Source: a virus
Reading direction: 5' to 3' (one strand)
Virus record (IMG/VR): IMGVR_UViG_3300048590_000302
Coordinates: 1-51,934 of that record
DNA length: 51,934 nucleotides
Part shown: positions 1 through 51,934 of the stretch, in pieces
How positions within the stretch are numbered: position 1 is the first letter of the stretch
Layout of the letters: the number at the start of each line of letters is the position of its first letter
Notes under the pieces: model-generated
Database searches by the model: none
The model's input: the letters and a program-made list of their open reading frames with translations, nothing else
Told to the model about the DNA's origin: nothing
Position numbers and translations under genes: made by a program

Positions 1-44
1 TTGCATTCCTTGACGACCTCTTCGGAGTGGTTGCCTCCCCTCAC
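1..44. repeat. Terminal overlap with the window's right end (51893-51934)
   Basis: Positions 1-44 and 51893-51934 align along their whole length, with six substitutions and a 2-nt length difference. The left copy keeps an open frame and the right copy contains an in-frame stop. Collapsing the two restores an intact gene across the junction. This suggests a circularly permuted or circularised genome whose end was assembled with errors. A short real direct terminal repeat is the alternative. Confidence 0.7.
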
Positions 45-191
45 GCACTCGCGGCAGATCCATCGGTTGAGGGAGTCGAGTTTCATGTGGAGGCATGCTG
101 GGCCATGGATGGGGCAGTCGAGGCGCTTTGGTCGTTCCCTTCGCATGAGTTTTGCGCCCTTGCCGGTGTAGGCTGGCCTCTTGTCGGACAT
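1..191 (-). CDS. Small zinc-ribbon-like protein, N-terminal part (runs off the window start)
   Basis: The gene starts at ATG 191 behind a strong AAGGAG site (spacing 8) and runs leftward off position 1 with no stop. Residues 26-49 hold two cysteine pairs (CPIHGPAC and CREC), suggesting a small metal-binding knuckle. If the window ends are overlapped, the frame continues into 51892-51814 and gives an 89-residue protein ending in a His/Tyr-rich tail. That stop overlaps the start of the next leftward gene, so this is the promoter-proximal gene of the leftward operon running to 49.6 kb. The function is not recognised. Confidence 0.75.
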   Translation of the reverse strand, partial: MSDKRPAYTGKGAKLMRRERPKRLDCPIHGPACLHMKLDSLNRWICRECVRGGNHSEEVVKEC

Positions 192-225
192 GGTGTTGTC
201 TCCTTGCTGTGAGCGGGGATTTCCC

Positions 226-254
226 TTTATAGCGGGAGGTTGGTGTCGGGGCAA
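226..254 (-). promoter_or_regulatory. Leftward sigma70-like promoter
   Basis: Read on the minus strand, TTGCCC (254-249) is followed after 17 bases by TATAAA (231-226). It lies about 35 bases upstream of the leftward ATG at 191. It would drive the operon that crosses the window junction and continues to 49.6 kb. Confidence 0.5.
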
Positions 255-377
255 CGAGGGGATTTTGGGCCCGTGGGGTGTACTAATTCGACACATGCGC
301 CGGGTTTGGTACCCTGCGGGGGGATAATAGGGCTCACGCCAGCGGAACTCGGGTCGGTGATGAAGCATTTTACCCGC

Positions 378-406
378 TTGACCCTTGGGGTATCGCCAGC
401 CATAAC
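378..406 (+). promoter_or_regulatory. Rightward sigma70-like promoter
   Basis: TTGACC (378-383) is followed after exactly 17 bases by CATAAC (401-406). It lies about 180 bases upstream of the first rightward gene, so the transcript would have a long leader containing both 18-bp direct repeats. It is a candidate driver of the modification genes. Confidence 0.45.
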
Positions 407-479
407 ACGCCTCCGGGCCGGGTTCCGCGATCGAGGAAGGTCGTCGTCGTCTCCTGTCAGTGGGCTTGGGTGGCGGAAT

Positions 480-565
480 TTATTTGATGGATTGCCCCCT
501 CTCAGGATAAATTGACCGCATACCCGCTCATAATCACTGGGGAATCCTTATTTGAGGGATTGCCC
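480..565 (+). repeat. Pair of 18-bp direct repeats in the leader of the modification operon
   Basis: The element TTATTTGAKGGATTGCCC occurs at 480-497 and 548-565, with 17 of 18 bases identical. The second copy sits just before the ribosome binding site of the ParB-like gene. Spacing and location fit a pair of operator or RNA-binding sites, but no known binding motif is recognised. Confidence 0.55.
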
Positions 566-583
566 TCCACGGAGGTTTTGTCG

Positions 584-1360
584 ATGGCCCGTAAGAAGAC
601 TGCATCCCCGGAAGCCGCTCCTGCTCAGGACTTGGGCACGGGGGCCGCCGCGCAGCCCCGGTTTCAGATTGAGATCGCCCCGATGGATTCGATCGTCCCG
701 TATGCCCGCAACGCCAAGCTGCACACCGACGAGCAGATATCGGAGATCATGGCGAGCTTTCAGGAGTTTGGCTTTATCAACCCGCTCCTGCTCGACGCCA
801 AGGGGTCGATCGTCGCCGGGCATGGTCGTTTCAAGGCGGCTCAGCGCCTTGGTTATACCGAGGCTCCCGTGATTCGTCTCGGGCATCTTTCCCCGGCGCA
901 GGTCAAGGCGCTTCGCATTGCCGACAACCAGCTCGGTCTTAAGACGGGATGGAATGCCGACCTGCTTTCCCTGGAGCTGACGGAGATGGCCGACGACGGC
1001 TACAACATGGAGCTGCTGGGGTTTGGCGATCAGATTGACGAGTGGCTGACGGCCTCGGCGGATCCGGCGCCATCGGATGATGATGGTTCCGAGGGCGGGG
1101 GCGCCCCGGCAGGTGGGGTTTCGTCGTCGTCGTCGGAATCTTCGGATGATCTTATTCGCGGCGATGTCGAGCGGATTGTGCTGCTCGTGGACAAGAAGGA
1201 CTTTATCAAGGCGGCGCAGGTCATCACCGAGATCAAGGAATCGGAGGGACTGGAGAACGTCACGGAGGTTTTTCTTCACCTGCTGATGGAGTGGAATCGT
1301 CTTCATGGGAGCAAGCGCCCGTCGCCCATTCCCGAGGGAAGCAGCGATGCGGCACATTGA
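584..1360 (+). CDS. ParB/Srx-fold domain protein, likely DNA-targeting partner of the base modification enzymes
   Basis: The start at ATG 584 follows GGAGG with spacing 8 and is preferred over an upstream in-frame ATG at 512. The 258-residue protein has a ParB-type nuclease-like domain at about residues 28-155, with the AGHGRFKAAQRLG core at 78-90 and IADNQLGL at 112-119. This is the same domain that precedes the methylase in many prophage ParB-methyltransferase fusions. Here no methylase follows. Instead there is an acidic and serine-rich linker (156-188) and an unrecognised helical domain (189-243). It overlaps the dioxygenase start by 14 bases. By inference it locates DNA sites for modification; a packaging or partition role is also possible. 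Confidence 0.75.
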   Translation: MARKKTASPEAAPAQDLGTGAAAQPRFQIEIAPMDSIVPYARNAKLHTDEQISEIMASFQEFGFINPLLLDAKGSIVAGHGRFKAAQRLGYTEAPVIRLGHLSPAQVKALRIADNQLGLKTGWNADLLSLELTEMADDGYNMELLGFGDQIDEWLTASADPAPSDDDGSEGGGAPAGGVSSSSSESSDDLIRGDVERIVLLVDKKDFIKAAQVITEIKESEGLENVTEVFLHLLMEWNRLHGSKRPSPIPEGSSDAAH

Positions 1361-2237
1361 GGTCGAGCGTTTGATTGAGGTTCCGAAGTCGCGCATCGGA
1401 GATGCACCGAAGGAATCCGATGCAAGTATTTACGTGCGGGAGCCGACTGTCATTACGCACCTCGGCCAGCCGATTGCGCTCTATGGGGATATTTCCGACT
1501 TCGACTTTCGACAGTTACTATCCTGGTGCAAGCGTGCAAGATTTGGCCTGTTCCGTCGCATGGCGGTCCAGCAAGGCAAGGAATGGTCCCTGCCGAAGTC
1601 CCTCGAACTTTTCTGGGGGTATACCACTGGAAGGCACGTCTATACGGCTCCTCCGGGCGTCACTCGCACGACCAAGGACGATCCCGACATTTACCGGGAG
1701 TCGATCATCCCGCTCTATCATCGACTGCGGCGGGAGTTTGAACTGCACATGCCTGCGCAGTACGTCTCGCAGTTTGAGCGGCTAACTTCTCAGATCCGTC
1801 CTGACTGGCGAATTGATGGCGGCATGTATACGCAGGTCGTATGCAACAAGGGGAATGTATGGAGTTACCATCTCGATCAGTCCAATTTCCGTGATTCCTG
1901 GTCTTCCATGGGAGTGTTCAGCCGTGGGTGTGTTGGCGGCAACACTATCATCCCTGCTCTGGATATGCGATTTGCCATGCAGGGGCAGCGGTTCCTCATC
2001 TTTGAAGGGGCGCGACTCATCCACGGCGTCACACCGCTGACGAAGGTCAAGGCGGATGCCTACCGATATTCATTCGTTTACTATGCGCACGAACAGATGG
2101 CGAAGATGGACACGCTGGAGGTGGAGCTGCGGAAGTTTCGCCGGTCGCTCGACAAGCGCTTCGATGCTGATTATCAGGCGACGCGCGATGCCAACGTGCA
2201 GAAGTTTCGCCGCAAGATGAGGAAGAGCGGACTATGA
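1347..2237 (+). CDS. TET/JBP-like 2-oxoglutarate- and Fe(II)-dependent dioxygenase (putative 5-methylpyrimidine hydroxylase)
   Basis: Enzymes of this family oxidise the 5-methyl group of thymine or 5-methylcytosine in DNA. ATG 1347 sits behind GAGGGA; the open frame upstream is the tail of the preceding gene. In the 296-residue product the iron ligands are readable as H175-x-D177 (in YHLDQSN) and H226 (in LIHGVTP), with the oxoglutarate-binding arginine at R240. The glycine-rich stretch at about 194-199 and the strand order fit a double-stranded beta-helix. A basic C-terminal tail (residues 262-294) may contact DNA. Its neighbours (ParB-like, glycosyltransferase, terminase) match published phage TET/JBP neighbourhoods. 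The motif alone would fit other 2OG oxygenases, so the subfamily rests partly on context. Confidence 0.75.
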   Translation: MRHIEVERLIEVPKSRIGDAPKESDASIYVREPTVITHLGQPIALYGDISDFDFRQLLSWCKRARFGLFRRMAVQQGKEWSLPKSLELFWGYTTGRHVYTAPPGVTRTTKDDPDIYRESIIPLYHRLRREFELHMPAQYVSQFERLTSQIRPDWRIDGGMYTQVVCNKGNVWSYHLDQSNFRDSWSSMGVFSRGCVGGNTIIPALDMRFAMQGQRFLIFEGARLIHGVTPLTKVKADAYRYSFVYYAHEQMAKMDTLEVELRKFRRSLDKRFDADYQATRDANVQKFRRKMRKSGL

Positions 2238-3082
2238 ATCTATACTCGCATCCCCTGGTTGCCATTCCCTCGCATCGTCGCGCGGCGGGCCTGCTGGAGC
2301 ACACGCTGGCCTTTCTTCGGCGGATGGGCTTTCCCCTCTCGCGGGTCTTCGTCTTCGTCTCGGACGCGGATGATCTTAAGGACTACAAGGCGGCGATCCC
2401 GGATGCCGATGGGCTGCACCTCGTTTTTGCAAAAAAAGCCTCCTCGCTCCGCTCGAAGTTCAACTTCATTCGGCGGTACTTCGCGCGGGGGCAGCGCGTG
2501 TTTCTCCTCGAAGACGACGTGATGAGCCTCGTCGAGAAGATGGGCGAGAACTCCGTGCGCGAGTGTGCAGACTTCGAGGCATTTCTTCGCGAGGGCTTCG
2601 ACCTCATGGAGTCGGTTGGTGCCCGCATCTGGGGGGTTTCCCCGCACGCCAACGCCTTCTACATGACGAACAACAATTCGATCAACTTCAAGTTTATCGT
2701 GGCTCAGGCATTTGGATTCGTCGCCGACGACGACGCGCGTCTCGACATCACGCTCGACGGGAAGAGCGACTATGAGCGGACGATTCTCTACTATTTAGCC
2801 GACGGGAGGACGCCGCGGCTGAATCGGTTCGGGGTGAAGCCGTTTGCCAGCTACAAGGGCGAGGGTGGACTTCAGGCGGAGTTTGACCATCGGACGCGGG
2901 TTTATAAGGAGGAGCAGGCCGTCTCCTATCTCACGAGCCGGTATTCGCTCCTGTGCTACCGCAACGAGGGGAAGAAGAGCGTGATGCCGGAGATCAAGTT
3001 TCGTCCGATCAAGGGCAGTCACAAGGCGGTCGTGGCCGCGCAGGCCGCTCGTGACAAGGAACTCGGTTATGGTAAGAACTAA
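2234..3082 (+). CDS. GT-A fold glycosyltransferase, candidate DNA base glycosyltransferase
   Basis: The 282-residue protein opens with a Rossmann-like strand and basic turn (LVAIPSHRRAAG, residues 8-19). It has an acidic cluster EDD at 93-95 (VFLLEDDVMSL), in the position of the metal and sugar-nucleotide DxD motif. It starts four bases before the dioxygenase stop (ATGA overlap), implying coupled translation. The family that fits best is the TET/JBP-associated glycosyltransferases, relatives of the kinetoplastid base J transferase, which add a sugar to hydroxymethyl bases. The sugar is unknown. A capsule-type transferase is the alternative, but the coupling to the dioxygenase argues for DNA as acceptor. 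Confidence 0.65.
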   Translation: MNLYSHPLVAIPSHRRAAGLLEHTLAFLRRMGFPLSRVFVFVSDADDLKDYKAAIPDADGLHLVFAKKASSLRSKFNFIRRYFARGQRVFLLEDDVMSLVEKMGENSVRECADFEAFLREGFDLMESVGARIWGVSPHANAFYMTNNNSINFKFIVAQAFGFVADDDARLDITLDGKSDYERTILYYLADGRTPRLNRFGVKPFASYKGEGGLQAEFDHRTRVYKEEQAVSYLTSRYSLLCYRNEGKKSVMPEIKFRPIKGSHKAVVAAQAARDKELGYGKN

Positions 3083-3881
3083 TGACGGGGGGATTTCCGG
3101 CGCATGGTTCGAGCGCGATGGCGGGATGCTGACCAAGCATTGTGCGAATGCCCGCGAGCAGGTGGGGCAGCTCGTTTCCATGCCATCGTATATGACCGCA
3201 CCGACGATCGTCCGCGTGGGGAGCGATCGGTATACGATGCGGTTTATTGATGGCAGTTCACTTCTCGAACTCTGCACGAAGCGTCGTCTTGTGGCAACGT
3301 ATTTCGTGCAGCAACTGCTTACGATCATTGATCAGAATCGTCGTCAGTCGATGCTGGTTGAGATGGAGCACTTTACGCGCAAGGTGAGGTCGATTGCGTT
3401 TCAATCGCCGACCCTTCCGCGCCCGCTTCGCGGGACTCTCTGGCTCTCGTGGCAGTCGATTCTTGACATGATGCCCGATGAGATTCTGCTGCCGATGGGG
3501 TTTGCGCATGGGGATCTTACGCCCGAGAACATCATCATCGACCAGCGGATGACGCCGCACTTTATTGATGCGATTCCCTCGCCTGTCTCCACCATTCTTC
3601 AGGACGTGAGCAAGCTTCGTCAGGAGTTTCTTTATGGATGGTCGTCTGTTCGTCACGGTCTTGATTACGATCGCCGTCACTATCAGGGGATTGTTGACGG
3701 GAGATTTCCCACGACGCGGGAACTTCTCACGCTGGACTTCGTTACGATTGCACGGATAGCCCCTTATGCGGGTGCCAATGAGAGGATTTCCGAATGGATT
3801 ACGCAGCGTCTCTGCCAGATCTTGTCGTGCTATGCGCAGGCACTTCCGACCGCTACGGTGGACGCCCCAAGGCTCTCCTGA
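3069..3881 (+). CDS. APH/choline-kinase-fold small-molecule kinase
   Basis: This is a 270-residue kinase-like protein. The catalytic loop is explicit: HGDLTPENIII at residues 147-157 (H147, D149, N154). A metal-binding aspartate follows at D167 (HFIDAI), and D179 sits in the downstream QDVSKL motif typical of aminoglycoside phosphotransferase-fold enzymes. A GTG at 3051 is in frame, but ATG 3069 has AAGGAA at spacing 7. It overlaps the transferase by 14 bases and the next gene by 88. Such kinases phosphorylate sugars, choline or amino alcohols. With the adjoining nucleotidyltransferase it probably makes an NDP-activated donor; direct phosphorylation of the hydroxylated base is less likely but possible. 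Confidence 0.7.
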   Translation: MVRTNDGGISGAWFERDGGMLTKHCANAREQVGQLVSMPSYMTAPTIVRVGSDRYTMRFIDGSSLLELCTKRRLVATYFVQQLLTIIDQNRRQSMLVEMEHFTRKVRSIAFQSPTLPRPLRGTLWLSWQSILDMMPDEILLPMGFAHGDLTPENIIIDQRMTPHFIDAIPSPVSTILQDVSKLRQEFLYGWSSVRHGLDYDRRHYQGIVDGRFPTTRELLTLDFVTIARIAPYAGANERISEWITQRLCQILSCYAQALPTATVDAPRLS

Positions 3882-4852
3882 CCCATCCGTCCGGGTTTAT
3901 CATGGCTGTGGAATCGGTGCGTGGGCTTTATGGGTATGGTCGTCTTCATGTGGTGGTTCGCCATCTGTCGCATGTGGATGTGGTTCGTCGTGAATTTCTC
4001 GCTGGTGGTCTTGGCCTGACCGAGGTCAATGTCGTCGTCGTCGGTGAGACGTCCTCTCCTCTTGAGTCGGCACGGCGATTTGTACGGTTGTCTGGTATTC
4101 GCGGTCCTGTGGCCTTCAAGGATTGTGACAATCATTTTCGCATGCGGGTAACTCCTGGTGACTACGCTGCGGTGGTCTACATGCCTGAGCAGGCATCGTT
4201 TGTACGGCGTGACAACAAGAGCTACTGCTCATACTCGGGCTTCTCGCGCAAGCCTTCGGACTGGGCGTGTGCCGGTCTTTACTCGTTCTCGGAGGCTCAG
4301 GATCTTCTGGAGCTGTCGGGGGAGTGGACGGACTTTTGGCAGGTGATGCCTACGACTGCGGTCCATGACGTGGAGCATTATCTTGATTGGGGAACGCGGG
4401 AGGATTGGGTTAGGTTTCGTCGGCGGTATGGGACGGTGTTCGTGGACATCGACGGCGTCCTTGTTCGCAATGGGTCGAGGTCGTTTGCTGACCGGCTTTG
4501 GGGTGATACGGCAGTGATTGCCGGGTCGATCAGGAGGGTCAACGCGCTTTACCATTCCGGTCGGTGGCATGTGGTGCTGGTGACTTCGCGTCCCGAGGAG
4601 GTGCGGCGGGAGACCGTTTCGCAACTGGCGGAATTGTCGTATCATCGTCTAATGATGGGACTTCCAGCCGCCCATCGCATCCTGATTGGCGACGATGATA
4701 GTTTCGGGTCCATGGTCCATGCCGTGCGAATGACGAGGGACGAACCCGACTGGAGACATTTCAACGACATCACCGGAGACTTCCCCGATGACAGATCAAC
4801 CGAAGAAGAAGATGGGCCAGCCGACGAAGTATCGGAAGGCGATTTGCGATGA
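3794..4852 (+). CDS. Nucleotidyltransferase-HAD phosphatase fusion (NDP-activated donor synthesis)
   Basis: Two catalytic domains are readable in 352 residues. Residues 9-29 carry a sugar or choline-phosphate nucleotidyltransferase signature (LCAGTSDRYGGRPKALL), with the metal-binding DCDN at 110-113. Residues 212-305 are a HAD phosphatase: DxDG at 218-221, Thr-Ser at 264-265 and the DDD motif at 300-302. The fusion follows the kinase directly and overlaps it by 88 bases. Kinase, nucleotidyltransferase and phosphatase together resemble pathways that make NDP-heptoses or CDP-aminoalcohols. By inference the set supplies the group transferred to DNA by the upstream transferase. The acidic tail overlaps terS. 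Confidence 0.7.
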   Translation: MDYAASLPDLVVLCAGTSDRYGGRPKALLTHPSGFIMAVESVRGLYGYGRLHVVVRHLSHVDVVRREFLAGGLGLTEVNVVVVGETSSPLESARRFVRLSGIRGPVAFKDCDNHFRMRVTPGDYAAVVYMPEQASFVRRDNKSYCSYSGFSRKPSDWACAGLYSFSEAQDLLELSGEWTDFWQVMPTTAVHDVEHYLDWGTREDWVRFRRRYGTVFVDIDGVLVRNGSRSFADRLWGDTAVIAGSIRRVNALYHSGRWHVVLVTSRPEEVRRETVSQLAELSYHRLMMGLPAAHRILIGDDDSFGSMVHAVRMTRDEPDWRHFNDITGDFPDDRSTEEEDGPADEVSEGDLR

Positions 4853-5288
4853 GATCGTTGAGTTCATGGCTACGGGGCGTTCGATCTCGGCGTTTGCCGC
4901 TGAGAAGAAGCTGTCGCGCGACATTCTCTATCGGTGGTGTGAGCGCTACCCGGAGTTTGCTGATGCGATGGCAGCAGGCAAGGAGGCGTCCCAGCGCTGG
5001 TGGGAGGCTTTGGCCATGGCTGTGGCGAGCGGTTCGGCTGCCGGACACAAGACGTATAAGAATGCCAACTCGGGGATGGTGATGTTTATGATGAGTCGTC
5101 GCTTCCCCGACTACTACAAGAAGTCCGACGGCGGACCAATCGAAGGCGAGGGCAATGGCACAACGGACGACAACGTCAACGAAGAGGAACTTTCCAACGA
5201 GATCGACCGCCTCATCGCGCTCCGCGATCGACTCCGATCGTCTAAAAAGACTGCTGATGCGCGAGATCGCGGACGAGGCAAGAAGTGA
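4788..5288 (+). CDS. Terminase small subunit
   Basis: The 166-residue protein has an N-terminal helix-turn-helix region (about residues 14-55, KLSRDILYRWCERYPEFADA) typical of small terminase subunits that bind the packaging site. A charged tail follows. It overlaps the upstream fusion gene by 65 bases and terL by 32 bases, as usual for a terS-terL pair. It would select viral DNA and stimulate the large subunit. Confidence 0.8.
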   Translation: MTDQPKKKMGQPTKYRKAICDEIVEFMATGRSISAFAAEKKLSRDILYRWCERYPEFADAMAAGKEASQRWWEALAMAVASGSAAGHKTYKNANSGMVMFMMSRRFPDYYKKSDGGPIEGEGNGTTDDNVNEEELSNEIDRLIALRDRLRSSKKTADARDRGRGKK

Positions 5289-6672
5289 TCTTCTGGCCTT
5301 TATCCAGGTTCTCAATCCCCGCTATCAGGTCAACTGGCATCATGCCGCCATCTGCGATCGTCTGACCCGTCTTGCTTCTGAGGAGGGTCAGCGCCTGATA
5401 ATTTCGGTGCCCCCTCAGTATGGGAAGAGCGAGATCGTGTCGCGGCATTTTCCTGCGTGGATGCTCGGACGAATCCCCGACGGCAAGATCATCCAGGCGT
5501 CGTACTCGGCGGACCTTGCCAACAGCTTTAACCGCGACTGCCAGGGGATCATGGAGTCGGAGGCGTATCGGACGATCTTTCCCCAGACGCAGATCTATCC
5601 CTTCTGCAAGGGGATCAAGCGCACGCAGAACGAGGTCCAGACCTCGCGTCGTGGCTACCTCTTTACCGTGGGGGTTGGCGGCGCCACCACGGGTCGGACG
5701 GCGAATCCTCTTTTTATCATCGACGATCCAATCAAGGACATGGTCCAGGCCCTCAACGAGAAGCACCGCCAGCGCATCATCGAGTGGTATCACGCGGTCG
5801 TCGAGACTCGTCTTTCCCTCGGGGCGAACGTCATCATCATGCACACCCGCTGGCATCAGGGGGATCTTGCCGGATATTTACAGGCCGAGGCTGCCAAGGA
5901 CCCGACCGCCCCTCAGTATGAGGTGATCAACTTTCCTGCGCTTGCCGAGCCGCACTTTCCCCTCCACGCTGACGATCCTCGTCAGGTGGGGGAGGCTCTG
6001 TGGCCTTTATACAAGGGGGATGCTGCTGCTCAGCAGAAGCTTCGCAAGTCGGTGGGGAGCTATATCTATAACGCGCTCTTTCAAGGTCGTCCGCAGTCGG
6101 AAGGCGGCAACATGGTGGATGCCGCGTGGTGGCGCTACTATGAGGCGCTGCCGCCGCTGGATGCGTTTGAGGAGATGCTTATCAGCGTTGACTGCGCGTT
6201 CAAGGATATCAAGGCGTCGGACTTCGTCGTCGTTTCCGTGTGGGGGAGGATTGGTCGCGCGAAGTATCTCGTCGATCAGATTCGTGGCCGCTACAACGTG
6301 CAGAAGACCATGCACTGGATCATGAACACAGCGGATAAATACCCCCGCGCCCACGAGAAGTTGATCGAGGGGAAGGCGAACGGTCCTGCGGTGATTTCCC
6401 TCCTCAAGGGGAAGCTCCACGGCCTTCGCGAGATCGACCCGAAGAGCAGCAAGATTTCCCGCGTGGCGGCTGTCTCGCCCATGATCGAGGACGGCGAGGT
6501 ATGGCTTCCCGACCCGAAGATTGCGACCTTCGACGTTCGCGACTTCGTTGCCGAGTGGTCGGCTTTCCCGATGGGTGTCAACGACGACCAGGTCGATGCC
6601 GGCACACAAGCTCTGGACAGATTGTCGCGGGGCGAGAATAATTACCTACGAAAACTTGTTGGGAGAACCTGA
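5257..6672 (+). CDS. Terminase large subunit (packaging ATPase and nuclease)
   Basis: This is a two-domain motor of 471 residues from ATG 5257, chosen because the upstream part of the frame is a low-complexity overlap with terS. The ATPase has the P-loop variant VPPQYGKSE (51-59) and Walker B FIIDD (153-157). The RNase H-like nuclease has aspartates in ISVDCAFKD near residue 314 and in NDDQVDAG near the C-terminus. It belongs to the group often annotated Terminase_6 / TIGR01630. It is followed two bases later by the portal gene. The circularly permuted ends fit headful cutting. Confidence 0.93.
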   Translation: MREIADEARSDLLAFIQVLNPRYQVNWHHAAICDRLTRLASEEGQRLIISVPPQYGKSEIVSRHFPAWMLGRIPDGKIIQASYSADLANSFNRDCQGIMESEAYRTIFPQTQIYPFCKGIKRTQNEVQTSRRGYLFTVGVGGATTGRTANPLFIIDDPIKDMVQALNEKHRQRIIEWYHAVVETRLSLGANVIIMHTRWHQGDLAGYLQAEAAKDPTAPQYEVINFPALAEPHFPLHADDPRQVGEALWPLYKGDAAAQQKLRKSVGSYIYNALFQGRPQSEGGNMVDAAWWRYYEALPPLDAFEEMLISVDCAFKDIKASDFVVVSVWGRIGRAKYLVDQIRGRYNVQKTMHWIMNTADKYPRAHEKLIEGKANGPAVISLLKGKLHGLREIDPKSSKISRVAAVSPMIEDGEVWLPDPKIATFDVRDFVAEWSAFPMGVNDDQVDAGTQALDRLSRGENNYLRKLVGRT

Positions 6673-6674
6673 AC

Positions 6675-8222
6675 ATGCCGCGAGTCAAGTCCTATGGCGA
6701 CAAACACGGCCATACCGCTGTCACCCGAACCGTTCCACGCATCGCCTCCCGCAGCGACAACTGGGAGAACGCCTTTACGGGACTTAATGTCATCGGCAAG
6801 GATAAGCGAACAGCCTCAACGCCTACCGCCCTCATCCTTACGGAGCATCAGGCGGAAGCGCTTTATGCGGCGGACCCTCACGCGGCGAAGATCGTCGATC
6901 TCCTCCCCGAGGACATGACGCGCGAGGGGTTCGACCTTGTTTCCTCCGAGCTGGAGGACGAGGAGATCAAGACGATCGAGCACCACATCACCGACAAGCT
7001 TCATTGGGCCGAGCGTTTCACGCAGGCACTTTCCTGGGCTGACCTCTACGGCGGTTCCGCCATTCTTCTCGGGATCGACGACGGCAGCTCTGATCTTTCG
7101 AGGCCGCTCAACGAGGAGTCGATCATCGCGTTTGACTTCATGACGGTTCTCACCCGCTACGAGCTTCAGATGGAACGTGTGCAGGATGATCCCTCACAGG
7201 CCAACTATGGAATGCCGGTGCTCTATAAGATTGTTCGCCGTATTTCCTCGCCGAACTCGCCCGCCCTTGTTCCTCACGAGCGCTTCGTACATGCTTCGCG
7301 GCTGATTCGTTTCGATGGTGCACACCTGCCGCGCGGTGAATTCATTCGCAACGGCTACTGGTCGGATTCGGTTCTTTCCCGCCTCTTCCGGCCTCTTCAG
7401 AACTTCGCGACGACGCATGACAGCGTTGCTTCGCTCATGCAGGATTTTTCCCAGGCAGTCTTCAAGATTAAGAACCTTGCCGACATTCTCTCGGCGCAGG
7501 ATGGCAAGCAGCTTATCAGCGAGCGGATCAACATGGTGGAGCTTTCCCGCTCTCTTATCAATGCCGTGATCATTGCTGAGGATGAGGAGTTTGAGAGGAA
7601 GACGACGAGTCTTGCCGGTGTCGAGGATGTTCTTCGGAAGATGGAGGAGCGGCTTGTTTCCGGGACGCAGTACCCTCACACAATCCTATTGGGCGAAGCT
7701 CCTGGCGGTGGCATTGGCGACAAGGGCAAGAGCGAGCATCGGGACTATTATGATTTCGTTCGTCGCAAGCAGATGTCGCGTCTGATGCCAGGGCTGAAGC
7801 GATTTATGCGCTTCGTGATGCTTGCTAAGAATGGTCCCACGAAGGGAAGGATACCTGAGAACTGGTCACTTAAGTTTCGCCCGCTGTGGCAGCAGACCTT
7901 GACGGAGACACTGGAGCAGCGGCTTAACCAGGCGAAGATTGATACAATCTATATTAACGACGGGGTTCTTTCCCCTGACGAGGTTGCCGTCTCGCGCTTC
8001 GAGTCGGGCGAATATAGCCACGATCAACGGCTCTACTTTGATCGTAACGAGGAGGAGCCTCTTCCGACGATGGAGGAACAGCTTGCGATGGAAGCTGCTG
8101 CCAAGGCCAATCCGAAGGCTGATGATCCGAAGGATGGTTTGAAGCCGAAGACGAAGGAAGAGGACATGGTGAAGACGAAGACGACGCCTTCCGGTGTGAA
8201 GAAGCGCAGCAGTCGTTCCTAA
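6675..8222 (+). CDS. Portal protein (DUF1073 family)
   Basis: A 515-residue protein directly follows terL. The region around residues 105-125 (LSWADLYGGSAILLGIDDG) and the surrounding wing resemble DUF1073 portal proteins of myoviruses and siphoviruses. These form the dodecameric DNA channel at one vertex. Current domain databases may label the family Acb1-like N-terminal, but nothing here suggests anti-CBASS activity. The last 60 residues are Lys/Pro-rich and probably disordered. Confidence 0.88.
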   Translation: MPRVKSYGDKHGHTAVTRTVPRIASRSDNWENAFTGLNVIGKDKRTASTPTALILTEHQAEALYAADPHAAKIVDLLPEDMTREGFDLVSSELEDEEIKTIEHHITDKLHWAERFTQALSWADLYGGSAILLGIDDGSSDLSRPLNEESIIAFDFMTVLTRYELQMERVQDDPSQANYGMPVLYKIVRRISSPNSPALVPHERFVHASRLIRFDGAHLPRGEFIRNGYWSDSVLSRLFRPLQNFATTHDSVASLMQDFSQAVFKIKNLADILSAQDGKQLISERINMVELSRSLINAVIIAEDEEFERKTTSLAGVEDVLRKMEERLVSGTQYPHTILLGEAPGGGIGDKGKSEHRDYYDFVRRKQMSRLMPGLKRFMRFVMLAKNGPTKGRIPENWSLKFRPLWQQTLTETLEQRLNQAKIDTIYINDGVLSPDEVAVSRFESGEYSHDQRLYFDRNEEEPLPTMEEQLAMEAAAKANPKADDPKDGLKPKTKEEDMVKTKTTPSGVKKRSSRS

Positions 8223-8235
8223 GACTAAAAGGAAA

Positions 8236-8262
8236 GCCGGGCCAACCCACGGGAAGCCCGGC
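8236..8262 (+). terminator. GC hairpin after the portal gene
   Basis: GCCGGGC (8236-8242) pairs perfectly with GCCCGGC (8256-8262) around a 13-base loop, 13 bases after the portal stop. Only a short T run follows at 8274-8277, so it may be a partial terminator or a processing or stability hairpin. Confidence 0.5.
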
Positions 8263-8322
8263 CCTCGCCTACAGTTTTACGGAATCAGTGATCCCTTAAC
8301 TTTATCAGAACGAGCGTGCATC

Positions 8323-9204
8323 ATGCCACAACTTCGCCAAGGCCCACTGAAGAGTGCCGTCGGTCGCCCCCGGAGGATGCCCGTTTCCCTTCATCCGAGG
8401 ATGCTGGAGAGGCAGTATGATCGACTTGTCACCCGGCTTGCGTTTGAGATGCTTGATATCGTCCGTGCGGACATCATTCCTCAGCTTGCGGAGCTTCGGT
8501 CTGTCTTTCGTCGTGAGTTCGGCAACAGTCGGTTTGATGATTTTGGTGACGATCTTCGTCGTCTTCTGGACCGCTTCAAGGCGCGGTGGACGGAGGCTGT
8601 TTCGCGTCGTCGTGAGGAGATCGAGGAGATTGGTATTGATGTCAATGCGTGGGGTCGCCGCCAGACGGCAAAGATCCTCGAGCGCTCCCTCGGCAGTCAG
8701 CTCCTCGCGTCGGAGGCGGACCTCGACCGGCAGGTGAAGCTTTGGATTGCCGACAACGTCTCCAAGATCCAGGCCATTGGCGATCTTGAGGCGACACGCA
8801 TCCAGGATTTGATTGTGGATTCGCTTCGTCAGGACCGCCCTGTTGAGGCGATTGCCGAGGGTTTGCGGGATCTCTGGCGCAACCAGACGGATCGTCGTCA
8901 GTCGTGGGTTCGCGGGGTTTCCCCGACGGTTCGCGCCCGCCTTGTGGCAATCGACCAGATCGGCAAGCTTCATAGCCAGTTGACGAAGTACCGGCAGGAG
9001 TCGATGGGGGTTCGTTTCTATCGGTGGCGGACGATGCTCGACAACAAGGTTCGCCATAGCCACAAGGCTCTGGAGGGGCAGGTATTTGCGTGGAGGCCGG
9101 AGGACGGTCCTCAGCCGCCCGAGGGGCATCCTGGGATGCCACCCAACTGCCGCTGTTCGGCAGAGCCGATCCTTTCCGATGCGATTCCTGACGTCGAGGA
9201 GTGA
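8323..9204 (+). CDS. MuF-like minor head protein
   Basis: This 293-residue protein has a long charged helical N-terminal half. Its C-terminal domain ends in the hallmark MPPNCRCSAEP motif, with a conserved histidine and arginine in NKVRHSHKALEGQ. This is the SPP1 gp7/Mu gpF head morphogenesis family, found between portal and protease. It sits inside the head near the portal and may be ejected with DNA. Confidence 0.88.
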   Translation: MPQLRQGPLKSAVGRPRRMPVSLHPRMLERQYDRLVTRLAFEMLDIVRADIIPQLAELRSVFRREFGNSRFDDFGDDLRRLLDRFKARWTEAVSRRREEIEEIGIDVNAWGRRQTAKILERSLGSQLLASEADLDRQVKLWIADNVSKIQAIGDLEATRIQDLIVDSLRQDRPVEAIAEGLRDLWRNQTDRRQSWVRGVSPTVRARLVAIDQIGKLHSQLTKYRQESMGVRFYRWRTMLDNKVRHSHKALEGQVFAWRPEDGPQPPEGHPGMPPNCRCSAEPILSDAIPDVEE

Positions 9205-9242
9205 GGTAGGCAAGGATTCGATATTTCCCGGCCCATCTGACC

Positions 9243-9251
9243 TGTGATAAT
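9243..9251 (+). promoter_or_regulatory. Possible extended -10 promoter before the protease gene
   Basis: TGTGATAAT at 9243-9251 resembles an extended -10 element and lies 27 bases before the TTG start of the protease-scaffold gene. No good -35 box is visible, so this is only a weak candidate for boosting head-protein transcription. Confidence 0.25.
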
Positions 9252-9277
9252 GTTTCCCTAATTCAAGGAGTATTGCG

Positions 9278-10471
9278 TTGAAGATCGAGCGCTTTGACAA
9301 CGGCTCCACCGGCCAGGTGGAGCGTCTGCCGAACGGATTCCTTCGGTTGCCGATTACGGCCACGCGGTTTGGAATCTTCGTCTACAAGGACGGCCTTGGC
9401 GGTGAGTGGCGCGAGCTGCGACCGGAGGAGGAGGTGTTTGCCGCCGACTCGATGGGCAGCCTTCGCGGGGTTCCTCTGACCAATGAGCATCCGGTTCACA
9501 TGGTCGATATTTCCAACGCGCAGGAGCTGATGGTTGGCTACACGTCCGACTCGGTCAACCGGGACGGCAAGCACATCAAGACGTTTGGAACGCTGACGCA
9601 CAAGCCTACGATCGACCAGGTGGAGACGGGGTCGAAGGTGGAGGTTTCCTGTGGCTATGACTGCGAGCTTGAATTCACTCCAGGAAGCTACAAGGGCCAG
9701 CGTTACGACGCCATCCAGAGAAATATACGCTACAATCATATTGCCATAGTAAAGAAGGGTCGCGCCGGTCCTGAAGCCCGCCTTCACCTGGATTCGGCAG
9801 GTGGCGCAACCGAGCGCGTCATGCGCCTTGATTCGGTGATTGATTTTGACGAGGACGCTTCAAACCCGGAAGCGGGCGAACATACCAACGATAATGGAGA
9901 CAACATGAAGATTTTGGTCATCAACGGCGTTGAACACAAGCTTGACGAAGCTGCCTATGATGCCGTCGTTGCCCGCTTCAAGGCGGACAGCGATGCGATC
10001 GAAGCGGCGAAGTCGGAAGCGGCCACTGTGAAGGCCGAGGTTTCCACTCTGACGGCGAAGTGTGATTCACTCACCGACGAGCTGAAGACCGCCAAGGAAA
10101 GCCGCATGGATGCCGACACGATCAACCAGAAGGTCGAGGCACGGATGAAGCTTGTCCGCTTCGCTGAGAAGCACCTGAAGGCTGATGCCGTGACTGGTTC
10201 CGACATGGACATCATCGAGAAGCTGATTCAGAAGAAGAATCCAGACTTCAAAAAAGACGGCAAGGACGAAGCCTACATGCTGGCCCGCCTCGATCACATG
10301 ATGGAGACGGAGAAAGACGCCCCCGGTGGTGCCTACCAGCAGGCTCGTGGCGACAGTGCCGATCGCGTCAACGGCTCAAGCGGCAAGGAGTCGTCTGCCG
10401 ACATCCGCGCGAGAAAGCAGCGCGAGGATGCCGACGCCTGGAAGACGCCACTCAAGTATGCGTCGAAGTAA
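9278..10471 (+). CDS. Prohead protease (DUF2213) fused to scaffold region
   Basis: The start codon is TTG 9278, supported by AAGGAG at 9265-9270 (spacing 7). Residues 1-180 look like a DUF2213 head maturation protease, with PLTNEHPVHMVD at about 67-78 and a YNHIAIVKKGRAGPEA segment. From about residue 210 the protein becomes acidic and coiled-coil-like (many A, K, E), as in assembly scaffolds. It precedes the decoration and capsid genes. The fusion matches a protease with an attached scaffold that is cleaved on maturation. Confidence 0.82.
   Translation: MKIERFDNGSTGQVERLPNGFLRLPITATRFGIFVYKDGLGGEWRELRPEEEVFAADSMGSLRGVPLTNEHPVHMVDISNAQELMVGYTSDSVNRDGKHIKTFGTLTHKPTIDQVETGSKVEVSCGYDCELEFTPGSYKGQRYDAIQRNIRYNHIAIVKKGRAGPEARLHLDSAGGATERVMRLDSVIDFDEDASNPEAGEHTNDNGDNMKILVINGVEHKLDEAAYDAVVARFKADSDAIEAAKSEAATVKAEVSTLTAKCDSLTDELKTAKESRMDADTINQKVEARMKLVRFAEKHLKADAVTGSDMDIIEKLIQKKNPDFKKDGKDEAYMLARLDHMMETEKDAPGGAYQQARGDSADRVNGSSGKESSADIRARKQREDADAWKTPLKYASK
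9905..10471 (+). CDS. Nested scaffold protein from an internal start
   Basis: An in-frame ATG at 9905 (codon 210 of the protease gene) has its own GGAG at 9897-9900 (spacing 4; the pattern GGAGACAACATG is like other starts in this genome). It opens exactly where the sequence changes to scaffold-like. The 188-residue product would be free scaffold, analogous to Nu3 inside the lambda C gene. The evidence is the internal ribosome site and the domain border only. Confidence 0.55.
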   Translation: MKILVINGVEHKLDEAAYDAVVARFKADSDAIEAAKSEAATVKAEVSTLTAKCDSLTDELKTAKESRMDADTINQKVEARMKLVRFAEKHLKADAVTGSDMDIIEKLIQKKNPDFKKDGKDEAYMLARLDHMMETEKDAPGGAYQQARGDSADRVNGSSGKESSADIRARKQREDADAWKTPLKYASK

Positions 10472-10531
10472 GTGCAATGAATTACCCGCGAGGGTGATTT
10501 CTCAATCATGTATCCAAGGAGGTTTTCTCTA

Positions 10532-10996
10532 ATGTCTCAGACCACACACAACATGAATCCGAAAGTCGCTCGCGCGGGAATGCTGGCTTTCCCCCTCCGT
10601 GAATCCAAGGTGGATACCCATGCCGCCGAGGGAACGGTGAAGTTTGGCTATGCGGTGGTTACTGGTACTGCTGCCGGTCAGGCGAAGACCGCTTCTGCTG
10701 ACACCGATACGTTTCTCGGCTTCGCTCTTGAGAGCAAGGCGCGTGTCGTGGACAGCACCACCAGCGATCCTCACTACAACGAAGACGACGCTCTGAACGT
10801 CTGTTCGTTTGGTGAAGTTTGGGTTCCCTACAGCGGCACAGCGCCGACTGTTGGCGCGACTCTTTACGTGGACGTTCTTGTCACTGCTGGCAAGGTCACA
10901 GCCACATCCACTGACAACCTTGCAGCGCCTTTGAAGTGCAAGAAGGTCGATACCGAGAGCACTCTCGTTCTCGTGGCGATCACCGAGCCCGTCTAA
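10532..10996 (+). CDS. Head decoration / cement protein (DUF2190-like)
   Basis: The 154-residue product starts at ATG 10532 behind AAGGAGG. The early ATG at 10508 precedes this site and is rejected. The sequence is Ala/Thr/Val-rich, with repeated beta strands around GYAVVTGTAAGQAKTA and a DUF2190-like layout. It lies between scaffold and major capsid genes, where small trimeric decoration proteins are normally encoded. Confidence 0.7.
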   Translation: MSQTTHNMNPKVARAGMLAFPLRESKVDTHAAEGTVKFGYAVVTGTAAGQAKTASADTDTFLGFALESKARVVDSTTSDPHYNEDDALNVCSFGEVWVPYSGTAPTVGATLYVDVLVTAGKVTATSTDNLAAPLKCKKVDTESTLVLVAITEPV

Positions 10997-11055
10997 GTCG
11001 TCGTCCTTTGTCATTTGATTAACCTTGATTCATTCATTCTGGAGGCTCAATTAGA

Positions 11056-11979
11056 ATGCGTTATGCACACCTTGACGATGCCGAGTCGATCTTCTTTGAC
11101 CAGGCGCTTGAGAACGTGAAGAGCAAGACTTACGACATCAAGTTTCCCGAGCTGCGTCATCGCCAGCTTATTCCCACAAGCTTCGACGGCCATCCTGCGG
11201 ATGAGTACGTTTCCTACTACCAGCTCGATCAGGTTGGTATGGCTAAGATCGTGGCGGACTTCGCCAACGACTTCCCAGCCATCAGCGTGCTCGGCAAGAA
11301 GTTTCGTTCTGAGATCCAGTCGATCGGTGCTTCCTATGGCTATAGCGTCCAGGAGATCCGCGCGGCATCCAAGACGGGCAAGCCTCTTTCCACCATGCTG
11401 TCGAACGCTGCGAAGCGTGCAATGATGCAGAAGGAACGCGACCTTGCCTTCTGGGGTGACAGCCTATATGGTGTTCCCGGCTGGTTTAACAATGCGTCGA
11501 TTCCCGACGTTACGATGACCAACGGTGACTGGGCCAACGTCGCGACGACGCCGGACCATATCATTTCCGACCTTAACCAGTTGGCGAATGCTCCCATCAC
11601 CAACAGCAAGACCACCCTCACGCCGGACACGATGCTTTTGCCAGTGCCCTACCTCACGCAGATCGCCTCGACTCCTCGCAGCGCGAACAGCGACACGACC
11701 ATTCTCGATTTCTTCCTGAAGGCGAACCCCTTCATCAAGAGCGTTGACTGGTTGGCTGAGCTGACTCCTGCGAACTCTGGCGGCAACTTTGCCCGCTCGC
11801 ATGCGTTCGTCTATAACCGCAACCCTGAATATATGTGGTTGGAGGTTCCGCAGGACTTTGAGCAGTTTGAAGCTCAGCTTCAGGGCCTCAAGTACGTGGT
11901 GCCTGTGCATCAACGCTGCGGCGGCACGATCATCCCTTATCCTTTGGCTCAGGCGAAGTCGGACGATCTCGACGCCTGA
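11056..11979 (+). CDS. Major capsid protein (DUF2184-like HK97 fold)
   Basis: This 307-residue protein has a strong GGAGG site (11041-11045). The order and motifs (a helical segment near RAASKTGKPLSTMLSNAAKRA at about 110-130, then FWGDSLYGVPGWFNN) match DUF2184 capsid proteins. The C-terminus ends in the beta-rich region expected of an HK97-type P domain. No separate protease site is obvious near its N-terminus. Confidence 0.85.
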   Translation: MRYAHLDDAESIFFDQALENVKSKTYDIKFPELRHRQLIPTSFDGHPADEYVSYYQLDQVGMAKIVADFANDFPAISVLGKKFRSEIQSIGASYGYSVQEIRAASKTGKPLSTMLSNAAKRAMMQKERDLAFWGDSLYGVPGWFNNASIPDVTMTNGDWANVATTPDHIISDLNQLANAPITNSKTTLTPDTMLLPVPYLTQIASTPRSANSDTTILDFFLKANPFIKSVDWLAELTPANSGGNFARSHAFVYNRNPEYMWLEVPQDFEQFEAQLQGLKYVVPVHQRCGGTIIPYPLAQAKSDDLDA

Positions 11980-12039
11980 TGTTTTGTATGGATCATCACC
12001 AGGATACGCACACCATTCTTTCGAGGGAGGACTTCAGCC

Positions 12040-12423
12040 ATGATGGTCAATTACCGTCGCAGCAATATTCTCACGGTTACGAACAAGGCGGGGGATACGT
12101 TTCTCTTCGTCCCAGGCAACAACGAGATCACGACCGCACTATGGAAGTCGTTTCTCGAACTTCCCACCTTCAAGCGTCGTCTTGATGAGGGGCTTTTTCG
12201 TACTGTGTCCGGCGACGACAAGCCGTCGGTCGTCGTTCTTCAGGAGCTTTCTCCGTCTGAAGCCAAGGAGCTCGTCAACGAGACGTTTGATCCGAAGATG
12301 CTCCGCGAGTTTAAGAAGAGTGAGACGCGCCCTGGCGTCCTTAAGGTGATCGAGGCTCGCCTGAGGGAAGCCGAGGAGCGTCTTTCGCGCAAGGATCAGA
12401 AGGACCCGAAGGACTCCAAGTAA
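12040..12423 (+). CDS. Hypothetical head-region protein
   Basis: A 127-residue protein lies between the capsid and connector genes, with GGGAGG upstream of ATG 12040. The C-terminal 40 residues are strongly charged and helical (repeated E/R/K, ending in KDQKDPKDSK). Position suggests a small head-completion or capsid-assembly factor. No domain is recognised. Confidence 0.75.
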   Translation: MMVNYRRSNILTVTNKAGDTFLFVPGNNEITTALWKSFLELPTFKRRLDEGLFRTVSGDDKPSVVVLQELSPSEAKELVNETFDPKMLREFKKSETRPGVLKVIEARLREAEERLSRKDQKDPKDSK

Positions 12424-12451
12424 CAGCAATCGACTTGATTTGAGGTGAGAT

Positions 12452-12796
12452 ATGTCCACGCCATCACTCGTTCAGAGCATCGCAACGGAGTTCAAGGGAC
12501 GGGCCTCTGAGGAGGTTCAGGTCTTTCTTGATATCGCCATGACCATGGTGGATTCGACCGTTTGGGGTGACAAGTACGATTACGGTGTGGCTTATCTCGC
12601 CGCTCACCTTATGACGATGACCGAGCGAAAGGGCGTCGGCGGTGCCGTCATCAAGGAACACGTTGGCGAGATTACAGTTCAGTACAGTCAGCCTAACACG
12701 GACGCCGTGAAGTCGCTTTACCTTGCGACGAGCTACGGTCAGATCTATCTGTCGCTTCGCAGTCAGCTTGTGCTGACTCCGCTTGCGCGTTCGTAG
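12452..12796 (+). CDS. Head-tail connector, DUF4054-like
   Basis: The 114-residue mostly helical protein contains the DYGVAYLAAHLMTM segment (about 44-57) and an ATSYGQIYLSLR tail that fit DUF4054 adaptors. These bind below the portal in contractile-tailed phages. It sits directly before the gp10-like and stopper genes, the usual connector order. Confidence 0.75.
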   Translation: MSTPSLVQSIATEFKGRASEEVQVFLDIAMTMVDSTVWGDKYDYGVAYLAAHLMTMTERKGVGGAVIKEHVGEITVQYSQPNTDAVKSLYLATSYGQIYLSLRSQLVLTPLARS

Positions 12797-12811
12797 GCGG
12801 GGTGAATTTCC

Positions 12812-13360
12812 ATGGCCCGTCTTCCCACAATCACGGAACTCACGGCCAGGCTGAGCGCTCGCGGTGGACGCCTCAGCTATGAAACGACCGTCACCGCAGG
12901 CCCCGGCTACGACGCCACGCGCAACCTTGTGGCGACTCTTGCGAAGGGGCTTTCCGCTCTTTCCGTCGGGATTCATGATGATGCCGGCATCCACCACGAA
13001 GCCTCGAAGGACGGCAAGGTCAAGACGGTGGCCGAGGTTGCTTTCTGGAATGAGTTCGGAACGGACGACGGACACATTCCAGAGCGCAGCTTTATGCGGT
13101 CCACGATGGACCGGAATATGTTTCGCTATCAGGGCATGCTGAAGAAGTATGCGATTCGCATTTACGAGGGTCGAATGACCATCGACGAATCTCTCGACCA
13201 GCTTGGCAGGATCATTGCTGCCGATATGAGGAAGGCTGTTCGTGACTTTCACGATCCTCGCAATGCTGATTCCACGATCAAGGCGAAGGGTTTCGATGAT
13301 CCTCTGATTGAGACGCGACAGCTCATGCGCTCAATCACTCACAAACGCACGGAGGACTGA
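12812..13360 (+). CDS. HK97 gp10-like tail completion / connector protein
   Basis: This 182-residue protein has the diagnostic segment AEVAFWNEFGTDDGHIPERSF (about 72-92), seen in gp10-like and virion-morphogenesis proteins where it is followed by the catalytic-free arch. It is expected to join head and tail. ATG 12812 is 15 bases after the previous stop. Confidence 0.75.
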   Translation: MARLPTITELTARLSARGGRLSYETTVTAGPGYDATRNLVATLAKGLSALSVGIHDDAGIHHEASKDGKVKTVAEVAFWNEFGTDDGHIPERSFMRSTMDRNMFRYQGMLKKYAIRIYEGRMTIDESLDQLGRIIAADMRKAVRDFHDPRNADSTIKAKGFDDPLIETRQLMRSITHKRTED

Positions 13361-13363
13361 CGT

Positions 13364-13747
13364 ATGGGCATACAGTCATTGCTTCAGAAGTTTTCCGGTC
13401 GATCGTCTCCCCTTATCATCCATCGTTATAAGCGTGGCTCTCACGTCGGCGGCGTATTTCAGGCTGAGATTGATCGCATCTTCGAGGTCTGGGGTTCGGT
13501 GATGCCTATTCAATTTGATACCGACCTTCCCGATGTCATCACAAGTCCTGGCAACCATGTTCGCGCCACCGATATGCTCAAGATCTTCACGCCCGAGCGT
13601 CTTTTACCGGACGATCCGCTCACCAGTCAGAAGGCTGACCGGATTGATGTCGATGGAATCATGTACGAGGTGAGGGCGTCGGCTCTTTACCTCCATACGT
13701 CTCTTGGTCATTACGAGAGCATCTGCGTGAGGGCGTCCGATCAATGA
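13364..13747 (+). CDS. Head-tail stopper-like protein
   Basis: This 127-residue beta-rich protein contains a typical stopper-like pattern: an N-terminal strand, a central PERLLPDDPLTSQKADRI turn and a DGIMYEVRASALY strand. Its stop overlaps the next ATG by four bases. It probably plugs the channel after packaging. Confidence 0.6.
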   Translation: MGIQSLLQKFSGRSSPLIIHRYKRGSHVGGVFQAEIDRIFEVWGSVMPIQFDTDLPDVITSPGNHVRATDMLKIFTPERLLPDDPLTSQKADRIDVDGIMYEVRASALYLHTSLGHYESICVRASDQ

Positions 13748-14319
13748 ACGAAGTCATCGCTCACTATAACAATGTTCGCGCGTTTCTCTTTCAGTGGCTG
13801 ACCTCCGCTCTGCCTGGCTATCCTGTGATTATGGATAATCAGCATGATCCAAGGCCGCAGGAGCCTCACGTCTCGTTCAATTACCTGACGGGGTTTCGCA
13901 AGGTTGGAACGCACGACGAACGGATTCAGATCAACAATGTCGTCTATCTGTCGTGTGTGCGTGAGTTTACCGTGACGATTCGTGCCATTGGGCATCCGAT
14001 CAACGGTTCGTATCCTTTGGTCAATCCTGCCGAGATGCTTGACGCCGTTCAGTCGAGTCTTGATCTTGATGCCAATGTCGCCCTGTTTCGCGCGGCTGGT
14101 GTGTCTGTCGTCGATAGCCTTGGCGTTATCAATACGACGGCACTTGAGGAGAATGCGTTTCGTCCGTCTGCGGTTCTCGATGTGATTATGCGCACGCGCT
14201 ATCTGATCGAGCAGTCGGACGCCACGTTTATAGATACGGTAATCATCTCCGGGACGGTTGAGAATCCTGGCGGAGACGATATCGAGTATGGACCTTCCAC
14301 GGTTTCTGTCGCCCCTTAA
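13744..14319 (+). CDS. Neck / tail terminator protein
   Basis: The 191-residue product has the FNYLTGFRKVGTHDER and VNNVVY-type strands characteristic of LIC_12616-like neck proteins that cap the tail tube. It overlaps the stopper gene (ATGA) and is followed by the sheath gene, as in simple myoviruses. Confidence 0.65.
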   Translation: MNEVIAHYNNVRAFLFQWLTSALPGYPVIMDNQHDPRPQEPHVSFNYLTGFRKVGTHDERIQINNVVYLSCVREFTVTIRAIGHPINGSYPLVNPAEMLDAVQSSLDLDANVALFRAAGVSVVDSLGVINTTALEENAFRPSAVLDVIMRTRYLIEQSDATFIDTVIISGTVENPGGDDIEYGPSTVSVAP

Positions 14320-14337
14320 TTATCCATTGGAGGCTTT

Positions 14338-15381
14338 ATGTCCGGGCTTAGTGACATCGTATCCATCACCATCTCACGCGAGACGAAGGTCCCATCCCGC
14401 CAGGGTTTTGGTTATGCCAACTTCGTGTCGTCCTCGACCACGTTTACTGGCGGCAGTCGCATCCGCTCGTATACTTCCCTTGCGGAGGTGTCGGCTGATA
14501 CCGATGTTGATGCAACGGCAGTTGCATTTGCCACGAGCTACTTCGCGCAGAATCCACGTCCGAGGAAGCTCTACATCACTGAATGCGACCTCGTGACAGT
14601 TCCTGAGACTTTCGTCGAGGCGCTTCAGGCTGCACAACTGATCGACGACGACTGGTATGGTGTTGCAATCGAAAGCCGCGACTCCGCTATCGTCGCTGCC
14701 GTGGCGGCATGGGTTGAGACGCAGACGAAGCTCTTTGCAACGGCGTCGGACGCTGCCAATATTCTGACAGCGACGACGACAAGCAATATTGCCTACACGC
14801 TCAAGAATGCCGGCTATGATCGCTCGCTGGTCATTTACCATTCGGACGCCGCCACTGACTGGCCGGAAGCCGCGCTTCTTGGCCTTCAGTTTGCCAAGAC
14901 GCCTGGAAGTTCGACCTACGTTTACAAGACGCTGGCTGGCATCTCTGCCGATTCTCTTACCTCTGCTCAGAAGGGTTATGCGCATAGCTACAATGCGTTT
15001 ACCTATACGACCCGCGCTGGCATCAACATGACCGAAGGCGGCAAGGTTGCAAGCGGCGAATGGGTTGACGTCATTGTCGGGATCGACGACCTGACGATTG
15101 ACATGGAGACGAAGGTTTTCGGCAAGCTCGCCAATGCCGAGAAGATTCCTTACACGATGCAGGGGGTTTTGGTTATCGTTGGCGCGATCAACGAAAGCCT
15201 GACGCGCTCGGTCAACAACAGCGTGCTCGCTGCTGATCCTGCTCCGTTCGTCACCTATCCCGAGATTGCGGATATTTCCGATGCCGACAAGGGCAATCGT
15301 ATTCTTCCCGACGTGGAGTTTGAGGCTGTGCTGGCCGGTGCCATTCACAAGGCGACAATCAGCGGTCGCGTGGTTCTTTAA
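14338..15381 (+). CDS. Contractile tail sheath (DUF3383)
   Basis: A 347-residue protein has GGAGG directly upstream. It starts with a beta-strand handshake region, contains the EGGKVASGEWVDVIVGIDDL segment around 235-255, and ends in a C-terminal strand (ATISGRVVL). These features fit DUF3383 sheath proteins. Its presence is the main evidence that the tail contracts. Confidence 0.87.
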   Translation: MSGLSDIVSITISRETKVPSRQGFGYANFVSSSTTFTGGSRIRSYTSLAEVSADTDVDATAVAFATSYFAQNPRPRKLYITECDLVTVPETFVEALQAAQLIDDDWYGVAIESRDSAIVAAVAAWVETQTKLFATASDAANILTATTTSNIAYTLKNAGYDRSLVIYHSDAATDWPEAALLGLQFAKTPGSSTYVYKTLAGISADSLTSAQKGYAHSYNAFTYTTRAGINMTEGGKVASGEWVDVIVGIDDLTIDMETKVFGKLANAEKIPYTMQGVLVIVGAINESLTRSVNNSVLAADPAPFVTYPEIADISDADKGNRILPDVEFEAVLAGAIHKATISGRVVL

Positions 15382-15413
15382 TTTCATAACTGAGACGAGG
15401 AGATATCAATCAC

Positions 15414-15848
15414 ATGACGACTGCAACGTATGATCCCCGTAACGTGACCATTATCATCGGCGGCATAATTGCCAGCGGGTTTGCCGATGGCACCTTCATT
15501 CAGGTGGAGCGCAACAATCCAAGCTTCTCGGTTGTTTCCGGTGCGAGCGGTGAGACGTCCCGCATCAAGAGCAACGACAAGTCCGGCAAGCTCACCCTGA
15601 CGCTTATGGCGACATCGACTTTGAACGATATTCTTACCGGCTTCATGAAGGCCGACGAGATAAGCAACAGCGGCAAGTTTCCCATTACGATCTATGAGAT
15701 CACCGGCTCCACCGTAGTCTCTGCTCTTGAGGCGTGGGTTTCCAAGCCTCCTCGTGTCGAGTACGGCAAGGAGAGCGGCACCCGCGAGTGGGAGCTTGAG
15801 GCTGGAACGCTTGAGATGTTTGTCGGTGGCATTCAACCGACGGTCTGA
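15414..15848 (+). CDS. Tail tube protein (DUF3277-like)
   Basis: The 144-residue protein fits the DUF3277 tube family: an N-terminal TYDPRNVTIIIGG strand, a hydrophobic GFADGTFIQVERNN hairpin and a C-terminal WELEAGTLEMFVGG strand. It follows the sheath and is followed by a hairpin terminator, consistent with a need for many copies. Confidence 0.82.
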   Translation: MTTATYDPRNVTIIIGGIIASGFADGTFIQVERNNPSFSVVSGASGETSRIKSNDKSGKLTLTLMATSTLNDILTGFMKADEISNSGKFPITIYEITGSTVVSALEAWVSKPPRVEYGKESGTREWELEAGTLEMFVGGIQPTV

Positions 15849-15867
15849 TTTTTCTCTTTTCTCCATG

Positions 15868-15903
15868 GCCTGGCAGGAGCATGATTCCTGTCAGGCATTA
15901 TTT
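15868..15903 (+). terminator. Terminator or attenuator between tube and chaperone genes
   Basis: GCCTGGCAGGA (15868-15878) pairs with TCCTGTCAGGC (15886-15896), with one G-U pair and a 7-base loop, followed by ATTATTTTA. It would lower expression of the chaperone and later genes relative to tube and sheath. Confidence 0.65.
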
Positions 15904-15944
15904 TAATACCGCTACCATCATCATCACTGCGAGAGGGATTTCGT

Positions 15945-16346
15945 ATGCGACAGGCCACCACCGTACAGATTGACGACAGAACGTACACCATTGGTCACTG
16001 GGCACCGGACCATGCAACCGAGGTTCTGGCGTGGCTGACGGCCACGTTTGCTCCGATCATGTCTCAGCTTTTCTCTGAGGCGACGGCGGACGTTGAGGAC
16101 GACAAGCAGCTCATTGCCCGCGTGCTTGAGAAGGGAGCACCGCAGCTTCCGAAGCTTCTTGAACCCAGAAAATACTCCGAGATGGTCCGCTCGATGACGA
16201 AGGATCTTCTCGTCGATGGGGCTCCGTGCAACTACAACTTTCACTTCCAGGGTCGAATCTTTCACCTTCACAAGGTCATCATTGCAATCCTGAAGCATCA
16301 ATACTCTGATTTTTTCGACGGAGCCCAAGGTCTGCTCGGCGTATAG
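15945..16346 (+). CDS. Tail assembly chaperone, short (G-like) product
   Basis: The 133-residue helical protein lies between tube and tape measure genes, the fixed place of tail assembly chaperones. It is made by normal termination at 16346. A slippery heptamer near its end allows a longer product (see the overlapping entry). It is expected to coat the tape measure before tube polymerisation and to be absent from virions. Confidence 0.8.
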   Translation: MRQATTVQIDDRTYTIGHWAPDHATEVLAWLTATFAPIMSQLFSEATADVEDDKQLIARVLEKGAPQLPKLLEPRKYSEMVRSMTKDLLVDGAPCNYNFHFQGRIFHLHKVIIAILKHQYSDFFDGAQGLLGV

Positions 16347-16567
16347 GTCCGGCACCGGAATATGCACCGTATGATCCTGGGCAGAGCAATGTGAATTGGC
16401 TTATTTGGCGAGTGGTACTGGCTCAGGTCGCCACCTACTCGGAGATCATGGAGAAGTGGAATCTCTGTGATTTGCATGATGCGAATGAAGCCCTCGACAT
16501 CAAGGATGAGGCCGAGGCGTACAACGTCCACATGAGCCGCATGCAACACGCCAAGCTTAAGAAGTAA
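15945..16567 (+). CDS. Tail assembly chaperone, long (G-T-like) product by -1 frameshift
   Basis: The second open segment (16316-16567) has no start codon of its own until deep inside and is in the -1 frame of the preceding gene. Joining 15945-16316 to 16316-16567 through T TTT TTC at 16310-16316 gives a 207-residue protein. Its extension is open for 83 codons and ends in a helical, charged segment (HDANEALDIKDEAEAYN). This is the conserved layout of chaperone genes in lambda, Mu and P2-like tails. The frequency of shifting cannot be read from sequence. Confidence 0.78.
16310..16316 (+). promoter_or_regulatory. Slippery heptamer for -1 ribosomal frameshifting
   Basis: The bases T TTT TTC are in the exact X XXY YYZ register of the chaperone frame (GAT TTT TTC GAC). 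The zero frame stops 30 bases later and the -1 frame stays open for 83 codons. Confidence 0.75.
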
Positions 16568-16593
16568 CCCTTTCAACTCTCGGAGCTTTCCTT

Positions 16594-18327
16594 ATGGCCC
16601 GTACTATCATTCGCGACATGGTTACACGATGGAAGTATGTTTCTGATACGAAGGGCCTTCAGGAAGCCGAGAACAAGCTTAATCGCGTCGGCCAGAGAAT
16701 GCGCGATACGATTGGCAACAGCCGCTATGGAAAGCACCTCGACCGAATGAACAACAGCCTTGGGGCGTTCGGTCGATCGTTTACCGGGTGGCAGATTGCA
16801 GCGGGCGTTGCTCTCTATCAGATGGCCAGCGGCATCGGCCAGGTCCTTGAGCAGTCCACGCGGGCGACGATTGCTTTCGAGCAGCACCAGGTTGCCTTGA
16901 CGACGATGCTCAAGGATGCCGGCGCTGCCAACCAGCTCCTTAACGACATGAGACAGATGGCGAAGGAGACGCCGTTTCAGTTCTCTGACCTTGTCGAAGG
17001 CGGCAAGCGTCTTCTTGCTTTCGGTGTCGGTCTGAACGATCTTCTCCCCACCATGCAGCACCTCGGGGATCTTGCCGCTGCCGTTGGGATGGACCGCCTG
17101 CCGAACATCATCCATGCGTTTGGTCGTATCAAGACCAAGGGCAAGGCGACGATGGAAGAACTCAACATCATGCTTGAGAACGGCGTCCCTATTCTTGAGG
17201 CTTTGACGGAGGAGACGGGTCTGATGGGGGATGCCCTTTTCAAGGGGATCACCAACGGCCTAATCAGCTTCGAGAAGGTTGACAATGCCATCAAGAAGAT
17301 GACGACAGGCGAGGGGCGATTTGCCGGGATGATGATCGAGCAGTCGAAGACGCTCGGCGGTCTTCTCAACCAGATTTCCGATTACCTGGAGGATATTGGT
17401 CGTGGCATTGGCCAGTCCGCTCTGCCTCAGTTGAAGGAGCTTTCCCGCACGGTCATCTCCCTTCTTAGTGACAACTCGAACTTTCTCAGTACGGTTGGCG
17501 GTGATGTCCTCACGTTCTTTGCCAATGCTGCTCAAGGTGCCACACGCATCCTCAAGGGCATGATGCCAGCCATCCAGGGCGTAGTCGAAGCACTCGGCGG
17601 CGTTGGAAATCTCATGCGTACCCTGGCCATCCTCATCCAGCCGCTTCGCCTCTTTATGATGGCCGACGCCATTCTCCGCATCGGCACGGCCTTTAGCGCC
17701 ATGGATGACAAGGGTCGAGCGTCGATCCGTGTGTTCAAGGTACTTGTTGGCCTTGTCAGGATATTTGCCCTGTTCATGCAGCTTCTCATCGGCCTGCCTT
17801 ACTATGTGCTTGAGGACTTTGCCAGCTACCTTGAGGGCAAGGACAGCGTCTTTGGAATGCTTGAACGTCGCTTCAAGGAATCTGTTGGTGTCATCAGTGG
17901 ACTTATCAAGGATCTCGATAGTGATCTCACGGACTTTCTCAACAAGTGGACCGAACGTCTGACCTTCGGCATTGCAAGAAATCAATACGCTTCCATCAAG
18001 CAGATTGAGGAGGGTGGCGCTTATGCCAAGCAGATGGCGTCCACTCCTGGGCACTTCAAGGGGAAGATGGAGGCATCGGACTACTACGAGTTTATCAAGC
18101 GCATGATGAATCTTCAGGCTCTCAATTATTCAGAGCGGATCTATCCTATTCCTGCAAGTTCTGCCTCTCCACCTATCACGCCTGTCTTTAACATCACGAA
18201 CAACAACTCGATTTCCGGTGCCGGCTCACCTGACGAGATCGGCAAGTCGGTTGGTCAGTTCACCTATGATGCCGCGCAATCCTTTATTGACTTTATGAAG
18301 CAGAACCCACGTAAGACGGAGCACTGA
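16594..18327 (+). CDS. Tape measure protein
   Basis: This 577-residue, largely alpha-helical protein has glycine- and alanine-rich hydrophobic segments (for example around 70-90 and 315-400). It has a tape-measure N-terminal motif region with TPFQFSDLVEGGKRLLAFGV and the MTTGEGRFAGMM segment. It follows the frameshifted chaperone. By the usual 0.15 nm per residue rule the tail would be short, roughly 85 nm. It may also help DNA cross the inner membrane. Confidence 0.87.
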   Translation: MARTIIRDMVTRWKYVSDTKGLQEAENKLNRVGQRMRDTIGNSRYGKHLDRMNNSLGAFGRSFTGWQIAAGVALYQMASGIGQVLEQSTRATIAFEQHQVALTTMLKDAGAANQLLNDMRQMAKETPFQFSDLVEGGKRLLAFGVGLNDLLPTMQHLGDLAAAVGMDRLPNIIHAFGRIKTKGKATMEELNIMLENGVPILEALTEETGLMGDALFKGITNGLISFEKVDNAIKKMTTGEGRFAGMMIEQSKTLGGLLNQISDYLEDIGRGIGQSALPQLKELSRTVISLLSDNSNFLSTVGGDVLTFFANAAQGATRILKGMMPAIQGVVEALGGVGNLMRTLAILIQPLRLFMMADAILRIGTAFSAMDDKGRASIRVFKVLVGLVRIFALFMQLLIGLPYYVLEDFASYLEGKDSVFGMLERRFKESVGVISGLIKDLDSDLTDFLNKWTERLTFGIARNQYASIKQIEEGGAYAKQMASTPGHFKGKMEASDYYEFIKRMMNLQALNYSERIYPIPASSASPPITPVFNITNNNSISGAGSPDEIGKSVGQFTYDAAQSFIDFMKQNPRKTEH

Positions 18328-18331
18328 AGCC

Positions 18332-19150
18332 ATGGCCGTATCGAATCTTGCGTCGTTTCTTTTTGGTCGCACGCCATCGAAGACGAAGTTCGGGGAGTTT
18401 CTTGTCGTCGATGTCACGTCGATGATTACAACAACCTATCAGGCCACTGTCACCAGTAACCCCGTGCAGCGTGGCGCTGTAATAAATGATCACGTCAAGC
18501 TCGAACCTCTCATCGTGAAGATGGACTGCTTTATCTCGGATGCTCCGATAGGCACCGACACGACCCTGGCGGAAAGTCTTGCAGGCGGCGTGGCCGGAAG
18601 TCTTGCCGCTGTCGTCGGCCAGAACTCCAAGGTCGGTGGACTTGCCATGCTCGGGACCGGGATCTTTGCCACTGCCGGGTCGAAGCTCGGCAACTATATG
18701 GCAGCCGACGCCACCGATCGCGGCAGCAATTCCACATGGCCGCAGATGGCTTTCGACATTCTTCGTCGTCGCTTCGAGAGTCAAGCTCCGTTCACGCTCT
18801 ACACGTATTTCTACCCGAAGGACGACGACCGCAATATCTATCAGAACATGGTCATGACATCGCTTGAGATCACTCATTCGCCGAACGATGGCGGTGGTCT
18901 TCGATTTTCCGTCACGGCTCAGAAGATTCGCGTTGTCACGCTTCTCGATGAGGTTTTGGTCGATCCTTCAACCATCAAGGGACTTCAGGCAGCGAACAGT
19001 GCCGCGACAAAGCGCGACCTCGGCAAGCAGGGAACCAAGGCTGCATCGGACAAGGCCGCTCGTGACGCCAGCTCAGCGAAGGGCATCCTTGATGATATTT
19101 ACGATACGTCCCAGGACGTAACGAGAAACCTTAACGGACTGGGGCTATAA
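18332..19150 (+). CDS. Dit-like baseplate hub / tail protein
   Basis: The 272-residue protein follows the tape measure. It has an N-terminal beta domain (FGEFLVVDVTSMITTTYQAT), a central Gly/Ala hydrophobic stretch (82-125) and a C-terminal Ala/Lys/Asp-rich tail. Position and N-terminus match Dit-like N-terminal-domain proteins of small myovirus baseplates. Confidence 0.62.
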   Translation: MAVSNLASFLFGRTPSKTKFGEFLVVDVTSMITTTYQATVTSNPVQRGAVINDHVKLEPLIVKMDCFISDAPIGTDTTLAESLAGGVAGSLAAVVGQNSKVGGLAMLGTGIFATAGSKLGNYMAADATDRGSNSTWPQMAFDILRRRFESQAPFTLYTYFYPKDDDRNIYQNMVMTSLEITHSPNDGGGLRFSVTAQKIRVVTLLDEVLVDPSTIKGLQAANSAATKRDLGKQGTKAASDKAARDASSAKGILDDIYDTSQDVTRNLNGLGL

Positions 19151-19152
19151 CC

Positions 19153-19476
19153 ATGGCTGTCATCGAGATCCCCGTTACGAATCAATATCCAGCCTATTCG
19201 TTTCAGGTCGAGCTTGAGGGTGTCCTCTACCTTCTCGACTTCCACTACAACTCGCGGATGGAACGCTGGATCATGAGCATTTACTCCGAGTCGAATGATC
19301 CCGTCCTTATGGGCATTCCCCTGCTTACCGGCTGGTCCCATATCGGTTCGTTTCAGACTTCGCTCAAGCCTCCTGGTGAATTTCTCTGCATCGACGAGGG
19401 CAGTCTCGGTCGCAATCCCGACCGCGAGAACTTCGGCGTCGATGTGAAGCTTGTTTACGTCGAGTCGGAGGAGTAA
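19153..19476 (+). CDS. Baseplate plug protein (Pam3 gp18-like, DUF6983)
   Basis: This 107-residue beta-rich protein has the FHYNSRMERWIMSIY segment characteristic of the plug family, whose members share YN.R...W.l....g. It lies two bases after the Dit-like gene and before the gp27-like hub. It is expected to seal the baseplate channel. Confidence 0.7.
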   Translation: MAVIEIPVTNQYPAYSFQVELEGVLYLLDFHYNSRMERWIMSIYSESNDPVLMGIPLLTGWSHIGSFQTSLKPPGEFLCIDEGSLGRNPDRENFGVDVKLVYVESEE

Positions 19477-19480
19477 GCCC

Positions 19481-20335
19481 ATGGCTGGCAATCCACGCTT
19501 TCTCTATCGCGAGGTCTGGGTTCGGATCATCAATCTGAAGACCGGGCGCGAGATCAATGTCGATCAGCTCCTTCGCATCAACTTCGACGTGCAGCTTTCC
19601 GTGGACTCCAACTGCAACGACGGTACGCTTGAGATCTATAACTTCAACGAGCAGTTTCGTCGTCACTGTGAGGTTCCTCCCGAGAAGAAGGAGAAGGACA
19701 CCTTCTACCATCTCTACGTCGAGCTTTCCGCTGGCTATCAGGACATTCCTCCGAAGATAATATTTGCCGGCTACGCTTCCGGCATCAGCGAATACAAGTC
19801 GCCCGATTGGGTCACGCGACTGACTCTGGTCGATGGCAAGAAGGAGATGAACACGTCGTTTACCAATCGCACCTATCGCAAGGGCACTCCTGTCCAGACC
19901 ATCATCAATGACACCGTGAAGTCGTTCGGGTGTGCGCGAGGCTATGTTTCCCCTGACATCACGAGCGACGTTGTGAAGCATGCGCTTACCTTTTCCGACT
20001 CGAACAAGGACATCATGGATCGCTATGGTGAGCAGTATGATTTCGAGTGGTCGATTCAGAAGGGAGCGATCCAGGTCGTCAAGTCCAGCGAGGCCCTGCC
20101 GACACTGGCCATTGCCCTTTCGCCGTCGAACGGACTTCTCTCTCTTCCTCAGCGTTCGGAGGTCGGGATTGCATTTGAATCCCTCCTTGTGCCATCGCTT
20201 CAGGTGGGCGGCATTGTCGTCATCGAGGACAATGATACGTGGACGGGAGCATGCAAGATTCGGACGGTGCGATTTACCGGGGATAGTGAAGAGGGTCAAT
20301 TCAAGGCTTACGTGGAGGCTGTGATAGCAAAATGA
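19481..20335 (+). CDS. Baseplate hub, gp27-like
   Basis: ATG 19481 follows the plug stop by a few bases; an upstream in-frame start lies within that gene and is rejected. The 284-residue protein has tail-hub features: a first barrel (VEISITNLKT-type strands with TGREINVDQLLRINFDV) and a LysM-like segment around GTPVQTIINDTVKSFG. It overlaps the spike gene by four bases. Confidence 0.68.
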   Translation: MAGNPRFLYREVWVRIINLKTGREINVDQLLRINFDVQLSVDSNCNDGTLEIYNFNEQFRRHCEVPPEKKEKDTFYHLYVELSAGYQDIPPKIIFAGYASGISEYKSPDWVTRLTLVDGKKEMNTSFTNRTYRKGTPVQTIINDTVKSFGCARGYVSPDITSDVVKHALTFSDSNKDIMDRYGEQYDFEWSIQKGAIQVVKSSEALPTLAIALSPSNGLLSLPQRSEVGIAFESLLVPSLQVGGIVVIEDNDTWTGACKIRTVRFTGDSEEGQFKAYVEAVIAK

Positions 20336-21027
20336 GTTACCGCGACGAATCCTACCGACCGACTCTTCCTCAGCTTATTCAGGAGGCGCTTGAAGAGCGC
20401 CTGATGTACGTCAACACTATCATGCCTGCCAAGGTCGTTGAGATAGATGAAACTACTGGCCTCCTCACTGTGGAACCATCTTTTAAGCGCAAGTATCGGC
20501 ATCAGACCGATGCCATTTCGTTACCCCTTATCGCGGGCGTCCCACTCGCTGACATGCGGGCGAACGATGCGATCATTTCCATGCCGATTGCCGTTGGAGA
20601 TCACGTTACCCTCTGGTTTAGTCAACGATCCCTGGAGAACTGGAAGGCTGACGGTAGAACAGCCGTACCCGGTACTCGCAATATCCACCACATTTCAGAC
20701 GCTATTGCTTATCCAGGAACTTATCCCATCAATAAAAACATCAAGACCGACCGCAGCCTCCTCACGATCAAGTTTGGTGCTTCCCAGGTCAAGCTTGCGA
20801 AGGATGCGAGTGTCGAGGTTTCCTGCAAGTCGGGCAAGTTCCGCATCACCTCCGATGGGAAGATTTACGCTGGCAACGGCACGGTTGAATTGCTCGACCT
20901 CTTTGCCCAGACGCTGGCGGCGATCAAGCTGATTCAGGTCCCGACCGCTCTCGGACCATCCGGCGTTCCTGCGAACGTGGCGACATTTACCCAGATTGAG
21001 CAGAAGCTTGGGAGCATCAAGTCATGA
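20332..21027 (+). CDS. Baseplate spike, gpV/Gp138 N-terminal-like
   Basis: A 231-residue protein has an OB-like N-terminal domain (VNTIMPAKVVEIDETTGLLTVEP, then IPLIAGVP-like and GDHVTLWFSQRSLENW segments) typical of gpV/gp138 spikes. A repeating beta region follows (LTIKFGASQVKLAKDASVEV), as in trimeric beta-helix needles. It is the membrane-piercing spike in this simple baseplate. Confidence 0.75.
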   Translation: MSYRDESYRPTLPQLIQEALEERLMYVNTIMPAKVVEIDETTGLLTVEPSFKRKYRHQTDAISLPLIAGVPLADMRANDAIISMPIAVGDHVTLWFSQRSLENWKADGRTAVPGTRNIHHISDAIAYPGTYPINKNIKTDRSLLTIKFGASQVKLAKDASVEVSCKSGKFRITSDGKIYAGNGTVELLDLFAQTLAAIKLIQVPTALGPSGVPANVATFTQIEQKLGSIKS

Positions 21028-21563
21028 GTCTTTCCGCTTCCGGCGACTGGCAATCCGATTGGGCCACCGAGGTTGAGCGCACAATGGACGACACATGGAA
21101 GGCGGACCTTGCGACGTTTATCGACGATCATGTCGGCTCTCTTGTCTGCAATGGTGTCAAGGATGAGGATGGCACCGACGCCGGCACGTTCACCTGGGCG
21201 AAGTCAGTCTTTGAAGCTGCTCTTTCCACCGGGACGAAGGAGAATCTTGCCGCTGCCTGGGAGTCCGCTGCTCTTGGCTCCTCGATGGCGATCCCGGCTC
21301 TTTCCTACATTGGATCTCTGACTCCCACAAGTCAATGGTCCGTCGTCGCGTCTGTCGTCGTCGATCCTGCGTCGGTGGCGGCAGGGAAGGCGAAGATCCT
21401 TTCTGATCTTGCAACGATCCAGAACGTATCGCTTGCCAATCAGAGCACCTTCCCTGTTACCCTGCGGGCGGCGTTTCTTCTTCTTACGGTCACGATCACC
21501 GGCACCGACAATAACACAGGTTCCAACGCACCGCTCACCGATGCGGGAAGGGGTTTGAAGTGA
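21024..21563 (+). CDS. Hypothetical baseplate-region protein
   Basis: This 179-residue protein overlaps both neighbours by four bases, between spike and gp25-like genes. It is Ala/Ser/Thr-rich, with a predicted helical half and a C-terminal strand (AAFLLLTVTITGTDNNTG). No family is recognised. Translational coupling suggests a structural or assembly role in the baseplate. Confidence 0.7.
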   Translation: MSLSASGDWQSDWATEVERTMDDTWKADLATFIDDHVGSLVCNGVKDEDGTDAGTFTWAKSVFEAALSTGTKENLAAAWESAALGSSMAIPALSYIGSLTPTSQWSVVASVVVDPASVAAGKAKILSDLATIQNVSLANQSTFPVTLRAAFLLLTVTITGTDNNTGSNAPLTDAGRGLK

Positions 21564-21925
21564 ATCTATATATTAACGATGATGGCGACATTGAACTCGA
21601 CACGACGACGAACAATCTTCGTATGGTTTCCGGTGATGATGAGATTCTTCAGATTGTCCTGCGAAACCTGGAGACGTTTCTCGGTGAATGGTTCCTTGAC
21701 TCAACGCTCGGCGTGCCGTGGTTTCAGTCGATCCTTATCAAGAATCCCAGTATCGAGACGATTGACGCTGCTGTTATTGATGTCATTGGCCGGTCTAAGG
21801 GGGTTCTTTCCATCCAGCGCTATGAGAGCGAGCTCGATACCGCCACCCGCGAGCTATCTATCTCTTTCTCGATCCAGACGGTATCTGGCATTATAGACTT
21901 TTCCAAGGATATCAAGCTTGGCTAA
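21560..21925 (+). CDS. Baseplate wedge protein, gp25/gpW-like
   Basis: The 121-residue protein contains the gp25 family pattern (LRNLETFLGEWFLDSTLGVPW, about 37-57), with the conserved EWF-D-GVPW core. It precedes the J-like protein as in P2, Mu and T4 wedge modules and probably initiates sheath assembly. Confidence 0.85.
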   Translation: MNLYINDDGDIELDTTTNNLRMVSGDDEILQIVLRNLETFLGEWFLDSTLGVPWFQSILIKNPSIETIDAAVIDVIGRSKGVLSIQRYESELDTATRELSISFSIQTVSGIIDFSKDIKLG

Positions 21926-21943
21926 CCCAGGAGGTTATTGACG

Positions 21944-23431
21944 ATGAGTTATGGCGTCACAGCGGAAGGCTTTGTCCTCAAGCGTCTTGCCGACTGCAAG
22001 ACGGAGATCGAGAACGACCTCAAGTCGATTTTCGGTGCCTCCATTGACCTGGCCGCTAACGGTCCATTCGGTCAGTTTGCCGGTATTATGGCCGAGCGTG
22101 AATCGCTGCTCTGGGAGCTTTTCGAGCAGGTCTACAACTCCGGCTATCCCGATACCGCCGAGGGAGCCCAGCTTGAGCAGGTGGTTCGTTTCAATGCCCT
22201 GGTCAAGGACACCGGCTCGTTCAGCACGGTGGCAATCAAGGTTTACGGTGACATCGGAACGATCGTCACGCAGGGCTCCATTATATCCGTGTCCGGCAAT
22301 CCCCTCGCCCGCTTTCTCGTGGATGAGGATCTGACCATTGGTGCCGGCACGGACGAGGTGCAGAATCTGGCTTTCTCCCTGGTTCCTGATGCCGGCTCCT
22401 TCACTCTTATTTATGATGGCGAGACGACCGGAGCGATTGCCTACAATGCCACTGCCGCAGCGATCAAGGCCGCTCTTGAGGCTCTTGCGAATGTTTCCTC
22501 TGTCACTGTCACGGGTGACTTCACGTCGGGATTTGTCGTTACCTTCACTGGTGTCGATGGTGAGCAGGATCGCGAGCTTTTGGAGGTTGGCTCCAGCACG
22601 CTCGTTCAGGGGGTCACGTCTGTTTCGATTACGATTACCGTGACCACAGCGGGCGAGCTTCCCAATGCAGCGGGAACGGCCACCGCCGAATCCCGTGGGG
22701 CTACCGTGGCTTTGACCGGGACGCTTAGTATCATGGAGACAAGCATCACCGGCTGGGACTCCGTGGTAAATACCGCCGACGCCACCGTTGGACTTGCACC
22801 GGAGACGGACGCCGCCCTGAAGCTTCGTCGTGCGCTCAGCGTTTCTACGTCCGGTGGATCAACCCTTGAGGGTATCGCCACCTACATCCGCAACCGTGTC
22901 GAAGGCGTGACGGCATGCGTGGTGTTTGAGAATGACACGATGTCAACCGATGGCGATGGCCGTCCTCCAAAGTCGATCGAAGTCGTCGTCGAAGGTGGAG
23001 ATGATGCCGACGTTGCCGAGGCGATCTGGCTTTCCGCGAAGGGCGGCATCTATCTTCACGGCTCCGAGACGGTCGTTCATGTTGACGACGAGGGTTTCAA
23101 TCAGACGATTCGCTTCTCGCGTCCGACTCCGGTTCCCATCCATCTCATCGCTGACATTGATGTCGATAGCACATTTCCTGCTGATGGCGAGACGACCCTT
23201 CGTGATCTTATTCTTGACTATGGAGCAAGCCTTGAATCCGGCGATGATGTGATTGTCTATCCGAAGCTTATTTCCGTGTTCAACGACGACAATCTTCCAG
23301 GGATACTCGACATCACAATCAAGATCGGCACGGCTGCTCTGCCGACACTCGACGACAACATCACGATTTCCAACTCGGAGCGTTCGTCGTGGGACAGTGC
23401 CCGCATCACCATTAACGTCACGGTGGTTTGA
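21944..23431 (+). CDS. Baseplate J-like protein with an inserted beta domain
   Basis: ATG 21944 has AGGAGG at spacing 9; a TTG six bases earlier is too close. The 495-residue protein has the J/gp6 family N-terminus (PFGQFAGIMAERESLLWELF) and the TDAALKLRRALSVSTSGGSTL core near 285-310. About 85 residues (roughly 145-230: SFTLIYDGETTGAIAYNATA and following) form an extra immunoglobulin-like insertion, common in decorated structural proteins. Confidence 0.83.
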   Translation: MSYGVTAEGFVLKRLADCKTEIENDLKSIFGASIDLAANGPFGQFAGIMAERESLLWELFEQVYNSGYPDTAEGAQLEQVVRFNALVKDTGSFSTVAIKVYGDIGTIVTQGSIISVSGNPLARFLVDEDLTIGAGTDEVQNLAFSLVPDAGSFTLIYDGETTGAIAYNATAAAIKAALEALANVSSVTVTGDFTSGFVVTFTGVDGEQDRELLEVGSSTLVQGVTSVSITITVTTAGELPNAAGTATAESRGATVALTGTLSIMETSITGWDSVVNTADATVGLAPETDAALKLRRALSVSTSGGSTLEGIATYIRNRVEGVTACVVFENDTMSTDGDGRPPKSIEVVVEGGDDADVAEAIWLSAKGGIYLHGSETVVHVDDEGFNQTIRFSRPTPVPIHLIADIDVDSTFPADGETTLRDLILDYGASLESGDDVIVYPKLISVFNDDNLPGILDITIKIGTAALPTLDDNITISNSERSSWDSARITINVTVV

Positions 23432-23433
23432 CC

Positions 23434-24261
23434 ATGGCCGAGATCACTCACGTTACGACTCATCTTTCCGATGCGCTTGACAGGTTGATCGAACGCTATC
23501 GGGAGAAGCCGAACTTTACCGCGTTCATGTCGATCTATCCTGAGAAGCTTCAGGAGCTTGAGGATGCCGTTATTGCTTTCGTTAATGCCAAGTGGCTTGA
23601 TGATGCCGTTGGCGAGCAGCTTGACAAGCTTGGGCTTATCGTCGGTTGTCTTCGTCGTGGCTACGACGACGACCTTTACCGCATCCTTATCAAGGTGCAG
23701 ATTCTTATCAATTCGAGCGAAGGTCAGGCTCCTGACCTCATCAACATTTTCAAGGATCTCACGCAAGGAACTCTGGTCCGCTACATCAACGAAGGTCACG
23801 CTTCGGCATCGCTCATGAGCAATGGAACCAACCCATTTTCCGATAATGATCTCTTCTATGAGCTTATGGAGCGCGTTGCCGCTGGCGGTGTAAGGCTCAA
23901 CACGCTTGGCCTCTATGCTGACGTTCCATTCGGCTTTGATCCTGCGACTGGTGTTCTTGCTGGCTTCGGCACGGGGAAGTTTCCCACGATGCTCAAGAAG
24001 AGTGGCGGCATGTCGCTGATGAGTCTTCCGGCGTCTGGTCTTTCCGGGAAGCTCTCGGGAGAATATGCAGTGGAAGCGCATACCGTGGTCGGCAACTGCG
24101 TTGTGGAGGCTGACGCCACGGCGATTTTCCCGATTGGGTCGAGCCTCGACTTCGCCGGGGAATACTCGATTCTTGTCCTTGGTCATCTTCAGCTCGCGGA
24201 TATTTCCGCTCTGGATCGCATCACTCTTGGATCTGACGACGCAATCCTAACCATACTCTAA
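23434..24261 (+). CDS. Baseplate / tail protein, DUF2612-like
   Basis: The 275-residue protein begins at ATG 23434; TTG 23428 overlaps the preceding stop and is an alternative. Residues 35-110 (DAVGEQLDKLGLIVGCLRRG, then LIKVQILINSSEGQAPDLI) match DUF2612. Members of that family link the J-like wedge to fibres. The C-terminal 90 residues are a glycine-rich extension of unknown fold. Confidence 0.75.
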   Translation: MAEITHVTTHLSDALDRLIERYREKPNFTAFMSIYPEKLQELEDAVIAFVNAKWLDDAVGEQLDKLGLIVGCLRRGYDDDLYRILIKVQILINSSEGQAPDLINIFKDLTQGTLVRYINEGHASASLMSNGTNPFSDNDLFYELMERVAAGGVRLNTLGLYADVPFGFDPATGVLAGFGTGKFPTMLKKSGGMSLMSLPASGLSGKLSGEYAVEAHTVVGNCVVEADATAIFPIGSSLDFAGEYSILVLGHLQLADISALDRITLGSDDAILTIL

Positions 24262-24274
24262 GGAGCAGCAACCC

Positions 24275-24772
24275 ATGGCCAAACCATCCGAACATCTTGA
24301 GTGGTGCGTAGGCAACCCCGATCCTGGAACGAATGTAATCGAGCCCGACGGGGCAAAGAAGATCGCCGGCTGGGTCCAGGATGAGAGCCCCTACGCCGAA
24401 CACTTCAACTACCTGTTCAACCTTCAGGATCTTTGGAACAAGTATCTTGAGGAGACGACGGACGACCTTGTTTCGCTGACAGAGGAATCCGTTACGAGCA
24501 TCACGACAACCCCTGTCACGCTCACCGCCGCCGAAACACGTCACATACTCCTCGTTGATACGAGTGCCGCGAGGACGCTGACACTTCCTGCGGCGGCGGC
24601 TGGTCTGCGCTTTACCATCAAGGACAAGACGGGTCAGGCATCGACCAACCCAATCACAATTGCCCGAGCAGGATCGGAAAGCATCGAGGGCCTTGCGGCG
24701 AACTATACTCTTGAAGCCGACTGGGGTAGGTGGGAACTCGTTTGCGACGGCACCAACTGGTTCATAATCTGA
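24275..24772 (+). CDS. Tail-fibre-associated protein
   Basis: The N-terminal half of this 165-residue protein contains a short attachment-like region (GWVQDESPYAEHFNYLFNLQD). The second half is a beta-rich domain of the sort seen in fibre shafts and tips (HILLVDTSAARTLTLPAAAA, then RFTIKDKTG and WELVCDGTNWFII). It sits between baseplate and propeller genes. Confidence 0.65.
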   Translation: MAKPSEHLEWCVGNPDPGTNVIEPDGAKKIAGWVQDESPYAEHFNYLFNLQDLWNKYLEETTDDLVSLTEESVTSITTTPVTLTAAETRHILLVDTSAARTLTLPAAAAGLRFTIKDKTGQASTNPITIARAGSESIEGLAANYTLEADWGRWELVCDGTNWFII

Positions 24773-24787
24773 AAGGAACACCATCAC

Positions 24788-26119
24788 ATGAGCAACCGCA
24801 TCATCAAGCAGTATTCAGCCGACTCAACCTGGACAGCCCCTGGTGGCGTCAATCGTGTTCTCGTTTCCATCTTCGACTCGCGCGAGCTTACGCAGAAGAT
24901 CCGAGCCGGATTTTCAACGTCGCTTGCTCTTGGGCAGGACGGACAGCTTTGGACCTGGGGTTATAGTGGATCAGGGGAGCTGGGAGACAGCACTGTTGTA
25001 TCGAAAAGCTCCCCCGTCATCCCATCGAACCCGTGGCCGAAGTTCAAGAGCGTGGCAAACGGAGCCTATCACTACCTCGCAATCGACGAGCAGGGGCGCT
25101 GCTGGGCATGGGGTTCCGGCCTTAACGGTCGTCTTGGCAACAATGCGGCCTCCAACCAATCTCTCCCTGTTCAGGTGGCCACCGGGGTTCGTTTCAAGAT
25201 GGTTGCCGGCGGTCAGGATCACAGCGTTGGAATTGACCAGGACGGCTACCTTTGGGCCTGGGGAGATAATACCGGCTATCAGCTTGGTGACGGGACGAAC
25301 GTAGCTAAAAGCACGCCTGTTCGCGTTTCCTCGAACCTCAAGTTCAAGTTCGTCGAAGCCGGCAACAGTTTTTCCCTGGCAATCAGCGAAGCCGGCAACG
25401 CCTATGCCTGGGGTTCCAATCTGGACGGACAGCTTGGTTTGGGCGACACCACAACGCGCAGCAGTCCGGTTCAGGTGACGACGCCAGCCAAGACGTGGAA
25501 GATGCTTTCCGCCACTCTCGCTGGAACGTCGTTCTTCCTTGCTGACGACGGCACTCTCTATGCTTCCGGTGAGAACGGCAGCTTTGAACTGGGAATTCCC
25601 GGCAGCCCCAATGTCAGCACTCCCACGCAGGTTTCCGGTCCTGCAACGTGGATGCACATTTCCGCTGCCAGCAACATGGTCCTTGGCCTTGATTCCAACG
25701 GTGCGGCTTGGGCCTGGGGCTTGGATCTTGATGGCGAGATGGGAGTCGGCAACGTCACCTACACGGATGTTTCCAGTCCCTCGGCTGTGATTGGTGGTCA
25801 TACGTTCATTCACTGCAATGCCGGCGACTTTTTCTACGCAGGACTCAAGTCTGATGGGACGATGTGGGTTTGGGGGGATTCACTTGATGGTGCCGTTGGC
25901 GTCGGCAGCACAACGATTCAACGCTCGCCCGTGCAGATGGTTGGCAACCAGAGGTTTGACACGATGTTCGACGAGGTCTTTGTTGCTCGCCGGTATATTG
26001 ATGTCACTCCTGGAACATCGTATGCGATCACGGTTGGAGCTGGTGTCGTGAAGTTTGGCGATGAGATCATCTGTCACAACTCAGGCTATAACATCATGGT
26101 GCTGGATTACGTGAAATGA
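24788..26119 (+). CDS. RCC1-like seven-bladed beta-propeller tail protein
   Basis: Seven repeats of about 50 residues each carry the RCC1 pattern (small residue-hydrophobic-acidic-G-x-x-x-x-W-G ... G-x-L/M-G). The blades can be placed at roughly residues 40-66, 92-117, 143-168, 193-218, 243-265, 290-315 and 340-366. A short N-terminal domain (SADSTWTAPGGVNRVLVSIF) is the glycine-rich attachment seen in fibres, and the C-terminus has a closing strand. A complete propeller among adsorption genes suggests receptor or glycan binding. Confidence 0.75.
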   Translation: MSNRIIKQYSADSTWTAPGGVNRVLVSIFDSRELTQKIRAGFSTSLALGQDGQLWTWGYSGSGELGDSTVVSKSSPVIPSNPWPKFKSVANGAYHYLAIDEQGRCWAWGSGLNGRLGNNAASNQSLPVQVATGVRFKMVAGGQDHSVGIDQDGYLWAWGDNTGYQLGDGTNVAKSTPVRVSSNLKFKFVEAGNSFSLAISEAGNAYAWGSNLDGQLGLGDTTTRSSPVQVTTPAKTWKMLSATLAGTSFFLADDGTLYASGENGSFELGIPGSPNVSTPTQVSGPATWMHISAASNMVLGLDSNGAAWAWGLDLDGEMGVGNVTYTDVSSPSAVIGGHTFIHCNAGDFFYAGLKSDGTMWVWGDSLDGAVGVGSTTIQRSPVQMVGNQRFDTMFDEVFVARRYIDVTPGTSYAITVGAGVVKFGDEIICHNSGYNIMVLDYVK

Positions 26120-27108
26120 ACCCTACCCCATCACACAAGGATACAGCAACCATTCCTGCATGGGAGATCCCGAGCTTTCGGGTCTTCCATGCGCTTCAGC
26201 GCGGCACCGACAAGCGCTGGCTCTTCAAGCTTCCCGGTGGACTTGGTGATGTCGTCTGCGCGGAGCCCGTCATTCGTTTTGCCGCCGAGCACTTCCTCGG
26301 TGTCTCCATCTCGATCGTCACGCATCTTCCCGAGCTTTTCTCCCATCTCCCCGTCCATATTCATCGTCCCGGCGAAGTGAACGAGCAGGACTATTATGTT
26401 CTTGAAACAATCCGCCCGTCGCAGAGTCTCAACTGGGAATTCTACACACACCCTCTTCTTCACTGCGTTGACTATCTTTCTGTATCGACGCTTCGCTGCC
26501 AGCTTCCCAATGCGGCGAAGGAGGTTCGGCTTCCTGAGTTTGACGATCTGACGAACCCCATAGTGCGATCCATCGTGAGAAACAGCGACAACTTCGTCGT
26601 CGTCCATCCTGGTCGTCACTGGCAGTCGAAGACGTTTCCCGCGTCGTGGTGGAACGCGGTTATCGACTGTCTTCACGATCGGGGATTTGACGTTTGCCTT
26701 GTCGGCAAGCACATCGACGAGCGCCTTGGTTATGTTGCTCTTGATCGCTCGGATGTCATCGACCTTCGCGACTCGCTGTCGATCCCGGAGCTGGTATTTC
26801 TCCTGAAGGGCTGCCGCTATCTTGTCACGAACGATTCGAGCCCGATCCACATTGCAGCGGCGGGGCAGGCATTTATTGCCTTCGTTGCGAGTTGCAAGCA
26901 TCCTGACTTTCTGTATCACTGGCGTCAAGGCCAGTACGGGTGGCGAATGCGGGACTTTGGCCGCGATGGACTTTATAATTATATGAGCTGGTCGCCGGTT
27001 CAGAAGGATGAGGTTTCCATCGAGTTCTGTACGCCCGAGATGATGGAGCGGATTCTTCCCGAGCCGGATGAGATTGCCTTTCACCTTTCCCAACTTAGGA
27101 GTGTTTGA
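26116..27108 (+). CDS. GT-B glycosyltransferase, family 9 (heptosyltransferase-like)
   Basis: The 330-residue protein has the GT9 N-terminal loop LPGGLGDVVCAEPV (39-52). It also has the C-terminal donor site with HPGRHWQSKTFP (about 165-176) and TNDSSPIHIAAA (about 248-259). Such enzymes add heptose-type sugars from nucleotide donors. It overlaps the propeller gene by four bases, so it is co-translated with an adsorption protein. It may glycosylate a tail protein, alter host glycans, or use the donor made by the 3.1-4.9 kb genes. DNA as acceptor is not excluded. Confidence 0.8.
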   Translation: MNPTPSHKDTATIPAWEIPSFRVFHALQRGTDKRWLFKLPGGLGDVVCAEPVIRFAAEHFLGVSISIVTHLPELFSHLPVHIHRPGEVNEQDYYVLETIRPSQSLNWEFYTHPLLHCVDYLSVSTLRCQLPNAAKEVRLPEFDDLTNPIVRSIVRNSDNFVVVHPGRHWQSKTFPASWWNAVIDCLHDRGFDVCLVGKHIDERLGYVALDRSDVIDLRDSLSIPELVFLLKGCRYLVTNDSSPIHIAAAGQAFIAFVASCKHPDFLYHWRQGQYGWRMRDFGRDGLYNYMSWSPVQKDEVSIEFCTPEMMERILPEPDEIAFHLSQLRSV

Positions 27109-27109
27109 T

Positions 27110-27760
27110 ATGCACACCCGCGTCATCGTCGTCGGCAATGAGCCTGTCGAGAAGCTGATTCAATCCCTCGATCAACTGATTGCCACTCGCGAGAGGTCGT
27201 TTCGAGCAGGGGAATACTTCGTCAACCTCCGCTATCCTGATGCCAATCCTGAGATGGCTCGCGAGCTGTTGATCACAAAGTGCGAGCGCAATCGCATTCG
27301 CTACTGTGAGGCACCTCAAGGCTATGATGATGTCATGGCGTTCAACTGGGTGCTTTCCCATATTCTCGAGTGTCCCGACGACGACCTGGCTGTCTTCTAT
27401 CCAGGGACGAGCTTTCCCTCTGTTCTTAACTGGGAGCGTGCCGTGACTGATTCCATTCGCGGTGATACGGACACGGTCTGGTCGAGTCTTCTTTCTGATG
27501 AAGTGAAGGGCAACCTTAATACTCCAGCCAACCGTGACGAGCGGACGCTTCCCAATGGCCGCAAGGTCTGGCATCCGAAGCAGCCGCAGGCGGTGGCTGT
27601 TTCCGCGTTTCACTATGGATGGCTCAAGTCTCAGGGTGGTCTTCCCGCTCGCGGTACAAATCCCAACCAGGGTATCGGCCAGCAGCTTCATGCGAAGCTT
27701 GGCAGCAAGAAGCGGTCGTTTCTCCCGGACTTCACCGAGAGCAATATTCTGAGGACATGA
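27110..27760 (+). CDS. Possible divergent GT-A-like glycosyltransferase
   Basis: ATG 27110 is preceded by AGGAG at spacing 8. Features of a GT-A/GT2 fold in the 216-residue product are a first strand VIVVGNEP and a helix SLDQLIATRERS. A YDDVMAFNWVLSHI helix is followed by PDDDLAVFYPGTSFP, where the acidic cluster occupies the DxD position. The rest is unfamiliar. It lies between the GT9 and lytic genes with a one-base gap. The assignment is tentative; it could be an unrelated tail-region protein. Confidence 0.45.
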   Translation: MHTRVIVVGNEPVEKLIQSLDQLIATRERSFRAGEYFVNLRYPDANPEMARELLITKCERNRIRYCEAPQGYDDVMAFNWVLSHILECPDDDLAVFYPGTSFPSVLNWERAVTDSIRGDTDTVWSSLLSDEVKGNLNTPANRDERTLPNGRKVWHPKQPQAVAVSAFHYGWLKSQGGLPARGTNPNQGIGQQLHAKLGSKKRSFLPDFTESNILRT

Positions 27761-28248
27761 TGGACGTCACTTCTCTCGTCCGTTCGTGGACGACGCACAT
27801 TTCCCCGGAGATCCAATCGGTAATTCTCGCGATGTGCGTTCGCGAGAGTTCCCTTGATCCGTGGGCCATCCGCTATGAAAGCCACTACTCCTGGCCGTGG
27901 CAGGTCAAGGAGAACGCCCGGGATCTTAATATCTCGTTTGACACCGAGCTTCAGCTTCAGAAGTTTTCCTATGGGCTTCTTCAGGTGATGGGTGGGACCG
28001 CACGGTGGCAGGGTTTCAAAGGTCCTCTGATGCAGCTTTGCTGTGACCATCGTGCGGCCTTCGACCATGGCCTGAATTACTTTCTCTATCAGTTTGAGCG
28101 TTACGACAAAAACATCGTCAAGGCGCTCTGCGCGTACAACGGTGGAAACGTGAAAATCGTCGATGGAAAATACAAGAATCAGACCTATGCAGACGAGGTT
28201 CTGCAGTTTCGCAATCAGTTGAAAAAGCACTGGGAGATGAGCGCATGA
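27757..28248 (+). CDS. Lytic transglycosylase (SLT-type endolysin or virion lysin)
   Basis: The SLT catalytic glutamate is E30 in VRESSLDP. The YGLLQVMGGTAR motif lies at about 72-83 and AYNGGN at 126-131, all in the usual order and spacing. The 163-residue protein has no signal peptide. Its position among tail genes suggests either the endolysin or a virion-borne enzyme that opens the wall during infection. ATGATG at 27757 gives two starts; the first overlaps the previous stop. Confidence 0.85.
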   Translation: MMDVTSLVRSWTTHISPEIQSVILAMCVRESSLDPWAIRYESHYSWPWQVKENARDLNISFDTELQLQKFSYGLLQVMGGTARWQGFKGPLMQLCCDHRAAFDHGLNYFLYQFERYDKNIVKALCAYNGGNVKIVDGKYKNQTYADEVLQFRNQLKKHWEMSA

Positions 28249-29591
28249 CACTTGCAGTTATCGGTGGTGGTGGAGGCCGTGGAAGTTTAATTTACCGCGG
28301 CGCTGATCCTGACGCTGTGACAGGAGCCCTGGAAGGCGATCTGTTCATTCTCGAAACGAACGGTTTGCTCTATCAGTACGATGGAAGCCAATGGGTTAAC
28401 ACTACGATTCACGTCAAAGGCAGCCGTTGGTATTTCCAGGGCACGCAGCCCGCTGATCTTGTTCCTGGCGACGTAATTTATGATGATGTTGGTTTCGTCC
28501 AAATCTATCTCGGCGATGCTGGCTTTGAAGGCATCGGCAGGATCTCTCCTGCGAAGTGGTATTTCGGGGAGGATAGCGCAGAAGTTGCTGTGCCTCTGAT
28601 CGGCGATATGTTTGTTGTGGTATCGACTGGTGACGTTTATCAGTATGACCCCAACAACGGTTGGGGTGATGTTGACTCCCCTATCTTTAATCTCAAAGGC
28701 CCTGCTGGCGCTGATGGCGCAACTGGTCCCGCAGGCGCAACTGGTCCCGCTGGTCCTGGCCTTGCCGCTGGTGGAACCACTGGCCAGATTCTAGCAAAGA
28801 AAACAAACACAGACTACGACACTGAATGGATTGATGCACCAACAGGTGGTGGCGGATCTGTGGATCTAGGCGGAATAGAATACGAGATTATCCAGGATTG
28901 GATTCAAGCTACAGAGCCTAAACCAATGGGTGAGCCAGTTACATCTGGCGCTACTAATCTTGTAGAATATATTCAAAAAGATGGTGCTCTAGGACTTTAT
29001 TCATTCTATGGAAGTAGCGCGAGCGCGTATGGCCGATTCACAGAAACACTTGGCAACCAGTTTCAGTATTCATGGCATCTCGATGCTTTAGGTGCCAATA
29101 CAACTGTTTTTGCAGGCCGCATCATGGCGATAGAATATAGATTTAAATTTTACAACGGCAACCTCCCGGTCGGGAATGATTCATGGTATTTTTTCGGACT
29201 TGGCGAGCGCCTTATTCATGACTATGCAGCTCCTTCTTTTCAGACTGGTCTTCATATCAATGGCACACTCCAACCAGCTACTGGTCGTTACTACATTCGT
29301 CGTAAAGATGGCGGTATTGTCGGCAATGAATTTACTGATCTTGGACCCGTTGACAGCGGTTGGAAAACGTATCGTCTGGAAGCAGAACATAAAGGATCTG
29401 GTGTCATAACATACAGGCACTACTTTCAAGGTGTTCTCGTCCTGACGTACGACGTAACGTCTGCACAGCATGGTTCTGGATATAGATGGCTTAATTGCTA
29501 CTGGCAGAATTCCGCGACTGCTCCAGCAGGTCTTAGAGGAATCACTCTTGATTATGTCAAACTTTATCTTAAAAGGCCGAGGACTTATTGA
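28245..29591 (+). CDS. Tail fibre with collagen-like stalk and AT-rich receptor domain
   Basis: The 448-residue protein has an N-terminal glycine run and two repeated beta segments (residues 10-60 and 95-145). A collagen-like stretch of about seven Gly-X-Y triplets follows (150-171), then a lectin-like beta-sandwich C-terminus. The DNA from about 28,880 to 29,580 is visibly more AT-rich and uses different codons from its neighbours. This suggests the tip domain was acquired by exchange. It is expected to bind the host receptor. Confidence 0.8.
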   Translation: MTLAVIGGGGGRGSLIYRGADPDAVTGALEGDLFILETNGLLYQYDGSQWVNTTIHVKGSRWYFQGTQPADLVPGDVIYDDVGFVQIYLGDAGFEGIGRISPAKWYFGEDSAEVAVPLIGDMFVVVSTGDVYQYDPNNGWGDVDSPIFNLKGPAGADGATGPAGATGPAGPGLAAGGTTGQILAKKTNTDYDTEWIDAPTGGGGSVDLGGIEYEIIQDWIQATEPKPMGEPVTSGATNLVEYIQKDGALGLYSFYGSSASAYGRFTETLGNQFQYSWHLDALGANTTVFAGRIMAIEYRFKFYNGNLPVGNDSWYFFGLGERLIHDYAAPSFQTGLHINGTLQPATGRYYIRRKDGGIVGNEFTDLGPVDSGWKTYRLEAEHKGSGVITYRHYFQGVLVLTYDVTSAQHGSGYRWLNCYWQNSATAPAGLRGITLDYVKLYLKRPRTY

Positions 29592-29944
29592 TGATTCCAG
29601 TCAAACTCGCAGAACCAATTCCTTTATTTGTGGCCGTGAGTGACGAGGTTACGACCTATGTTGTGAAGGCACGCATTTTCACACTGAACCCATACACCGA
29701 GATTGAGGCTGCGCTGGCTCTTTCTCTTATTGCTGCTAGTCCCGGCTACTATGCGAGCACGGCTGTCGATATGCCTGACAGCCCTATTGTGCATGCGGTG
29801 TTTTCCATCTACGAGGCGGACGGCACGACGCTTGTTACGAAGGCTGAGGAGACGTACAGTCTTTCGCGTTCTTCGATCGGTGGAGGCGAGCTTATCGGCA
29901 TTATTGAGGACGACAACCTTATCGGACAGATAACCTGCACATGA
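29591..29944 (+). CDS. Hypothetical tail-region protein
   Basis: The 117-residue protein starts at ATG 29591 overlapping the fibre stop (TGATG). It has alternating strands (IPLFVAVSDEVTTYVVKARIF) and a TYSLSRSSIGGGELIGI end. Related small proteins follow fibre genes in other phages and are likely fibre-associated, but none is recognised here. Confidence 0.7.
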   Translation: MIPVKLAEPIPLFVAVSDEVTTYVVKARIFTLNPYTEIEAALALSLIAASPGYYASTAVDMPDSPIVHAVFSIYEADGTTLVTKAEETYSLSRSSIGGGELIGIIEDDNLIGQITCT

Positions 29945-29958
29945 AAGGAGTAGGCACC

Positions 29959-30306
29959 ATGGCTAAGACTCAGGGCGAGATCAGCCTCGTTCGCGGCGAG
30001 GATCGGATTGTGAAGTTTGCCATTCGTGACGACGAGGGAAGTCCTGTTGATCTCACCGCCTGCACCGAGATCACGGCGACGTTCAAGACGAAGACGAACA
30101 CGTTTGCAACGTGCAAGCTTACCGAAGGCGACATTGAGATTACGTCGGCGGCGGCAGGGACGTTTGAACTGACGCTTGATACGACGTTCACCGATGCCCT
30201 GGCCGAGGGTCAGCGGCTGGACTTTCAGGTGGATCTTACGATCTCCGGGAAGAAGTACAGTCTCAAGTATAAGCAGGCGCTCAACGTCGATGCGAAGCTC
30301 GGCTAG
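29959..30306 (+). CDS. Small Ig-like / BppU-like tail protein
   Basis: ATG 29959 is chosen because AAGGAG ends nine bases before it; ATG 29941 precedes that site. The 115-residue product has the pattern of phage baseplate-upper or Ig-like domains (LVRGEDRIVKFAIRDDEGSPVDLTAC, then ITATFKTKTNTFATCKL). It is the last gene of the rightward late operon. Confidence 0.65.
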   Translation: MAKTQGEISLVRGEDRIVKFAIRDDEGSPVDLTACTEITATFKTKTNTFATCKLTEGDIEITSAAAGTFELTLDTTFTDALAEGQRLDFQVDLTISGKKYSLKYKQALNVDAKLG

Positions 30307-30453
30307 TTTCCTGCGACGAGCCAGCGGACGACGGCTGCTGGCAGTGGCCATGCCTTTACGATACAATAGAGGGTAATCTTGGTGATGATCACCTGCAAGG
30401 CTCTGAAAGACAGTCTGAAGAGTCTTTCCCTCGACGAGCGATGGTGAGCGGTG
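30307..30453 (+). other. Short untranslated end of the late operon
   Basis: These 147 bases lie between the last late gene and its terminator. No gene with a ribosome site is visible on either strand. A short minus-strand frame here has no start signal. Confidence 0.5.
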
Positions 30454-30486
30454 AGCCGGTTGGAGAATTCCAGCCGGCTTTTTTTT
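30454..30486 (+). terminator. Rho-independent terminator of the late operon
   Basis: AGCCGG (30454-30459) pairs with CCGGCT (30474-30479), with extra TGGA/TCCA pairing inside, followed by eight T. It separates the converging late (rightward) and early (leftward) transcripts. Confidence 0.85.
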
Positions 30487-30489
30487 ATC

Positions 30490-30711
30490 CTATGCTTCTG
30501 CCTCAGCTTCCTCAAGGCGACGAATTTCATCTTCAATATAGAATATTGCCTTCTTCAGGTCCTGGATCTCTGTGTCCTTGCTTTTTCGACCTGCACGGGC
30601 AAGGTACTTGATTGCGTTGCCACGTTGAAAGTTTAGCTTCCAATCGTTGATGACGTCGATAACCTCAAATCGGCCCAGATTGTAATGCTTGGGATGCTCA
30701 ACGTGTTCCAT
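30490..30711 (-). CDS. DUF3310 family protein
   Basis: The 73-residue protein shows the family pattern HPKHYNLGRFEVIDVINDW, then GNAIKYLARAGRK and DLKKAIFYIE. DUF3310 proteins are common in phage nucleotide or replication regions and are thought to bind nucleotides or nucleic acid. The start at ATG 30711 has AAAGG followed by the repeated GACGACGAC spacer. Confidence 0.85.
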   Translation of the reverse strand: MEHVEHPKHYNLGRFEVIDVINDWKLNFQRGNAIKYLARAGRKSKDTEIQDLKKAIFYIEDEIRRLEEAEAEA

Positions 30712-30730
30712 GTCGTCGTCCTTTCTCTCT

Positions 30731-31024
30731 TTAGGTGGGGGTAAACTTGGGCAACCAACCGAAGCGCTCGGTATGTATTTGAGTTGTCTGAGGAAGATAC
30801 CACGGCATACCGCACCTATCGCACGCACACTTTGCTCCCTTCACTATTGATGGTCCCTCGAAGTGATCGGAGGTCATCCGATCGCCTTTGTTGAGTTGCT
30901 TGACGACTGTGGCGATGAACTGCTTGCAGTGGGGGCAGCATATTCTTGTGCCGACCTCCAGGAATGGTTTCTGGTCTGGTTCGTTACTGTAGACGCGCTG
31001 GACGACGCCTTGGGGTTCCGTCAT
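30731..31024 (-). CDS. Zinc-ribbon protein
   Basis: The 97-residue protein has CPHC (30-33) and CDRC (69-72), plus one nearby C-x-C, consistent with a zinc ribbon. ATG 31024 has AAGGA at spacing 8. It lies between the DUF3310 gene and the likely holin. The function is unknown. Confidence 0.7.
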   Translation of the reverse strand: MTEPQGVVQRVYSNEPDQKPFLEVGTRICCPHCKQFIATVVKQLNKGDRMTSDHFEGPSIVKGAKCACDRCGMPWYLPQTTQIHTERFGWLPKFTPT

Positions 31025-31120
31025 GGTGATGATCCTTGCAGCTTGCGGGCAAAAAAAAATTATTCCCGCTCATGATATCGCGACGGGCGAGGCAGGGAAA
31101 TGGCAGGTTTTCCGGTTTCC

Positions 31121-31339
31121 TTAGCGGAACATCTCGATGGCGAGGAGGATCGCGCCCGACACGGTTGCCGTCTGGGCGAAGTCCGCCGACACCGAAGCGG
31201 TTCCAAGGATGGCAACGGCGTAGGCGGCGGCCTTTCCGATGCTGTCCCAGACCTTCCGGCGACGGGCGCGTTTACGATCCTGGCTGCTCGATACGGTGTT
31301 GACGCTGTTGAACATATGCAGGTATAGGGCATCGCTCAT
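31121..31339 (-). CDS. Small membrane protein, probable holin
   Basis: The 72-residue protein has a polar N-terminus (25 residues) and a basic stretch RKRARRRK. Two short hydrophobic segments follow (about 39-50 and 57-70), a holin-like layout with cytoplasmic or periplasmic charges. The start has GGGAGAG upstream. Its position next to another small membrane protein, at the end of the genome farthest from packaging genes, is compatible with lysis control. Other membrane functions are possible. Confidence 0.5.
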   Translation of the reverse strand: MSDALYLHMFNSVNTVSSSQDRKRARRRKVWDSIGKAAAYAVAILGTASVSADFAQTATVSGAILLAIEMFR

Positions 31340-31393
31340 CTTCGGATCTCTCCCTGTCGTTGATAGCCAAATTGTCCCTCAAAGGTGACGTGT

Positions 31394-31505
31394 TTTTCCA
31401 CAGGTCTTTTTTGCCCTGTTGATAATACCGCCTGGTCGGATGGCCAATAGGCTGCTGTCACCCTGATACGGGGGGATTTCGCCAGGTCACTGCGTCTGTG
31501 GATAA
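31394..31505. other. Two DnaA-box-like sites in the holin upstream region
   Basis: TTTTCCACA (31394-31402, one mismatch to TTATCCACA) and TGTGGATAA (31497-31505, a perfect DnaA box on the opposite strand) lie 95 bases apart in a gap between two leftward genes. They may be chance. They could mark a host-DnaA-regulated promoter or a minor origin. Confidence 0.35.
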
Positions 31506-31517
31506 GTCGGCAACCCA

Positions 31518-31673
31518 TCACCCGCCAAGCCCCCGATGCCATTCGCGGACGACGGCTGCTACGATTTTGATCACGGCCAGGACGGCTTCGGTCAGTACCG
31601 GGATTGAGATGGCGATAGCGAAGGTCACGACGGCCCGTTTCCGCCGCGGCGGAAGCTTGTTTTCGTCCTTCAT
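31518..31673 (-). CDS. Small single-membrane-segment protein
   Basis: The 51-residue protein starts at ATG 31673 behind AAGGGGGAA. A basic N-terminus (PPRRKRA) is followed by one hydrophobic stretch (AVVTFAIAISIPVLTEAVLAVI) of about 22 residues. A second lysis factor (holin or spanin-like) or a membrane-associated early protein are both plausible. Confidence 0.6.
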   Translation of the reverse strand: MKDENKLPPRRKRAVVTFAIAISIPVLTEAVLAVIKIVAAVVREWHRGLGG

Positions 31674-31805
31674 AGGCGTTCCCCCTTCGTGTTCCGACTG
31701 TATGTCATATTGTACTACACATGAAAAAAGGCCCGCCCGTCGTATTCGGAGAGCGAGCCCGCAAGAGGGAGGGTCAGAATCGGCGTGGCCTTTGAGGCTA
31801 TGGTA

Positions 31806-32255
31806 TCAGGCTTCCGGTGGGCATTCGCTGCCGCTTCCCTCCGGTGGCTTTGGCTGATCCCACCAGGGCTTGAAGCGTTCGATTTCATCGACGGTGGGCA
31901 TCGTCCCGGTGAAGAGAATTGCGCGATCGTCGATCGTGAGAAAGGCCGGTGGCTTCTCCGCAGCGATCGACACGCAGCCCGATATGCCCCACTCTTCGAG
32001 GGCTTTCGCCACGGCCTCACGCCCTTCGTCGGTCGAGGCTCGCGACGTGTGGACGACGATTTGATAGTGTGAGGCGTGGATTCTTATCCATTCGATTGTT
32101 GCCTTAACTGGACCGCCGTCGATGACGGTGGGTCCTTTCCATCGCCGGTAATTGTGAATCACGCCGTCGAAGTCGAGGCATATCAGTTTTCTCATCATTC
32201 CGTTCTCGCGCCTTTTCTTTGGGGCCTTCGTTGTCAGGCCGAGGATTACGGTCAT
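31806..32255 (-). CDS. HAD-superfamily phosphatase
   Basis: Motif I is clear (LDFDGVIHNY, with the nucleophile D and the acid D two residues later). Motif II lies in HTSRAS and the acidic motif IV in LTIDDRA. The 149-residue protein is the size of small phage HAD hydrolases resembling polynucleotide 3-prime phosphatases. The start at 32255 (AAGGAG at spacing 4) is chosen over a later MM pair with a weak site. Confidence 0.78.
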   Translation of the reverse strand: MTVILGLTTKAPKKRRENGMMRKLICLDFDGVIHNYRRWKGPTVIDGGPVKATIEWIRIHASHYQIVVHTSRASTDEGREAVAKALEEWGISGCVSIAAEKPPAFLTIDDRAILFTGTMPTVDEIERFKPWWDQPKPPEGSGSECPPEA

Positions 32256-32473
32256 AGCTCCTTCCTTCCGCTGTCGAACTCCTGCTTTGATATCTGCTTC
32301 CACCATGTAATTACGATGTCCTCTGCCGATGGTCGGAAGAATTCGTTTCTGATGTTCTTCAGAATCGCTTCCTTGGCCTTGGCAATGTGAAAGTAGTCCA
32401 CATTCGACGAGAAGCAGCAGTCGCCTATGTCAATTCCTGGAGCCTTGTAGTTGACGAACCAGTAGGTTTCCAT
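32252..32473 (-). CDS. Hypothetical early protein
   Basis: The 73-residue protein overlaps its downstream neighbour by four bases and directly abuts the upstream gene (TGAATG). It has aromatic and cysteine residues near the N-terminus (GDCC) and a helical second half. No domain is recognised. Confidence 0.65.
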   Translation of the reverse strand: METYWFVNYKAPGIDIGDCCFSSNVDYFHIAKAKEAILKNIRNEFFRPSAEDIVITWWKQISKQEFDSGRKEL

Positions 32474-32854
32474 TCAGAAGACCTCACCTTCCGGCAGCGG
32501 GTGGGCGCCATCGCTGGTTATCTCCACATTCATCCTCGGGACAAATTGCATCGACGACGACACGACTCCTGCCATCCATACCGTTCGCATATAGAGCCAG
32601 CCATCCTCGACCGGAATGCGTTTCAACGTCTCGCCGTTATGTCCCTTGATGGAGCGATAGCAGAGCTGCGGGGCATGGGTGCCGAAGAGCTTTCTCATCT
32701 CCTTGACGTCGTCCATGAATTCGATATCGGCCATCCATTCGCGGAGTTCATCGACGTACTCCTCGACGCCCTTTGTCCCGAGGAGGTCGAAGTCTTTTTT
32801 GATGGCCCATGTTCTCTTCAGCTTATCGAGCTGTTCACGATTTAGCTTGGTCAT
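32474..32854 (-). CDS. Hypothetical early protein
   Basis: The 126-residue protein starts within the leftward operon. The first 60 residues are charged and helical; the rest is mixed alpha/beta (a DGWLYMRTVWMAGVVSS strand). The function is not recognised. Confidence 0.65.
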   Translation of the reverse strand: MTKLNREQLDKLKRTWAIKKDFDLLGTKGVEEYVDELREWMADIEFMDDVKEMRKLFGTHAPQLCYRSIKGHNGETLKRIPVEDGWLYMRTVWMAGVVSSSMQFVPRMNVEITSDGAHPLPEGEVF

Positions 32855-33071
32855 TGCCTTCCTCCCATGACGAGAGCGAGCATTCCATCGTCTCGGTTAT
32901 CTCTCCTACGCCTCTTGTTTCTCTGTAGGTGATTGTGAATGGTGTAGCTCTCTGATTCACAAGGAATTGGAAGGCGATTTGCACGGCCTTCATCATCTCC
33001 AGCCGTTCAAGCCTCTTCTCCCTTCTCTCTTCTTCTTTCATGTCTTTCGTTCCTGTCCCTTCAGTGTCCAT
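32835..33071 (-). CDS. Hypothetical small charged protein
   Basis: ATG 33071 follows AGAGGA. The 78-residue protein begins with a highly charged helix (KEEERREKRLERLEMMKAV) and ends in beta strands (TITYRETRGVGEITE). It overlaps both flanking genes by short stretches, implying coupled translation. Confidence 0.6.
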   Translation of the reverse strand: MDTEGTGTKDMKEEERREKRLERLEMMKAVQIAFQFLVNQRATPFTITYRETRGVGEITETMECSLSSWEEGNDQAKS

Positions 33072-33415
33072 GATCGTATCCTCTTTAGTTGGTAGATGAC
33101 TTCGCACGTCGGCGGGAATCCATCAAGGATGTTGGCCATTCTGTTTCTTGCAACGATGGCCTGCCTGAGCGATTGACTGACACGGGTCCTGGCTTCGCTC
33201 TTTGCCCTCATCCAGTCCTGCCTTGTCAGGCCGATGATGTTTTCCTCGATCTCGTTAATCATCATTCGATTCTTCTGATGTTCGTCTGAGTTTGGTTCCA
33301 GATGCTGGTCGATGTGGAAGTCGAGCCATGCGACGAGCGCCTGGAGAAACGCCGCCCCCTGCTCCCTTCCCCCGCGCGTGATGAAGTTCATAAGGAATTC
33401 CTCGTGGGATTTCAC
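33038..33415 (-). CDS. Hypothetical helical early protein
   Basis: GTG 33415 is used because GGAGG ends six bases before it and its TGA overlap with the upstream stop is typical of coupled genes. The 125-residue product is rich in helix (EEFLMNFITRGG, then RQAIVARNRMANILDG). The function is unknown. Confidence 0.6.
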   Translation of the reverse strand: MKSHEEFLMNFITRGGREQGAAFLQALVAWLDFHIDQHLEPNSDEHQKNRMMINEIEENIIGLTRQDWMRAKSEARTRVSQSLRQAIVARNRMANILDGFPPTCEVIYQLKRIRSWTLKGQERKT

Positions 33416-33711
33416 AGCTCGTCCTCCCTGCCGAGATCGGCACCGCTTATTCCGAAGCGTTCCAGCGTCTCCCATAGCTCGCAGTCGGCACCGATCCATC
33501 CACCGAAGGTCTTTGCACCGCCAAGCTTAAATCCAAGCTCGACGAATCTGAGGATGGTTTTCTTGTCGATCTGCATGGAGCTGACGGGCCTTGCCTGCAT
33601 CTTCTCGATGGCGTCCAGCCATTCCTGGCGGTCCTTTCGCTTGGCACTGGCCGGTCTGGTTATGTCGCGAATATGGTCGATCTGTGATCGTGTGATAATG
33701 AATTCGTCCAT
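33412..33711 (-). CDS. Hypothetical early protein
   Basis: The 99-residue protein starts at ATG 33711 with AGGA at spacing 6. It has a basic segment (SAKRKDRQEWLDAIEK) that could bind nucleic acid. It lies immediately downstream of recT and may belong to recombination, but no domain supports this. Confidence 0.6.
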   Translation of the reverse strand: MDEFIITRSQIDHIRDITRPASAKRKDRQEWLDAIEKMQARPVSSMQIDKKTILRFVELGFKLGGAKTFGGWIGADCELWETLERFGISGADLGREDEL

Positions 33712-33761
33712 GTGTGTCCTGGAAAGAAAAGGCCCCCTTTCGGAGGCCATGAAGGAAGTCG

Positions 33762-34661
33762 TTATGTGGCCGGCTGCTTCTGAGGTGTTTCAGCCGTCAT
33801 ATCTATCGTGTCATCGGCAAGTATGTCTTCGAGTTCATTTCCGCTGGAGGCTCCCGACCGTGCCCCCTGCTGTTGCCCCATCGGCAGCTTGTCGAGGAGG
33901 CCGGCGTCTTTCGCGACCTGGGCCATGTTCGTTCCTGGTGCTTCGTCCTCGCGATCGTGCATGGTGAGGTCGTTGATTTCCGGGCTCTTCGGCAGCGACT
34001 TGTAGAGACGACGGACGACGGTCTTTCTCGCCATCTGGTCCCAGTGGTCGGTCCATGGAATCGACTTCTTGCCCTTGCGCATCTTCTGCTCGTTTCGATC
34101 GACCTGGTCCTTCGTCATGACCTCAATGATGGTGCCGCCGCCCTTGATCTTGGCCATGGCGTAGACGAGTTTGATGTTCGTCTCGTTCATGTCGGTGTTC
34201 TCGTAGTTTTTCTTGTGGCGGAAGACGATTCCATCGTGGGTCACTTCATGCTGAAAGTCGTCGTTGTGATAGACGACGTCCGACATGATGTACTCGACCT
34301 TTCCCGAGCGCATGGCGATGTCGATCATGCCTTGATAGCCGATTTGCATGGTGACTTCGTTGCCGTATGGAATCAGATACGCCTGGCCGAGTCCTGCGCC
34401 TGGTTCCAGGCCGAGCTGGGCGGCTTTCAGGATGGCCCCGAAGAAGGAGGCTGGATTGTTTTCCGCTGTTCTCGCGAGGGTCGGGTTCATCCGCAGCTCG
34501 GTCAGGGCAATGCGGGCCATGCGATCGGGGTTGATGTGTTTCGGCAGGGCAGCGCCGATCTGGTCCTTGTACTTGATAAGCATCTGGTCGGGACGCATCG
34601 GGGCAACGGCCTGAGTGTTTGCTGGACGGCTGCCGCCGCTAAATGTTGGTGCCTGGGCCAT
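33762..34661 (-). CDS. recT: RecT-family single-strand annealing recombinase
   Basis: The 299-residue protein follows the RecT family closely. It has an N-terminal region with MARIALTELRMNPTLA (48-63), the core ASFFGAILKAAQLGLEPG (70-87), QAYLIPYGNEVTMQIGYQG and a KTVVRRLYKSLPKSP segment before a disordered acidic tail. It anneals single strands produced by the RecE-like exonuclease encoded just upstream, supporting recombination of replicating phage DNA. AAGGAA precedes the ATG. Confidence 0.93.
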   Translation of the reverse strand: MAQAPTFSGGSRPANTQAVAPMRPDQMLIKYKDQIGAALPKHINPDRMARIALTELRMNPTLARTAENNPASFFGAILKAAQLGLEPGAGLGQAYLIPYGNEVTMQIGYQGMIDIAMRSGKVEYIMSDVVYHNDDFQHEVTHDGIVFRHKKNYENTDMNETNIKLVYAMAKIKGGGTIIEVMTKDQVDRNEQKMRKGKKSIPWTDHWDQMARKTVVRRLYKSLPKSPEINDLTMHDREDEAPGTNMAQVAKDAGLLDKLPMGQQQGARSGASSGNELEDILADDTIDMTAETPQKQPAT

Positions 34662-34673
34662 GTGGTCGTTCCT

Positions 34674-34805
34674 TTATTGCTTGATGTTGAGATTCAGCCA
34701 CTTGTGCCCGGTGAGCATCAAGGGTTCAATCATGCTTACATGATATTTCTCGCGGCGCCTCTTGCGTCTTCGGAGAATCCACGTTAGGATTTTCTTACGG
34801 ATCAT
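34674..34805 (-). CDS. Small basic protein between recT and recE
   Basis: The 43-residue protein starts at ATG 34805 behind the shared leader GGAGAGTAATCA. The N-terminal half is very basic (ILRRRKRRREK), suggesting nucleic acid binding. It is short, but has a good ribosome site and a coupled position in the recombination operon. Confidence 0.6.
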   Translation of the reverse strand: MIRKKILTWILRRRKRRREKYHVSMIEPLMLTGHKWLNLNIKQ

Positions 34806-34920
34806 TGATTACTCTCCAAGTAAGACTTTGACACTCCGTACCGAAGCCCGCCATGACTAACCACCTTGGCGGGTTTTCACGTTTCCGGGCTTCGTCGGCA
34901 CTCCCACTCTTCCTTGTCAT
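34795..34920 (-). CDS. Small protein overlapping the next leader
   Basis: A 41-codon frame starts at ATG 34920 with AAAGGA upstream. It ends inside the next gene and overlaps its leader hairpin. The central part (ENPPRWLVMAGFGTECQS) looks non-random. No family is recognised; the frame may instead be a leader peptide controlling downstream translation. Confidence 0.4.
   Translation of the reverse strand: MTRKSGSADEARKRENPPRWLVMAGFGTECQSLTWRVINDP
34809..34823 (-). promoter_or_regulatory. Shared leader element TTACTTGGAGAGTAA
   Basis: On the minus strand the sequence TTACTTGGAGAGTAA places the ribosome site GGAG between inverted arms TTACT and AGTAA, just before a start codon. Copies or variants occur at 35946-35960, 40411-40425, 41595-41608, 38727-38741 and 39477-39490. 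They all precede leftward early genes. It may be a translational operator or simply a fixed strong ribosome site. Confidence 0.6.
34847..34877 (+). terminator. Hairpin with T run, rightward direction
   Basis: CCCGCC (34847-34852) pairs with GGCGGG (34868-34873), then TTTT. On the plus strand this is a terminator, though no rightward gene lies just upstream. On the minus strand it forms a leader hairpin with GGTGGTTAG in its loop. Confidence 0.5.
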
Positions 34921-35123
34921 TCTGATATCCTTTTAAGGTGACTCCCGCGACGTTTGACTTCCTCCTCTTGGCGGAACTCTGTAAGCAGCGTCACGCGGTT
35001 TCACGTCGAACTCAAGGTGGTGGGGTTCACTGGGAAGTCCATTACACGGTAGCTTCGTCGCCTCCGTGCCCTTTGAATCCCATCACCCCCGACGACGACA
35101 AGGTCTGCCTTTCATTCCCCTAC
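34921..35123 (-). other. Gap between recE and the small leader genes
   Basis: No convincing gene is seen. The minus strand holds a cascade of very short overlapping frames (13, 13 and 23 codons) without good ribosome sites. They may be decayed leader peptides. Confidence 0.4.
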
Positions 35124-35945
35124 TTAAACGACGAGCCCGAGATCTTCGAGCCGTCGCAATTCCTCCTGAAGCTCTCTTTCCTCGTGTGGCGTAATCCTGA
35201 TCTCGTCAACCTCGAACGAATAGCCTGGCCATTCCTTTGATGCCATGCAGTCGCGATAGAGGTCGATGGCCTTTCGACAGTGGACGTACCACGCATAGTC
35301 AATCAGCGTCTGATCGGGCGACATGATCTTTGCGCAGTAGGGTTCCTCCATCTCGATGACGAGGAAGTAGACCTTTCTTCGGATACCGTCGTGGATTTCC
35401 GCCACGCGCTGATACCAAGCGGCCTGGATGTGGTAGCCGTAGAGGCGGAATTTCTTTTTGAAGTTGTCGGCCTTCTTAATGTACTCGCCGAACTCGGAGG
35501 AGGTTTTCACGTCGAGGATCATGCGCGGGTTTATGAAGTCGTAGAGGGCCTTTCCCGGAACGCCATCGACCTCGACATAGATGTCTTTCTCGCGCTCACC
35601 GGGAAGGCCGAGGAACTTGCAGATTTTGTTGTTCTGAAGAACCTTCTGCGCGACCTTGCAGGCAATATCGTACTCTTCCTGAGTGAGGATGAATTTCTTC
35701 GGGTGAAGCAGGCGGAACTTGTCGGCTGACTTCGTCGTCAGGGATTTTCCTGGGAAGACCTCGACCTCGTCGCGGATGACTTCGGGAGTCAGCAGAATAT
35801 AGTGGACCATCTCGCCAATGCGGAGGGACTTGGAGCCCTTGTGCTCCTTCTTTCTCCAGGTGATATAGTGCTCGGGGCTCTGCATGAGTTGTTTGATGCC
35901 TGAGTTGCTGAGCGCTTCTCGGGAATAGTATTCGGGCTTAAGCAT
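35124..35945 (-). CDS. RecE-like PD-(D/E)XK exonuclease
   Basis: The 273-residue protein has the exonuclease VIII / YqaJ-like core. GVPGKALYDFINPRMILDVKTS (127-148) holds the catalytic D and DVK. The helix YHIQAAWYQRVAEI supplies the conserved Gln and Tyr. It resects double-stranded ends so that RecT can anneal them. The gene is preceded by a promoter-like pair and the shared leader TTACTTGGAGAGTAA, and heads the recET operon. Confidence 0.87.
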   Translation of the reverse strand: MLKPEYYSREALSNSGIKQLMQSPEHYITWRKKEHKGSKSLRIGEMVHYILLTPEVIRDEVEVFPGKSLTTKSADKFRLLHPKKFILTQEEYDIACKVAQKVLQNNKICKFLGLPGEREKDIYVEVDGVPGKALYDFINPRMILDVKTSSEFGEYIKKADNFKKKFRLYGYHIQAAWYQRVAEIHDGIRRKVYFLVIEMEEPYCAKIMSPDQTLIDYAWYVHCRKAIDLYRDCMASKEWPGYSFEVDEIRITPHEERELQEELRRLEDLGLVV

Positions 35946-36247
35946 TTACTCTCCAAGTAAGACCTTATCATTCCAGCGTTATCCCATGAGGCTAACCACA
36001 ACCTCAAGAAATAGTTCTTCGTAACAAGCTACATCGCTTGTTATTCCATAAAATTGGCAAAAGCACAAGAGGAATCATCACCCACATAACACAGGCTAGA
36101 CAAGCGCCATGGCGGATAGACCACCCATACGCCGCGACCATCAAGGACCATGAAACGACAAAACCCCAAGCGCCTTGGCACTCAGGGTTTATGACTTTGA
36201 TGATTTTAACTATGCGTGAATCGTCAGGACGATTCGACCATGTGAGC
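35946..36247 (-). promoter_or_regulatory. Upstream control region of the recE-recT operon
   Basis: This gap of about 300 bases contains the leader element, a candidate promoter (-35 TTGAGG at 36007-36002, -10 GATAAC at 35983-35978, spacing 18), an overlapping GAGG...CCTC inverted repeat, and a perfect 8-bp hairpin TAACAAGC/GCTTGTTA (36021-36042). A possible membrane-protein frame also crosses it (see the low-confidence entry at 36004-36285). Confidence 0.5.
35978..36007 (-). promoter_or_regulatory. Leftward promoter for recE-recT
   Basis: On the minus strand TTGAGG, 18 bases, then GATAAC. GAGG and CCTC half sites inside the spacer form an inverted repeat that could be an operator. Confidence 0.4.
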
Positions 36248-36285
36248 TTATTCGTCGCGAAGCTTCGCATCAAGCATATTTGCAA
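36004..36285 (-). CDS. Possible small membrane protein (weak)
   Basis: The frame encodes two strongly hydrophobic segments (VVSWSLMVAAYGW and LACVMWVMIPLVLLPILW) followed by a basic end, which looks protein-like. However, it has no good ribosome site, it begins inside the upstream gene, and its stop is the -35 box of the recE promoter. Confidence 0.25.
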   Translation of the reverse strand: MQICLMRSFATNKLTWSNRPDDSRIVKIIKVINPECQGAWGFVVSWSLMVAAYGWSIRHGACLACVMWVMIPLVLLPILWNNKRCSLLRRTIS

Positions 36286-36481
36286 GGTCGCGCTCCGTTA
36301 TGTGACGGCTGCCGGATCGCTGCGAGGTGAAGCACTTTTCGCAGAGGATGTCCTTCCAGTCGGGCTGCCAGTCGTCGCGGCCTGTCTTATATGCAAGCTC
36401 CCGCGCCACGCGAAGATCGTGCGTATGGGCCTTTGTCAGGCGCTTCTTGCAGCAGGGGCATGAGGTCGGCAGTCGCTTCAT
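36248..36481 (-). CDS. Zinc-ribbon protein
   Basis: The 77-residue protein has CPCC at 8-11 and CEKC at 47-50, an HNH-like or zinc-ribbon spacing. The start ATG 36481 has GGAG plus the GACGACGAC spacer. Such small zinc proteins are often DNA-binding in phage early regions. No catalytic His-Asn pattern is seen. Confidence 0.7.
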   Translation of the reverse strand: MKRLPTSCPCCKKRLTKAHTHDLRVARELAYKTGRDDWQPDWKDILCEKCFTSQRSGSRHITERDLANMLDAKLRDE

Positions 36482-36594
36482 GTCGTCGTCTCCTATGGGG
36501 CTTTCCCTTATCGTACATCATGTACGGGCCGGCATCCTCTACCCATCGTTTCCGTATAGAATATGCCTGCGTGCATACACAGAGGAGATGCCAA

Positions 36595-36840
36595 ATGAAG
36601 GACATGATTATAGAGTGGATCGTCGATATCGTTCTGAGAAACCTCGAACCTCACGTTATCCGGGAACTGGCCCGCAAGCTCCAGTGCGTGATGGCTCCCA
36701 TCGTTCGCGAGCACAAGGACGAGATCTTTGCCCGTCTGCATGCGAAGGCGCTGGAGACGGACACTGTGATCGACGACGCCGTTTATCAGGCGCTTGACGC
36801 ATTCATCGACCAACTGCTTCCCGAGACATGCGAAGCCTGA
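36595..36840 (+). CDS. Small helical protein, only rightward gene in the early block
   Basis: The 81-residue protein begins at ATG 36595 behind GAGGAG (spacing 7) and is predicted helical (LARKLQCVMAPIVREHKDEIFARL). A TATAGAATAT element lies about 40 bases upstream. It faces the leftward operons and lies just beyond their hairpin terminator, so it appears to be an independent transcription unit. The function is unknown. Confidence 0.65.
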   Translation: MKDMIIEWIVDIVLRNLEPHVIRELARKLQCVMAPIVREHKDEIFARLHAKALETDTVIDDAVYQALDAFIDQLLPETCEA

Positions 36841-36875
36841 AAAAGAAAAGACCGGGGAGTTCTGCACCCGGTCTT
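36840..36875 (-). terminator. Leftward rho-independent terminator
   Basis: AAGACCGGG (36848-36856) pairs with CCCGGTCTT (36867-36875). On the minus strand it is followed by TTTTCTTTTT. It ends the leftward transcript from the 37-42 kb genes before the opposing gene. Confidence 0.8.
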
Positions 36876-37060
36876 CCTGTCTAGCGCTATCTCGTTGTTG
36901 TTTCTCTTCCACCGATATCCTGTCAGGAACTTCCCGCCATCGTACTGACAGCGAACGAGGGAGTCAGGCAGACTTTCCCTGTCAGCAGGTCGCGTCGGTG
37001 GGCTGCGGCTCCTGCTGCTTATTTTCCTACCTCAATCCTCGAACCTCTTCAAGACTTTTC

Positions 37061-37336
37061 TCATTCCAGCTCTCTGATATCCGGGATATTCGCCGCTATC
37101 GCCTCGCGGATGAGCTTTCTCTCCCAGTCGCCCAGCACCCGCTTCTGCTCGTCGGCGGCCATTCTTTCCCCATCGACGAAGAGCCTGTGCGTGGAATCGA
37201 AGAAGGTCCAGCGTCCCCGGCTTTCATCCTCGGGGCGAATCTCATGCTCGAATGTGTAGTAGACTTCGAGGGAGTATGTTTTCCCGTCGTCCACGAATTC
37301 AATTAGCCTGTCGATTGTTTTTAGTGTTGGCTTCAT
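37061..37336 (-). CDS. Hypothetical early protein
   Basis: The 91-residue protein has ATG 37336 behind GAGGAAG. It starts with a helix, then strands (KTYSLEVYYTFEHEI). It is the last gene before the leftward terminator. No domain is recognised. Confidence 0.65.
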   Translation of the reverse strand: MKPTLKTIDRLIEFVDDGKTYSLEVYYTFEHEIRPEDESRGRWTFFDSTHRLFVDGERMAADEQKRVLGDWERKLIREAIAANIPDIRELE

Positions 37337-37742
37337 TCTTCCTCGCCCTTTCTCTTGCCTGCTTGATGTCCTTGCACAGCTCGCGATACTTCGGCAGCCA
37401 CGGCCCAAAGTGGTTCGTCAGCATGTTCCATCGTTTGGCGTCGTTCCATGTATAGAACGTGACATCGACCACCTGACGACCTCTGTAGTAGTCGGTTTTC
37501 TCCACCTCGTAGCAACAGAACTCTCCCGCATGTTCACCGTCGAGCACGATGCCGAAGTCGAAGCACGAGCTGTTTGCCTCCAGCCATGCGTGAGCATAGC
37601 GCTCGCCCGTATCTTCGTGAATCAATATTCCGTGCGCCATCACGTATTCGTTTGTCCACTGTCGTTTCTTGTCTTCCTTCACGAGCCTCTGAAATTCATC
37701 CAGGGCATTGTCGAAGCACTTTCCTGTTGGTCCTATTCTCAC
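37299..37742 (-). CDS. Hypothetical early protein
   Basis: GTG 37742 is supported by GGAGG eight bases away and overlap with the upstream TGA. The 147-residue protein has two cysteines in EFCCYEVEKTDYYRG and a basic helical C-terminus. The function is unknown. Confidence 0.65.
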   Translation of the reverse strand: MRIGPTGKCFDNALDEFQRLVKEDKKRQWTNEYVMAHGILIHEDTGERYAHAWLEANSSCFDFGIVLDGEHAGEFCCYEVEKTDYYRGRQVVDVTFYTWNDAKRWNMLTNHFGPWLPKYRELCKDIKQARERARKNEANTKNNRQAN

Positions 37743-38722
37743 TGCATGGCCTCCTGCTGACCCATATCGTATTCGATTGGCTTCGTTTTCCTGCGCTGCC
37801 TGATGTGTTCCCTTACCAGTACAGCCTTGTATTCCTTTCGCCCTGGTCCGACCGGCTGCATGCGAATGAATGGCTCCACGCCCCAGGCATCGACGAACGA
37901 CTGACGATCTTTCTTCCAGTTGTAGCCGATGATCTTGAAGGGATGCTCGGCGAATTCCTTGTGCGCACGGACGGGCTTTGTGCTGGTCGGTGTCTGGTAT
38001 CTAATTGCATTTCTATGCTCGCGCATGTCGGGGTTGCCCGATTCGATATAGACCATCATCTTGAGGGCGAGCATCACGATTTCATTGTATTCCGTACCAT
38101 GGCTGGTGGTTTCCACCAGGATTGGCCCTGCCGATGGCCTCATGAGTCGCGTGGCTATTTTCACATCGTCCTCGTCGTCCTCTCCGAAGAAGATCATGAA
38201 GGTTTCTATTCCATGGGTGCCCCACGGGATGCTGGCGGCGAACATTTCCGTGACCCTGATATCACCGTGCTTATCCATTGACGGCGTTATGATCGGTTCG
38301 GGGAACCTGACACACATCGCGGTAAACGCCGGCACCATCGACCAGTCGAGATTCTTCAGGCGGGCCTTTCTCAATATCCTGAAGAAGTCCTTCGCGACGA
38401 CGTAGAAGTCGGGATTTGACAGATGAGCGAAGAGCATGGGCCTGAAGTATTCCATCTTTCTTGCTTCGTCAGACATGGCGTTGACTATCTGAGATCCATA
38501 GCTCTCAATTTTAAAATCAAGCCATCCAAGATCAACGATCTTATCGGCAAACCTCGCCGCGAATTCAATAAGATCATCCGTCTCCGCTATCATCATCTTT
38601 TCTTCGTCGTTGACGAACTCCCACATGGCATGAGCCATCGCCACGTCGAGGATGTCAGACTTTTTCGTTGGGCGTCGTATCTTCTCTATCTTGAACTTCT
38701 TTTCCATTGGATGTTCAATCAT
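37739..38722 (-). CDS. Hypothetical protein of 327 residues
   Basis: This is the largest unrecognised early protein. It is mostly helical and acidic in the middle (FFGEDDEDDVKIATRL). A conserved-looking C-terminal segment (WGVEPFIRMQPVGPGRKEY) is followed by basic residues. The shared leader variant CTTGGAGAGTAACCA precedes ATG 38722. It may act on host functions; no motif identifies it. Confidence 0.7.
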   Translation of the reverse strand: MIEHPMEKKFKIEKIRRPTKKSDILDVAMAHAMWEFVNDEEKMMIAETDDLIEFAARFADKIVDLGWLDFKIESYGSQIVNAMSDEARKMEYFRPMLFAHLSNPDFYVVAKDFFRILRKARLKNLDWSMVPAFTAMCVRFPEPIITPSMDKHGDIRVTEMFAASIPWGTHGIETFMIFFGEDDEDDVKIATRLMRPSAGPILVETTSHGTEYNEIVMLALKMMVYIESGNPDMREHRNAIRYQTPTSTKPVRAHKEFAEHPFKIIGYNWKKDRQSFVDAWGVEPFIRMQPVGPGRKEYKAVLVREHIRQRRKTKPIEYDMGQQEAMQ

Positions 38723-38955
38723 TGGTTACTCTCCAAGCTTAATTCCCATCTGGTCATTTCCACGAATCCCCAGAGTCCGGTGACATCCGATCTCGTAACC
38801 ACTCGCACAATAGCCACCGACGGGAGAAACGTCACATGCCTGTCTCCAGGACCGTAGGCGTCAACAGTCCTGGAGTTGTCAACTATCGTCATATCCTCCC
38901 TGATATCGAACCGCTGAAGAAACAGCTCCTCAACACCGCATCGTCTCCGCTCCAC
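38719..38955 (-). CDS. Hypothetical small protein
   Basis: The 78-residue frame starts at GTG 38955 with AGGGG upstream. Its last codons run through the leader of the next gene (ending LESNQ), which couples the two. The sequence is beta-rich. The start is uncertain. Confidence 0.5.
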   Translation of the reverse strand: MERRRCGVEELFLQRFDIREDMTIVDNSRTVDAYGPGDRHVTFLPSVAIVRVVTRSDVTGLWGFVEMTRWELSLESNQ

Positions 38956-38981
38956 TGCAACCCCTGGTCTGCTCGTCGTCT

Positions 38982-39239
38982 TTATTTGATATGTCTGTCG
39001 CGATCCCTGTTCTGCATCCGCTTCACGTAGGCGTCGATCTCCTCGTTTACCGAGGCGCGGAATCCCGCCGCAAGCTGTCTTGAGACGATGTCGAGGATTT
39101 CGTCGATCATCACATCCACATGCTCTGCGGAGAACCTTCGCCGCGTCAGGCGCTGGAGTTTCCCGGCCATCGCATCCCTGAGCCGATGCTCGGCCCAGCT
39201 TCTCTCATGGAGTGGATTTACCGGACTTCGCTTCGTCAC
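38982..39239 (-). CDS. Hypothetical small helical protein
   Basis: The 85-residue protein starts at GTG 39239 with GGAGG at spacing 5. It consists of basic amphipathic helices (AGKLQRLTRRRFSAEHVDVM). It overlaps the upstream gene by 35 bases. The function is unknown. Confidence 0.6.
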   Translation of the reverse strand: MTKRSPVNPLHERSWAEHRLRDAMAGKLQRLTRRRFSAEHVDVMIDEILDIVSRQLAAGFRASVNEEIDAYVKRMQNRDRDRHIK

Positions 39240-39474
39240 TTCGTCCTCCTGTCGCGGGCTTCCATTCCCGCATCGTGGTAAATGGTGTCTCCGCCATCAT
39301 CGCCGTTATGAGCGATATGATCTCGTCGTCGGTGAGGTCGCGTCGTCGCCACGGGGTTTCCTGGATGGCAATGCTTATTCCCTTCGACATGAGGTGCATT
39401 GCCAGGGATCGGGCGATTATGTTTCTCGTCTGGGTCTTGCCTGATTCCATTACATCGTCGATCATTGTAGTCAT
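39205..39474 (-). CDS. Hypothetical small protein
   Basis: ATG 39474 follows the shared leader variant CTTGGAGAGTACCCC. The 89-residue protein has a helix-turn-helix-like middle (ARSLAMHLMSKGISIAIQE), but the match is weak. Confidence 0.6.
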   Translation of the reverse strand: MTTMIDDVMESGKTQTRNIIARSLAMHLMSKGISIAIQETPWRRRDLTDDEIISLITAMMAETPFTTMREWKPATGGRSDEAKSGKSTP

Positions 39475-39527
39475 GGGGTACTCTCCAAGGTTTGATTCCA
39501 GCTTAAGCGTTTGAACTCGTTGCGTGG

Positions 39528-39564
39528 GGGACCGGGTGAACCACACCCGATCCCTCGTTTTTTT
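39528..39564 (+). terminator. Strong hairpin with T7 tract, rightward direction
   Basis: GGGACCGGGTG (39528-39538) pairs with CACCCGATCCC (39544-39554), one G-U, loop of 5, followed by TCG and seven T. It is oriented against the leftward genes, so it may block antisense transcription. Read leftward it is a hairpin with TGGTT in the loop, directly after the DUF932 stop. Confidence 0.6.
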
Positions 39565-39566
39565 AT

Positions 39567-40408
39567 CTAGCTGACGACGACGCTTGTTCCTGCTCTGTGG
39601 GTCACGCCTCTCGTGTGACCGTAGAGGCCCGTTTCCACCTGTTCAAGGCCGAGAACGCTTCCCGTCTTCGCGATCGTATCGACGAAGCGTGCCGCGCGTT
39701 CCATCCTCTGAAGTCTCCCGACGGGCGAGAGTTTTCCCTGGTGCGTGAGTTCATAGGTGAAGTTCTGCATCAGGTCCCAGTAGGTGTTGGCGGATTTCAT
39801 CAACAGTCGATCCTTGCCACCGATTGATACCACATCGCGAATTCTCGCGCACTCGACAATCGTCGCATAGTCAACGTCGAGATCCCTTTCCGCGTAGGTC
39901 CGCCAGACTCCCGATTGATCCCGGTAGGTGTCGAGCACGTTGTCGGGTTCGGGGAATTTGATTGGCGCTTGTGAGGTCACATGGCGATAGGTGTAGGAGT
40001 AGATGTTTTTCGGGATGACCATTCCGTTGAGGCACGAGAGGACCAATGCTCCGACCTGGACGCGCACGGCGCTTTCCGCGTTGTATGAATTCTCGACGAA
40101 GACGCGAAGACCGACGAATCACCGCGCTGGATGGTGAGGAGATTTCCAGCGTCGCGGTAGGTGTACTCGGCAACGACACGGGCTCCGTTCTTTGCGATGT
40201 TGAATCGCCGCTCTGGTTCGCCGAAGACGGAGATGAATTTCTCTGCCGAGTCGAACACATGGTCATGCTTCACTATCTGATAGCGGTCGGAGACGGTTGC
40301 GATCGGAAGTTCCATGTCTTTCCGCACGACGGCGCGGACGTTCGGGATGTCAACTCCACTCTTGAGGTACACTTTTTCGAGTTCAACGGGGAATCTGTAC
40401 TCTGACAT
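39567..40408 (-). pseudogene. DUF932-family protein, split by a frameshift
   Basis: Residues 1 to about 100 lie in one frame from ATG 40408, behind the leader TTACTTGGAGAGTAAGA. They contain family motifs (LPIATVSDRYQIVKHDHVFDS and VAEYTYRDAG). The conserved continuation VENSYNAESAVRVQVGALVL and LSCLNGMVIPKNI is in another frame down to 39567. A one-base shift is needed around 40094-40110, in a repetitive GACGAAGACGCGAAGAC tract, with no slippery heptamer. Either a sequencing error or a real inactivation explains it. DUF932 proteins are common near recT and replication genes and may bind DNA. Confidence 0.7.
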
Positions 40409-40459
40409 TCTTACTCTCCAAGTAATGATCGTTTCATCAGGGGCCCAACCCCTGATTTC

Positions 40460-40494
40460 ACCAGTGTTATCAACCACTTAGCACTGGTTGTCAA
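40460..40494 (-). promoter_or_regulatory. Leftward promoter with overlapping operator palindrome
   Basis: On the minus strand TTGACA (40494-40489), 17 bases, then GATAAC (40471-40466). The inverted repeat ACCAGTG / CACTGGT (40460-40466 and 40482-40488) covers the spacer and -10, as expected for a repressor site. An 8-bp hairpin ATCAGGGG/CCCCTGAT lies downstream in the leader. Confidence 0.6.
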
Positions 40495-40498
40495 GAAA

Positions 40499-40561
40499 TT
40501 ATTTTCGCTCCAATCTCTCCGCTATCTCCCTGGCCGCTTCCAGCTTTTTGATCCTCGTCAT
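40499..40561 (-). CDS. Very small basic peptide
   Basis: A 20-codon frame (ATG overlapping the upstream stop as ATGA, GAGGG upstream) encodes a charged amphipathic helix (KKLEAAREIAERLERK). It ends beside the promoter at 40494. It may be translated but is too short to be certain. Confidence 0.3.
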   Translation of the reverse strand: MTRIKKLEAAREIAERLERK

Positions 40562-40737
40562 TTCGCCCTCACTTCGTAGCATGGCATCAATGTCTTAAGG
40601 TGTGGCATCTGGTTGAGTTGGTATGAAATCCACTGAATGAGTTCACTGCCTTCAATATCCAGCTCTGTATGAATCAGACCGGGAAACTCCTCGATCATTC
40701 GGGCGATCAGCCAGCATGAGTCCTTTTCAACGCTCAT
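40558..40737 (-). CDS. Hypothetical 59-residue protein
   Basis: ATG 40737 has GGGAAGAG upstream and overlaps the end of the preceding gene by 11 bases. The helical product (SCWLIARMIEEFPGLIHTE) fits the coupled small-gene style of this operon. The function is unknown. Confidence 0.65.
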   Translation of the reverse strand: MSVEKDSCWLIARMIEEFPGLIHTELDIEGSELIQWISYQLNQMPHLKTLMPCYEVRAK

Positions 40738-40996
40738 TGTCTCTTCCCAACTGCGACTGACTGATCGCCTTATTTATAATGTCCACAATCTCCTTGTTGT
40801 TGATTCGCGTGAACCCCTGAAGGTTTCTCGATCCAATTGCGCCACCGATCTGATAATTGGTGAAGATCTTCTGCATGGTGGCAGTCGGTTCCTTGCAGTA
40901 TGTGATCATCTGGTAAATATCCCCGCCAGGACCCCAGAAGAATTCGCCGACGTTGCTTTCATCCATCACTTGTCCTCCCAAGTTAAGTTCATCCAT
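40727..40996 (-). CDS. Hypothetical early protein with two possible starts
   Basis: ATG 40996 (GGAGG at spacing 8, TAATG overlap with the upstream stop) and a second in-frame ATG ten codons later with its own GGAGG are both credible. The two starts share a similar MDE-leader. The 89-residue protein has an IIDIINKAISQSQ-like C-terminal helix. The function is unknown. Confidence 0.6.
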   Translation of the reverse strand: MDELNLGGQVMDESNVGEFFWGPGGDIYQMITYCKEPTATMQKIFTNYQIGGAIGSRNLQGFTRINNKEIVDIINKAISQSQLGRDNER

Positions 40997-41217
40997 TACT
41001 CGACCCTCCTCTCCCATGCCTTGATCACTTCGCGCTCGGCTTCCGCCAGATCCTGATAGGACGACGACGACTCTACTGTTATCGAAGTGGCGCTGCATGC
41101 CATGCAAGCAACCCACATTAGCCACGCATCGGCCTGGACCTGATCGGTTTCGATCTTGGGTGAGCCTCCACAGAAGGGACAGCTCTTCGTAAGGGTCAGC
41201 TTATTCATTTCCGTCAT
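40996..41217 (-). CDS. Lar-like restriction alleviation family zinc ribbon
   Basis: ATG 41217 has GGGGG upstream. The 73-residue protein has CPFCGGSPKIE (about 13-23), a second pair CMACSA (about 38-43) and ends in AEREVIKAWERRVE. This is the typical Lar-family pattern (CPFCGG ... C..C ... A...WN.R). The family includes the Rac prophage protein that relieves type I restriction, but many members are uncharacterised. Confidence 0.75.
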   Translation of the reverse strand: MTEMNKLTLTKSCPFCGGSPKIETDQVQADAWLMWVACMACSATSITVESSSSYQDLAEAEREVIKAWERRVE

Positions 41218-41590
41218 GGTTATCCCCCTGGTCGATGCCATCCTTCCAGATGTCGCTGTCGCTGTCGGGTTTCGGAGGAAGTGGCATCCAGTGAGTTGCG
41301 GTCAATTCGGGCTGTATCGCACCAAGGAAGAGGCAGCGCCAGGTCTTTCCATCCCACATTGCTTCCTGAACGATCGGCGATTCAATCTCGGGGTCGTCGA
41401 TCAGCTTTCCATAGACCATTGCGAAGTCCTCGTGCTTCGGCTTGTGCCATGTCCCGATTGGTTGCCACAAGCTCGTGCCCTTATAATCAAGCCATGCCTT
41501 GGCCAGATTCTCCTTGTAATTCGTTCTTCCTGAAAAAAACTCCTGAACCCTTTCCGCAAGATCTTCAGCGGCTCTCAGCTTCTGATTCAC
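41201..41590 (-). CDS. DUF551-like protein
   Basis: The GTG at 41590, behind TTGGAGAG at spacing 6, is taken as start; an ATG nearer the ribosome site is followed at once by a stop. The 129-residue protein ends in THWMPLPPKPDS, the hallmark of DUF551 domains that often follow short phage proteins. The function of DUF551 is unknown. Confidence 0.65.
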   Translation of the reverse strand: MNQKLRAAEDLAERVQEFFSGRTNYKENLAKAWLDYKGTSLWQPIGTWHKPKHEDFAMVYGKLIDDPEIESPIVQEAMWDGKTWRCLFLGAIQPELTATHWMPLPPKPDSDSDIWKDGIDQGDNHDGNE

Positions 41591-41612
41591 TTCATACTCT
41601 CCAAGTAATTTG

Positions 41613-42047
41613 TTATAGCCACACTGCAATGTAACTCCTAATTGCGCTGCGCAGTGGTTCGATTCTTTTGTCGTTCATGATGAAGCCGCTCCACTCGATC
41701 TTGTCTGAAATCATTATAAGCTCCACGACGTGTCCTCCATCGTCAATCACCTCGTCTTTTGCCTTTTTACCGTCGATGCCAAGAGTGAAGCTGACGAATG
41801 GGAAGTACATCGAATCGAGGATTCCGCAGCTTTTGTTGATGATTCTGACGTGAAGTGCTTCCGCTGAGCCCGATGATCCTGCCCAATCCGGCTCGATCAC
41901 AGCGATGATTCCAACCGGGGTTTTATTGCTGCCGATCATGACTCTGTCGCCAATGATCGTTGTCGCCGGCATACCTAGCAGGCTTTCTCCGATCAGACTC
42001 TTCATGAACTCTTCGTGCTGGACATGCGGTGGTTGGTTCTGTTTCAT
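41613..42047 (-). CDS. Hypothetical early protein, first of its operon
   Basis: ATG 42047 has GAGAGGAAGGA upstream. The 144-residue protein is beta-rich (GDRVMIGSNKTPVGIIAVIEPDW). It is the first gene of the leftward early block, next to the divergent regulatory region. The function is unknown. Confidence 0.65.
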   Translation of the reverse strand: MKQNQPPHVQHEEFMKSLIGESLLGMPATTIIGDRVMIGSNKTPVGIIAVIEPDWAGSSGSAEALHVRIINKSCGILDSMYFPFVSFTLGIDGKKAKDEVIDDGGHVVELIMISDKIEWSGFIMNDKRIEPLRSAIRSYIAVWL

Positions 42048-42329
42048 GTGGGGATCCTTCCTCTCGTTTCAAGGTGTGTAACATGGTAAGCCTGTTAGGC
42101 TGTGTCACTATGACGCAGATTGGCATTACTCTAACTATAGACCGCAATAGTATGGCATTATCAGGAGCTTGTCCACTGGAACCAGCGCGGCGTTGCCGGG
42201 TTATGCCGTATTTCTCCAACAATTGCACTGGCTCAGCAGTGTGGTCTATGGCATGATCCCAACCTCACAGAGTAATGTCATAGTCTAGTGTCAGAAGACA
42301 TGGCGCACACTACCTATAGAGGACCAATC
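42048..42329. promoter_or_regulatory. Divergent control region between early and replication operons
   Basis: No gene is visible. The region has the perfect palindrome GTCACTATGAC (42104-42114), a second site AGCCT-GTT-AGGCT (about 42089-42101), related half sites ATGTCATAG near 42275, and repeated CTATAG elements. The ribbon-helix-helix protein encoded next is the obvious candidate to bind these. The promoters themselves are not clearly defined. Confidence 0.5.
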
Positions 42330-42752
42330 ATGCTTACAGACAATCCATCATCCGCAACCCTCCCGATTGAGACAGTCACACTTGAGGATGGAACGCAGGT
42401 TTCACTTCAGGATCTTCTGCGCATCGTCAAGGAACAGCAGAAGGCTCTTCAGCAGCAGAAGATGCCGAAGAAGGAAAAGATCAGACGACGACGATCCCGA
42501 GAGACGAAGGACAAGGAGGTGAAGTTTATCTGTCGCATTCCCGAGAAGCTGCTCGTCTGGCTCAAGGAAGAGAGCGAGCACTACGAAGTAACGCAGCAGG
42601 CGTACATCGAGGCGGTGTTTCGCGCTCGACGGGCATCGGCTCCGCGACGCTCGCGATTCGATGTCATCCGTAAGAAGCCACGCGATCTCGTCGAAAGCTA
42701 TCTGACCGACAACGTCACCGACGAGGATCAATCGAAGCTATTGAGAGCGTGA
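42330..42752 (+). CDS. Ribbon-helix-helix-like DNA-binding regulator
   Basis: ATG 42330 has AGAGGA at spacing 6. The 140-residue protein has a coiled, Gln-rich segment (31-48) and a very basic stretch (KEKIRRRRSRETK). A region at 63-98 (VKFICRIPEKLLVWLKEESE, then YIEAVF) has the strand-helix-helix pattern of Arc/MetJ proteins. It probably represses the divergent promoter region and perhaps controls the switch to replication. Confidence 0.6.
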   Translation: MLTDNPSSATLPIETVTLEDGTQVSLQDLLRIVKEQQKALQQQKMPKKEKIRRRRSRETKDKEVKFICRIPEKLLVWLKEESEHYEVTQQAYIEAVFRARRASAPRRSRFDVIRKKPRDLVESYLTDNVTDEDQSKLLRA

Positions 42753-42797
42753 GACGGGCAGTGGTTTGCCGGAATTAACAACACATGGAAGTGGTTT

Positions 42798-43910
42798 ATG
42801 GAGCTACACGATGGCCAGGTTGCAATTGATTGGACGATCATCGAGCGGTTTTGGTTCACGGTCTACAGTGACCCTGTCTATGGATTTAGCCCGAATCAGG
42901 CCCCGTCTCTTCAGTTGTTGTGGGTACTCTTCCATACATGGCCTAGAGTCAATCGAACGCAGGTACTTATTTCCGCAACTCGTTATGACTCCAATGAGGA
43001 GCTTGCCAGTCTTTTTTCCGGCGATGGTGGGCATGAGGTTTTAAAGAAGGATATGGTCACAGTGACCAATGCACTTCAAGCTCTTTATAAGCGAAATATG
43101 CTACGTCATGTAAAACTTGGGAATCGTCGAGCCTTGGGATTTACTGCTGAATACATCGCTCACATCAAAAAGCGATGCGCCAGTATCTCTACCGCTCAGA
43201 GGCATAATGCCGCCAATATCTCTACCGTTCAGCGGCATAATGCAGCCAACTTTACGCCCTTTCAGCGGCACAATGCAGTCAATAACTCTACCGGCCTGAG
43301 CGGTAGAGTTCCTGACACAGCCCAGAACGATGCAGCAAAAACCGCAATGATTCCGCAGGGGGAAGTTGCTGGCGATCATATCTATAGAGGAAGAAGAATA
43401 ATAGAAGACGAAGACAGACATAGAATACCTATTACTAATCTCGAAGAATTGAACTCCGAGAACCCCGCAAAGTCGTCGTCGTCTGTTAAGTCGCAGCAAG
43501 GGAAGACGCTTGACCAGCCTCAACCCATCGCGGTACGACCCCAACCTGTAGGACCCCTCTCAGGATCGCAGAATCGCCCGCTGTCGCTCCGAGCACAGTC
43601 GAAGCGAGCTTATCTTAGGATTGCACCAGACAAACATTCTGGAGCCAATGAGGGCCTTCCAGGACCATACGTCGATGCGGTGCCTCAACCGTGGCGGGAT
43701 GGCATCTTCTCGACCGTCACGGAGATCGTCGAACAGCTTGGGAGGGGGATGGAGCTTTTAACCTGGCTTGATGAACTCCTCAGCAAGGAGTCAATCAAGA
43801 CCATCTGCCAGGGGATTGGAGGTGAAGCGCAGGACTGGGAGATGTTTCTCAACGATCACTTACGAGCGCAATTCGGACTCGAACCGCTTAAAAAGAAAAT
43901 GACCCCTTAA
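42798..43910 (+). CDS. Replication initiator (lambda O-like), winged-helix N-terminus
   Basis: The 370-residue protein has an N-terminal region (residues 1-125) with a winged-helix layout as in phage replication initiators. Three 11-residue repeats (QRHNAAN cores, residues 130-162) are encoded by 33-bp DNA repeats. A Gln/Pro-rich linker follows, then a helical C-terminus (300-365) suited to loading helicase. It is followed by dnaB. The ribosome site is weak. The origin inside the gene supports an O-like role. Confidence 0.7.
   Translation: MELHDGQVAIDWTIIERFWFTVYSDPVYGFSPNQAPSLQLLWVLFHTWPRVNRTQVLISATRYDSNEELASLFSGDGGHEVLKKDMVTVTNALQALYKRNMLRHVKLGNRRALGFTAEYIAHIKKRCASISTAQRHNAANISTVQRHNAANFTPFQRHNAVNNSTGLSGRVPDTAQNDAAKTAMIPQGEVAGDHIYRGRRIIEDEDRHRIPITNLEELNSENPAKSSSSVKSQQGKTLDQPQPIAVRPQPVGPLSGSQNRPLSLRAQSKRAYLRIAPDKHSGANEGLPGPYVDAVPQPWRDGIFSTVTEIVEQLGRGMELLTWLDELLSKESIKTICQGIGGEAQDWEMFLNDHLRAQFGLEPLKKKMTP
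43185..43310 (+). repeat. Iterons and palindrome: putative replication origin
   Basis: Three direct repeats of 33 bp start at 43185, 43218 and 43251 and share TCAGxGGCAxAATGC. They are followed by a perfect 10-bp inverted repeat AACTCTACCG / CGGTAGAGTT (43284-43293 and 43301-43310) whose arms resemble the iteron start CTCTACCG. An AT-rich, purine-biased stretch follows at about 43381-43440, as for the unwinding element of the lambda origin. Confidence 0.7.
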
Positions 43911-43937
43911 ACCATTAACAGCTTACCGAGGTCACCT

Positions 43938-45416
43938 TTGAAAACTTATTCTGACTCGATGTTTAACCCGAACTGGGCCTATCGTGCAATAGACGGAGCC
44001 AGGAATTTTAATCCTGAACATGAAATTCTTATTCCCGAAGCGGCGCTTCTCGCGTGCATCGTCACCGATTGGGACACCGACCAGGACCAGCGAGGCTGGG
44101 CGGCACTCAATCTAAAGCTCGAAGATAAGTATTTTCAGACGCCCGAAGGACGCTTCTTCTTCCGACTTCTGGTGCAACTGCGCGACAGGAAAGTACCAAT
44201 TCAGGATAATTCCAGCTTATTCATAGCAGAAGCCGAACGTGTGATTGGGAAAAGGGTTGACACGTTGATACCTGCGGCGTTACCACTCTTCACCGTGATG
44301 GCCACAAATCCAAACTATTGGGCCAAGTTGGTTGTCGAAGAATACCTACGCAAGGAGCTTGCAAGAGCAATCCTGGCAGCGCAGGAGGACAGTGAAATGG
44401 GAGCGAAGATCGTGAAGTTACAGGAAGCGATCGAGAGCCTTAAGGCTGCCGACGTCTTCCGCGACAGATCGTTTGTGTCATTGCAGCAAGCCATTGGCGA
44501 ATTCGTCGAGATCCTCGAACACCGCACGCAAAAAGCCGCGCATCAATCCCCATACATCCCCTCAACATTCCCCACTCTCGACGCTCGCGTGAAGTTTGGC
44601 CGTGGACACTTCATCGTACTCGGAGGACGCTCAGGCATGGGCAAGTCCACCGTCGCTGTAAATCTCATGCACCGAATGATCGTCACCGGGCAGAAGGTGG
44701 GCATGTTCTCACTGGAAATGACACGTCCCGAGATCGTCCAGATGCTCATCGCCATCGAAGCAGGCGTAAACTACGAGAGCATGACGGACGCCTCCAAGCT
44801 CAACGACGACGACTTCGACAAAATCTCGGAAGCTTCACGAAGTCTTTACAATACAGACAAGAAGCTGGAGATCTCCGACCGAGGACGCATGACCATCGAC
44901 GACATTCGCGAAGAGATGGAACACATGCGAAGAAAGATGATGGGCCTCGACGTCGTCTTCATCGACCACATGCACATCATCAACACCGACAACAAAAAAC
45001 TTGGCTCCATGCGTGAGAAGCTGATCTATGTAACAGCCGAACTCAAGGCCATGGCCAAGGACTTCGATTGCGCAGTCATCTGCCTCGCGCAAATGAACCG
45101 CGACGCCGACAAGCGCGACGACAAGCGGCCCGTCGTAGCCGATCTAAAGGAATCCGGCTCCATCGAACAGGATGCCGACACAATCCTATTCGTCTATCGA
45201 GACAACTATTATCTGAATCCAGGAGAGCGACCAAAACCAAAACTCTCGATCCTTCGCACCGCCTACGACGACGACAACAGCGATCATCAGGCGCAAGCGG
45301 GAACGAGCGAACTCATATGCAGAAAGAATCGTCACGGTACGTGGCAGAACTTCACCGTCAACTTCGAGGTCAACCCGCGAACCAAGCGCATGAGCGAATC
45401 ACGGGAACAACCATAA
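43938..45416 (+). CDS. dnaB: DnaB-like replicative helicase
   Basis: The 492-residue protein has the DnaB layout: a helical N-terminal domain (25-170), a linker, and a RecA-like core with Walker A GGRSGMGKST (229-238), Walker B VVFIDHMH (D343) and the LKESGSIEQDAD motif. It unwinds DNA at the fork and recruits host primase. The start is TTG 43938 with GAGG upstream; an ATG in frame is not available nearby. Confidence 0.9.
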   Translation: MKTYSDSMFNPNWAYRAIDGARNFNPEHEILIPEAALLACIVTDWDTDQDQRGWAALNLKLEDKYFQTPEGRFFFRLLVQLRDRKVPIQDNSSLFIAEAERVIGKRVDTLIPAALPLFTVMATNPNYWAKLVVEEYLRKELARAILAAQEDSEMGAKIVKLQEAIESLKAADVFRDRSFVSLQQAIGEFVEILEHRTQKAAHQSPYIPSTFPTLDARVKFGRGHFIVLGGRSGMGKSTVAVNLMHRMIVTGQKVGMFSLEMTRPEIVQMLIAIEAGVNYESMTDASKLNDDDFDKISEASRSLYNTDKKLEISDRGRMTIDDIREEMEHMRRKMMGLDVVFIDHMHIINTDNKKLGSMREKLIYVTAELKAMAKDFDCAVICLAQMNRDADKRDDKRPVVADLKESGSIEQDADTILFVYRDNYYLNPGERPKPKLSILRTAYDDDNSDHQAQAGTSELICRKNRHGTWQNFTVNFEVNPRTKRMSESREQP

Positions 45417-45470
45417 AGGGGAGTGCGAGTCTTGAGTGGGAGAGATATCATCAGGGCCTTGTAAAAGGGC

Positions 45471-45521
45471 GGGAGCCCCGAGATCGACCATGATCCCTGG
45501 GATCGCGAGGCTCCCTTTTAT
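45471..45521 (+). terminator. Terminator after dnaB
   Basis: GGGAGCC (45471-45477) pairs with GGCTCCC (45509-45515), with further pairing of the inner CGAGATCG/GATCGCG region, followed by TTTTA. The following gene would need its own promoter or read-through. Confidence 0.7.
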
Positions 45522-45553
45522 CTCTCGAACGCAGTAACCATAGGAGAGTAATC

Positions 45554-46036
45554 ATGATTCGTTCCGCAATCCTTGCCGCTTCCCTCTTCACAGCAGGAGC
45601 GGCCACGGCACAACACAAGAGCTTCGAGGTATGCACCGAGCAAAGCCTCTGCGCTCTCCGCGTCCTCGACAGTGACACCAACGAGGAAGTCTGGCTTGTC
45701 ACCGAACAGGCAAAGGACCTCTCCCTCATCTGGGGAGGAACCTATTGGATCGTAGATCGGCAAACCTACGACGAAGTCAACGAGCTGATTGAAGAGCGCA
45801 TGGTCCTGCCAGCGAAAAACCCGACGACAGACCTCACACTCGAACGGGCCAAGGGAGGATCAACACCACCACCGAAAACCCCGGCACAATCCGGCAGCGG
45901 TGGGCCACTCGTCAGCGGCTCCGTATCAGTGGGAAATATCACCATCGGCGGCAGCGGAGGCGACGCCTCGTGTCGCGACTGTCACACGGGATCACACAGG
46001 GAAATCCATAAGAAGGTGATGGACAAGGGCTACTGA
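45554..46036 (+). CDS. Exported protein with a CXXCH motif
   Basis: A signal peptide is evident (MIRSAILAASLFTAGAATAQ), giving a periplasmic or secreted 160-residue protein. The body has cysteines in EVCTEQSLCALRV, a Pro/Ser/Gly-rich linker and a C-terminal CRDCHTGSH segment at about 141-149 that matches a heme c motif. One such motif can occur by chance, and the protein could instead bind metal or disulphides. The leader AGGAGAGTAATC resembles the early-gene leader. Its role during infection is unknown. Confidence 0.6.
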   Translation: MIRSAILAASLFTAGAATAQHKSFEVCTEQSLCALRVLDSDTNEEVWLVTEQAKDLSLIWGGTYWIVDRQTYDEVNELIEERMVLPAKNPTTDLTLERAKGGSTPPPKTPAQSGSGGPLVSGSVSVGNITIGGSGGDASCRDCHTGSHREIHKKVMDKGY

Positions 46037-46041
46037 AGAAG

Positions 46042-46075
46042 AAAAAACGCGGGGAAGCATCATCGCCACCCCGCG
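46042..46075 (-). terminator. Leftward terminator inside the replication block
   Basis: CGCGGGG (46048-46054) pairs perfectly with CCCCGCG (46069-46075). On the minus strand it is followed by TTTTTT. It would stop leftward read-through from the 49-52 kb operon. Confidence 0.65.
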
Positions 46076-46238
46076 CCACGAACTAAAAAGGAACTCATGG
46101 CCGTAACGCCCCGCCCGCAAGAGGTCTGTGGGAACGGACGGGGAGCACCCATCTCTCGGAAAAAAGCTGCCATCTCCATGACGGTCCCTTCAACCCAGAA
46201 TAACATACCCTCACCTCATCAATGGAAATGGCCCGCCA

Positions 46239-46466
46239 ATGGAAGAGATGGTACTGCTGGAGCACAGGGACGGACGAAGAGAGAAGCACCTCATAGCCAT
46301 GGAGGACGCCCCCACAGAACGCATCCTGACCATAAGGATCCAGCGAACTGTAAAGGACCGCTACGTGCAGCTAACCTTCACATACACGGGACGACGACAC
46401 ATCGACAGAAGGATATTCAAGGAAACAGACGAGAGCGAGGTCAAGGCGGAGGCGTTCGATTGGTGA
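46239..46466 (+). CDS. Hypothetical small protein
   Basis: The 75-residue frame encodes charged residues with beta strands (ERILTIRIQRTVKDRYVQLTF). Start support is weak. It ends overlapping the next gene by four bases. A competing frame from 46097 has a better ribosome site but unlikely composition. Confidence 0.5.
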   Translation: MEEMVLLEHRDGRREKHLIAMEDAPTERILTIRIQRTVKDRYVQLTFTYTGRRHIDRRIFKETDESEVKAEAFDW

Positions 46467-46735
46467 GCCAAGGATATAGGGCAGTAATTCGAGCGCTGAG
46501 AAGGACAGAGGAAATGAGCTATCTTCCAGTAATGTCGGCGGCGGTGAACTTCTTCATAAGAGGGCAGGTCAAGCAGTTTGCCCTTCGCAGGATGTACCAC
46601 GTTCCAAGAGTTGGCGATTCGGTAATATTTCAGACGATCCCCTACAAGGTGCTCTATGTGGATTGGTGCCTTGACGAAGATGCAACGGATTATGGTGTGA
46701 GGGTAAACGTCGAGATTGAGAAGAACGTGACATGA
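46463..46735 (+). CDS. Hypothetical small protein
   Basis: GTG 46463 overlaps the preceding TGA and has GGAGG ten bases upstream; ATG 46514 is an alternative start. The 90-residue product is beta-rich (DSVIFQTIPYKVLYVDW). It overlaps the next gene by four bases. The function is unknown. Confidence 0.55.
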   Translation: MSQGYRAVIRALRRTEEMSYLPVMSAAVNFFIRGQVKQFALRRMYHVPRVGDSVIFQTIPYKVLYVDWCLDEDATDYGVRVNVEIEKNVT

Positions 46736-46938
46736 ACCAGGACGAGCTGAATGCACTCACTCTGGAAGAGAGGAAAGCCCTCCGCACGCTACTCGATTCC
46801 CATGAGAGGATGATGGCCACCATCAACATAAGATGGGCGACAGACCACGAGACTGCAATCGAGAGGATAAATGAGAATATCAGGAGGGATTGGAATGAGG
46901 GGAGGCAGCTTTCTCGTTTGCGCGGGATCCAATTTTGA
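46732..46938 (+). CDS. Hypothetical small helical protein
   Basis: The 68-residue protein is coupled to the previous gene (ATGA) and is a charged helix (TLEERKALRTLLDSHERMM). It is the last gene before a long non-coding region. The function is unknown. Confidence 0.6.
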   Translation: MNQDELNALTLEERKALRTLLDSHERMMATINIRWATDHETAIERINENIRRDWNEGRQLSRLRGIQF

Positions 46939-47810
46939 AAATCAATTTCCAGAAAAATTGGCTGGCCGCCCCGGGGCACCCGCGAGAGAAAAGCCGGAAA
47001 TCCACCGGAATCTCCGGGGAAAAAATCGCGAGCTTTTCACGTGGAACCGGGAGCAAAACCAGGGAATTTCCATCTAACCATAACCTTCTTCTCACAAAAA
47101 AGACTGACGACGACGACCCGACTTCAAGACAAATTCCAACCACTTCACAGCACACTTCACACATCGTCCCCCACCACTCCGCCACCACCACCACGCGAAA
47201 GCTTTGTTGGTTTCCATATATTTGAAAGCTTTGTCTGGCCAAAATCCCAAAATTCCCTTTCGATTTCGACCAGGAAAGACTGTCAAAGTTTACGACACCC
47301 GGCTGTCGATTTCTTTGACACTGTCGAGTCTTTGGACGTCAAACCTTTGGACACCGCAAGAAGTGTACCCTTTAGACAGAGCGATTCCGTGCCAAATTCA
47401 AAGACAAGGACCATGCCAGCAGACAAAGGCAGGAACCGTGCCAGCCGCGCCCCATGCAGGATTCAAGCCATTTGACACCGCGTACAGGGATTTGACAGGA
47501 CCGTCAACGCCTTTGACAGCATGGGGTTGACCGATCGGCTCTTATAATACAAGGAACCCCAACCCCGCGCCTGTCAAGCCTTTGGCCGATTCAACTGTCC
47601 ACGACGACGACAGACATTCCCTTGCAATCCCTGGCGCTTAAGCCAATCCAGCCGCGCGGTAAGCAGAATCCGCAGGATCCTTGGACACCCCCCACTTTCA
47701 TAACTATCGAATATTACTATGCCAACATGACGGCACGCGCCCTGCATTATATATAACGTCAGCCGATGGTCGGTTGGCAGAATCAGAACCCGATCTTAAG
47801 GAACTTAATC
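46939..47810. other. Long non-coding region with TTTGACA-like motifs
   Basis: I see no protein gene here; long frames on both strands have poor start signals and biased composition. The region contains many TTTGACA, TTTGGACA and TTTAGACA elements on the plus strand from 47313 onward, and their complements (for example TGTCAAAG at 47281). It also has a duplicated GAAAGCTTTGT near 47197 and 47225, and two -10-like boxes (TATAAT near 47543 and TATATAA near 47752) before the gene at 47811. Confidence 0.5.
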
Positions 47811-48179
47811 ATGAGTAACTCAACTGAATCCAAGAACTCGACCAAGTCTCCAGCCATCCTTGATAAGCCAATCGACGGAGCCGATAAGCTTACCGCCGAG
47901 CAGCTTTTAGCGAAGATGTTTGAGGTCGTGCCCGCAAGCTCAAATGCACGCCTGCCAGAACCCTGGAGTCAAGCCGATCGCGATAAATTGGTCGGCCTGG
48001 TCAAGGCAGCCCTGGCCGCTGGCCGCACAACTCGCGACGCTTGCACTTTCATTTTTGAAGCAGGGGTCTTTCCAGGACGCGGTAAGGCTGCAATCTTCGA
48101 GATTTGGCAGGACTACACCCGACCTGAACGCGCGGCCAAGGCAGCGGCCAAGGCCAATAAGCAGGAAGTTTCCAAGTAA
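47811..48179 (+). CDS. Hypothetical protein of 122 residues
   Basis: ATG 47811 has AAGGAA at spacing 9; an upstream in-frame ATG precedes this site. The N-terminus is Ser/Thr/Lys-rich. A helical part (ADRDKLVGLVKAALAAGRTT) and a basic end (PERAAKAAAKANKQ) suggest a small DNA-binding or nucleoid-like protein. No family is certain. Confidence 0.65.
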   Translation: MSNSTESKNSTKSPAILDKPIDGADKLTAEQLLAKMFEVVPASSNARLPEPWSQADRDKLVGLVKAALAAGRTTRDACTFIFEAGVFPGRGKAAIFEIWQDYTRPERAAKAAAKANKQEVSK

Positions 48180-48240
48180 GCTGACCAGACTTTAGACAAG
48201 GACGACGACGACTTTCCCCAAGGATCGGGGGTTTAATATC

Positions 48241-48282
48241 AGGCGGCCCAGGATTTCAGGTTTGAGCCCTGGTCCGCCTTTC
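48241..48282 (+). terminator. Hairpin after the 122-residue protein gene
   Basis: AGGCGG (48241-48246) and inner CCAGG pair with CCTGG and CCGCCT (48268-48279), followed by TTTC. A second short hairpin CCCC/GGGG lies just upstream at about 48217-48231. Confidence 0.55.
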
Positions 48283-48301
48283 AACCCAAGGAACCCTTTC
48301 C

Positions 48302-48409
48302 ATGCACCCGATCCATGCTGTGTCCTCTGCTGCCGTTGCCGCTCTTTCTGTTTCGATTCCCTTGGTCGTAAGTTTCATTATGCTGACCAACTATTTGACA
48401 GGAGGATGA
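48302..48409 (+). CDS. Small membrane peptide
   Basis: A 35-residue frame with AAGGAA upstream encodes one hydrophobic helix (AAVAALSVSIPLVVSFIML) with few charges. It is immediately followed by a second such peptide. It is too short to be certain, but the ribosome site and hydrophobic pattern are convincing. Confidence 0.5.
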   Translation: MHPIHAVSSAAVAALSVSIPLVVSFIMLTNYLTGG

Positions 48410-48413
48410 CCAA

Positions 48414-48524
48414 ATGCTTGACACTCTAGCGCTCCACGCAATAATGGTGCCAGCCGTTATAGTCGCGTCAATCCTGGCCTCGGCCTGGTTTATCATTGAC
48501 CTCATAGACAGGATCCACAAATGA
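48414..48524 (+). CDS. Small membrane peptide
   Basis: The 36-residue frame has GGAGG at spacing 8 and encodes one long hydrophobic segment (MVPAVIVASILASAWFIIDLI) with a basic end. Its stop overlaps the next start by four bases. It may act with the preceding peptide, for example in superinfection or membrane functions. Confidence 0.55.
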   Translation: MLDTLALHAIMVPAVIVASILASAWFIIDLIDRIHK

Positions 48525-48712
48525 GCCAGGATAAAGAATTCGGACTTAAGACAAGCCAAAACCTTTCCATGCACGATACGTTTGTCCTGGATGGATTTCC
48601 GGCCCAGGTAATAGGGTTTGCAGGTGACTGGACCCTCTGCGAATACATAGACACCGACCCGGACTTGACGCTGATCACGCTTGACCTTGACCAAGTCCAA
48701 GGATACACATAA
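48521..48712 (+). CDS. Hypothetical small protein
   Basis: The 63-residue acidic protein is coupled to the preceding membrane peptide. It resembles a small beta domain (GFPAQVIGFAGDWTLCEY, then LTLITLDLDQV). The function is unknown. Confidence 0.6.
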   Translation: MSQDKEFGLKTSQNLSMHDTFVLDGFPAQVIGFAGDWTLCEYIDTDPDLTLITLDLDQVQGYT

Positions 48713-49588
48713 ATACCCGATATTATTGATATAATGGCTGCTCTAGTCTTTCGGAATTCAGGTGGAATTCTGAGGGGTTAGGGCAGCTAAAGTATTTAGC
48801 GCCTGCGTTTCCATTTCCCGCTCAAACACCCCGACCCATACCGCCCGTGAAATGGTGCGCTTGCACCCCACTTTCCGCTATTTCCAGGCTGCACGGTGGC
48901 CGGTGGCCGAGAGCGCGAGTGTCAAATCTCCTTACACCCCCTGTCCACGCCTGCGACACCCCGGCCTGTCAAGGGGTTTGACACATGCACAGCACGGTGG
49001 CATGCACCTGTCAGTTTCCCGACAGCATGGCTATCGTTAAGCCCGGAATAATACAGGGAGGGATGGCCAAGGGTTTGACAGCCCCCAGCCTTCAAGAGCA
49101 CGCCTCACAGGTGCATGACCTTTAGACACCATTTGATCGTTTCGCGACGCAAATCCCTTTGCGGTACAGGGCTTGCTAACCCCCAGATCTGCACATTTCT
49201 GTTTCGATCCCCCTGTACCCCTTAACCCCCAGGCAGTGTGTGTAAAAAATAGTAGGAGAATTTTTTGAATTGGTGGGTGAGGGCTGGACCGATTCCACTT
49301 TCGCCGCTGTGCTCGAAGCTCCTTGGCGTCCGCCTGCCTTGGAGTTACCGGGTGGCGTACCCCACTTCGCAACGGTTTACCTCATGTCCTCGGCCCGGAG
49401 TTCGGTCTAGCCGCATGTCCTGCCCTCATTTGATGTGTGGTGCGTGTCAGTGCCGCCATTGGCTAAGCTTGCTTGCCGAGGGATCCGGCCCCCTGGTTTG
49501 CCTTATCACCGCTTCACGTCTGAAGTTCTGACCACGGGTTCAGCCGCCCCACATGGTCTTTCCTATCAGGTCTACTGTCTCTCCACAA
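48713..49588. other. Second long non-coding region
   Basis: No gene is supported on either strand; a plus-strand TTG frame at 49265 has a good ribosome site but an implausible composition. The region has further TTTGACA/TTTAGACA sites (48977-48983, 49074-49080, 49119-49128), a short hairpin GGAATTC/GAATTCC near 48760-48777, and a GC-rich end with many potential stem-loops. A non-coding RNA is possible but not demonstrable. Confidence 0.45.
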
Positions 49589-49801
49589 TCAATTCTGGAG
49601 GCCGGATTTTGGGTTCTGCGCGTCTGAGTTCTTCGTTCGCTCCTCTGGTCTTACCTGCCAGAATCTGGCGTTGAATTTCTTCCTGAGCCATCCGTCGAAC
49701 TCCCTCTGCACGATCTCCATGGTGACGTTGTCCTCGAAGTCGATCATTTCCCTGTCGATGGGTCCTAGTGGATCTTCGCAGTGGAAGACGAAGGTTTTCA
49801 T
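49589..49801 (-). CDS. Hypothetical small protein
   Basis: The 70-residue protein has AAGGA upstream of ATG 49801, which overlaps the upstream stop. It begins with strands (TFVFHCEDPLGPIDREM) and ends in polar residues. It is the last gene of the leftward operon. Confidence 0.6.
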   Translation of the reverse strand: MKTFVFHCEDPLGPIDREMIDFEDNVTMEIVQREFDGWLRKKFNARFWQVRPEERTKNSDAQNPKSGLQN

Positions 49802-50010
49802 GGCTGGTCCTTGACTTCCGCGAGTGCGTAGTCGAATGCCGGCTGACCATCGAGGATGGCGTGACCGACGAATTCAATCCTTCCGCTTATCTGTTTTTCC
49901 TGTCCCGTGTTCTTGTCTTTGACATTGACGTAGACGATCTGTCCTTCCATGTGTCGCATGCTTGCCTCTGCCTCGGAACCTTCCTTGACGGTGAATTCCA
50001 TGAGTTTCAT
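49798..50010 (-). CDS. Hypothetical small beta-rich protein
   Basis: ATG 50010 has GGGAG plus the GACGACGAC spacer. The 70-residue protein is beta-rich (GQIVYVNVKDKNTGQE, then GRIEFVGHAIL) and might be an OB or SH3-like domain. The function is unknown. Confidence 0.65.
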   Translation of the reverse strand: MKLMEFTVKEGSEAEASMRHMEGQIVYVNVKDKNTGQEKQISGRIEFVGHAILDGQPAFDYALAEVKDQP

Positions 50011-50243
50011 GTCGTCGTCTCCCAGTCGGTTTTATGCACGAAGATTCTTCGGTATGAGTCACCGAATATCATGGGCATGAGTTCGTGCTTCATTTCCATG
50101 TAGTCGTTGGAGATGGTTGCGAGTGCTTCGGCCTCGGAGTTGAATCGGAAGTTTCTGCTTCCTGTCTCCAGCATTGCCCCCTTGACCTTGCATGGCACGA
50201 CACTCCACTTGCCGTCTTTTTCCAATAGGACGATGTTTCTCAT
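50007..50243 (-). CDS. Hypothetical small protein
   Basis: The 78-residue protein starts behind TTGGAG and a (GAC)4 spacer. It has a basic N-terminus and a helix (SEAEALATISNDYMEMK). The function is unknown. Confidence 0.65.
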   Translation of the reverse strand: MRNIVLLEKDGKWSVVPCKVKGAMLETGSRNFRFNSEAEALATISNDYMEMKHELMPMIFGDSYRRIFVHKTDWETTT

Positions 50244-50274
50244 GTCGTCGTCGTCTCCAACGTGTTTTTGCTGC

Positions 50275-50370
50275 TCACCATGGCTTAAGCAATGCCTCGA
50301 TGATCTTCTTGCTGAGGTATCCGACTACGATCACGCAGACGGAATAGAAGAAGGCTTCTGCCCAGTTCAT
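50275..50370 (-). CDS. Small membrane peptide of 31 residues
   Basis: The frame starts at ATG 50370 with GGAGA at spacing 6 and overlaps the upstream stop. It encodes a hydrophobic helix (FFYSVCVIVVGYL) followed by basic residues. The size limits certainty. Confidence 0.5.
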   Translation of the reverse strand: MNWAEAFFYSVCVIVVGYLSKKIIEALLKPW

Positions 50371-50636
50371 TTTTTATCTCCAATTGGGGCTGCGCGGCAC
50401 CCGACGTTTCCGACTCTTGGTGGCCAGCTCCAGTGTCCTGGCTTCGGTGTTTCTGAGTACGGGGTTGGATTGAAGTAGAGGCCATTGGGATTCATGACGA
50501 AGAGTTGGCACTCGGCGGTTTCCTCGTTGAGGATCTGGGTGATGATGGCTGGACTTGGTTCCGCCTTGTGCTCCCCTCCCGGTGATCCGAATCTTTGATA
50601 ATGCACGACTCGTCCGATGGATGGCTTCTGGTTCAT
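50367..50636 (-). CDS. Hypothetical conserved-type phage protein
   Basis: The 89-residue protein has the N-terminal pattern PSIGRVVHYQ of a widespread phage family, with AIITQIL and LFVMNPNGLYF strands. Family members bind no known ligand. It lies in the leftward operon. Confidence 0.65.
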   Translation of the reverse strand: MNQKPSIGRVVHYQRFGSPGGEHKAEPSPAIITQILNEETAECQLFVMNPNGLYFNPTPYSETPKPGHWSWPPRVGNVGCRAAPIGDKK

Positions 50637-50650
50637 GGTGCTGTCTCCTT

Positions 50651-50878
50651 TTAGTTGTCGTCGTCGTCTCTGTTATTGAATGCTCCCGGTGGTCCGATTG
50701 AGATTCGGATGTCCCAGCCGTCGTACTGCCTGATGTTTTCGAGGGTGATGGATGCGACGACTCCGTTGAACTCACTCGGGTCGAGCTTCATCTTTCTTCC
50801 GAAGAGTTCTTCAATCATCTCTGCTATGAGGTTTCTTCCGAACTCGCGGAGCGGAACCATCTTGTCTTCTTCAGTCAT
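50651..50878 (-). CDS. Hypothetical small protein
   Basis: The 75-residue protein starts with helix (REFGRNLIAEMIEELFGRKM), then strands, and ends in four aspartates encoded by the repeated GAC unit. The ribosome site AAAGAA is followed by the GACGACGAC spacer. The function is unknown. Confidence 0.65.
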   Translation of the reverse strand: MTEEDKMVPLREFGRNLIAEMIEELFGRKMKLDPSEFNGVVASITLENIRQYDGWDIRISIGPPGAFNNRDDDDN

Positions 50879-51162
50879 GTCGTCGTCTTCTTTGCTCGTC
50901 GCTTGGCGAGTTCATCGTCGCCTGGGTTGGGTGGATTTGGTACGGGTTTCTCCATCATCTTGATGTCGATCATGTGGAGGGCTCTCTCTCTGGCGGCGGC
51001 GGGATTTCCCGCGCACTTGCAGATCAGCCCCATGTTGAGCGCCCAGGCGTCGAGCATCATCTCGAAGCCGTATCGGTTTTGCGCATCGACGGCGATGAGG
51101 TTGAGTGTCCGGCAGAGTTCGCCCATCATCCTTGCCATCATGCGGTTGTATTCTTCATCCAT
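50875..51162 (-). CDS. Hypothetical helical protein
   Basis: The 95-residue protein is mostly helical (MMARMMGELCRTLNLIAVDAQ), with CKC at about 49-51 and a basic end. It overlaps the next gene by four bases. The function is unknown. Confidence 0.65.
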   Translation of the reverse strand: MDEEYNRMMARMMGELCRTLNLIAVDAQNRYGFEMMLDAWALNMGLICKCAGNPAAARERALHMIDIKMMEKPVPNPPNPGDDELAKRRAKKTTT

Positions 51163-51177
51163 GTCGTCGTCTCTTTA

Positions 51178-51531
51178 TTAGTAGAGGCAGATTCTCGGGT
51201 CCTTGCCTTCCTTGAGTGCCCGTCTGGGTGGGCAGGTTTGTTGGTCCCTGTCGGCTTCCTTCTGCCACTGGCATTCGTGTTCCCTTGGGCATTGGTAGTC
51301 GAGGGGTTTTCTATCGTGGAAGTGCCCCTTGCTTCCGAGCTGGAGTGTTCGCCCTGTCTCCAGGACTTCGTCGATCTGGAGGTTTGCGCTCAGGGAGCCT
51401 TCGCACCTGTCGGACTTTTTATTGAACCAGGCGCAGTCCTTGCCCTGACAGTTGGTGTTGTATGCGCCGGTCCAGGGGGAGCCTTTCGGTGCGATGAGTG
51501 GACACATGGATGCGGGGCAGAATGTCGTCAT
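51178..51531 (-). CDS. Cysteine-rich small protein
   Basis: ATG 51531 overlaps the upstream stop (ATGA). The 117-residue protein has about eight cysteines spaced as C-x3-C, C-x4-C and C-x5-C (CPASMC; NCQGKDC; QCPREHECQW), suggesting a metal-binding or iron-sulphur site. The function is unknown. Confidence 0.65.
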   Translation of the reverse strand: MTTFCPASMCPLIAPKGSPWTGAYNTNCQGKDCAWFNKKSDRCEGSLSANLQIDEVLETGRTLQLGSKGHFHDRKPLDYQCPREHECQWQKEADRDQQTCPPRRALKEGKDPRICLY

Positions 51532-51821
51532 GCTCCTGGGACTTCCATCTTTACGGTCACGGCTTCGTTGATGCGTGGGTCGATGCGGATCTGGAACATT
51601 TTCCTGCATGCCTTGCATTGTGCTCCTCCGAGGTTGATGCCGAGTTGCATGAAGAGGCTTGGTTTGATGGTGAGGCGGTTCTCTCCGCAGTAGGGGCATG
51701 CGACGTAATATTTTTCCTTCAGGACGAGTGATGTCGGCAGTGTGTCGGCATCTTCGAGGTCGCGTCGAGCGCGTTCGCCGGCCTTGATGATCTCGTGAAT
51801 TTCCTGATCGGTTCTATCCAT
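51528..51821 (-). CDS. Zinc-ribbon protein
   Basis: The 97-residue protein has CPYC (about 42-45) and CKAC (about 70-73). ATG 51821 has AGGGAG upstream. It is the second gene of the leftward operon, after the gene crossing the window junction. The function is unknown. Confidence 0.7.
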   Translation of the reverse strand: MDRTDQEIHEIIKAGERARRDLEDADTLPTSLVLKEKYYVACPYCGENRLTIKPSLFMQLGINLGGAQCKACRKMFQIRIDPRINEAVTVKMEVPGA

Positions 51822-51934
51822 GTGCTGCTCCCTTGTCGTCGTCGTAGATGTTCGGATGGAGGGTGTAATAGTAGTAGTGGTGGTAGAGGCGTTTGCATTA
51901 AATGAAGACCTCTTAGGAGTGGTTGGCTCCCCAC
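51814..51934 (-). CDS. C-terminal part of the gene crossing the window junction
   Basis: From about 51897 down to the TAG at 51814 this frame continues the protein that starts at 191, ending with a His/Tyr stretch and DDDKGAAHG. In the terminal copy itself (51898-51934) several substitutions create an in-frame stop, so the last 37 bases look like erroneous sequence. Confidence 0.6.

What the first reader, a model, noticed from the sequence alone, without database searches (positions are those of the whole stretch)
584..4852. Compact five-gene DNA hypermodification island, base J-like in logic
Five mostly overlapping rightward genes encode a ParB-like domain, a TET/JBP-type dioxygenase (H175-x-D177, H226, R240), a GT-A transferase (EDD at 93-95), an APH-fold kinase (HGDLTPEN) and a nucleotidyltransferase-HAD fusion. 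From family knowledge, TET/JBP enzymes hydroxylate 5-methyl groups in DNA and associated transferases glycosylate them, as in base J. The added kinase, nucleotidyltransferase and phosphatase would let the phage make its own unusual donor. The full set in one operon ahead of terminase suggests a previously undescribed modification, probably protecting against restriction.
Basis: partly seen in the sequence, partly recalled or inferred. Interest (0 to 1): 0.93.

Follow-up and report, generated by a model that had tools for sequence, protein, structure and literature searches.

The report
Phage DNA-sugar island with own donor
This phage, and a newly recognised group of relatives, carries a compact gene set that probably hydroxylates a base in its own DNA, attaches a sugar to it, and makes the activated form of that sugar itself rather than borrowing it from the host, a likely shield against bacterial DNA-cutting defences.

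Summary
In detail: five overlapping + strand genes (584-4852), ParB-like, TET/JBP dioxygenase, TET-associated glycosyltransferase (TAGT, above Pfam's cut-off), APH-fold kinase and a nucleotidyltransferase-HAD fusion, run directly into the terminase genes. The ParB-TET-TAGT core is already known in mycobacteriophages and Arthrobacter phages. The kinase/nucleotidyltransferase/phosphatase triad is the unusual part. I found it beside TAGT/TET in 31 further viral contigs and in the cultured cyanophage S-CBWM1, in at least four fusion layouts (KIN|NT-HAD, NT-HAD-KIN, NT|HAD-KIN, all separate). It marks one TAGT clade (23 of 24 rows, 99/100 support); five later-found members of that clade all had it. 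Phage RB69, whose DNA is proven arabinosylated, has a similar HAD-kinase-NT set plus an isomerase. Best reading: the triad turns a sugar phosphate into an NDP-sugar, TET hydroxylates a pyrimidine methyl group in DNA, and TAGT adds the sugar. No C5-methyltransferase was found in the window or 17 triad relatives, which favours thymine (base-J-like), unproven. The sugar is unknown. This is a new variant of a known kind, directly testable on S-CBWM1 DNA.

The parts
584..1360 (+). ParB/Srx-fold protein; N-terminal half ~49% identical to ParB domains annotated as 'DNA modification methylase' in other phages; likely DNA-targeting partner (role inferred)
   Evidence: Pfam ParB_N E 9e-6, PHROG 15396/620 E ~1e-46; tblastn
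1347..2237 (+). TET/JBP-type Fe(II)/2-oxoglutarate dioxygenase, H175-x-D177, H226, R240
   Evidence: Pfam Tet_JBP E 6e-8 (32.5 bits, just under the 34.9 cut-off); family profile hits human TET2 in PDB E 2.6e-4; invariant residues
2234..3082 (+). TET-associated glycosyltransferase (TAGT, GT-A), EDD 93-95, KSDYER 177-182
   Evidence: Pfam PF20691 E 5.5e-12, 46.5 bits vs cut-off 27.5; clade alignment and tree
3051..3881 (+). APH-fold small-molecule kinase, HGDLTPEN, proposed anomeric sugar kinase (GTG start)
   Evidence: APH E 4e-4; AlphaFold2 model pLDDT 85; VIA-align Z 16.7 APH(4)-Ia, 15.7 glucosamine kinase, 15.5 maltokinase
3794..4417 (+). Nucleotidyltransferase domain (residues ~1-208) of the NT-HAD fusion; NDP-sugar pyrophosphorylase fold
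   Evidence: NTP_transf_3 E 0.003; family profile hits 4evw E 2e-10; model Z 18.9 to 4evw
4418..4852 (+). HAD phosphatase domain (residues ~209-352) of the same protein; DxD 218/220, T264-S265-R266, D300
   Evidence: HAD_PNKP E 8e-4, HAD_SAK_2 E 0.003; PDB profile hits Pnkp1 and 1xpj; invariant residues
4788..5288 (+). Small terminase subunit overlapping the last island gene (context, not part of the pathway)
   Evidence: Sf6_terminase E 2e-7

Best explanation
The island makes a glycosylated hydroxymethyl-pyrimidine in the phage's own DNA and also makes the sugar donor. Proposed steps: (1) the HAD domain removes the phosphate of a host sugar phosphate; (2) the APH-fold kinase re-phosphorylates the free sugar at C1; (3) the nucleotidyltransferase couples sugar-1-phosphate to a nucleotide, giving an NDP-sugar; (4) the TET/JBP enzyme, possibly placed by the ParB-like protein, hydroxylates a pyrimidine methyl group in replicated DNA, more likely thymine than 5-methylcytosine; (5) TAGT transfers the sugar to the hydroxymethyl group before packaging. 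Shown here: the families, intact catalytic motifs, conserved linkage and fusions. Inferred: reaction order, base, sugar, role of ParB, benefit against restriction.
For: Family placement and motifs. Kinase and NT folds. Triad genes next to TAGT/TET in 31 further viral contigs plus S-CBWM1, as KIN|NT-HAD, NT-HAD-KIN, NT|HAD-KIN and HAD|NT|KIN. The triad label falls in one supported TAGT clade: 23 of 24 rows, 99/100 support, 4 changes against a shuffled mean of 21; S-CBWM1 lies outside it, so the link probably arose at least twice. Five clade members found later all carry triad genes. Triad genes evolve under strong constraint, dN/dS 0.06-0.13 in pairs aligned in frame. RB69 ORF051c/052c/053c are HAD, kinase and NT beside an arabinose-5-P isomerase, and RB69 DNA is arabinosylated (PMC6024577); a 2026 paper also proposes a sugar kinase and NTP-transferase there as precursor makers (PMC13390438). 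TAGT is credited with adding the second glucose in T6-like phages (PMC13390438). No C5-methylase family in the window or 17 triad records, but found in 2 of 13 TAGT records without the triad.
Against: No chemistry is known for any triad phage. Similar KIN + NT-HAD pairs occur in marine phage contigs without TET, TAGT or ParB hits (69 of 80 loci with the pair adjacent) and inside a surface-glycan-like cluster (L003), so the triad itself is not specific to DNA modification. No sugar isomerase (SIS) in 17 triad records, unlike RB69. L008 and L138 have no detected HAD, and L007's kinase lacks its catalytic motif. The NT of RB69 matches only at family level. A host C5-methylase could supply 5mC; most records may be incomplete.
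Confidence: 0.72

Rival explanations
1. Cytosine version: host-made 5-methylcytosine is oxidised to 5hmC and then glycosylated, as reported for the phage TET that works with a C5-methyltransferase.
For: Characterised phage TET systems act on 5mC with phage C5-methyltransferases (Burke 2021 as summarised in PMC12730594); the TET profile matches TET2.
Against: No C5-methylase family in the window or in 17 triad records; a phage relying on host 5mC would modify few sites.
Confidence: 0.22
2. The triad makes a non-sugar activated group (LicA/LicC-like CDP-alkanol) that decorates a base or a base-linked sugar; TAGT uses a host NDP-sugar.
For: The kinase fold also matches choline kinase LicA (Z 14.7); the NT fold also matches CTP-dependent cytidylyltransferases such as inositol-1-P cytidylyltransferase (Z 17.9).
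Against: The best NT match is annotated as an NDP-sugar pyrophosphorylase (4evw, Z 18.9); RB69 pairs the same activities with a sugar isomerase; the triad follows the TAGT clade.
Confidence: 0.15
3. The triad serves surface or virion glycans and merely sits beside the DNA-modification genes.
For: Homologous KIN + NT-HAD pairs in marine phage glycan-like clusters.
Against: Linkage to TET/TAGT kept across divergent phages and four layouts; absent from the other TAGT loci except S-CBWM1; no other surface-glycan genes were recognised among the window genes scanned.
Confidence: 0.07
4. Kinase, NT and HAD act on the DNA-bound hydroxymethyl base (phosphorylate, nucleotidylate, trim) rather than on a free sugar.
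For: Phage 5-hmU DNA kinases exist in other hypermodification routes (own knowledge); the HAD resembles the PNKP phosphatase.
Against: The kinase is APH-fold, like small-molecule kinases, not a P-loop DNA kinase; the NT is of the sugar-nucleotide type.
Confidence: 0.05

Closest known systems
Mycobacteriophage cluster B / Arthrobacter phage ParB-TET-TAGT operons (Rich, Klevey)
   Same: ParB, TET, TAGT in the same order; in Rich directly before terminase
   Different: Followed by a glucosaminyl (PIG-L type) deacetylase, not by kinase-NT-HAD; their TAGTs fall outside the triad clade
Synechococcus phage S-CBWM1 gp8-gp12
   Same: TET, TAGT, HAD, NT, APH kinase in one run
   Different: Three separate donor genes, other order, no ParB found beside them, divergent TAGT; TET annotated as SNF2 protein; not recognised as a modification island in its record
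RB69 (Mosigvirus) arabinosylation module
   Same: HAD, APH-like kinase and nucleotidyltransferase genes side by side in a phage with proven sugar-modified DNA (PMC6024577)
   Different: Has an arabinose-5-P isomerase; the modified base is made at nucleotide level, no TET/TAGT pair known; NT similarity only at family level
Base J of kinetoplastids (JBP + glucosyltransferase)
   Same: Hydroxylation of a pyrimidine methyl in DNA, then glycosylation (inferred)
   Different: Base J uses the cell's UDP-glucose (own knowledge); here the phage brings donor enzymes; no J-binding or SNF2 domain detected
AmgK / MurU / MupP salvage (APH kinase, NT, HAD phosphatase)
   Same: Same three activities turning a 6-phospho sugar into an NDP-sugar (pathway logic; PMC5371407)
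   Different: Only logic and fold level; sugar unknown here

Membership tests
TET/JBP dioxygenases | Fe-binding HxD...H and 2-oxoglutarate-binding Arg | tested here: met
   H175, D177, H226, R240 invariant in five phage homologues
TET/JBP dioxygenases | Profile similarity to the family | tested here: met
   Tet_JBP E 6e-8, 2 bits under the curated cut-off; family profile finds TET2 E 2.6e-4
TET/JBP dioxygenases | Oxidises 5mC or T in DNA | not testable with these tools
   Needs enzyme assay
TAGT (PF20691) DNA glycosyltransferases | Score above curated Pfam cut-off, acidic metal motif intact | tested here: met
   46.5 vs 27.5 bits; EDD in 15/15
TAGT (PF20691) DNA glycosyltransferases | Transfers a sugar to DNA | not testable with these tools
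   Only precedent: T6-like phages (PMC13390438)
Base J system | Thymine as the oxidised base | tested here: inconclusive
   No C5-methylase in the window or 17 triad records; host methylation not excluded
Base J system | JBP-type J-binding or SNF2 domain | tested here: not met
   Only Tet_JBP found in the 310-aa protein
RB69-type phage donor module | HAD + APH-type kinase + NT genes together | tested here: met
   Domains and similarity
RB69-type phage donor module | Sugar-phosphate isomerase (SIS) | tested here: not met
   No SIS domain in 17 triad records; the window itself was not searched for SIS as a whole, only its larger genes by Pfam
APH-fold sugar-1-kinases | APH fold and HGD....N / D catalytic loop | tested here: met
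   Model Z 15-17 to APH, glucosamine kinase, maltokinase; motif invariant
APH-fold sugar-1-kinases | Phosphorylates a sugar at C1 | not testable with these tools
   Fold does not give substrate

The most novel reading that the evidence does not exclude
A widespread, unrecognised class of phage DNA hypermodification in which thymine is hydroxylated in place and decorated with a sugar whose NDP-donor is made entirely by a dedicated phage module, so the base carries a sugar absent from the host's usual NDP-sugar pool.
Probability: 0.5. Interest if true: 0.78.

Novelty: new variant of a known kind. Interest (0 to 1): 0.66.

Why it matters
TET-based phage modification and TAGT are known, but which sugars TAGTs transfer is mostly open. 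A TAGT clade that travels with its own donor pathway makes the sugar question answerable enzyme by enzyme, suggests new DNA nucleosides, and names an isolated, culturable phage (S-CBWM1) where the product can be measured now. It also supports reading RB69's HAD/kinase/NT genes as a donor pathway and corrects several misleading annotations.

Tried and rejected
Single-protein scans of viral contigs with the window's TET and NT-HAD found no close relative; alignment queries were needed. Two bacterial-genome scans found no host-borne relative; these rely on short exact peptide patterns, so absence is weak evidence. PDB sequence search with TAGT gave nothing. C5-methylase and thymidylate synthase searches of the window were negative. 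The papers most likely to hold a prior description (Iyer 2013, Burke 2021) were not in the library under the ids I tried, and a full-text search for a combined TET + aminoglycoside-phosphotransferase system returned only antibiotic-resistance papers. The TET rows and dS-saturated rows are discarded (implausible or saturated values, start frames not verified). The AmgK/MurU/MupP likeness was kept as logic only.
Full report
WHAT IS THERE. The window is a 51,934-base viral record, GC 0.546. Five + strand genes at 584-4852 overlap one another and run into small terminase, large terminase, portal and head genes. Promoter- and terminator-like sites are no more common than in shuffled sequence.

FAMILIES. 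The second gene is TET/JBP (Pfam E 6e-8, slightly under the curated cut-off). A five-sequence family profile finds human TET2 (E 2.6e-4) among solved structures, with Naegleria Tet-like dioxygenase next but not significant, and H-x-D, H, R are invariant. The third gene is a TET-associated glycosyltransferase, well above the Pfam cut-off. TAGT has a literature role: T6-like phages are thought to use it to add the second glucose to their cytosines (PMC13390438). The fourth gene is an APH-fold kinase: weak by sequence, clear by structure (model pLDDT 85; Z 16.7 to APH(4)-Ia, 15.7 to glucosamine kinase, 15.5 to maltokinase). The fifth is an NDP-sugar-pyrophosphorylase-like nucleotidyltransferase (Z 18.9 to 4evw; sequence profile E 2e-10) fused to a HAD phosphatase. 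The ParB-like N-terminal half is about 49% identical to ParB domains that other phages carry in proteins annotated as DNA modification methylases, so a DNA-targeting role is reasonable but inferred.

WHAT IS KNOWN ALREADY. ParB-TET-TAGT before terminase is present in mycobacteriophage Rich, where a glucosaminyl deacetylase and an adenylate-kinase-like gene follow. Arthrobacter phage Klevey has ParB, TET, TAGT and deacetylase; Microbacterium phage Terij has ParB and TET before terminase. This core is therefore not new. What differs in the window is the kinase, nucleotidyltransferase and phosphatase.

THE TRIAD BELONGS TO THE SYSTEM. A first TAGT scan gave 47 viral loci, five of which had triad genes: L007, L008, L009, L032 and S-CBWM1. 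L032 has the window's exact five-gene order. S-CBWM1 gp8-gp12 are TET, TAGT, HAD, NT and kinase, although gp8 is annotated as an SNF2 protein. A scan with the TAGT subclade and a wider one brought the total to 31 viral contigs besides the window and S-CBWM1, some near-identical. All three domains were recognised in at least 26 by profile, BLAST or reading; the others lack one by truncation, contig end or real absence. Layouts: kinase then NT-HAD (window, L032, L136, L137, L141); one NT-HAD-kinase protein (L009, L139, L140, L169); NT then HAD-kinase (L142-L147, L149-L157, L172, L174, L178; L148 keeps the HAD-kinase part); three separate genes (S-CBWM1). L008 and L138 have NT and kinase without a detected HAD. 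NT-HAD, HAD-KIN and NT-HAD-KIN fusions, with changing order of TET, TAGT and ParB, are strong evidence that the three activities serve one pathway together with TAGT and TET.

TREE TEST. In a 72-row TAGT tree the triad label needs 4 changes against 21.0 for shuffled labels (0 of 500 as low). A 99/100-supported clade of 24 rows holds 23 with the triad; the exception, L013, is a long branch. S-CBWM1 lies outside, so the association probably arose at least twice. The second scan was aimed at the clade, not at the triad. Five further clade loci found after the models were fixed (L169, L172, L174, L178, L180) all carried triad genes, though the kinase part of L180 was not called. In pairs aligned in frame, triad genes show dN/dS of about 0.06-0.13.

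PRECEDENT. RB69 DNA carries arabinose, and its authors proposed ORF053c/052c and the isomerase ORF055c as donor makers (PMC6024577). I find ORF053c is a nucleotidyltransferase, ORF052c a kinase of the APH kind, and ORF051c (annotated phosphoheptose isomerase) a HAD phosphatase; the kinase and HAD match profiles built from this family (E about 1e-13 and 5e-13 in a small test set). [quoted passage not shown] Shewanella phage Thanatos, with a pentose-modified cytosine, has a homologue of ORF053_052c and a separate UDP-xylose pyrophosphorylase (PMC12838424). So a phage-encoded sugar-donor pathway tied to DNA modification has precedent, but not, as far as I could read, together with TET and TAGT.

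MECHANISM. HAD phosphatase, anomeric kinase, nucleotidyltransferase, then TAGT is a complete logical route from a sugar phosphate to a DNA-bound sugar. It resembles AmgK/MurU/MupP salvage in logic. No SIS isomerase lies in 17 triad records, so the sugar phosphate may come straight from the host pool; a pentose such as ribose is an economical guess only. For the base, no C5-methylase was found in the window or 17 triad records, while 2 of 13 TAGT records without the triad had one. That favours thymine and a base-J-like product, at perhaps two to one or somewhat better.

LIMITS. The same KIN + NT-HAD pair also occurs in many marine phage contigs without TET or TAGT, at times in glycan-like clusters, so the triad is a reusable donor cassette rather than a DNA-specific invention. 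No product has been measured. Two central papers could not be read, so the novelty call is provisional.

Noticed in passing
window 1-44 and 51891-51934: The two contig ends carry about 80% similar ~44-base sequences in the same orientation (read by eye); a degenerate repeat, possibly why the contig breaks there, or a sign of a circular map.
   Followed up: no
window 31806-32306 (-): A second, separate HAD phosphatase gene (phrog_23773/phrog_1238-like) far from the island.
   Followed up: no
L002 3729-5165 (S-CBWM1 gp8): Annotated 'putative SNF2 DNA repair protein' but its C-terminal part is a TET/JBP dioxygenase with the catalytic residues.
   Followed up: yes
L135 709-1095 (RB69 ORF051c): Annotated 'phosphoheptose isomerase' but reads as a HAD phosphatase next to a kinase and a nucleotidyltransferase.
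   Followed up: yes
PHROG 6059 and many actinophage gene 2 products: The name 'queuine tRNA-ribosyltransferase' is attached to TET/JBP-family proteins in many phage records.
   Followed up: partly
L007 1420-2062: Kinase gene next to TET-TAGT-NT-HAD lacks the HGD..N region through deletion/frameshift; decay or assembly error.
   Followed up: partly
L015, L027, L028, L036, L044: TAGT loci without the triad often carry two to four tandem divergent TAGT paralogues, suggesting stepwise sugar chains.
   Followed up: no
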